Part shown: positions 1 to 39,082 of the stretch, piece by piece
Numbering within the stretch: the stretch's first letter is position 1
Layout: each line of letters begins with the position of its first letter
DNA from: Comamonadaceae bacterium
Lineage (GTDB): Bacteria > Pseudomonadota > Gammaproteobacteria > Burkholderiales > Burkholderiaceae_C
Direction: 5' to 3'
NCBI GenBank assembly: GCA_947381325.1
Contig: CANCUP010000008.1
Span: 1-39,082 of the forward strand
DNA length: 39,082 bases
Made by a program: the position numbers and the translations under genes
The notes under the pieces: model-generated
The model's database searches: none
What the model was told of the DNA's origin: nothing
Seen by the model: only the letters and a program-made list of their open reading frames with translations

Positions 1-296
1 CCGCAGCCAACCAAGCCTGCCGTTTGCTCAAAACCTTGTCCAACGCTGACCGCTTGATGCTCTTGTGCCAGCTGGCACAGGGAGAGTGCTGTGTGAGCGA
101 GCTGGAAGCCTTGTTGGGCATCGTGCAACCCACTTTGTCGCAACAACTCGGTGTGTTGCGCGATGAACAGTTGGTGCGCACCCGCCGTGAAGGCAAAAAC
201 ATTTATTACCAAATCAACAGTGACATCGCTTTGCATGTCATGCAGGTTCTGTACACCCAGTTGTGCGGCATCAACGCCAAGGAGACCACATGTTGA
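1..296 (+). CDS. ArsR/SmtB family regulator, BigR/SqrR-like, 5'-truncated by the window edge
   Basis: Frame open from nt 3 (AANQACRLLKTLSNADRLMLLCQL...); wHTH 'VQPTLSQQLGVLRDEQLVRTRREGKNIYYQI'; closely resembles the ORF at 22611-22922. Confidence 0.9.
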   Translation, partial: AANQACRLLKTLSNADRLMLLCQLAQGECCVSELEALLGIVQPTLSQQLGVLRDEQLVRTRREGKNIYYQINSDIALHVMQVLYTQLCGINAKETTC

Positions 297-1375
297 ACCC
301 CTCATTGAGCCACCGATGGTTTGTCACGTTGAGCTTGGCTGGTGCCTTAGGAAGTGCCTGGGCCGCAGACCCTGTGCGTGTGCCGGTGGTCACCGCAGGC
401 CCCAAGTCGGTGGCAACCGGTGTCGAGATCGACGGAGTGGTGGAGCCCATCAAGCAAAGTTTGGTGTCAGCGCAAGCGTCAGGCCGTGTGTCGGCCCTGG
501 TGGTCAAGGCGGGCGACCATGTCAAAGCGGGGCAACTGTTGGCCATGGTGGACGACCGCGAAACCCAAACCGGCGTGCAACGCAGCCAGGCCCAGTGGGT
601 GCAAAGCGACTCGGAGTTGCGCAACGCGCAATTGAATGTGTCGCGCACCCGTGATTTGCAAGCCAAGGGCTTTGTCAGCCAAGCGGCACTCGACACCGCC
701 GAATTGCAGCTCAAAGCCGCACAAGCTGGGCGTGACCAAGCCAGTGCGGGGGCGCGTCAGTCGGCCTTGTCGCAAGAGTTCACCCGTGTCACTGCGCCTT
801 ACGATGGCTATGTGTCGGACACCCTGGTGCAAGCGGGTGATTTGGCCGTGCCTGGCAAGCCGCTGCTGAGCATGTATGCGCCCACGGCCTACCGCGTGGT
901 GGTGCGTGTGGGCGTCTCGCAACTGGCCAGCACACGTGCGGCCACACAGGTCGAGGTGCAACAACCCGGGTCAAGTGGGGGTGAATGGGTCCAACCCATC
1001 GCCCAGCAGTTGCTGCCCGCCGCCGACGCCTTGTCGCAAACCCTGCAATGGCGCTTGGATGTGCCCAACATGCCCGGCGCACCTTGGGTGCCGGGTCAGC
1101 AAGTGCGCGTGCGCTTTGTGGGTGGCGCCAGCCAGCGCATCACGCTGCCTGCAACGGCCGTGCTGCGCCGTGGTGAACTCACTGCGGTGTATGTGGCTGG
1201 CGGCTCTGGTTTTGTCATGCGTGTGGTGCGTTTGGGCAGCCAGCTGGGGCAAGGCCAGGTCGAGGTGTTGGCGGGTTTGCTGCCGCAAGACCGCGTGGCC
1301 GTGGACCCCGTGCAAGCGGGCTTGCTGGGCGCACAACCCGAAGCCACCGTTCCTGCCTCTCGCTCCAACAAATAA
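290..1375 (+). CDS. Efflux RND transporter periplasmic adaptor subunit (HlyD/MFP family)
   Basis: ATG at 290 overlaps the ArsR stop; signal peptide; 'VEPIKQSLVSAQASGRVSALVVKAGDHVKAGQLLAMVDDRE' biotinyl-lipoyl-like domain. Confidence 0.9.
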   Translation: MLNPSLSHRWFVTLSLAGALGSAWAADPVRVPVVTAGPKSVATGVEIDGVVEPIKQSLVSAQASGRVSALVVKAGDHVKAGQLLAMVDDRETQTGVQRSQAQWVQSDSELRNAQLNVSRTRDLQAKGFVSQAALDTAELQLKAAQAGRDQASAGARQSALSQEFTRVTAPYDGYVSDTLVQAGDLAVPGKPLLSMYAPTAYRVVVRVGVSQLASTRAATQVEVQQPGSSGGEWVQPIAQQLLPAADALSQTLQWRLDVPNMPGAPWVPGQQVRVRFVGGASQRITLPATAVLRRGELTAVYVAGGSGFVMRVVRLGSQLGQGQVEVLAGLLPQDRVAVDPVQAGLLGAQPEATVPASRSNK

Positions 1376-1384
1376 GGCCAGGTC

Positions 1385-4300
1385 ATGCACCCACAGCCAT
1401 CAAACGCTCAAACCCTCGGTGTGTCGGGTCGCATCGCAGCGGCTTTTCAGGCCAATGCCCTCACGCCTTTGCTGGCCTTGGTGGCACTCTTGCTGGGCCT
1501 GTTTGCCGTGCTCGTCACACCGCGTGAAGAAGAGCCGCAAATCAACGTCACCATGGCCAATGTGCTGATTCCCTTCCCCGGGGCGAGCAGCGTCAACGTG
1601 CAAAACATGGTGGCCAAACCGGCAGAGCAGGTGTTGAGCCAAATTGCCGGCGTAGAACATACCTACGCGGTGTCACGCCCCGGCGTGGCGGTGCTGACGG
1701 TGCAGTTCAAAGTGGGCGTGCCACGCACGGAGGCCTTGGTGCGTTTGTACGACGTGCTCAATGCCAACCAAGACTGGTTGCCACGCGACCTGGGTACCTT
1801 GCCCCCTATCGTCAAACCCAAAGGCATTGACGATGTTCCCGTACTGGCGCTCACTTTGTGGAGCCCCGACAGCAGCGCCGCTGTGGACTTGGCGTTGGTG
1901 GCACAAAGCTTGGAGACCGAACTCAAAGCGGTGCCTGGTACGCGCGAGGTGCAAACCATCGGGGGTCCGGGCCGTGCCATCCATGTCTGGCTGGACCCGG
2001 TGCGCTTGCGCGACCGGGGCTTGGATGTGTTGAGTTTGCAAGCCACTTTGCGCGCTGCTAATCTGGCCATGCCTGCGGGCAGTGTGATCGACACCCGCTC
2101 AGGAAATGGGCCGGGCAACGGATCGGCCCATGGACACATGCTGACGGTGCAAGCCGGTGAGTTTTTACGCAACGCCGACGACGTGGCCGACCTCGTGGTG
2201 GGCACCTCCCAAGGCAAGCCCATCTATCTGCGCGAAGTCGCGCGGGTGGAGGCGGGTGCGCAACTGCCCCAGCGCTATGTGTGGTTCACCCCCGGTGCGG
2301 CTGCGTTGGCCGCCAGCGACAGCGCATCAGCCGCATCAGCCGCATCAGCGAATGCTGCCACCGGCCAGGTCTATCCCGCCGTGACGCTGAGCGTCACCAA
2401 AAAGCCCGGTGAAAACGCGGTCGATGTGTCGCGTGCGGTGCGTGCCCGTGTGGACGCCTTGCGCAACACCCTCATCCCCGACGGTGTGCAGGTGTCGGTC
2501 ACGCGCGACTATGGCGAGACCGCCGCCGAAAAGGCCAACAAGCTCATCCAAAAGCTGGCCTTTGCTACAGGCTCGGTCATCTTGCTGGTGGGCTTGGCGC
2601 TCGGTCGCCGCGAGGCGGTGATTGTGGGCAGCGCCGTCATCCTCACGCTCACCGCCACCTTGTTTGCCAGTTGGGCCTGGGGCTTCACGCTCAACCGCGT
2701 GTCGCTGTTTGCGCTCATCTTCTCGATTGGCATCTTGGTGGACGACGCCATCGTGGTGGTGGAAAACATCCACCGCCACCAAGGCCTGCATCCGAACAAA
2801 CCACTGCACGAGATCATTCCTGTGGCGGTGGACGAAGTGGGTGGCCCCACCATCTTGGCCACGCTCACCGTCATTGCGGCCTTGCTGCCCATGGCTTTTG
2901 TGTCGGGCCTGATGGGCCCCTACATGAGCCCCATCCCCATCAATTCGAGCCTGGGCATGGCCATCTCCCTCGCCATCGCGTTCACCGTGACCCCTTGGTT
3001 GGCCTTGAAGCTGATGCGCAGCGGGCACAGCCACGCAACGCACGCAGTTCAGCCTGCCACAAGCAGTGTTAAGCCTCAACTCGATGCCTTGTTCGCGCGT
3101 GTGCTCACACCGTTCTTGCACAGCGCCAAAAAGCGTTGGCAGTTGTTCGCGGGCATCGTGGTGGCACTCATGCTGTCGGTGGGGCTGACGGCGGTGCAGT
3201 GGGTGGTGCTCAAGATGCTGCCCTTTGACAACAAGAGCGAGTTCCAGCTGGTGGTCGACATGCCGGCGGGCACCCCGCTAGAGAACACCGCTGCCGCCTT
3301 GCATGCCCTGGGGGCCCACTTGGCCCAACAGCCTGAGGTGCGCGACCTGCAAGGCTATGCCGGCACGGCCAGCCCCATCACTTTCAACGGCTTGGTGCGT
3401 CAGTACTACCTGCGCTCTGAGGTGGAGATGGGCGACTTGCAAGTCAATCTGGTGGACAAACACCACCGCAGCGAAAAAAGCCATGCCATCGCGCAGCGCC
3501 TGCGCCCCGCGCTTGAAGCCATTGCCAAAGCCCACGGCGCGCGCATCAAGCTGGTCGAAGTGCCGCCGGGCCCGCCGGTCATGAGCCCCTTGGTGGCCGA
3601 GGTCTATGGGCCCGACGAAGCCGGGCGTCAAGCCTTGGCGCGTCGCATCGCCACAGCCTTTGGCCAGACGGTTGACATCGTGGGCATCGACACCACCTTG
3701 AAAGAAGACGCACCGCGTGCCCACTTGGTGGTGCTGCGCCAACGCGCCGAGACCTTGGGCGTGTCAGTGGCTTCTCTTGCGCAAACTTTGCAAGGTGCGC
3801 TCTCGGGTTTAGATGCAACCTATCTCCACGACGACCACAGCAAATACCCCGTCCCGGTGCGCCTGCAATTGCCGCGTGAATCGCAGGTGGGACTCGATCA
3901 ACTGCTGGCCTTGTCTGTGCGTGCCAGCAACGGGCGTTTGGTGCCCGTGTCTGAGCTGGTGCGCGTCGAGCGCGACGTGATTGACAAGCCTCTGTTCAGC
4001 AAAGACCTCAAGGGTGTGAGCTATGTGCTGGGTGACATGGCGGGCACCTTGGATTCACCGCTGTATGGCTTGTTCGCCATTCGCCCCCACCTGCGCGAAG
4101 CGACTTTGCCCGGCACGGGCGAGTTGGCCGAGTACTGGATTCAAGCACCCACCGACACCTACCGCCAATACGCCATCAAGTGGGACGGGGAGTGGCAAAT
4201 CACCTACGAGACCTTCCGCGACATGGGCGCTGCCTACGGCGTGGGGCTGATCTTGATTTACCTCTTGGTGGTGGCGCAGTTCAAGAGCTACCGCACGCCC

Positions 4301-4702
4301 TTGGTCATCATGGCGCCGATTCCCTTGACCCTCATTGGCGTCATGCCGGGCCATGCCTTGTTGGGCGCGCAGTTCACGGCCACTTCCATGATCGGCATGA
4401 TCGCGCTGGCCGGCATCATCGTGCGCAACTCGATTCTGTTGGTCGACTTCATCGAGCTTCAAGTGGCGCAAGGCATGCGCTTTGAGCAAGCTGTGGTGTC
4501 TGCCGCTGCGGTGCGCGCCCAACCCATTGCCTTGACGGGTTTGGCCGCCATGATCGGTGCCTTCTTTATCTTGGATGACCCCATCTTCAACGGTTTGGCC
4601 GTGTCTTTGATCTTCGGCATCTTGGTCTCCACCTTGCTCACGCTGGTGGTGATTCCGGTGCTGTATCACGCGCTGTACCGCAAGCGCCATGTTTCGGTGT
4701 GA
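1385..4702 (+). CDS. Efflux RND transporter permease subunit (AcrB/HAE-like)
   Basis: 1105 aa; 'GILVDDAIVVVENIHRH' TM4 motif and 'GIIVRNSILLVDFIE' TM10 motif; two-repeat RND layout. Confidence 0.93.
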   Translation: MHPQPSNAQTLGVSGRIAAAFQANALTPLLALVALLLGLFAVLVTPREEEPQINVTMANVLIPFPGASSVNVQNMVAKPAEQVLSQIAGVEHTYAVSRPGVAVLTVQFKVGVPRTEALVRLYDVLNANQDWLPRDLGTLPPIVKPKGIDDVPVLALTLWSPDSSAAVDLALVAQSLETELKAVPGTREVQTIGGPGRAIHVWLDPVRLRDRGLDVLSLQATLRAANLAMPAGSVIDTRSGNGPGNGSAHGHMLTVQAGEFLRNADDVADLVVGTSQGKPIYLREVARVEAGAQLPQRYVWFTPGAAALAASDSASAASAASANAATGQVYPAVTLSVTKKPGENAVDVSRAVRARVDALRNTLIPDGVQVSVTRDYGETAAEKANKLIQKLAFATGSVILLVGLALGRREAVIVGSAVILTLTATLFASWAWGFTLNRVSLFALIFSIGILVDDAIVVVENIHRHQGLHPNKPLHEIIPVAVDEVGGPTILATLTVIAALLPMAFVSGLMGPYMSPIPINSSLGMAISLAIAFTVTPWLALKLMRSGHSHATHAVQPATSSVKPQLDALFARVLTPFLHSAKKRWQLFAGIVVALMLSVGLTAVQWVVLKMLPFDNKSEFQLVVDMPAGTPLENTAAALHALGAHLAQQPEVRDLQGYAGTASPITFNGLVRQYYLRSEVEMGDLQVNLVDKHHRSEKSHAIAQRLRPALEAIAKAHGARIKLVEVPPGPPVMSPLVAEVYGPDEAGRQALARRIATAFGQTVDIVGIDTTLKEDAPRAHLVVLRQRAETLGVSVASLAQTLQGALSGLDATYLHDDHSKYPVPVRLQLPRESQVGLDQLLALSVRASNGRLVPVSELVRVERDVIDKPLFSKDLKGVSYVLGDMAGTLDSPLYGLFAIRPHLREATLPGTGELAEYWIQAPTDTYRQYAIKWDGEWQITYETFRDMGAAYGVGLILIYLLVVAQFKSYRTPLVIMAPIPLTLIGVMPGHALLGAQFTATSMIGMIALAGIIVRNSILLVDFIELQVAQGMRFEQAVVSAAAVRAQPIALTGLAAMIGAFFILDDPIFNGLAVSLIFGILVSTLLTLVVIPVLYHALYRKRHVSV
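2324..2350 (+). repeat. Three tandem 9-bp units (GCATCAGCC x2, GCATCAGCG) inside the RND permease gene, encoding ASAASAASA
   Basis: Read directly from sequence. Confidence 0.9.
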
Positions 4703-4722
4703 TTTTTTAAAAGGAGTCTGTC

Positions 4723-4974
4723 ATGACTGTTGAGCGTTATATCCATGTGATCGCGGGTTTTTTCATCATGGCCTCGTTGGCCCTGGGGGTCGAACAAAGC
4801 CCACTCTTTGTGAACCCTTGGTTCTTGGCCTTCACCGCATTTGTCGGCTTGAACTTGTTTCAGTTTGGCTTTAGCAACATGTGTCCCATGGGCTATGTCT
4901 TGCGCAAGCTCGGGGTGCCAGATGACAAGCCTGTTGAGCATCAGGCGCTGGCCACAGCTTCTGAATCCGTCTGA
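4723..4974 (+). CDS. DUF2892 / YgaP-like small membrane protein
   Basis: 83 aa, two hydrophobic segments, 'FGFSNMCPMGYVLRKLG'; RBS aaaggag upstream. Confidence 0.8.
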   Translation: MTVERYIHVIAGFFIMASLALGVEQSPLFVNPWFLAFTAFVGLNLFQFGFSNMCPMGYVLRKLGVPDDKPVEHQALATASESV

Positions 4975-4986
4975 AAGCTTCAGGTG

Positions 4987-5015
4987 CTCAAGATCAACAC
5001 TTGAGGCGCTCAAGT
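4987..5015. other. Overlapping alternative hairpins (CTCAAG / CTTGAG / CTCAAG) between convergent genes
   Basis: CTCAAG 4987-4992, CTTGAG 5000-5005, CTCAAG 5009-5014; ACTTGAG-GCG-CTCAAGT forms a perfect 7-bp stem; no U tract. Confidence 0.45.
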
Positions 5016-5933
5016 CGTGATTGACCTGGCACCGACCAGCACGGCAGACAACAAGGCTGCGTACCAGAGGACCAAGCGAAACACATCGAACAACAATGCG
5101 TTGTAGTCGCTGCCGCATGCGCAATGCGGCAAGCGGCGCATCAGTGCGATGGCTTTTGGCAGCAGCAACAAGGGCACTAAAAACAGCAAGTTTGTGGTCA
5201 GTAGGGCCATGGCCACGCTCAATGCAAACGGCAAACACAGCCATGCGCACACCACACGCTCAGACGCCTTAGCACTCAGCACCACGGCCAATGTGCGGCG
5301 ACCGACCAAGCCGTCATGCATGCGGTCGCGTTGGTTGTTCACAGCCAGCGCTCCCGCCGACAAACTGCCCACGGCCTGCGCAGCCAATACCCCCAGTGCG
5401 GTGATCTGGTGAGACAGCAGCCACTGCGTGCCCAGCACGGCCACCCAACCAAAAAATACCCACACCGTGACTTCACCCCAAGCGGTGTAGGCAATCGGTT
5501 TGGGTCCGCCCATGTAGGCCAAAGCCGCCACCAGCGAGCTCATTCCCAAGACCAGCACCACCCAGCCACGGGCCATGACCAAGCTCAGACCCAACGCGGT
5601 GGCGATCACGCTCAGCAGCACAATGGCCATTCGTACGGTTTTCACACTCAGCCAAGCATTGGCTGTCGCCCGGGGCAAACCACTGTGGTGTCCCACTGTG
5701 GCACAGCCTCTGGCGGTGAAGCCCGCATCGTTTTGTAAATTGGTGATGGCTTGCATCAACAAGGCTGCAGCAAGCGCCATCAGCGTGAGTTGTGCTGGCA
5801 CTTCACCAGTCTGAAAAAACACCACACAAGCACCGACCCACACGGGACCCACAGCCAAGACCAAGCTGGCAGGTCGCAAGGCCGTGGCCCATGCTTTGAC
5901 TGCGCTGGGAGGAGGGGGCATGTCTTCGGTCAC
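5010..5933 (-). CDS. UbiA-superfamily prenyltransferase (MenA-like)
   Basis: Polytopic; '[17 protein letters not shown]', '[16 protein letters not shown]', '[25 protein letters not shown]'. Confidence 0.8.
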
Positions 5934-6046
5934 CGGGCCTTAGATGTTTAGGTCATTTAGAACTGAGAACTCTGTCGTTCCCTTTTGAAGCGGGCGATCA
6001 CAGAATCCATCCATCGCAATTTTCGATGCATTCCAAAGAGATTCTC

Positions 6047-7086
6047 ATGATCCAACGCAAACACTTCCTCACCAACCTCGTCGCAGCTGGCGTATTGGCC
6101 TTTGCGGGTTTGACCGCAACCCAAGCACTTGCACAAACGCCTGCCCAAACACCCGCACCCGTGAGCTTGCTCAACGTGTCGTATGACCCCACCCGCGAGC
6201 TGTATGTTGAGTTCAATGCCGCTTTCGCCAAGCACTGGAAAGCGCAGACCGGCCAAGACGTGAGCATCAAGCAGTCGCACGGTGGCTCGGGCAAACAAGC
6301 GCGTTCGGTGATCGACGGCATCGACGCCGACGTGGTCACGCTGGCGCTGGCGGGTGACATCGATGCCTTGGTCAAAACGGCGGGCTCATTCCTGCCGACT
6401 GGCAAAAGCGCTTACCCCACAACGCGTCGCCTTACACCTCCACCATCGTGTTGGTGGTGCGCCAGGGCAACCCCAAAGGCATCAAAGATTGGGACGACCT
6501 GGCCAAGCCCGGCATCAGCGTGATCACGCCCAACCCCAAAACCTCGGGGGGCGCACGCTGGAACTACTTGGCGGCGTGGGAGTTTGCCAAACGCAAATAC
6601 GGCGGGGACGCCAAAGCCAAAGACTTTGTGGCCCAGCTCTACAAAAACGTGCCCGTGCTCGACACTGGCGCACGTGGCTCGTCCATCACCTTTGCGCAAC
6701 GCAACCAGGGCGATGTGTTCATCTCGTGGGAGAACGAAGCGCACCTGCTGGAAAAAGAATTTGGCAACAAGGTCGACATCGTCTACCCCTCCCTCAGCAT
6801 CTTGGCCGAACCTCCCGTGACGGTGGTGGACAAAACCGTGGACCGCAAAGGCACACGCAAAGTGGCCGAGGCGTATGTGAACTACCTCTACACCGACGAA
6901 GGCCAAGACATTGCGGGTAAAAACTTCTACCGCCCCATCTCGCCCAAAGCCCAGGCCAAGTACGTCAAGCAGTTGCCCAAGCTGCCTTTGTTCACCATCG
7001 ACCAAGCCTTTGGCGGCTGGGCCAAAGCCGACAAAGACCACTTTGCCGATGGCGGCAGCTTCGATCAGATTTACCTGAAGAAATAA
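6047..7086 (+). pseudogene. Sulfate ABC transporter substrate-binding protein, interrupted by a -1 frameshift near 6374-6377
   Basis: Two ORFs in different frames (6026-6523 and 6448-7086); adding one A to AAAA at 6374-6377 restores ...[51 protein letters not shown]... Confidence 0.85.
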
Positions 7087-7091
7087 GGCCT

Positions 7092-7853
7092 TCAGTGCCC
7101 AATCACCTTGGCCAAAAACGCCTGGGTGCGCGGGTGCTGTGGTTGGTCAAAGAACACCGCAGGCGGGGCTTGCTCAACGATCTGGCCCTGATCCATGAAG
7201 ATCACGCGGTCGGCCACGGCCCGCGCAAAACCCATCTCGTGGGTGACGCACAGCATGGTGATGCCTTGTTCGGCCAAGCTCACCATCACGTCCAGCACCT
7301 CTTGCACCATCTCGGGGTCGAGGGCCGAAGTGGGTTCGTCAAACAACATGATCTGTGGCGTCAGGCACAGCGCGCGCGCAATCGCCACACGCTGCTGCTG
7401 CCCGCCTGAGAGTTGCAGCGGAAACTTGTGCGCTTGCTCGGCAATGCGCACACGCTCCAGTTGCTGCATGGCACGCTCACGCGCTTGAGCGGGGGAGAGT
7501 TGGCCCACCCAGATGGGCGAGAGGGTCAGGTTGTCTAGCACGCTCAGGTGCGGAAACAGGTTGAACTGCTGAAACACCATGCCCACTTGGCGACGCACTT
7601 GCTCGATGGCTTTGACGTCGTCGCGCAGTTCAATGCCTGCCACTTCCAGCAGGCCTTCTTGGTGTTCTTCCAAACGGTTGATGCAACGGATCAGGGTCGA
7701 CTTGCCCGAGCCGGATGGGCCGCAGATGACCACGCGCTCGCCGCGTGCAATGTCCAGGTTGATGTCGCGCAGCACATGAAAGTCGCCAAACCATTTGTTG
7801 ACCTGGTCGAAACGGATGATGGGGTCGGCCACTGGGCACTCCTTGGGGGTCAA
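7092..7853 (-). CDS. aapP: General L-amino acid ABC transporter ATP-binding protein
   Basis: Walker A 'GPSGSGKST', signature 'LSGGQQQR', Walker B 'IMLFDEP'; 4-nt overlap with the upstream permease. Confidence 0.88.
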
Positions 7854-8959
7854 CGGTGTGACACCTGGCGTTCAACCCACAGGCTGTAGCGCGACAGGCT
7901 CAAGCAAAAAACAAAGTAAATCAGCGTGATGAACAGGTAGCCTTCGATCTTGAAAGGCCGCCAGTTCGGGTCACCTTGCACCGCCAGCCCGAGCGAGCCC
8001 GACAGCTCGTACAAGCTCACGATGGTCACCAGCGAGGTGTCTTTGAAGATGGCGATGAAGTTGTTCATCAGGCCCGGCACCACATGCGCCAGGGCTTGCG
8101 GCAACACCACCAAGCGTTGCGTTTGCCAATAGCCCAGGCCCAGTGTGGCAGCAGCTTCCAGCTGCCCCCGTGGAATGGCTTGCAAGCCGCCGCGCACAAT
8201 TTCGGCGGTGTACGCGGCCGAGAACAAGGTGATGCCCACCAACACCCGCAGCAGCACATCGGGCGAGGTGCCTGTGGGCATGAGCAGCGGAAACATGAAA
8301 CTCGCCATGAACAGCACCGAGATCAGCGGCACACCGCGCACCAGCTCGATGTAGGTGATGCACACACTGCGAATGGCGGGCATCTGGCTTTGCCGTCCCA
8401 GCGCCACCAGCACCCCCAGCGGAAATGCCAGGCCGATGGACAAGCTGGCCAGCATCAAGGTCAGCGGCAGGCCACCCCACTGGTCGGTCGAGGCAGTGCT
8501 CAACCCAGTGGGCACGCCCCACCAGCTGCCGCCCCCCATCAAGCCAAAAAACAGCAGCCACACGCACGCCCATGCCACGGCCAAACCACGCTTCCAGTAC
8601 GCCGGCACACAGCTGAGCACCAGCAACACCACCAAAGCCAGCGTGGCCAACACCGGACGCCACTGTTCATCAAACGGGTAGCGGCCCAGCAAGATCAGGC
8701 GGTATTTTTCAGCCACCACGCCCCAGCAGGCGCCGCTGCCGCGCACGGCTTGGCAGCTGTCGGCGTCGGGGCGGAACACCGCGTGCCACAGGCCCCACTC
8801 CATCGCGGGTGGCAAGCACCACGCCAGCCAGGCGATCAGCACCACAGACACCAGCGCGTTGCCGCGCGTGCCCCACAGGTGGCGTTGGCACCAGGCCCAT
8901 GCGCCGCCGTGTCGAGCGGGCGGGGTGCGGGCGGCGATCAGTTCAGCAGGCTGCGCCAT
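7850..8959 (-). CDS. aapM: General L-amino acid ABC transporter permease
   Basis: Start [14 protein letters not shown] at 8959 (ATGA overlap with aapQ); '[25 protein letters not shown]' and an EAA loop typical of AapM. Confidence 0.85.
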
Positions 8960-9936
8960 CACCGTTCTTTCAGCGCCACACGGCGGTTGTAGGCGTTCAT
9001 CAGCGCGGCGGTCAGCAGCGACAAGCTCAGGTACACCGCCATCACCAAGGCAATGCACTCCACCGCACGGCCAGTTTGGTTGAGTGCGGTGTTGGAGATG
9101 TTCACCAAGTCGGGGTAGCCAATCGCCACGGCAAGCGAGGAGTTTTTGATGAGGTTGAGGTACTGGTTGGTCATGGGCGGCACGATCAGGCGCATGGCCT
9201 GTGGCAACACCACCAAACGCAAGGTCAGCCAAGGCGACAGGCCCACACTTCGCGCGGCCTCGGTCTGTCCTTGGGGCACCGACAGCAGGCCTGCGCGCAC
9301 CACCTCGGCCACGAAGGCGGAGGTGTACAAGGTCAGGCCCCAAGTCAGCGCTAAAAATTCAGGGCTCAGGCTGGCACCGCCCAGCACGTTGCCGTCTTGC
9401 CAGACCGGCAAGTCCCACAGCCAGCGGCCATCCAGGTTCACCAGCCAGGGCAGGGTCAGGCCGCTCTTGCTCAAAAACAGCAGGTCGGCCAGATGCAGCG
9501 GTGTGTCGCTGTCGGGCATCCACTCGACCAGCAGCACGTACCACATGAAGAGTTGCAGCAACAAGGGGATGTTGCGAAACAGCTCGGTGTAGGCATAGCA
9601 CAGGCCGCGTGCCAAGGCGTTGCCAGACAAGCGCCCAATGCCCAGCAGCGTGCCCCACAGCGTGCAAGCGACGATGCCAATCAGCGACACGCGCAAGGTG
9701 TTGAGCAAGCCCACCCCAAACGCCTGCCAGTAAGGATGGGTGGCGTCAAAGGGCACCATCGACTCGCCAATGTCAAAGCCTGCGGTGTCCCACAAAAAAT
9801 CAAACCCGCTTTGAATCCCGCGTGCGCGCATGTTGGTGAGCGTGTTGCTGAGCAACCAGCCGACCACGCCCAGCAACACGGCGATGAGTGCGGCTTGGTA
9901 GAGCAGGGCGCGGGTACGGCGGCTGTTCCAGTGCAT
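8959..9936 (-). CDS. aapQ: General L-amino acid ABC transporter permease
   Basis: Likely start MHWNSRRTRALLYQ; 'RARGIQSGFDFLWDTAGFDIGESMVPFDATHPYWQAFGVGLLNTLRVS' typical of AapQ. Confidence 0.85.
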   Translation of the reverse strand: MHWNSRRTRALLYQAALIAVLLGVVGWLLSNTLTNMRARGIQSGFDFLWDTAGFDIGESMVPFDATHPYWQAFGVGLLNTLRVSLIGIVACTLWGTLLGIGRLSGNALARGLCYAYTELFRNIPLLLQLFMWYVLLVEWMPDSDTPLHLADLLFLSKSGLTLPWLVNLDGRWLWDLPVWQDGNVLGGASLSPEFLALTWGLTLYTSAFVAEVVRAGLLSVPQGQTEAARSVGLSPWLTLRLVVLPQAMRLIVPPMTNQYLNLIKNSSLAVAIGYPDLVNISNTALNQTGRAVECIALVMAVYLSLSLLTAALMNAYNRRVALKER

Positions 9937-10117
9937 GGTGTGTGTGAAGCGGTTTTGTGTGGATGAACGCGCCAAGCCTGAGGTACTCAGAAGTGCGTGG
10001 GAGTCTTCATGTTCAATGATAGTTGCTTGATGCAAGCGGGTTCTATATCCGTGTCACCCAGTCAGCCAACGCTCAGGAAACGCCCGGATCGCATTGAAAC
10101 GACAGTTTGCTGCGGGA

Positions 10118-10134
10118 TTGACATTTTGATGTCA
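10118..10134. promoter_or_regulatory. Inverted repeat TGACAT-TTTG-ATGTCA (10119-10134) upstream of the BLUF gene
   Basis: Perfect 6-bp arms, 4-nt spacer. Confidence 0.4.
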
Positions 10135-10168
10135 GCTTTGTGCGCCATGCTGATGCCTCACACACGCC

Positions 10169-10591
10169 ATGAACCGTAGCGAAACCGCCATGTCTTTTTT
10201 TCAGAATGCACCATCCCTTGAACGTTTGGTCTACACATCCACGGTGCCAGAGCCCTTGGGCACGGTGGATTTGTTCAACATCTTGAACCAGGCACGCCAG
10301 AAGAATGCGATTCACGGCATCACAGGGCATCTCTTGTATGCCGATGGCAAATTCACGCAGTGCATCGAGGGACCCCCTGCAGCGGTCGAGCGTCTTTGGC
10401 AGTCTTTGCTCAAAGATCCCCGGCACGCGATGTTTCAGGTGTTGGAGCGGGGGCCCACAGACGCTCGTCGTTTCGCCGAATGGTCGATGGCGTTCAGCAG
10501 CTATCGCTACTTGAACGCCTTCAACATGCCGGGCTTTTTTCCGCTCGATGCCAACGGCCAGTCGGAAAAATCGGTGTTGATGCAAAAGTAA
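10169..10591 (+). CDS. BLUF-domain (FAD blue-light sensor) protein, stand-alone
   Basis: 'LERLVYTSTV', 'NAIHGITGHLLYADGKFTQCIEGPPAAVERLWQSLLKDPRH', 'FAEWSMAF' match BLUF architecture. Confidence 0.9.
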   Translation: MNRSETAMSFFQNAPSLERLVYTSTVPEPLGTVDLFNILNQARQKNAIHGITGHLLYADGKFTQCIEGPPAAVERLWQSLLKDPRHAMFQVLERGPTDARRFAEWSMAFSSYRYLNAFNMPGFFPLDANGQSEKSVLMQK

Positions 10592-10609
10592 TGTTTTAGG
10601 TGAATCGGT

Positions 10610-11218
10610 TCAAGCGAGTCTTAATGACTTGGCCTCGCGTGTGATCACGGCCTGTTGTTCTAGCGATGAAAGTGTGCGGTACAAGGCTTCGTGCGTCACG
10701 CCGAGTTGACCAGCCAAAGACTTGAGACCTGTGTTGACTTGGTATTGACCGTTTTGGCCCTCCGTGTGGAGGAGGTGAAGTACACGGTCCTTGACGGATT
10801 TCAAGTTCAATCGTTCACACTGCAGCCGCAAACGTTTGACTTCTTGGTTGAGCATGTGGATCCATCGGCCGGCAAAAGCTGGATCCTTGTTCAAAGCGTC
10901 AGCCATGGCGGCTAAAGGAATTTGAATGATGTGCGAATCGGCTACTGCCCGGGCATCGCAGTGATAGTGGGATGACTCAAGGCTGGCTTCGCTCACAAAC
11001 CCTTGCAGAGTCCGTTGAAGCACGACCGTGTCGCCATGCTGGCTCAAGCGTTCAAGCGTGACTTCGCCATGCACCACAAAAAACATCCAGTCAGGCTTTT
11101 TCCCCGTTTCGAAAATCAAGCAGCCTTTTTTCACAGATGTGCTCTGACACAAGGGGTGGAGGGTGTCTGGAAGCAAAGCGTTCAGGTTTGCGATGGCTTG
11201 CGAAAAAGAGGTGGGCAT
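10610..11218 (-). CDS. Crp/Fnr family transcriptional regulator
   Basis: cNMP-like fold 'GCLIFETGKKPDWMFFVVHGEVTLER' and C-terminal HTH 'KSLAGQLGVTHEALYRTLSSLEQQAVI'; start taken as MPTSFSQA (the ORF extends to 11287). Confidence 0.85.
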   Translation of the reverse strand: MPTSFSQAIANLNALLPDTLHPLCQSTSVKKGCLIFETGKKPDWMFFVVHGEVTLERLSQHGDTVVLQRTLQGFVSEASLESSHYHCDARAVADSHIIQIPLAAMADALNKDPAFAGRWIHMLNQEVKRLRLQCERLNLKSVKDRVLHLLHTEGQNGQYQVNTGLKSLAGQLGVTHEALYRTLSSLEQQAVITREAKSLRLA

Positions 11219-11235
11219 ATGACTTAAATCATATG
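11216..11235. promoter_or_regulatory. Perfect inverted repeat CATATGA-CTTAAA-TCATATG; Crp-type spacing; overlaps the presumed regulator start codon
   Basis: 7-bp arms with 6-nt spacer in the divergent Crp/Fnr-DUF4395 region. Confidence 0.7.
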
Positions 11236-11285
11236 CGAAGGCTTGGTCAAGCAGCACACTCGGGTTGAACCATTTCAAGGACACC

Positions 11286-12032
11286 ATGTCACACGCACTG
11301 TTTCAATTTGGCGAACGCCTTCCAGGCTACAACTTGGCTGTGCTCAATGAGCGCGCTGTCAGAGCTGCCGCCGGCCTGTTATTTTTCATGGCCATCATCG
11401 CCTTCATGAACGCCATGCTGTTGGGAAACTTTCAACCCACGCGTGTATTTGTAATTGCATTTTTGATGGACTTCACCATCAGAATTTTCATCAACCCTAG
11501 GTTTTCACCCAGCCTGATTCTTGGGCAATGGATGGTGCGTCGGCAAGAACCGGAGTATGTGGGGGCACCTCAAAAAAGATTTGCTTGGGCGATTGGGTTC
11601 ACGCTGGCCTTGTTGATGCTTTACTTGATTGTTATCAAGGGCGTCATTGGCCCCATCAACATGCTGGTGTGTGGCACATGCCTGCTGCTGCTGTTCTTTG
11701 AATCTGCATTTGGCATTTGCATGGGTTGCAAGCTCTACGACATGGTCAGCAAAAATCAAGTTGAGCTCTGCCCTGGCAATGTGTGCAGCTACACACCCTC
11801 ACCCGGTGCTGGCGGTAGTCTGGGGCAGGCCATGGTGGTCTTGGTGTATGCGGGAGCATTGATGGGCGTGGCGAGTTGGGTCTACGGCCATCCCACAGCA
11901 AGTCGACTGGTGGTAGATCAGAACGCATCAACCCTTTCAGATCCTGCAGAGCAAGAGCGATGCAAGGTGCCAGAATTTGCTAAAAAAATTGGGCACGAGC
12001 AGCAATGGAAATTACACAACGGATGTCAATAA
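11286..12032 (+). CDS. DUF4395-domain membrane protein
   Basis: Starts MSHALFQFGERLPGYN; 'LNERAVRAAAGLLFF', 'RFSPSLILGQWMVRRQEPEYVGAPQKRFAW', 'GICMGCKLYDMV'. Confidence 0.75.
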   Translation: MSHALFQFGERLPGYNLAVLNERAVRAAAGLLFFMAIIAFMNAMLLGNFQPTRVFVIAFLMDFTIRIFINPRFSPSLILGQWMVRRQEPEYVGAPQKRFAWAIGFTLALLMLYLIVIKGVIGPINMLVCGTCLLLLFFESAFGICMGCKLYDMVSKNQVELCPGNVCSYTPSPGAGGSLGQAMVVLVYAGALMGVASWVYGHPTASRLVVDQNASTLSDPAEQERCKVPEFAKKIGHEQQWKLHNGCQ

Positions 12033-12043
12033 AAGGAGTTTCT

Positions 12044-12325
12044 ATGACCGTCAATCACATTCAAATCCGCGTCGAAAACATCAAATGTGGTGGCTGTGAA
12101 AAGTCAATCATCAAAGGACTTTCTGCCATCGAAGGCATTACACATATCTCGATCAACCGCGATCAACAGTTGGTCAGCGTAGACGCTGAAGACGCATTGC
12201 GTGACGCGCTTGTTGCAAAGCTCAAATCGATGGGCTATCCAGAGCATGGCAGCGTCAGCGGACTCGATGCCGGTCTTGCCAATGCCAAATCTTTTGTGAG
12301 TTGCGCCATTGGGCGTGTGTCATGA
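12044..12325 (+). CDS. Heavy-metal-associated (HMA) domain protein
   Basis: 'IQIRVENIKCGGCEKSIIKGLSAIEGI' with a CxxC metal-binding motif; RBS aaaaggag. Confidence 0.82.
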   Translation: MTVNHIQIRVENIKCGGCEKSIIKGLSAIEGITHISINRDQQLVSVDAEDALRDALVAKLKSMGYPEHGSVSGLDAGLANAKSFVSCAIGRVS

Positions 12326-12326
12326 T

Positions 12327-12378
12327 TTGACAGCGCAAGAAACAGGTCGATTTAATATATCAATCGATGCTTATATAA
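12327..12378 (+). promoter_or_regulatory. Putative promoter/AT-rich operator region upstream of the OsmC gene (TTGACA, TTTAAT, palindrome TTATATAA)
   Basis: TTGACA 12327-12332, TTTAAT 12351-12356 (18-nt spacer), TTATATAA 12371-12378. Confidence 0.35.
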
Positions 12379-12423
12379 TAACGGCTGAGGTCATTGACGC
12401 ATTGACACCATCAGGAGGTCGAC

Positions 12424-12873
12424 ATGTCAGGTAAAACCGTTCAAGTTGAGTTGAGGCAACAAGCCAACTATCAATTTCTAATTTCGTTTGATGAAAACCT
12501 ACCCCCTCTTTTAGGGGACGAGCCTGCACCATTGGGCGAGGGCAAAGGGCCATCGCCCGTTCAGTTGCTGGCCGCTGCCGTGGGGAATTGCTTGAGCGAC
12601 TCCTTGTTTTTTGCCTTGCAAAAATTCAAGCAGTCTCCCGAGCCCATACACACCATCGTGCAAGCCGAGGTGGGGCGAAATGCCGAGGGCCGGATGCGTG
12701 TGTTGCGCATGACGGCCAAATTGCACTTAGGTGTCCAAGCGCACGAACTGCAACAACTTGACCGTGTCCTGGAACAGTTTGAGGCTTTCTGCACAGTGAG
12801 CCAAAGCGTGGGGCTGGGCATACCGATTCATACCCGTGTGCTGGACTCCCAAGGTGTTGTCCTCAAGGACTGA
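12424..12873 (+). CDS. OsmC family protein
   Basis: 'GPSPVQLLAAAVGNCLSDSLFFALQK' and 'AFCTVSQSVGLGIPI' with two conserved cysteines. Confidence 0.88.
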   Translation: MSGKTVQVELRQQANYQFLISFDENLPPLLGDEPAPLGEGKGPSPVQLLAAAVGNCLSDSLFFALQKFKQSPEPIHTIVQAEVGRNAEGRMRVLRMTAKLHLGVQAHELQQLDRVLEQFEAFCTVSQSVGLGIPIHTRVLDSQGVVLKD

Positions 12874-12903
12874 GAAGTTCAAACCATCAGAAAAGTGATT
12901 CTT

Positions 12904-13021
12904 ATGAAAACCGCCCATGACCTCGTTGCACAAGCCAAATCTCAAACCCACGAAATTCCAATGGAGCAGGCTCGCTGCAGGCAAGCCCACCGCAAAGCCT
13001 GTCTTACCTGCCTTTGAGTGA
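12904..13021 (+). pseudogene. Rhodanese-like domain gene remnant with an internal deletion
   Basis: Frame 1 MKTAHDLVAQAKSQTHEIPMEQA (rhodanese N-terminus), then frame 2 LAAGKPTAKPVLPAFE* (rhodanese C-terminal tail); catalytic core absent. Confidence 0.72.
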
Positions 13022-13033
13022 GTCCGCCGCAGC

Positions 13034-13894
13034 ATGCAAACCCCAACCATCCAATCGTTCTTTGATCCAGCCACCTTCACCGTCACGCACGTGGTGTCAG
13101 ACCCAAGCACGCGGCGAGCCGTCATCATTGACAGCGTGCTGGATTTCGATGCCAAGTCAGGTCGCACCTCGCACATCAGCGCAGATCAGCTGATTGCCTA
13201 TGTGCGAAAGGCGGAGTTGACCGTGGATTGGATATTGGAGACACACGCCCACGCCGACCACCTCTCTGCGGCCATTTACTTGAAAGAAGAATTAGGCGGA
13301 CGCATCGCCATTGGGCGCGAGATATGTTCGGTGCAGACAACATTTAAAAAAGTGTTCAACGCGACCGACATGGACACCAGCGGCGCTGATTTCGATCGAC
13401 TGCTCGACGATGGTGAGGTGTTGCGTTTTGGCCATTTGGAACTGACGGCGATGCATACCCCCGGTCATACACCGGCGTGCATGACTTTCGTCTGCGGTTC
13501 AGACGCGTTTGTCGGTGACACGCTGTTCATGCCCGACTATGGCTCGGCGCGTTGTGACTTTCCGGGTGGCGATGCGGCCACTCTGTTTCAATCGATTCGA
13601 AAAATATTGGCACTCGACCCCTCCACGCGTCTGCACATGTGCCATGACTATCCACCTGCTGGCCGGGAGCCGATGTGGACCAGCAGCGTTGCTGCACAGC
13701 GCAAAAGCAATATCCATGTGCACGATGGCATCACGCAGTCCGACTTCGTCAGCATGCGCAAAGCGCGGGACAAAACCTTGGACATGCCTGTTTTGATCCT
13801 GCCATCGGTGCAGGTGAATGTGCGAGCGGGCAAACTGCCGCCGGCTGAAGACAATGGTGTGAGCTACTTGAAGGTTCCCCTGAACCTTCTTTGA
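13034..13894 (+). CDS. MBL-fold hydrolase, persulfide-dioxygenase-like (ETHE1/Blh)
   Basis: 'ILETHAHADHLSAAIYLKEELGGRIAIG', 'HTPGHTPACMTFV', 'GDTLFMPDYGSARCDFPGGDAATLFQSI', 'MCHDYPP'. Confidence 0.88.
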   Translation: MQTPTIQSFFDPATFTVTHVVSDPSTRRAVIIDSVLDFDAKSGRTSHISADQLIAYVRKAELTVDWILETHAHADHLSAAIYLKEELGGRIAIGREICSVQTTFKKVFNATDMDTSGADFDRLLDDGEVLRFGHLELTAMHTPGHTPACMTFVCGSDAFVGDTLFMPDYGSARCDFPGGDAATLFQSIRKILALDPSTRLHMCHDYPPAGREPMWTSSVAAQRKSNIHVHDGITQSDFVSMRKARDKTLDMPVLILPSVQVNVRAGKLPPAEDNGVSYLKVPLNLL

Positions 13895-13943
13895 GCAAGC
13901 ATGACGCGTTTTGGCAAAGGTCTCGCGTCACATCGCTTGGGTT

Positions 13944-14984
13944 TCAGCGAATTGGAATCGCGTATTGCAAGCCGCCTTTGTTCCACTGGGCGTTGAGGCC
14001 GCGCTTCAAGCCGAGGGCGGTTTTTTCACCCAGGTGATGTTCGAACATCTCGCCATAGTTGCCCACGGTAGCGATGGCGCGGGCCAGCCAGTCGCGGTCA
14101 AGCCCCAGCAGCTTGCCGGTGTCGTCTGTCTTGCCCAATAGACGCAGCACCACGGGATCAGTGCTCTCATTCTTCAAGGTCTCCAGATTGGCTGCGGTGA
14201 TGCCCACCTCTTCGGCTTCAATCAAGCCATAAATGGTCCACTTCACAATGGCCAGCCACTCGTCGTCACCACGACGCACCAAGGGGCCCAGCGGTTCTTT
14301 GGAAATCAGCTCTGGCAAGATCACATGGTCTTTCGGGTCCTTGGCTTCTTTGGCTCGTATTGAGGCCAGGCCCGAGCCATCGGTGGTGTAAGCCTTGCAG
14401 CGACCCGCAAAGTAGGCGGCATTGGCCGCGTCAAACTTTTCAAACACCACAGGTTTGAGGTCGAGTTTGTTGGAGCGTGAAAAGTCGCTCAGGTTTTTCT
14501 CGGTGGTGGTGCCCGATTGCACGCACACGGTGGCCCCTTTGAGTTGCTTGGCACTCTTGAGGTTGGCTTTGGCTGGCACCATGAAGGCTTGACCATCGTA
14601 AAAAGTCACGGCGGTCTGGTGCAGCCCCAGCGAGGCGTCGCGTGTCAGCGTGAAGGTGGTGTTGCGTGACAGCACATCCACCTCGCCCGATTGCAGCGCG
14701 GTGAAGCGTTGCGGGGCGGACAGTGGCACAAACCGCACTTTGTTGGGGTCCCCCAGCACGGCTGCAGCCACGGCACGGCAGACGTCCACATCCAAGCCAG
14801 TCCATTTGCCTTGGCTGTCGGCCGCACCAAAACCTGCCAGGCCGGTGTTGACGCCGCACACCACTTGGCCGCGTTGTTTCACCGCATCCAGTGTTTTACC
14901 GGCCCAAGCGGGTGCGATGCACAGGCCCAAAACAACAGTGGCGAGCAGAAGGCGTGAAAAGGGTTGAATCAGACGGCGTGTCAT
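13944..14984 (-). CDS. aapJ: General L-amino acid ABC transporter substrate-binding protein
   Basis: Signal peptide; 'TLDAVKQRGQVVCGVNTGLAGFGAADSQGKWTGLDVDVCRAVAAAVLGD', 'VGNYGEMFEHHLG' typical of AapJ. Confidence 0.9.
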   Translation of the reverse strand: MTRRLIQPFSRLLLATVVLGLCIAPAWAGKTLDAVKQRGQVVCGVNTGLAGFGAADSQGKWTGLDVDVCRAVAAAVLGDPNKVRFVPLSAPQRFTALQSGEVDVLSRNTTFTLTRDASLGLHQTAVTFYDGQAFMVPAKANLKSAKQLKGATVCVQSGTTTEKNLSDFSRSNKLDLKPVVFEKFDAANAAYFAGRCKAYTTDGSGLASIRAKEAKDPKDHVILPELISKEPLGPLVRRGDDEWLAIVKWTIYGLIEAEEVGITAANLETLKNESTDPVVLRLLGKTDDTGKLLGLDRDWLARAIATVGNYGEMFEHHLGEKTALGLKRGLNAQWNKGGLQYAIPIR

Positions 14985-15091
14985 AGGGGCTCCAGCGGAT
15001 CAAACGGAGTGCGCATTGTCCGTCAATCCATGACCCCCCTATGGATGCGACTAATATTCAGTCATTCACAGATTGACTCGGAGCCATCCGC

Positions 15092-16285
15092 ATGAATATC
15101 CCTCGCACGCTTGCCACTCGGCTCGGCCTGATCGCGATTTTTTCCGCCCTTGCAGGTGGTTGTGCATTTGTCAGCCCCCACCTGGAACCTAAGACGCGCT
15201 ATGCCTACGTGGCCAGCGAAGCCGATGCACAGGTGGTGGTGATTGATTTGGGCACAGAGCAGGTGATTGAAAAAATCCCCACTGGCAAAGTACCGCATGC
15301 CATGGCGACCTCGCGCAACGGAAAAATCTTTGTCAACAACCGAGGTTCCAACAACCTGACCGTGCTCCATGCCCACACCTTTCGCATGTTGGGCGCGATC
15401 GACTTGCCAGGCACCTCGTTTCAATTGGCCACTTCGCCCGACGACAAAACACTGGCTGTGGTGTACCGAGATGTGCTCAAGCTGACTTTGATTGACCTCG
15501 ATGAAAACACCATCCTCAAAACCATCGACATCGCGCCAAACGACACGGGTTTCCATGGCGTGATGATGAAGCACCCTCACTGGACACCCGATGGCAAGTT
15601 TGTGTATGTGGCCGATGCAGCGCACCGACGCATCGTCAAGGTGGATGTGGCCGCTGGCCAAGTGGTCAAGTCCATCGAGATCGACGGCTACAACCATTAC
15701 CTGCATGCATCGCCCGATGGACAGCTGCTGTATGCGGTGAACGAGCAACAAGGCGGCGGCACCAGCTTGACGCTGATCGATGCCAAGACCGATCGCATCG
15801 TCAAACACCTGCCGGTTGCATTGGCTGCGGGTGAAAAGCCCTCCGGTCACCACGGTGCATTCACCCGCGATGGCCGCTACTTTTTGTTTTGCAACGAAGG
15901 CGGGCGGCAAATTTCGGTGTTGGACACGCGCACACAGGCTTGGGTCAAAACCATTGCCACGGGGCAGGGACCCGGCCATGCCGCTTTATCCCCTAATGGT
16001 CAGCAGTTTTTTGTGATCCATCACAACGACGGGGTGGTCAGCGTGATCGATGCCAACACCCTCACGCTGGTGCGTCACATCCAAGTGGGTCAAGGCAACA
16101 AGCAATCGCATGCTGCGTGGTTCACGCCCGACAGCAAATTCTTCTATGTGGTGGCTTCAGACGACAAGCAGTTGGTCAAGATTGATGTGGCGCAACTGGC
16201 GGTGGTGAGCCGGATGCCTGTGGGCGGGCGCTCGATGTTTTTTGCGGTGAAAGACGGCATGGCGTTTCCAGCCACCGAGTATTGA
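15092..16285 (+). CDS. YncE-like beta-propeller lipoprotein (cytochrome D1-like repeats)
   Basis: Lipobox 'LAGGC'; repeated 'VYVADAAHRRIVKVDVAAGQVV' blades. Confidence 0.8.
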   Translation: MNIPRTLATRLGLIAIFSALAGGCAFVSPHLEPKTRYAYVASEADAQVVVIDLGTEQVIEKIPTGKVPHAMATSRNGKIFVNNRGSNNLTVLHAHTFRMLGAIDLPGTSFQLATSPDDKTLAVVYRDVLKLTLIDLDENTILKTIDIAPNDTGFHGVMMKHPHWTPDGKFVYVADAAHRRIVKVDVAAGQVVKSIEIDGYNHYLHASPDGQLLYAVNEQQGGGTSLTLIDAKTDRIVKHLPVALAAGEKPSGHHGAFTRDGRYFLFCNEGGRQISVLDTRTQAWVKTIATGQGPGHAALSPNGQQFFVIHHNDGVVSVIDANTLTLVRHIQVGQGNKQSHAAWFTPDSKFFYVVASDDKQLVKIDVAQLAVVSRMPVGGRSMFFAVKDGMAFPATEY

Positions 16286-16297
16286 CAGAGCGCGCCG

Positions 16298-17134
16298 TCA
16301 GGCCGAGGTTCTGAGTTGGTAGGGGCGCGTGTGCTGCAGGCTGGGGAGCTTTTTTCGCGCTTGTAGAACTTCAGACAAGTCAAGCTCCGCCATCAAAATT
16401 CCCGTGCCTTCTGGTTTTTCGGCCACCACCTCGCCCCATGGGTTGACCACCAGCGAGTGCCCATAGGTGGTGCGTCCATCTTCGTGCAGACCATGCTGCG
16501 CTGGAGCCAAAACAAAACAACCTGTTTCGATGGCACGCGCGCGCAACAGAGTGTGCCAATGCGCCAGACCGGTTGGCACGGTGAAGGCCGAGGGCACGGC
16601 CAAGATGTCTGCGCCTGCCAGCGCGAGGTCGCGGTAGAGCTGTGCAAAACGCAGGTCATAGCACACGCTCATGCCCAGCGTGTAGTTGGCGCCTTTCACG
16701 ACCACAGCCTCTTGGCCTGCGACAAAACGTGCCGACTCTTGGTAACGCTCACCGCGCCCGAGGTCTACATCGAACAAATGAATTTTGTCGTAGTGCGCCA
16801 CCACATCACCTTGTCGGTTAATGAAGAAGCTGCGATTGGCCAGCCGCTGAGCTTCGACGCGAATGGCGATGGAGCCGACCAACACATCCATCTGGTACTG
16901 CCGTGCGAGCGCGCTCATGGTTTGCAGGTGTGGGTCATCTGCTTGCGCATGAGATTTTTCCAACAAGGCGCAAGGGCGACGGTCCAGCACCGTGGTCATT
17001 TCTGGTGTGACCAAGAGGTCTGCGTTGTGCCGTGCAGCATCTTCAAAACCTGCTTTCACACAGGCGAGGTTGATGTCGGCTTCGGTGCTGGCGCGCATTT
17101 GCAGCAGCGCGACTTTCAGAGGGCGTGGGTTCAT
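16298..17134 (-). CDS. Carbon-nitrogen hydrolase (nitrilase superfamily, Nit1-like)
   Basis: Glu 'LLVTPEMTTV', Lys 'HYDKIHLFDVD', Cys 'GMSVCYDLRFAQLYR'. Confidence 0.9.
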   Translation of the reverse strand: MNPRPLKVALLQMRASTEADINLACVKAGFEDAARHNADLLVTPEMTTVLDRRPCALLEKSHAQADDPHLQTMSALARQYQMDVLVGSIAIRVEAQRLANRSFFINRQGDVVAHYDKIHLFDVDLGRGERYQESARFVAGQEAVVVKGANYTLGMSVCYDLRFAQLYRDLALAGADILAVPSAFTVPTGLAHWHTLLRARAIETGCFVLAPAQHGLHEDGRTTYGHSLVVNPWGEVVAEKPEGTGILMAELDLSEVLQARKKLPSLQHTRPYQLRTSA

Positions 17135-17239
17135 GGCCTTGATCTTAGCGAGCCGCCAAACGGCAACGCTCATGGTGGGTGTTGCGCGAGACGACAGGGT
17201 GCTTGTCTATATACGCCACAGCACATAAGCAAACAACAA

Positions 17240-17258
17240 TTGATTCGTTGTTGATTCG
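17240..17258 (+). promoter_or_regulatory. Direct repeat TTGATTCG x2, period 11 bp, upstream of the hydrolase-cysTWA operon
   Basis: TTGATTCG at 17240-17247 and 17251-17258. Confidence 0.4.
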
Positions 17259-17274
17259 AGACGGGCCTCACACA

Positions 17275-17889
17275 ATGCAGGCCATGTCTTCTTCTCCCAC
17301 ACTCATCATCGTGCCCGGTTGGCGCGATTCAGGCCCTGGCCACTGGCAGAGCCTGTGGGCCGACGGCTTGACGCATGCTGTTCGGGTGCAGCAAGACGAT
17401 TGGATGTCACCCACCCGCAGCGCCTGGGTGCGCAGCATTGGCCACACCGTGTTGGCACAAGACGGCCCGGTGGTGCTGGTAGGTCACAGCTTGGGCTGCA
17501 TTGCCATCACGCATTTGCCGCCCGAGGTGGTGACACGCGTTCAAGGCGCTCTGTTGGTGGCCCCGGCCGATCCTGAGCGTCGTGCACCTTTGGTCGACTT
17601 TGCCCCCGTGCCTTACCAGCCTTTGCCTTACCGCAGTGTGTTGGTGGCCAGCAGCAACGACCCTTATTGTTCAGTTCGCACCGCAGGGGCCTATGCCCGC
17701 TCGTGGGGCAGTGAATTTGTCCGTTTGCAAAACGCTGGGCACATCAATGTCGAGTCGGGTTTTGGCGACTGGCCGCTGGGACTGGCGCTGTTGCAATCCC
17801 TGGTTGGACACAGCTTGAGCTTACGTGCCCCGCTTTCCGTGGCACACCCTCACGGTCATGCGCGGGTCCCAGCCACTGTTCAAGGTTAA
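17275..17889 (+). CDS. RBBP9/YdeN-type alpha/beta hydrolase
   Basis: 'TLIIVPGWRDSGPGHWQSLWAD', 'VVLVGHSLGCIAITH', 'NAGHINVESGFGDWPLG'. Confidence 0.85.
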   Translation: MQAMSSSPTLIIVPGWRDSGPGHWQSLWADGLTHAVRVQQDDWMSPTRSAWVRSIGHTVLAQDGPVVLVGHSLGCIAITHLPPEVVTRVQGALLVAPADPERRAPLVDFAPVPYQPLPYRSVLVASSNDPYCSVRTAGAYARSWGSEFVRLQNAGHINVESGFGDWPLGLALLQSLVGHSLSLRAPLSVAHPHGHARVPATVQG

Positions 17890-17892
17890 TTC

Positions 17893-18747
17893 ATGGCACT
17901 CTTTTCTTTGCCACAGCGGCACCGCCCTGCGCGCGTGCTGCCGGGTTTCAACATCACCCTGGGCTTCACGCTGACGTACCTCAGCTTGATCGTGCTCATT
18001 CCTTTGTCGGCCTTGATCTTCAAAACTTTCACGCTCACCTGGGAGCAGTTTTGGGCTGCCGTTACAGGCCCGCGTGTGATGGCCTCTTACCGCTTGACCT
18101 TTGGTGCCTCACTGGTGGCGGCTTTGGTGAATGTGGTGTTTGGCTTGCTGGTCGCTTGGGTGCTGGTGCGTTACAACTTCTTTGGCAAGAAGGTGGTCGA
18201 TGCCTTGGTGGACTTGCCGTTTGCGCTGCCCACCGCGGTGGCGGGTATATCGCTGACGGCTTTGCTGGCGGGCAACGGCTGGATCGGTCAGTACCTTGAA
18301 CCGCTGGGCATTCAGTTGGCGTTCAACCCCAACGGGGTGGTGATTGCCTTGATCTTCATTGGCTTGCCGTTTGTGGTGCGCACCGTGCAGCCGGTGTTGG
18401 AAGATGCCGAAAAAGAACAGGAAGAAGCCGCCACATGTCTGGGGGCCACGCGCTGGCAAATTTTCAGTCGGGTGATTTTTCCGTCCATCGCGCCTGCCCT
18501 GTTGACAGGCTTTGCCATGGCTTTTGCGCGCGCCATTGGTGAGTACGGCTCGGTCATTTTCATTGCCGGCAACATGCCCATGGTGTCGGAGATCACGCCA
18601 CTCATCATCATCGGCAAGCTGGAACAGTACGACTACGCGGGCGCCACTGCGGTGGCGGTGGTGATGCTGGTGATCTCGTTCGTGTTGTTGCTGGTCATCA
18701 ACGCCTTGCAAGCTTGGCAGCGTCGCCACACCGGAGCGCCCGCATGA
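17893..18747 (+). CDS. cysT: Sulfate ABC transporter permease CysT (CysU)
   Basis: '[64 protein letters not shown]'; followed by cysW and cysA. Confidence 0.94.
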
Positions 18748-19682
18748 GTGCCGTGTTGAACCCTTCATCCCCCAAGGGTGTAACGGCCAAAGCCCAGCGT
18801 GCAGGCACCACCGAGCCCGCTTGGGTGCGCTGGAGTTTGATTGCCTTGGCGCTGTGCTTCATGTTTTTGTTCTTGGTCTTGCCCCTGGCGGCGGTGTTCA
18901 CCGAAGCCTTGCGCAAGGGCGTGGATGTGTACTGGCAAGCGCTGCAAGAGCCCGATGCGTGGTCGGCCATCCGCTTGACCTTTCTCACCGCCTTGATCGC
19001 CGTGCCCTTGAACTTGGTGTTTGGCGTGGCAGCGGCTTGGGCGATTGCGAAATACGAATTTCCGGGCAAGGCGTTTTTGACCACCTTGGTGGACTTGCCG
19101 TTTTCGGTGTCACCGGTGGTGGCGGGTTTGATTTATGTCTTGATGTTTGGTGCCCAGGGTTGGTTTGGCCCTTGGTTGCAAGCGCATGACATCCAAATCA
19201 TTTTTGCGGTGCCGGGCATTGTGTTGGCCACGGTGTTTGTGACCTTCCCGTTCATCGCCCGTGAGTTGATTCCGCTCATGCAAGCCCAAGGCAATGACGA
19301 AGAGCAAGCGGCCATCGTGCTCGGGGCCACCGGCTGGCAAACCTTTTGGCATGTGACCCTGCCCAACATCAAGTGGGGCCTGATTTACGGCGTCATCTTG
19401 TGCAACGCGCGGGCCATGGGCGAGTTTGGCGCGGTGTCGGTGGTGTCGGGCCACATACGGGGCCAAACCAACACCATGCCCTTGCATGTGGAAATTTTGT
19501 ACAACGAATACCAGTCGGCGGCGGCGTTTGCCGTGGCCTCGCTGTTGGCGCTGCTGGCCTTGGTGACCTTGGCCATCAAGTCGACGGTGGAGTGGCGTCA
19601 TGCACGCGAGCTCAAAGCCTCGGCCGATGTGCCGCCTGAACGTCCGAGCGCACCAACTTCTTCCAAGAGCACACAGCCATGA
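18744..19682 (+). CDS. cysW: Sulfate ABC transporter permease CysW
   Basis: '[18 protein letters not shown]', '[26 protein letters not shown]'; ATGA overlap with cysT. Confidence 0.94.
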
Positions 19683-20767
19683 GCATTGAAATCCGAAACA
19701 TCCACAAGCAGTTTGGCGACTTTCAAGCGCTGGGTGACGTCAGCCTGGACATTGAATCCGGTGAACTGATCGCCTTGCTTGGCCCCTCGGGCTGTGGCAA
19801 GACCACCTTGCTGCGCATCATTGCGGGTTTAGAGACCGCCGATCACGGCACGATTTTGTTCAGCGGCGAAGACACCACCCATGTGCACGTGCGTGAGCGC
19901 CATGTGGGTTTTGTGTTTCAGCACTACGCGCTGTTTCGCCACATGACGGTGTTTGAAAACGTGGCCTTTGGCCTGCGCGTCAAACCCCGCAGCGAGCGCC
20001 CGAGCGAGGCGCAGATCCAGCAAAAAGTGCACGAGCTCTTGAGCCTGGTGCAACTCGACTGGTTGGCCGACCGCTACCCCTCGCAGCTCTCGGGCGGGCA
20101 GCGCCAACGCATTGCGCTGGCCCGCGCCTTGGCGGTGGAGCCCAAGGTGTTGCTGCTGGATGAACCCTTTGGCGCTTTGGATGCCAAGGTGCGCAAAGAG
20201 TTGCGCCGCTGGTTGCGCCGCTTGCACGACGACTTGAACGTCACCACCATCTTCGTCACCCATGACCAAGAAGAGGCGCTCGAAGTGGCCGACCGTGTGG
20301 TGGTGATGAACCGGGGCCAGGTAGAGCAAGTGGGTTCACCCCAACAGGTGTGGGAACACCCGGCCAGCCCGTTTGTCTATGGCTTTTTGGGCGATGTCAA
20401 TTTGTTCCATGGCCGTGCCCATGAAGGCGAGATGCACATTGGCATCGAAGGCCAGACCGTGCGCGTTCCCAGCCCCGAGCACCAGAACGTCCAAGATGCC
20501 AAAGCCTCTGTGTTTGTGCGTCCGCACGACCTGGATGTGCGCCGCTACACGCAGGGTGACGAGGGCATCGTGGCGCAGCTCACACGCGCCATCGTGGTGG
20601 GGCCAACGGCTCGGCTGGAGTTGGTCGCCGTGGAAGGCGACAACCCATCAGGAGAGCAAATCATCGAAGCGCAAATTCCTGCTGCGCAGTTTTATGACCA
20701 AGGCTTTGTCGAGGGCGACACCTTGCTGCTGACGCCGCGCAAGGCGCGGGTGTTTGTGGCCGCTTAG
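19679..20767 (+). CDS. cysA: Sulfate/thiosulfate ABC transporter ATP-binding protein
   Basis: '[52 protein letters not shown]', '[40 protein letters not shown]'. Confidence 0.95.
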
Positions 20768-20785
20768 GCGAATGCCAGTGGCTAG

Positions 20786-20815
20786 CCTGTCAGCCCTGCC
20801 GGCTTACAGGTTTTT
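20786..20815 (+). terminator. Rho-independent terminator after cysA
   Basis: CCTGTcAGCC-CTGCC-GGCTtACAGG stem followed by TTTTT; overlaps the 3' end of the convergent gene. Confidence 0.7.
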
Positions 20816-21709
20816 GGCAAACCACGCCACAGCGCGTTGCCAGCCATCGGTGGCAGGGCCTGCGCGGTAGCTGGCGCGGTAGTCAGCGTGAAAGGCGTGG
20901 GGGGTGTCGGGGTAGACCACAAAGTCGCTGGCTTTGGCGGCGGCATTGCCTTGCGCCCCGGCTTGGGCCAGCGCGGCTTTCATGCGGTCCACCGATGCCA
21001 CGGGAATGCCGGTGTCCGCCGCGCCATACAAGCCCAGTACCGGGGCTTTGAGTTGGGCCGCTTGTTCAATGGGGTGGCTGGGGGTGATCGGGTTGGTTTG
21101 GCCTTCCAAGCGACCGTACCAAGCCACACCGGCTTTGACGCTGGGGTTGCGTTGTGCGTACAGCCAGGTGATGCGACCGCCCCAGCAAAACCCAGTGATG
21201 CCAATGCGTTGTGTGTTGCCGCCTTGCCCACCGGCCCAGGCCACACAGGCGTCCAAGTCGCCCATCACTTGGGCATCGGGCACTTTGGCAATCACTTCGG
21301 CTTGCAGTTTGGCAATTTCGCCATAGCTGCTGGCGTCGCCCTGGCGGATGAACATCTCAGGCGCAATGGCCAGGTAACCCTCTTTGGCCAGGCGGCGCGT
21401 CACATCGGCGATGTATTCGTGCACGCCAAAAATTTCCGAAATCACCAGCACCACGGGCAGGTTGGTTTTGCCTGCTGGCGCCGAGCGGTAGGCGGGCATC
21501 TTGAAGCCGTTGACGTCAATCACCACCTCGCCGCTGACCAGTCCATCGCTGGGGGTTTTGATGGCGGTTTGAGCCATCAGGGGCATGGCCGCTGCGGCAT
21601 AGCCCAGTCCCAAGGCGGTCTGTAAAGCCAGGCGGCGTGTGGGCGCGGTGGTGCTGGCGTCGGTGCTGTCGAGCAGAGCTTGGCTGTCTTGGATCAAGTT
21701 GGTGTTCAT
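20804..21709 (-). CDS. Dienelactone hydrolase family protein with Tat-like signal
   Basis: 'TRRLALQTALGLGYAAAAMPLMAQ' leader; 'VVLVISEIFGVHEYIADVTRRLAKEGYLAIAPE', 'GITGFCWGGRITWLYA', 'VVYPDTPHAFHADYR'. Confidence 0.9.
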   Translation of the reverse strand: MNTNLIQDSQALLDSTDASTTAPTRRLALQTALGLGYAAAAMPLMAQTAIKTPSDGLVSGEVVIDVNGFKMPAYRSAPAGKTNLPVVLVISEIFGVHEYIADVTRRLAKEGYLAIAPEMFIRQGDASSYGEIAKLQAEVIAKVPDAQVMGDLDACVAWAGGQGGNTQRIGITGFCWGGRITWLYAQRNPSVKAGVAWYGRLEGQTNPITPSHPIEQAAQLKAPVLGLYGAADTGIPVASVDRMKAALAQAGAQGNAAAKASDFVVYPDTPHAFHADYRASYRAGPATDGWQRAVAWFAKNL

Positions 21710-22149
21710 GGCTGACTTTCTGTCTCAGAAGAGGGGGATGGATGGAGGGGCATCAGTTCACACGCGATCATGCCAAAGATCATGGCCCCCACGAAATAGA
21801 GGGCTTTTTCTTGGCCAGCGGCCAAGCTGACCAAAGCAGGTCCTGGGCAAAAACCGGCCAAGCCCCAACCGATGCCAAACACCAGGCTGCCGATGACCAC
21901 ACGGCGGTCGATCAGCTCAGAGGCAGGCCAATCAAACGCTTCGCCCAGCATGGGTTGGCGGCGTTTTTTGGCCCAGGCAAAAGCAAACACGCCCACGCCA
22001 ATGGCGCCGCCCATGACCAAGGCCAGGGAGGGGTCCCATGCGCCGGTGATGTCCAAAAAGCCGATGACTTTGCCGGGGTCGGTCATGCCCGACAGCATGA
22101 GGCCCAACCCAAAAATCAGGCCCACCACAAATTCACTGATGCGTTGCAT
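21706..22149 (-). CDS. YeeE/YedE family membrane protein (second half of pair)
   Basis: '[25 protein letters not shown]', '[17 protein letters not shown]'. Confidence 0.88.
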
Positions 22150-22159
22150 GTTCACTCCT

Positions 22160-22600
22160 TCATCGCACGATGTGTTTGAGCACAAACACAGTGGCAAAGC
22201 CTGCGGCCATGAACAGCCCTGTGGCGGCGAGCGAGCGGTGTGACAAGCGTGACAAACCGCACACGCCATGGCCACTCGTGCAACCCGAACCGTAGCGGGT
22301 GCCCCAGCCGACCAACACACCTGCGATCAGCACCAGACCCGTGCTGGCGTCGATCCGTGGGGCTTCAAGCCAGCCCACAGGCGCAAGGGCTTGAACGACC
22401 CAGGGCGCGGCAAACAGTCCCGCCAAAAAACTGAGCCGCCACAGACTGTCGGTGCGTTTGGGCCGCAGGAGCCCGCCCAAGATGCCACTGATGCCCAAGA
22501 TGCGGCCATTGAGCAAGATGAGCAGGGCCGAGGCCAAGCCCAACAGAACGCCACCAGCCAGTGAGGCCGAGGGTGTGAAGTGGTTCCAGTCGATCGTCAT
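22160..22600 (-). CDS. YeeE/YedE family membrane protein (first half of pair)
   Basis: '[29 protein letters not shown]' sulfur-transport motif. Confidence 0.88.
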
Positions 22601-22610
22601 GCAAGGTCTT

Positions 22611-22922
22611 TCAGGTCTTGCAGAAGTTGGCGTACAGCACGTGCATGACGGCCAGTGCTTCTTGGCTGGTGATTTGGTAGTAAATATTTTTGCCTTCACG
22701 GCGCGTGCTGACCAATCCCTCGTTGCGCAAGACGCTGAGTTGCTGCGACAAGGTGGGCTGTACGATGCCCAACAGCTCTTCGAGTTCGCTCACGCATTTT
22801 TCACCCTCGGTGAGTTGGCACAACAGCATGAGGCGGTCTGCGTTAGAGAGCACCTTCATCAAGCGGCAGGCTTGATCGGCAGACTGGTGCATGCTGGCGA
22901 GGTCAAAGGTCTGTTTTTTCAT
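22611..22922 (-). CDS. ArsR/SmtB family regulator, BigR/SqrR-like
   Basis: 'SADQACRLMKVLSNADRLMLLCQLTEGEKCVSELEELLGIVQPTLSQQLSVLRNEGLVSTRREGKNIYYQI'; cysteines at residues 43 and 101; next to YeeE/YedE pair. Confidence 0.9.
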   Translation of the reverse strand: MKKQTFDLASMHQSADQACRLMKVLSNADRLMLLCQLTEGEKCVSELEELLGIVQPTLSQQLSVLRNEGLVSTRREGKNIYYQITSQEALAVMHVLYANFCKT

Positions 22923-22960
22923 CGAGAAATTGAGGGCTTTTTTTCAGTATATTAAAAAAC

Positions 22961-22979
22961 ATATACATGAGATGTATAT
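22961..22979. promoter_or_regulatory. Perfect inverted repeat ATATACAT-GAG-ATGTATAT between ArsR and the methyltransferase gene
   Basis: 8-bp arms, 3-nt spacer, in an AT-rich divergent promoter region. Confidence 0.75.
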
Positions 22980-23027
22980 TAATATTGACTGAATTATTTT
23001 CCAAAAGATCAATTGCAAAGGTTTGAC

Positions 23028-23657
23028 ATGGCGACGTTTAACAATCCCCTCGAGCGCTGGCAGCACCGTTTTGACATCGACGGCTATTTGTTTGGCGAGC
23101 AACCCAATGCTTACTTGGCCAGTCAACAGCAGCACCTGTTGCCAGGTACGGCTTTGTCGGTGGCCGATGGCGAAGGACGCAACAGCGTGTGGTTGGCCAA
23201 GCAAGGTTTGGCGGTGAATGCGTTTGACTTTTCGTCCAACGCGGTTCGCAAAGCGCACCAACTCGCTGCCTCGCACCAGGTGGGGGTGAACTTTCAGTGC
23301 AGCGACTGGCAGTCTTTCAACTGGCAAGCGGGTCATTACGACAACGTGGTGGGCATCTTTTTTCAATTTGCGGGGCCCGAGCAACGTGCCCAACTGTTTG
23401 AACGCATGGACGCTTGCCTCAAGCCCGGTGGTGTGCTGGTGATTCAGGGCTACAGCACCGAGCAGCTGCGCTTCAACACGGGAGGGCCGGGCGAGCTGGA
23501 CCATTTGTATGACGAAGCGCTGATGCGCGCCTCATTTCCAGGCTACGAGGTGCTGGACTTGCGCACCTACGAAGCCGACATCGCCGAGGGCTCTGCGCAC
23601 AAAGGCATGTCAGGCCTGGTGGGCTTTGTGGCCAAGAAGCCCTTGGACAGACCTTGA
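23028..23657 (+). CDS. Class I SAM-dependent methyltransferase (TehB-like)
   Basis: 'ERWQHRFDIDGYLFGEQPNAYLASQQQHLLPGTALSVADGEGRNSVWLAKQGLAVNAFDFS'. Confidence 0.88.
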   Translation: MATFNNPLERWQHRFDIDGYLFGEQPNAYLASQQQHLLPGTALSVADGEGRNSVWLAKQGLAVNAFDFSSNAVRKAHQLAASHQVGVNFQCSDWQSFNWQAGHYDNVVGIFFQFAGPEQRAQLFERMDACLKPGGVLVIQGYSTEQLRFNTGGPGELDHLYDEALMRASFPGYEVLDLRTYEADIAEGSAHKGMSGLVGFVAKKPLDRP

Positions 23658-24865
23658 GCATGGAGGGCTCGGCAATCAACCAGACGATGAACCGCCAACT
23701 TCTCTTGCTTGCCGTTGCTCAGGGCTTGTTTCTGACCAACAACGTCACCTTCATTGGCATCAATGGCTTGGTGGGTTTGAGCTTGGCGCCAGTGGGGTGG
23801 ATGGCTACGTTGCCCGTGATGGGCTATGTGGTGGGCAGTGCGTTGAGCACGGGCTTGGTGGCCAAGTCGCAGCAGCGTTTCGGTCGCAAGGGGTCATTCC
23901 AACTGGGGCTGCTGGTGGCTTTGTTGTCCGCCGGTATGGGGGCTTGGGCGGTGATGATCCAGTCTTTTTGGATGCTGGTGCTGACCACATTTGTCGCTGG
24001 TTATTACAGCGCCAATGCACAGCTGTACCGCTTTGCAGCGGCAGAGTTGGCTCCAGACAATTTCCGCGAAAAGGCGGTGTCCTTGGTCATGGCCGGTGGG
24101 CTGATGGGTGCCATCGTTGGCCCCAATTTGTCGATGTACACCCAAAACTTGCTGGCATTTCCATTTGCCGGTGCTTATGTCGCACTGGCGTTGGTGGCCG
24201 TGCTGTCGATGGGCGTCATGTCGTGCATCACGTTTCCACCACAACCGCAGATGTCTGACGGTGACGATCCTGGGCGCCCTTTGAGCCAAATCATGCGCCA
24301 ACCTGTTTTCATGGTGGCCGCCTTGTGTGCCTCCTTGGGTTATGGCGTGATGAACTTGTTGATGGCGGCCACGCCCTTGGCCATGCAAGTGTGTGGATTG
24401 CCGTTTTCTGACACCGCTTGGGTGCTGCAGTGGCATGTGATCGGCATGTTTGCGCCTGGTTTTGTCACTGGGCACTTGATCAAGCGATTTGGGGTCTTGT
24501 CCGTGATGGGCCTTGGCGTGTTGTTGATCGTGGTCTGCATCGCTGTGGCGCTGTCGGGGACCGAACTGCATCAGTTTGTCTGGGCCTTGTTGATATTGGG
24601 CGTGGGTTGGAATTTCTTGTTCACGGGCAGCACCACCCTGGCGATGCTGGTGTATGCGCCCCAAGAAAAAAATCGCGCCGAGGCGGCGCTGAATTTTTGC
24701 GTGTTTGCCACCATGGCCGTGAGCTCATTTGCCTCGGGTGCTTTGGTGACCACCCAAGGGTGGTCATGGCTGAACTGGGGCTCTCTCTTGCCGATGGCCA
24801 TGGCCAGCTTGGGCTTGTTATGGCTGCGGGGAGCAGGCCACCTGAAGACTGCGCCGCCCATCTGA
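23654..24865 (+). CDS. MFS transporter (start uncertain)
   Basis: About 400-aa polytopic protein; 'ATLPVMGYVVGSALSTGLVAKSQQRFGRKGSFQLG' motif-A-like loop. Confidence 0.87.
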   Translation: MSMEGSAINQTMNRQLLLLAVAQGLFLTNNVTFIGINGLVGLSLAPVGWMATLPVMGYVVGSALSTGLVAKSQQRFGRKGSFQLGLLVALLSAGMGAWAVMIQSFWMLVLTTFVAGYYSANAQLYRFAAAELAPDNFREKAVSLVMAGGLMGAIVGPNLSMYTQNLLAFPFAGAYVALALVAVLSMGVMSCITFPPQPQMSDGDDPGRPLSQIMRQPVFMVAALCASLGYGVMNLLMAATPLAMQVCGLPFSDTAWVLQWHVIGMFAPGFVTGHLIKRFGVLSVMGLGVLLIVVCIAVALSGTELHQFVWALLILGVGWNFLFTGSTTLAMLVYAPQEKNRAEAALNFCVFATMAVSSFASGALVTTQGWSWLNWGSLLPMAMASLGLLWLRGAGHLKTAPPI

Positions 24866-24889
24866 GTTGTTTCGGGCTGCGCCGACCGA

Positions 24890-25087
24890 TCAAGCCTTGT
24901 CTTGCATCGGGCAGGTGTTCACGCCGAACAAGGTGTAGACGCCGCAAAACTGCAGCATGCCGGTGGTCAGCACTACGACGCCCAGATAACCCCACTCACC
25001 GATCACATGGTTGCTGGCCGCCAGCACCATGGCCGAGCCCACCACCACGCGCAAGATGCGGTCAATACCGCCCACATTGATGTTCAT
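24890..25087 (-). CDS. DUF2892 domain protein
   Basis: 'MNINVGGIDRILRVVVGSAMVLAA...GYLGVVVLTTGMLQFCGVYTLFGVNTCPMQ'. Confidence 0.88.
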   Translation of the reverse strand: MNINVGGIDRILRVVVGSAMVLAASNHVIGEWGYLGVVVLTTGMLQFCGVYTLFGVNTCPMQDKA

Positions 25088-25107
25088 ACATTGCTTTCTT
25101 TGAGGTT

Positions 25108-26361
25108 GTGCCAACAGCCAAATGGGTTGGACACATCCTCATCATGCGCCTTGGTGGTCAATGTATCAAGAATTACTTATATGGGGCCGCAGTCACGCGA
25201 GGGACTGAGCACTGGTGCCAACCCCATGGGCAAGCGAGGGGTCTTCTGGCAAAGTCGCGCGAACTTTGTCAAACTCAGGAGACTTGCGTGGCCCAGCTCT
25301 TTCACCCTCAAGATGGTTGCAACCAATGCACCCCGCGTCGTGGCTTTTTAACGGGCCTGTTGGCCGCAGGCGCGGCGACGGTGCTGCCCTCGTGTGCCAC
25401 CTCGTCCAAAGACGCGCCACTGCCCAGTGTGGCCAAGCGCAGTTTGGTGGATGTGCACCACCACGTGTGGGCCCCCGCGTTTTTGAAAGAACTCGAAACC
25501 CGCAAACTGGCTGAGCCTCCAGCCCGCAACTGGTCGCTCAACAAAACGCTGGATGACATGGCCCAAGCCGGCGTGACCTATTCGATCACCTCCCCCACCA
25601 CACCTGCGGCCAGCTTTGGAGACCCGGCCACCATGCGCGCCATGGCCCGCGTGAGCAACGAATACGGCGCCCAGCTGGCGCGTGACTACCCGAGTCAATT
25701 CGGCTTCTTTGCCACCTTGCCCATGCTCGACGTCGATGGCGCTTTGGCCGAGATGGCCTACAGCGTGGATGTGCTCAAGGCCAACGGCATTGCCATGCTC
25801 ACCAGCTACGATGGCAAGTGGTTGGGCGACAAAGCGTTTGCCCCCATCATGGACGAGATCAACCGCCGCAAGCTGGTGGTCTACACCCACCCGTCCAGCC
25901 CCAAGTGCTGCGGCAATTTGCAAGAAGGTGTGCCTGGTTCCACCATCGAGTTCGCCACCGACACCACCCGAACCATCACCAGCTTGTTGTTCAGCGGCAC
26001 GGCCACGCGCTGCAAAGACATCAAGTTCATCTTCTCGCATGCGGGCGGCACCATGCCCTTCTTGGTGGAGCGCCTGACCATGCTGCCCAAGCTCAACGCC
26101 AACTTCGGCAAGATCTTGCCCAGCGATCAAGTCCTGCCCACCCTGCGCAGCTTTTACTACGACACGGCGCAAGCCTCGCACCCTGGTGCGTTGCTCTCCT
26201 TGTTGAACTTGGTGGATGTGTCGCAGGTGGTGTTTGGCACCGACTTCCCGTACCGAACCTCACTCGACCACGTGAAGGGTCTGATGGCCATGGGCTTCAG
26301 CATGAACGACCTGACGGCGATTGAAAGCCGCAATGCCCAGCGCTTGCTGGGACGTGCGTAA
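25108..26361 (+). CDS. Amidohydrolase family protein with Tat-like leader (true start probably downstream of 25108)
   Basis: 'CTPRRGFLTGLLAAGAATVLPSCA' leader; 'VDVHHHVWAPAFLKELE', 'FIFSHAGGTMPFLVERL', 'VVFGTDFPY'. Confidence 0.85.
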   Translation: MPTAKWVGHILIMRLGGQCIKNYLYGAAVTRGTEHWCQPHGQARGLLAKSRELCQTQETCVAQLFHPQDGCNQCTPRRGFLTGLLAAGAATVLPSCATSSKDAPLPSVAKRSLVDVHHHVWAPAFLKELETRKLAEPPARNWSLNKTLDDMAQAGVTYSITSPTTPAASFGDPATMRAMARVSNEYGAQLARDYPSQFGFFATLPMLDVDGALAEMAYSVDVLKANGIAMLTSYDGKWLGDKAFAPIMDEINRRKLVVYTHPSSPKCCGNLQEGVPGSTIEFATDTTRTITSLLFSGTATRCKDIKFIFSHAGGTMPFLVERLTMLPKLNANFGKILPSDQVLPTLRSFYYDTAQASHPGALLSLLNLVDVSQVVFGTDFPYRTSLDHVKGLMAMGFSMNDLTAIESRNAQRLLGRA

Positions 26362-26432
26362 ACACATCGGTACGAATGTCATGGCCTGAATGGCCATTTT
26401 CTGAGCGCGATCTCGCTCAAAATTTGGGTTGG

Positions 26433-26461
26433 TTCATCATAGCACCTGGTGCTATGATGAA
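26433..26461. promoter_or_regulatory. Perfect palindrome TTCATCATAGCACC-T-GGTGCTATGATGAA upstream of the toxin start
   Basis: 14-bp arms around 1 nt; ends 3 nt before the ATG at 26465. Confidence 0.9.
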
Positions 26462-26464
26462 GTC

Positions 26465-26845
26465 ATGCGCACAAAGCAAAGCACCCACCAGCGTGTGTTT
26501 AAAACGGCATGGTTCGCCAAAGCTGCCAAGAAGGCACGCATCTCAGATGCCGCTTTGTGCCTTGCAATTTCACAAGTGAAAAAAGGGCAGGCGGACGACT
26601 TGGGCTCCGGTGTCTATAAAAAGCGCTTGAACGACAACATGCACCGCTCCATCATCTTGACCCAGTCTGGGCAAGGGTGGGTGTATCAGTATTTGTTTGC
26701 CAAAAAAGACCGTTCAAACATTGACAGTGATGAATTGCTTCAGTTTCGTGCACTTGCAAAAGCGTATGCCAAATTGACAACGCTTCAACTGGAGCAACTG
26801 ATCAAGGATCAAGCATTCTTGGAGATATGCCATGACCAAAACTAA
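26465..26845 (+). CDS. Type II toxin, RelE/HigB-like addiction module protein
   Basis: 'MRTKQSTHQRVFKTAWFAKAAKKARISDAALCLAISQVKKGQADDLGSGVYKKRLNDNMHRSIILTQSG'; overlaps an HTH antitoxin gene. Confidence 0.85.
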   Translation: MRTKQSTHQRVFKTAWFAKAAKKARISDAALCLAISQVKKGQADDLGSGVYKKRLNDNMHRSIILTQSGQGWVYQYLFAKKDRSNIDSDELLQFRALAKAYAKLTTLQLEQLIKDQAFLEICHDQN

Positions 26846-27161
26846 ACCTCGCTACAAGTCTGACGCTTACGAATCGATACATGCATCAGCGCAAGCGCTG
26901 ATGAAGGTTGGTGCGATGAGCAAAACGACGCTGCGCGAATTTGATGAAGCATGCTTGGCGTCGATGCCAGAGAGCATCAAGCCGGAATTGATCAAAAAAA
27001 TCCGCGAACAAAACCATGTCAGCCAACCCATTTTTGCGCGATACCTCAACACCAGCGAGTCCACCGTTCAAAAGTGGGAAACGGGTGCAAAGAGCCCAAG
27101 TGGCATGGCGCTGAAGTTGTTAACGGTTGTCCAAAAGCATGGCCTCAACGTGCTGACGTGA
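26832..27161 (+). CDS. HigA-like HTH antitoxin (XRE)
   Basis: 'REQNHVSQPIFARYLNTSESTVQKWETGAKSPSGMALKLLTVVQKHG'; 14-nt overlap with the toxin. Confidence 0.9.
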   Translation: MTKTKPRYKSDAYESIHASAQALMKVGAMSKTTLREFDEACLASMPESIKPELIKKIREQNHVSQPIFARYLNTSESTVQKWETGAKSPSGMALKLLTVVQKHGLNVLT

Positions 27162-27180
27162 CCCGATCTGACTGGCTTTG

Positions 27181-27210
27181 ACCGCCACCCTCGGGTGGCG
27201 GTTTTGCTTT
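27181..27210 (+). terminator. Rho-independent terminator after the toxin-antitoxin operon
   Basis: ACCGCCACCC-TC-GGGTGGCGGT followed by TTTGCTTTT. Confidence 0.75.
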
Positions 27211-28265
27211 TAGCCCAAGCGCTTCACCACGGCCTGCCCGGTGGCGTGCGTGCCCAATTTGCCGCCCACGTCGCGCGTGCATTCACCGTTGGCAATGCAG
27301 TCTTCCACGGCTTGGTCGATGGCTTGCGCAGCCTGCAAGTAAGCGGCGTTGCCGGAGCGCTGGGCATGCCAGCTCAGCAACATCGAGGCCGACAACACCA
27401 GCGAGAACGGGTTGGCAATGTCTTGGCCTGCAATGTCGGGGGCCGAGCCATGTGCCGCTTGGCCCATGGCGTTGTTCAAGCCCGCGTTCAAGGAGCCGCC
27501 CAGCCCCAAGCTGCCAGAGAGTTCTGCGGTGAGGTCCGACAAGATGTCGCCAAACATGTTGGTGGTCACGATCACGTCAAAGCGTGCCGGGGCGCGCACC
27601 ACGTGGGCCATCATGGCGTCGACGATGAAGTCGTCCACGGTGACTTCGGGGAAGTCTTGGGCCACGCGGTGGCACGCATCCAAGAACATGCCATCGGTGA
27701 CTTTGAGCACATTGTGTTTGTGCACCAGGGTCAGGTGGCGTTTGCGTTGCATGGCCAGTTCAAACGCGCTGCGTGCAATGCGCTCGCAGCATTCGCGGGT
27801 GATGCGACGCAGCGAGATGGCCACATCGGGTGTGACCAAGATTTCGCTGTTGCCCGACTCCACGTTGCGGTCGGCATAAAAGCCTTCGGTGTTTTCGCGC
27901 ACCACCACCAGGTCAAACGCCGAGGTGATGGTTTTCACGCCGGGGTAGGTGCGTGCGGGGCGGATGTTGGCAAACAGGTCCAGGCTCTTGCGGAAAAACT
28001 TGGAGGGGTTGATTTCGCCTTTGGCTTCGTCTTTGAAGTCGTAAGTGGCCATGGGACCGAGCATCAGGCCGTCGGCGTTTTTGACCTTCTCCAACAGTGC
28101 TGGGGTCACGGTGGCACCGTGCTTTTGCAAACTGGCGTGGCCGGCGATGTCGTGCATCAGCTCTAGGCCAAGGTTGAAGCGTTTGGAGGCGGCTTGCAGC
28201 ACATCGACGGTGACCGCCATGGTCTCGGGGCCAATGCCATCGCCAGGTAAAACAACAATTTTCAT
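27210..28265 (-). CDS. Isocitrate/isopropylmalate dehydrogenase family protein
   Basis: 'MKIVVLPGDGIGPETMAVTVDVLQ', 'VVVRENTEGFYADRN', 'VTTNMFGDILSDLTAELSGSLG', 'HGSAPDIAGQDIANP'. Confidence 0.9.
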   Translation of the reverse strand: MKIVVLPGDGIGPETMAVTVDVLQAASKRFNLGLELMHDIAGHASLQKHGATVTPALLEKVKNADGLMLGPMATYDFKDEAKGEINPSKFFRKSLDLFANIRPARTYPGVKTITSAFDLVVVRENTEGFYADRNVESGNSEILVTPDVAISLRRITRECCERIARSAFELAMQRKRHLTLVHKHNVLKVTDGMFLDACHRVAQDFPEVTVDDFIVDAMMAHVVRAPARFDVIVTTNMFGDILSDLTAELSGSLGLGGSLNAGLNNAMGQAAHGSAPDIAGQDIANPFSLVLSASMLLSWHAQRSGNAAYLQAAQAIDQAVEDCIANGECTRDVGGKLGTHATGQAVVKRLG

Positions 28266-28325
28266 AAACAACTTATCGGTGGGGCAAAAGGAAAGAGGGA
28301 CATGGTCAGAGAAACCTTGGACGGT

Positions 28326-29321
28326 TCACTGTTCCAGTTTCAGGTCGGCGTCTTTGATGAGCTTTTCAAACTTCACGGCCTCGTTGCGCACGTAATCGGC
28401 AAATTCAGCCGGTGTGTTTTTGGGCACGGCCATGTTGTCGCCTTCAAGGCGCGCACGAATGTCTGAAGATGCCAACAAGGCGTTGACATCGCGGTTCAAG
28501 CGATCAATCACATCGGCAGGCGTGCCTGCTGGCGCAAACAAACCGCCCCACAAGGTGTAGCTGAATCCAGGCAGGCCGGCTTCGGCCACGGTGGGCACAT
28601 TGGGCAAAGAGCTCATGCGGCGCGTGGTGGTCACGCCCAAGGCTTTGAGCTTGCCGCCTTTGATTTGCGGCATCGCCGCAGAGGCGCTGCTGAAGAAGGC
28701 TTGCAAGCGACCGGCCATCAAGTCCGACATCAGAGGACCCACGCCTTTGTAGGGCACGTGCACCATGTTGAGCTTCGCGCCCAGGGTCAAGGCCACGGCA
28801 GACAGATGGCCCGGGGTGCCAGCACCGACAGAGCCATAGCTGAACTCGCCCGGTTTGGCACGCGCCATTTGGATGAACTCGGCCACGGTGTTGTACGGGG
28901 CATCAACAGGCGCCAGCATGATCAAGGGCGCATTGCCAATCAGCACCACCGGCACGAGCTCTTTCATGGGGTCGTAGCCCAGGTCTTTCATGAGCACGCG
29001 GTTGACCGTGATCTCACCGGTCTGACCCAAGAAGAGCGTGTAGCCATCGTTTTTAGCCTTGGCCGCGATGCGTGTGCCCACCGTGCCCGACACGCCCGGC
29101 TTGTTGTCCACCACCACCGGTTGCTTGTACTGTGTGGAGAGCTTGTCGCTGACCAGGCGAGCAAACACATCGCCTTGCCCGCCGGGCGCATAGGCCACGA
29201 TGACGGTGACTGGTTTGTTCGGGTAGTCGGCATCGGCCTGCACGGCGGATGCGCCCATCAAGGCGAGTAATCCGGTTGCAAGAGCGCGCGCGAGCAGTTG
29301 GCGTTTGTTGTGGGGCGTCAT
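28326..29321 (-). CDS. Bug/TctC-family substrate-binding protein
   Basis: Signal peptide; 'YPNKPVTVIVAYAPGGQGDVFARLVSDKLS'. Confidence 0.93.
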   Translation of the reverse strand: MTPHNKRQLLARALATGLLALMGASAVQADADYPNKPVTVIVAYAPGGQGDVFARLVSDKLSTQYKQPVVVDNKPGVSGTVGTRIAAKAKNDGYTLFLGQTGEITVNRVLMKDLGYDPMKELVPVVLIGNAPLIMLAPVDAPYNTVAEFIQMARAKPGEFSYGSVGAGTPGHLSAVALTLGAKLNMVHVPYKGVGPLMSDLMAGRLQAFFSSASAAMPQIKGGKLKALGVTTTRRMSSLPNVPTVAEAGLPGFSYTLWGGLFAPAGTPADVIDRLNRDVNALLASSDIRARLEGDNMAVPKNTPAEFADYVRNEAVKFEKLIKDADLKLEQ

Positions 29322-29360
29322 GGTCTGTTCCTGGTGGGTTGCAATGGCGTGTGGTGCGAA

Positions 29361-29951
29361 TCAGCTGAGCAAGCGTTGGCGAATGTCAAGCGGTGACATG
29401 ACCTCCAAGGGCTCTGCGCCACCGTTGGGTATGCCCACTTGCGTGGCGTTGAGCAACATCGACACCATCACATAGGTGCCTGAGAGCACCGTCAAATCGA
29501 CCACGGCTTGCTCGCCCATGCTGCGGATGGCGCGCTGCCACAGGTCGTCGGGCACGCGGTGGTTTAGGCTGAGCTGGATGCAAAAGTCATACACCAAGGC
29601 TTCGTCGTCTTGCATGCCGCTTGGGCGTTGGCACTGGCGCAGCTGCTCAATGATGGCGGGCGATAAACCGGCTTTTTGTGCAATCGGGTCATGCGCCCAC
29701 CACTCGTATTGCGCATTGGCGATGCGCGCTTGAATCAGGATGGCAAACTCGTTCAAGCGTTTGCTCACCGAAGTTTTGAAACGCAGGTAATCCAGCAAGT
29801 CAAAACAACGCCTGGCCATGTCGGGGCTGCGCAGCAAGGTGTTGTAGGGGCCGCCCAGCGCAGCGCTAGAGACTTTGAGGATGTCGTCCGCCAGAGGTTT
29901 GACCTCGGGGGCCAGGTCTTCGTAGCGCAGTTGGGTAAAGCGTTCAGTCAT
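29361..29951 (-). CDS. Carboxymuconolactone decarboxylase family protein
   Basis: Start MTERFTQLRYEDLAP; 'LNEFAILIQARIANAQYEWWAHDPIAQKAGLS'. Confidence 0.85.
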   Translation of the reverse strand: MTERFTQLRYEDLAPEVKPLADDILKVSSAALGGPYNTLLRSPDMARRCFDLLDYLRFKTSVSKRLNEFAILIQARIANAQYEWWAHDPIAQKAGLSPAIIEQLRQCQRPSGMQDDEALVYDFCIQLSLNHRVPDDLWQRAIRSMGEQAVVDLTVLSGTYVMVSMLLNATQVGIPNGGAEPLEVMSPLDIRQRLLS

Positions 29952-29961
29952 GGTGGGCCTT

Positions 29962-30573
29962 TCAGGCATTAGGTTGTTCAAACAGTGTGCGTGCGGTGTT
30001 GGTGAAATGTGGGCGGCAGATGTCGCTCCAAGCGGTTGCGCGCACAGCCAGCCAAGGGGGAGAGCCCAAAGTCTCATGGGTGACCAAGTCGTAGCAGGCA
30101 TAAGACCTTGGCGCATGGTCCAGGTTCAGCAGTCGCCGCGCCAAGATGCACCCGGGCACAGTGGCCAAGCCAGGCATGTGTTCTTGGTCATACCACTTGA
30201 AAATTTCTGTCTCCCAGCCCTCATCCGTGTCGGTCTCGACCACATAGTGCACGCCGGGCGGCGCACCGAAACTGGCCCCCTCGCAGCGCAGCATCTCACG
30301 CAGACGCGACACTTCGGCGCTGTGGCCTGTCAAGGCGTGCCAACGCTTTTCAAAGTCTTGGCATTCTGTGCGGGTGGCTTCTTGCGCATGAGCCAAGTGC
30401 AGATAGATGTAGTGCATGGGCTGGCCGTTTTCGGCTTTGGCCGTGGCCACACTTTGCACCACCGCTTGGGACCAAGCGCTGTTGCCCATGGTGGCGTGCC
30501 AGCGCGCCACCGTGCCCGATGGGAAAGCACTGCTGGTTTTCAACAGCAGCGAATCACACAGCTGCGCGTCCAT
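29962..30573 (-). CDS. Hypothetical protein, probable EthD-like dimeric alpha/beta barrel
   Basis: 'FKWYDQEHMPGLATVPGCILARRLLNLDHAPRSYACYDL'. Confidence 0.6.
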   Translation of the reverse strand: MDAQLCDSLLLKTSSAFPSGTVARWHATMGNSAWSQAVVQSVATAKAENGQPMHYIYLHLAHAQEATRTECQDFEKRWHALTGHSAEVSRLREMLRCEGASFGAPPGVHYVVETDTDEGWETEIFKWYDQEHMPGLATVPGCILARRLLNLDHAPRSYACYDLVTHETLGSPPWLAVRATAWSDICRPHFTNTARTLFEQPNA

Positions 30574-30574
30574 G

Positions 30575-31099
30575 TCAGTGCCCAATGTGCAGCGCCACCA
30601 ACACGCGCGAGACCATGTTGTAGGCGCCAATGGTGATGCACAGGTCGAGCAGCGCTTGGCCTTGGAAGTGCGCATGGATGCGGGCAAACAAGGCATCGGG
30701 CACTTCGATGTCGCGGGTCATGGTGTCGGTGAGCTCCAGCACCAGTTGCTCCAACTCGGTGAACTCTGCCGAGATGGGCGTTTCTTTGACCGCCTCGACT
30801 TTGTGTGCAGCCATGCCTTCTTTCAAGGCGAAGGGCACATGGGCATCAAACTCGTAGGGCGCGCGGTTGAGCACGGCCACGCGCAAGATCACCAGTTCGC
30901 GCAGGTCGCCAGGCAAGCTGTTGCGCTGGCGCACGGCACGCGTGAACTCTTCCCAGCCTTGCGCCATGTCAGGGCTGTTGAGCAGGTGTTGGTAGAGCGC
31001 TGTGACCTTGCCGCGCTTGGCCACGATCTTGGCTTCAAGCTCAGCCAGCTCAGGGCGGGTACCGGGTGTGATGGGGGCGATGCGTGCGGTGTGTGTCAT
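30575..31099 (-). CDS. Carboxymuconolactone decarboxylase family protein
   Basis: 'LRELVILRVAVLNRAPYEFDAHVPFALKEGM'. Confidence 0.87.
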   Translation of the reverse strand: MTHTARIAPITPGTRPELAELEAKIVAKRGKVTALYQHLLNSPDMAQGWEEFTRAVRQRNSLPGDLRELVILRVAVLNRAPYEFDAHVPFALKEGMAAHKVEAVKETPISAEFTELEQLVLELTDTMTRDIEVPDALFARIHAHFQGQALLDLCITIGAYNMVSRVLVALHIGH

Positions 31100-31134
31100 G
31101 GTGGATGTCCGTGAGTGCGCGTGAAGGGGGGGTG

Positions 31135-32103
31135 TCAGTCCGCTGTGATTTTTTTGAGTCGAATCACACGGCCCCACTTGGTCATGTCGTTTTTCAACAG
31201 GGCGCTGAGTTCGGCCGAACTGTTGGCTGCAGGCTCTGCGCCCGAGGCAATCAGCTTGCCGCGCACGCTCTCAGTGGCCAAGGTGCGACGCACCGCTTGG
31301 TTGAGCCGCTCAAGCTCAGCAGGCGGCGTGTTCTTGTGCGCGAACAAGGCGTACCAGTTGTCCGAGTCCACACCGGGCACGCCAATTTCCTGGAAGGTTT
31401 TGACATCGGGAAACAGCGGATGGCGGCGTGTGGCCGCAATCGCCACGGGCTTGAGTTTGCCGTTGCGCACTTGGCCCATCAGACCGGGGATGTCGCCAAA
31501 GAAACCGTCCACATGGCCGGCCATCACATCGGTGATCGCGGGTGCCGCGCCTTTGTAGGGGATGTGAACCAAGTCGGTGTGGGTGGCGTCGGCCAACAAC
31601 TCCATCGCCAAGTGCGGCACGCTGCCGGTGCCAGACGATGCCATGGTCACGCGCTTGAGCTTGGCCGCTGCAATGAACTCTTGCGGGTTGTTGACCGGGT
31701 TGCTGGGGTGGACCACCAACATTTCCACGTTGTTCACCACCAACGACACGGGGGCCAAGTCGCGCACCGGGTCATAGGCCAGGTTGGGGTAGAGCGAGGG
31801 GTTGATGGCCACCGCCCCCACGCTGGTGAGCCACAGGGTTTGACCATCTGCGGGTGCTTTGAGCAGGGTGTCAGCCGCAATGGCACCGTTGGCGCCGGCC
31901 TTGTTTTCGACCATCACTTGGTGGCCGAGTTCTTTGCTCAGTTGATCGGTGAGTGTGCGTGCCACAAAGTCCACCGGGCCACCCGGTGGAAAGGCCACCA
32001 AGATGCGGGTGGCTTTGGTTTGCGCCGTGGCAAAGCTGGTCAGGCCTGCCAGCAAGCTCAGGGCCAGCAATTTGTGCAGGCGGCGTTTGGTCAAGCGTGT
32101 CAT
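31135..32103 (-). CDS. Bug/TctC-family substrate-binding protein
   Basis: 'TRILVAFPPGGPVDFVARTLTDQLSKELGHQVMVENKAGANGAIA'. Confidence 0.93.
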   Translation of the reverse strand: MTRLTKRRLHKLLALSLLAGLTSFATAQTKATRILVAFPPGGPVDFVARTLTDQLSKELGHQVMVENKAGANGAIAADTLLKAPADGQTLWLTSVGAVAINPSLYPNLAYDPVRDLAPVSLVVNNVEMLVVHPSNPVNNPQEFIAAAKLKRVTMASSGTGSVPHLAMELLADATHTDLVHIPYKGAAPAITDVMAGHVDGFFGDIPGLMGQVRNGKLKPVAIAATRRHPLFPDVKTFQEIGVPGVDSDNWYALFAHKNTPPAELERLNQAVRRTLATESVRGKLIASGAEPAANSSAELSALLKNDMTKWGRVIRLKKITAD

Positions 32104-32120
32104 GAGAGTCTCCTGGGTGT

Positions 32121-32933
32121 TCAGTCGCAACGCACAGACATGCCGCCGTCGACGATGATTTCGGTGCCGGTGATGAAGCGTGCTTCATCGCTGGCCAAAA
32201 ACAGCACCGCACTGGCGGTGTCTTGGCCGTCGCCCATGAAGGGCAAGGGAATGCGGGATTGGCGCTGGGCCAACAAGGCCTCCACATCGCCGCCCGCGCG
32301 TTGTTTGGCCAAGCGGGTCTCCACCATCGGGGTGTGCAACTGACCGGGCACGACAGTGTTCACGCGCACGCCTTTTTTGGCGTACTGCACCGCCATCACG
32401 CGACCCATTTGAATCACAGCAGCTTTGGTGGCGGCATAAGCCACTTGGGCGGAACCCGTCCAGCGGATGCCTGAGGTGGAGGACATGTTGACGATGGCAC
32501 CAGACCCTTGGGCTTCCATGAGGGGCAGCACATGTTTGCAAGTCAAGAACACGCTGGTGAGGTTGTGACCAATTTGCGCGTGCCACACCTCTTCGCTCAT
32601 CTCCACCGGGCCACCGGGGGCCGAGCCGCCCACGTTGTTGACCAGCACATCGATGCGACCAAATTGTTCAACCGTGGCGCGCACGGCTTGCGCGATGGAT
32701 TCGCTGCTCGTGACATCGCAGGTCACCGAAGAGATCTGGCCTTGGTTGACCCCAGTCACGGCTTGGGCGCGTGAGAGGGTTTCTTCCAGTCGCTCTTGTT
32801 CGCGGTCGAGCGCCATCACACGCGCGCCCTCTTGCACCATGCGCACCGAGATGGCCCGGCCATTGCCCCAGCCCGGGCCCACCGAACCGGCGCCGGTGAC
32901 CAGCACCACTTTGTCTTGCATGCGTCCTGCCAT
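32121..32933 (-). CDS. SDR family oxidoreductase
   Basis: 'VVLVTGAGSVGPGWGNGRAISVRMVQEG', 'VLVNNVGG', 'YAATKAAVIQMGR', C-terminal 'EIIVDGGMSVRCD'. Confidence 0.92.
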   Translation of the reverse strand: MAGRMQDKVVLVTGAGSVGPGWGNGRAISVRMVQEGARVMALDREQERLEETLSRAQAVTGVNQGQISSVTCDVTSSESIAQAVRATVEQFGRIDVLVNNVGGSAPGGPVEMSEEVWHAQIGHNLTSVFLTCKHVLPLMEAQGSGAIVNMSSTSGIRWTGSAQVAYAATKAAVIQMGRVMAVQYAKKGVRVNTVVPGQLHTPMVETRLAKQRAGGDVEALLAQRQSRIPLPFMGDGQDTASAVLFLASDEARFITGTEIIVDGGMSVRCD

Positions 32934-32949
32934 GGCGTGTCCTCGTGAT

Positions 32950-33840
32950 TCAGTGTTCAAAGCGGTAGAGCGCTTGGGGGTTGTCCACCAGCAGCGCTTG
33001 CACCAGCGCCGGCGTGGTGGCGATGCGCTGGATGGCGTCGGTCAACACGCCATCGTCGGGCACATGGGTGTGGTTGGGGTGCGGCCAGTCGCTGCCCCAC
33101 ACGCATTGCGTGGGGAAGGTGTCGACCAAATACTTGGCCAGCGCCACACCGTGCGGGTAGGGCGGTGAGGCCAGGGGCACCTTTTCGTCGATGCGGTCAA
33201 TGCCGCTGACCTTGACATGGAACATCGGCTTGTCCAGCAAGCGGCACAGTGCCTGAAAGTCGGCATGCTGCGCGCCGAGCGTGGCGTCGACACGGGCCAT
33301 GTGGTCAATCACCACCGGCACGGCCGATTTCGCCAGGCTAGGGCCCAGGGTGTGGACCAGGCTGCTTTCAAAATGCACTTGCAAGTGCATGTGACACTCG
33401 GCCAATCGATGGGTGAGTGCCAACAAGGCTTGGGGGTCGGCGCCGCCGCCCAAGTGCTTCATGAAGTTGAAGCGAACCCCCCGAAAGCCCAAGCTTGCCA
33501 AGCGTTGTAACTCGGGCAGGCCCACGTCCACGGGCACCAGAGCCACACCGAGGTAGCGACCGCCACCGGCTTGCAGGGTTTCTTCCACCGCCCGGTTGTC
33601 CATGCCGTGCACGGCGGATTGCACCACCACGCAGCGCTCAAACCCCAGGCGTTGGTGCCAGGCAAACAAGGCTTCTTTAGGGGCATCGGCTGGCACCTTC
33701 TGCAGCCCAGGTACATAGGGGAATCGGGCGGTCGGACCGAACACATGCACATGCGCGTCGCACGCGTGAGCAGGCAGTGGCCAACTCGGCTGAGACGGCG
33801 TGGTCATGTAGGTTTGAACAGGGGTAGGTGTGGGTGTCAT
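32950..33840 (-). CDS. Amidohydrolase family protein, 2-pyrone-4,6-dicarboxylate hydrolase-like
   Basis: 'ACDAHVHVFGPTARFPYVP', 'VIDHMAR', 'VSGIDRI', 'CVWGSDWPHPN'. Confidence 0.85.
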   Translation of the reverse strand: MTPTPTPVQTYMTTPSQPSWPLPAHACDAHVHVFGPTARFPYVPGLQKVPADAPKEALFAWHQRLGFERCVVVQSAVHGMDNRAVEETLQAGGGRYLGVALVPVDVGLPELQRLASLGFRGVRFNFMKHLGGGADPQALLALTHRLAECHMHLQVHFESSLVHTLGPSLAKSAVPVVIDHMARVDATLGAQHADFQALCRLLDKPMFHVKVSGIDRIDEKVPLASPPYPHGVALAKYLVDTFPTQCVWGSDWPHPNHTHVPDDGVLTDAIQRIATTPALVQALLVDNPQALYRFEH

Positions 33841-33842
33841 GG

Positions 33843-33864
33843 TGGGTGCAATTTTGGGTGCAAT
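33843..33864. repeat. Direct repeat TGGGTGCAAT-TT-TGGGTGCAAT in the amidohydrolase/LysR divergent region
   Basis: 10-bp unit, period 12. Confidence 0.6.
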
Positions 33865-33948
33865 CGCCCTCCTAGAATTGACCTTTTAAAAATATCAGCT
33901 ATGAGTTAAAAGCATGGCTCAAACCAACGACCCAAAGGATGTGCCCGC

Positions 33949-34839
33949 ATGAACTTGCAACGCTTGGAATACTTTGTGGCGGTCATCGATGCGGGCAGTT
34001 TGAGCCGGGCGGCAGCGATTTTGGACATGTCACAACCGGCGCTCAGCCGACAAATTGCGCTGCTCGAAGAAGAAACCGGACACCGCTTGTTGACCCGCCA
34101 CGGCCGTGGTGTGGAGGCGACCGAGACGGGCTTGGCCTTGATGGGCCACGCACGCGGTTTGTTTGAAGGCGTGGCGCGTGCCAAGGCCGACATGCGCGAG
34201 CGCCACAAAAGCCCACGTGGGCGCTTGACGATTGGCTTGCCCCCACGCGTGGCACACACCATGACCACCGACCTGGTGCAGAGCTTTCGCCAGCAATTCC
34301 CCGATGCCTCGATCAGCATCGCCGAAGGCTTGAGCGTGCCCTTGCGTGAGTGGTTGATGGCCGGGCGGCTTGATTTGGCGGTTTTGTTTGACCCGCCCAC
34401 CTCGCCCCAATTGACGCTGGAGACCTTGGTGCGGGAGGACCTGGTGTTGATCTCTTCGCACGCGCTGCCTGCGCGCATCAAACTGGCCGACGTGGGGCAC
34501 TACGAGTTGGTGTTGCCCAGCGGCCCACACGCCTTGCGCCAGTTGCTCGAAGACGCGGTGCAGCCGCGCGGCGTGATGTTGCGGGTGGTGGCCGAGGTGG
34601 ACTCGATCCAAACCGTGTTGCCCCTGGTGGCGCGTGGCGTGGCCAACACGGTGCTGCCCGTGAGCGCTCTGAAATCGTGGCCCTTGGGTACACCGCCGCA
34701 TGTGGCCCAGATCACCTCACCCCAAATTCGCAACCGCTTCACGCTGGCGGTGCCCAAGGCGCGGCCGTCTACCCAGCTCACACGTTATGGGCTGGAGCTG
34801 CTGCGCCGTTTGGTGCAGCAGCATTACGGTTCCCACTAG
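33949..34839 (+). CDS. LysR family transcriptional regulator
   Basis: 'MNLQRLEYFVAVIDAGSLSRAAAILDMSQPALSRQIALLEEETGHRLLTRHGRGVEATETG'. Confidence 0.95.
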   Translation: MNLQRLEYFVAVIDAGSLSRAAAILDMSQPALSRQIALLEEETGHRLLTRHGRGVEATETGLALMGHARGLFEGVARAKADMRERHKSPRGRLTIGLPPRVAHTMTTDLVQSFRQQFPDASISIAEGLSVPLREWLMAGRLDLAVLFDPPTSPQLTLETLVREDLVLISSHALPARIKLADVGHYELVLPSGPHALRQLLEDAVQPRGVMLRVVAEVDSIQTVLPLVARGVANTVLPVSALKSWPLGTPPHVAQITSPQIRNRFTLAVPKARPSTQLTRYGLELLRRLVQQHYGSH

Positions 34840-35906
34840 GCTCTGGACTGGTTGGCCAGCAGGCGCTCCACCACGCGCTTGGCCCGGTTGGGGCCGACAT
34901 CCACATGGATGTCGAGTTGCGGTGGATGGCCAAAGCGTTGTTGGTTTTGCCATTGCGCTTCGATGATGACTTTGTCTTCTAAAAAGGTGGCGGCGGTTTG
35001 CTGGACCACCAGATCGACGATGTTGTCTTTGTCGGGGTGTGGGTTGGTGGCGATGGTCCAGAAATAATGCGTGGTGGTGTCGGTCTCTGGCGTCACGCCG
35101 TGCAAGCCACGCATGTGAAAGCCTTCGCGCTGGGGGTCGTCGTAGCTGCCCGAGCCGACCTCCATCGCGCCGGTCCAGATCAGCTCATGGGTGACATGAA
35201 ACGCCACCTCTTGCCAACGGTCCACACGTCCGCTGAATGGCCAGGCTGCGGTGTAGGTGGGTGGCGGCTCTGAGTTGGGCATCAAGCGGGTGACTTTGAC
35301 CACATCGCCTTCTTGGCTCACGGTCAACTTGGCATTCATGTGGATGGCAGGATTGCCACCAATGGTTTTGGTGTGCACATAACCCAGGTGGCTCAAGTCC
35401 AGCAGGTTTTCGTGGATCAACATGTAGGGCGCATCGTAGTGGTAGCAGTCGCCGCCAAATTTGTAGTTGGGGTCGCTGTGCACCGGGTAGGCGGGTGGTT
35501 CATCTTGGGGGCTGGCATCGGGCGTGTCACCCACCCACACCCAAAGAATTTGGTCTCTCTCGCGCAAGGGGTAAGACACCACTTTGGCCTTGGCCGGAAT
35601 TTTGTCTTGACCTGGAATTTCGACGCACGTGCCTTCGTGCGAATACAACAGCCCGTGGTAGCCGCAGCGCAAGCCGCGCCCCTCGATCTTGCCGCACGAC
35701 AGCGGCAAGTCTTTGTGGCAGCAGCGGTCTTGCAGCGCAGCGACTTGGCCGTCTGGTGTGCGAAACAACACCATGGCCTGGCCCAACAGGGTACGGGCCA
35801 CGGGCTGGTCTTTCAGTTCCCAAGAAAAACCAGCGATCCACCACCGGTTCAGGGGAAAGGTTCTGCTCTGCCGTGTCAGATGAACCGGTTGTGAGGGGGC
35901 ATTCAT
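34836..35906 (-). CDS. Rieske (2Fe-2S) aromatic ring-hydroxylating oxygenase alpha subunit, VanA-like
   Basis: Rieske 'DRCCHKDLPLSCGKIEGRGLRCGYHGLLY'; mononuclear iron region 'LLDLSHLGYVH'. Confidence 0.9.
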   Translation of the reverse strand: MNAPSQPVHLTRQSRTFPLNRWWIAGFSWELKDQPVARTLLGQAMVLFRTPDGQVAALQDRCCHKDLPLSCGKIEGRGLRCGYHGLLYSHEGTCVEIPGQDKIPAKAKVVSYPLRERDQILWVWVGDTPDASPQDEPPAYPVHSDPNYKFGGDCYHYDAPYMLIHENLLDLSHLGYVHTKTIGGNPAIHMNAKLTVSQEGDVVKVTRLMPNSEPPPTYTAAWPFSGRVDRWQEVAFHVTHELIWTGAMEVGSGSYDDPQREGFHMRGLHGVTPETDTTTHYFWTIATNPHPDKDNIVDLVVQQTAATFLEDKVIIEAQWQNQQRFGHPPQLDIHVDVGPNRAKRVVERLLANQSRA

Positions 35907-35923
35907 GGTGTGTTCACTTCAAC

Positions 35924-37093
35924 TCAAGGGGTCACGGCTTTGACGGTGTCGATTTCGGTGTTCCAGAGTTGTCCGTTTTTACGCTCAACTTTTCGGATGT
36001 ACACGTCTTGCACGATGTCGCGTGTTTGTGCGCTGATTTGGATCGGGCCACGTGGGCTCTCAAAACTCAGGCCCTTCATGGCATCGACCAAGTCCATGCC
36101 TTTGCCTTGGCCCTTGGTGGCCTTGAGCGCGGTGTAGATGGCATGCATGCCGTCGTAGCCGCCCACGGCCATGAAGTTGGGGCGCATGCCGTTGTTGGCT
36201 TTGCCAAACGCAGCGACAAATTTTTTGTTCAAGGCCGAGTCATGCGATGCCGAGTAGTGGAACGAGGTCACCACACCCAGCGCGGCGTCACCCATGTCGT
36301 TCAAGGTGTCGTCGTCGGTCACACCCCCATCGCCAATCAGCTTGACGCCGGCTTTGTCCAAGCCACGCTCCGTGAACTGCTTCATCAAACTCACTGCTGG
36401 GCCGGAGGGGATGAACACAAACAAAGCGTCGGGTTTTTCGTCGCGAATTTTTTGCAGATAGGGCGCGAAGTCGGGGTTGCGCATGGGCACGCGGATTTCG
36501 CCCACCACTTTGCCCCCATCACGCTCGACGTGTTCTTTGAAGGTTTTCTCGGCGTCAATGCCGGGGCCGTAGTCGGAGACCATGGTCATCACACGGCCAA
36601 TTTTTTGACGCTTGACCCATTCGGCCATGGTGCCCGCGGACTGCGACAAGGTGTAGCTGGTGCGCACCAGGTAGGGCGAGGTGGCCACGATGCCGGTGGT
36701 GGCCGCTGCCATGATCACGGCTGGGGTTTTGCCTTGCGTGGCAATGGGGCCCACAGCCAGTGCAGAGGGCGTGATGCCAAAGCCTGCCAGCACATCGACC
36801 TTGTCGTTGACCACCAGCTCTTGGGCGATGCGCTTCGATTGGTCGGGCACACCGCCGTCGTCGCGCAAGATGACCTCGATTTTGCGTCCCGCCACCTCAC
36901 TGCCGTTGTCGGCCATGTAGAGCTTCACGGCGGCATCGATTTGTCGACCCGTGGATGCAAAGGGACCCGTCATGGGCAAGATCAAACCCACCTTGAAAGT
37001 GGGCGCTTGTGCAAACGCCAAGCTGGGCAGGCAGGCAGCGGCACAGGCCAGTTGAACCAAGAGGGCGCGTTTGGAGAGTCGGCGGTGGGTCAC
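35924..37093 (-). CDS. ABC transporter substrate-binding protein (branched-chain amino acid/LivJ-like)
   Basis: 'FKVGLILPMTGPFASTGRQIDAAVKLYMADNGSEVAGRKIEVILRDDGG'. Confidence 0.93.
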   Translation of the reverse strand: MTHRRLSKRALLVQLACAAACLPSLAFAQAPTFKVGLILPMTGPFASTGRQIDAAVKLYMADNGSEVAGRKIEVILRDDGGVPDQSKRIAQELVVNDKVDVLAGFGITPSALAVGPIATQGKTPAVIMAAATTGIVATSPYLVRTSYTLSQSAGTMAEWVKRQKIGRVMTMVSDYGPGIDAEKTFKEHVERDGGKVVGEIRVPMRNPDFAPYLQKIRDEKPDALFVFIPSGPAVSLMKQFTERGLDKAGVKLIGDGGVTDDDTLNDMGDAALGVVTSFHYSASHDSALNKKFVAAFGKANNGMRPNFMAVGGYDGMHAIYTALKATKGQGKGMDLVDAMKGLSFESPRGPIQISAQTRDIVQDVYIRKVERKNGQLWNTEIDTVKAVTP

Positions 37094-37102
37094 GGAGGTC
37101 TT

Positions 37103-37120
37103 CCTTCAGTATGCTGAAGG
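37103..37120. promoter_or_regulatory. Perfect inverted repeat CCTTCAG-TATG-CTGAAGG between the LivJ-like SBP and marR
   Basis: 7-bp arms, 4-nt spacer in a divergent promoter region. Confidence 0.7.
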
Positions 37121-37194
37121 TTTCATGGTATTTCATGGGTTTATCCATCCGTGCACGGAAATACCCTAATGCCTTGCCCCAAAATACAGGCCTC

Positions 37195-37716
37195 ATGAAA
37201 AAAACCGCCCGTCCACGCCAGTCGGTGTCTGCCGATCTTTACGACCAGCCCGGACACCTGATGCGTCGTGCCCACCAGATCACGGTGAGCATGTTCCAAG
37301 AAGAGGTGGGCGAGGTGGTCAGCCCCAAAGAGTTCGCGATTTTGCGCATGATCCATGAAACCCCCGACGTTGACCAAGTGCGCTTGGCGCGCTTGATCGG
37401 GATTGACACCTCGTCGGCTGCATTGACTGCGGCCAAGCTGGAAAAGCGCGGTCTGATTGCGCGCACGGTCTCAACCCTGGACCGACGCTTGCTGAGTTTG
37501 CGGCTGACCCCAGAGGGGGAGCAGCTGTTGGATGACACAGTCAACGGTGTTTACCGCATGCGCGAGAAGTTGCTCTCGCCTTTGACCGAGTCCGAGCAAA
37601 AAGTCTTCATGCGCTTGCTGCGCAAATTTGTCCACCTGCACAACGACGAGAGCCGTGCGCCACTTTGGACGCAGGTGGACGCAGCCCAGCCGGGCAAGCG
37701 CAAGCCGAAGGCCTGA
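37195..37716 (+). CDS. MarR family transcriptional regulator
   Basis: 'VSPKEFAILRMIHETPDVDQVRLARLIGIDTSSAALTAAKLEKRGLIARTVSTLDRRLLSLRLTPEG'. Confidence 0.92.
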   Translation: MKKTARPRQSVSADLYDQPGHLMRRAHQITVSMFQEEVGEVVSPKEFAILRMIHETPDVDQVRLARLIGIDTSSAALTAAKLEKRGLIARTVSTLDRRLLSLRLTPEGEQLLDDTVNGVYRMREKLLSPLTESEQKVFMRLLRKFVHLHNDESRAPLWTQVDAAQPGKRKPKA

Positions 37717-37781
37717 CTTTCTGCGCTTGGGGCCAGCTCAGTTCAGTTCACGTCAACTTAGCGCCCAGCGCGGGGTGTGGG

Positions 37782-38381
37782 CTAGGGCAAGCTGGCCGAA
37801 TACACCGCCATGGCCTCGATCTCTTCGTCGGTCAAACTGCGTGCTGCACTGCCCATGGTGCCGTCCATGTCGGCACGTGCGCCAGAGCGCAGGTTGCGCA
37901 GCTGAGCGGTGAAGTACTCGCTGGATTGCCCGGACAAGCGCGGCACATGTTTTTGGCCTTGCAGTTGGGCGCCGTGACACGACGAGCAGAACTGCTGCTG
38001 TGCAATGACTTGGCCTTTGGCGATCTTGGCGGCGTCACCGCCGGTTTGTGCAGGTGGCGCCGGCAGTGTGGCGTAGTGGGCTGCGATGTCGCGCATGTCG
38101 GCATCGCTCAGGTTGGCCACGGTCACTTCCATGCCGCCACCTTTGCGCCGCTGCTCACGAAACTGCAGCAGTTGGTAGAACACCGACAGCGCGGGCTGCG
38201 CTGCCAAATGCGGCATGCCTGGAATGGCAGACACGCCTTGTTCACCGTGACACGCCACGCACACCTGCGCCTTGGCTTTGCCCGCCACCGCATCGGGGGC
38301 GGCCCAGGTCAGCGGTGTGCTGAGCGCCAACGTAAAAAAGGCCATTCCTTGAATGGCCTTAGAGAGCTTTAGAAAGCTCAT
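37782..38381 (-). CDS. Diheme cytochrome c (c4-like)
   Basis: Signal peptide; CVACH and CSSCH heme motifs; ATGA overlap with the upstream dehydrogenase stop. Confidence 0.92.
   Translation of the reverse strand: MSFLKLSKAIQGMAFFTLALSTPLTWAAPDAVAGKAKAQVCVACHGEQGVSAIPGMPHLAAQPALSVFYQLLQFREQRRKGGGMEVTVANLSDADMRDIAAHYATLPAPPAQTGGDAAKIAKGQVIAQQQFCSSCHGAQLQGQKHVPRLSGQSSEYFTAQLRNLRSGARADMDGTMGSAARSLTDEEIEAMAVYSASLP
38334..38379 (-). terminator. Two consecutive perfect hairpins, the second followed by U6, inside the 5' end of the cytochrome c CDS
   Basis: Minus strand GAGCTTT-CT-AAAGCTC, then AAGGCCATTC-AAG-GAATGGCCTT with a T run. Confidence 0.75.
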
Positions 38382-39082
38382 TTGGCGTAGGTCACGCGAA
38401 AGATCGCGCCGGCCACGTCGTCAGACACCAGCAGAGAGCCGTCTTTCAAGACATGCACGTCTGCAGGGCGGCCAAAGTAGTCTTCGCCTGTGGCCCAGCC
38501 AGAGATGAAGACTTCTTTTTTGGTCACGTTGCCTTTGGCATCGAGCGCCACGCGCACCACGTCGTAGCCGGTTTTCTTGGTGCGGTTCCAAGAGCCATGC
38601 TCAGCGATGAAGATGTTGTTCTTGTACTCGGCAGGAAACTGCTTGCCGGTGTAGAAACGCATGCCCAATGCGGCCACGTGGGGGCCAATCTTCAAGACAG
38701 GCTTGTCGAACTCGTCGCAGCTGCGGCCTTTGCCGAAATCAATATCCAACAAGTCGCCTTGGTGGCAGAAGGGGTAGCCAAAGTTCATGCCCTTGCGGGT
38801 GAGGCGGTGCAGGGTGTCGTTGGGCAGATCGTCGTTCACCCAGTCACGGCCGTTGTTGGTGAACCAGAGTTCTTTGGTGACGGGGTGAAAGTCCATGCCC
38901 ACGCTGTTGCGCACACCGTGTGCCACGGTTTCGAGGATGTTGGTCTTGAGGTTCAAGCGCACGATGGTGGCGTGTGTGACCGGTTGCACCACGATGTTGG
39001 CGGGTGTGCCGATTTGGAAATACAGGTAGTTGCCGTCTGGGCTCAACTTCATGAACTTCCAGCCGTGGGCTTCGTCTTTGGG
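38378..39082 (-). CDS. PQQ-dependent sugar (sorbosone-type) dehydrogenase, 5'-truncated by the window edge
   Basis: Frame continues to the window end (PKDEAHGWKFMKLSPDGNYLYFQIGTPAN...); 'GMDFHPVTKELWFTNNGRDWVNDDLPNDTLHRL', 'FIAEHGSWNRT'. Confidence 0.9.
   Translation of the reverse strand, partial: PKDEAHGWKFMKLSPDGNYLYFQIGTPANIVVQPVTHATIVRLNLKTNILETVAHGVRNSVGMDFHPVTKELWFTNNGRDWVNDDLPNDTLHRLTRKGMNFGYPFCHQGDLLDIDFGKGRSCDEFDKPVLKIGPHVAALGMRFYTGKQFPAEYKNNIFIAEHGSWNRTKKTGYDVVRVALDAKGNVTKKEVFISGWATGEDYFGRPADVHVLKDGSLLVSDDVAGAIFRVTYAK

Follow-up and report, generated by a model that had tools for sequence, protein, structure and literature searches.

The segment at positions 12904-13021 of the window, by which we mean the whole stretch of 39,082 nucleotides analysed, lies between an osmC gene and a persulfide dioxygenase gene, and raises the question of which gene once stood there, how it was lost and what this loss means for sulfur oxidation. 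The initial annotation had read it as a rhodanese gene with an internal deletion, and this reading is supported by comparison with two intact loci, L013 and L184, the latter in G480, a genome of the same genus. The features of the region, all on the + strand, are as follows.

11265..12032, +, DUF4395 membrane protein (PF14340), neighbour conserved in G480 (78% identical in L184)
12044..12325, +, heavy-metal-associated (HMA) domain protein (PF00403), neighbour conserved in G480 (86% identical in L184)
12424..12873, +, OsmC-family protein, intact, 149 aa (Pfam PF02566, E 5.1e-12; dN 0.08, dS 1.44 versus G480)
12904..12972, +, 5' rhodanese remnant, codons 1-23, MKTAHDLVAQAKSQTHEIPMEQA (74% amino acid identity to the N-terminus of the L013 rhodanese, same locus; syntenic with L184:5243)
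12904..13017, +, residual 37-aa frameshifted ORF across the junction, probably non-functional (list of open reading frames and sequence)
12969..12972, +, deletion junction, with the 4-bp GGCT assignable to either side (alignment to L013 and L184; conservation of Trp110 and Ala23; no repeat longer than this spans the endpoints in relatives)
12971..13021, +, 3' rhodanese remnant, codons 111-126 and stop, frame 2, LAAGKPTAKPVLPAFE (81% amino acid identity to the C-terminus of the L013 rhodanese)
13034..13894, +, type II persulfide dioxygenase-like MBL-fold protein, intact, 286 aa (Blh model; 4ysk/4ysl; dN 0.13, dS 1.7 versus G480)

Two ends of a rhodanese gene

In the 118 bp of the segment, the start and the end of a single-domain rhodanese gene are fused in different reading frames. 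Frame 1 from 12904 encodes MKTAHDLVAQAKSQTHEIPMEQA, and frame 2 from 12971 encodes LAAGKPTAKPVLPAFE, which is followed by a TGA stop at 13019-13021. These peptides had been proposed to be the N-terminus and the C-terminal tail of a rhodanese, and they matched the start (E 1.3e-9 within the fetched set) and the end (E 4.2e-7) of the same intact L013 gene, in the correct order and at the orthologous position. In the reverse search of the whole assembly, the intact L013 protein recovered the N-terminal remnant at C8:12904-12975. Neither remnant contains further stops or indels.

The subfamily concerned is a single-domain rhodanese (PF00581) resembling the rhodanese portion at the N-terminus of NCBIfam NF006444 (MoeB/rhodanese); the ends in the window match it, and their place in the cluster is that of the G480 and L013 orthologs. 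Unlike an intact single-domain rhodanese, the copy in the window has lost its entire core, including the active-site cysteine that a functional rhodanese carries, and its frame is broken. A PF00581 search of the whole genome gave no rhodanese domain match at 12904-13021. With ends homologous to an intact orthologous gene, no CKTSGR loop and a disrupted frame, the segment is a rhodanese pseudogene.

Intact loci and flanking genes

L013 carries the closest relative of the window dioxygenase in the genome collection (80% identical), and its gene order is SQR-like, OsmC, intact 126-codon rhodanese and dioxygenase. In G480, the L184 locus keeps the gene order of the window, with a full 126-codon rhodanese (PF00581, E 2.2e-21) between OsmC and the dioxygenase; the wider order comprises a BLUF-like gene, a Crp-type regulator, DUF4395, HMA, OsmC, rhodanese, dioxygenase and an ABC binding protein. 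When DNA-level orthologs of the osmC-dioxygenase stretch were sought among 60 relatives, only weak matches were obtained, and the G480 gene surfaced only with the intact L013 rhodanese protein as a genus-wide query. As the G480 match by sequence is accompanied by a shared wider gene order, this ortholog is identified by both sequence and synteny. Between OsmC and the rhodanese, L184 also contains a 112-aa ORF (L184:4828-5166) that matches nothing in Pfam or NCBIfam and likely carries a signal peptide; it is missing from the window and from L013, and looks like an insertion in G480.

The product of the downstream gene can be predicted, from its sequence and its MBL metal-binding motifs, to be a type II persulfide dioxygenase. 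It matches PDB 4ysk/4ysl with E 2.5e-110, versus E 2.6e-20 for the type I ETHE1 structure 4chl, and the THAHADH, HTPGH and GDTLF motifs are visible in its sequence. 4YSL is a type II persulfide dioxygenase (PMC11507549). The match to the NCBIfam Blh model (E 1.8e-113) covers the dioxygenase part only and stays under the whole-protein cut-off of that model. In intact relatives of the window, the rhodanese and dioxygenase genes represent the same pair of activities as the persulfide dioxygenase-rhodanese fusions BpPRF and CstB and as Blh (DUF442-ETHE1), but in the lineage of the window the genes are separate. A plasmid search returned distant dioxygenase matches only. Judging from the dN and dS values listed above, the OsmC and dioxygenase genes remain under purifying selection.

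Endpoints and age of the deletion

Compared with the intact gene, 381 - 118 = 263 bp are missing, corresponding to codons 24-110 and two bases, with the CKTSGR active-site loop included. This length is not divisible by three, so the frame breaks; the loss of the catalytic core and the out-of-frame junction, both noted initially, are thus confirmed relative to L013 and L184.

The junction in the window reads GAGCAGGCTCGCTGCA. The left endpoint corresponds to ..AAGGCTGAA.. in L013, and the right endpoint to ..TGGGTGGCG.. in L013 and ..TGGTTGGCT.. in G480. GGCT fits both codons 22-23 and codons 110-111, provided that Trp110 was encoded by TGG in the pre-deletion allele, which we infer from the relatives. 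Among 46 homologs, Ala23 is conserved in 42 and Trp110 in all 46. Given this invariance of Trp110, the right end before the deletion very probably read TGGCTCGCT, which places GGCT at both ends. By our own calculation, the chance of at least 4 bp of microhomology at a random junction is about 1.6%. Because the dioxygenases of the nearest intact loci are only about 80% identical (protein), the microhomology is deduced rather than read directly; it is consistent with both intact relatives, and is suggestive rather than proven.

For the 38 surviving codons, the comparison of the window with L013 gave a dN of 0.104 and a dS of 1.33, and the intact pair G480 and L013 gave a dN of 0.257 for the same codons. 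During a long free drift, the dN of a remnant would approach its dS. Since the dN of the remnant is far below its dS and its ends still resemble intact coding sequence, the deletion is recent relative to the split from L013 and G480. On these values, decay of the remnant has barely begun; given the small number of codons, they set a bound and not a date.

Origin of the junction

We consider it highly probable that the segment is a recent pseudogene of a 126-codon rhodanese that lost about 263 bp in one deletion, probably at GGCT. The ancestral state would have been a single-domain rhodanese gene flanked by osmC and by the gene for the type II persulfide dioxygenase. The comparison with the intact loci shows that the core was removed and the frame shifted; the deletion probably arose through slippage or illegitimate joining at the 4-bp GGCT direct repeat.

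Another explanation would be an assembly artefact or a minority allele, in which the population carries an intact rhodanese and a chimeric or rare read led the assembler to join the two ends. The assembly is indeed a fragmented draft of 242 contigs, with 88.9% completeness and 3.5% contamination, and an artefact equally predicts undecayed remnants. However, collapse of k-mers or overlaps requires a repeat of at least about 20 bp, whereas the longest string common to the regions near the endpoints is 6-7 bp in L013 and L184, is not located at the junction itself and is too short for an assembler overlap. The missing core was not found in any other contig of the assembly, and the junction lies well within the 39-kb contig. 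Assembly collapse therefore appears an unlikely source of the junction, and we assign the artefact or minority allele as a whole a low probability.

Frame 1 stays open beyond the junction and forms a 37-aa ORF with a new tail of 14 residues and a stop at 13015-13017, which ends 16 bases ahead of the dioxygenase start, so that coupling could survive. It is very unlikely that the rhodanese loss was selected, leaving a dioxygenase without its sulfurtransferase partner, a shifted thiosulfate/sulfite output and a remnant ORF kept as translational coupler for the dioxygenase. That this ORF is retained, whether to encode a functional small peptide or to serve the dioxygenase as a translational leader, is hardly credible, as the junction occurs in none of the relatives seen and a random frameshift could easily terminate near the same point. 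Lastly, although both peptides are short, a chance match of sequences unrelated to rhodanese is refuted by their finding the two ends of one intact gene, in the right order and at the orthologous position, and its probability is negligible. Under the recent deletion that we favour, the ORF, which has no catalytic residue, most likely just keeps the downstream gene readable.

Sulfur oxidation in the genome and the genus

In the SQR-rhodanese-persulfide dioxygenase pathway of heterotrophic bacteria, sulfane sulfur is produced by SQR and passed on to glutathione, a transfer that rhodanese accelerates, and the dioxygenase turns GSSH into sulfite; sulfite and sulfane sulfur then give thiosulfate, which is oxidised by Sox (PMC11507549; PMC9774590). 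Rhodanese is described as an accelerator of a reaction and not a required step (PMC11507549). Compared with this pathway, the window has an intact type II dioxygenase beside a dead rhodanese; the assembly contains at least part of soxB, and no SQR of the L013 or L166 type was found in it. The L166 query did not find an SQR in G480 either, but does find one in G274. The soxB part is a strong partial SoxB match (contig C213:1-858) that is cut by the contig edge, which makes it probable that the genome has a Sox system for thiosulfate oxidation. No other close dioxygenase was found in this genome.

A search for another rhodanese gave 12 PF00581 matches in the whole genome, so other rhodanese-domain proteins are present, none of them a close replacement. 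The best match, on C58, is 38% identical to the L013 rhodanese and lies near gpmA-like and secB-like genes, identified by eye from their translations. It was rejected as a replacement, since it reads as a housekeeping membrane rhodanese; no close paralog takes over. Elsewhere in the genome (contig C170:3630-5006), an 801-aa open frame has four rhodanese-domain matches; it is a possible multi-domain sulfurtransferase, perhaps like PDB 1yt8.

Close relatives of the window rhodanese occur in 14 of the 84 genomes of the genus, so its absence is common in this genus. In the 43 fetched rhodanese loci, a dioxygenase gene stands no further than about 1.5 kb from the rhodanese in at least 4 and an OsmC gene in at least 7, these counts being lower bounds because some loci run into contig ends. 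Six further genomes of the genus (L173-L176, L179 and L180) have a related rhodanese directly before OsmC, with no dioxygenase detected alongside, which suggests that the OsmC-rhodanese pair is the commoner association. With a dioxygenase neighbour in 4 of 43 loci, the initial statement that rhodanese and persulfide dioxygenase normally act together is too strong as far as gene arrangement is concerned.

Consequence of the loss

Oxidation of glutathione persulfide to sulfite probably continues in the cell, but without this enzyme to speed the transfer of sulfane sulfur to glutathione. A change in sulfite/thiosulfate output is plausible, but it would be small. This functional claim is weaker than first made, because linkage to the dioxygenase is found in a minority of the loci, close relatives of the rhodanese are restricted to a fraction of the genomes and the pathway can run without rhodanese. 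The locus represents an ordinary pseudogenisation that leaves the understanding of the pathway unchanged. It is a well-resolved case of a small accessory sulfur-oxidation gene lost by one short deletion with its neighbours intact, and annotators of this cluster should not presume the presence of a rhodanese.
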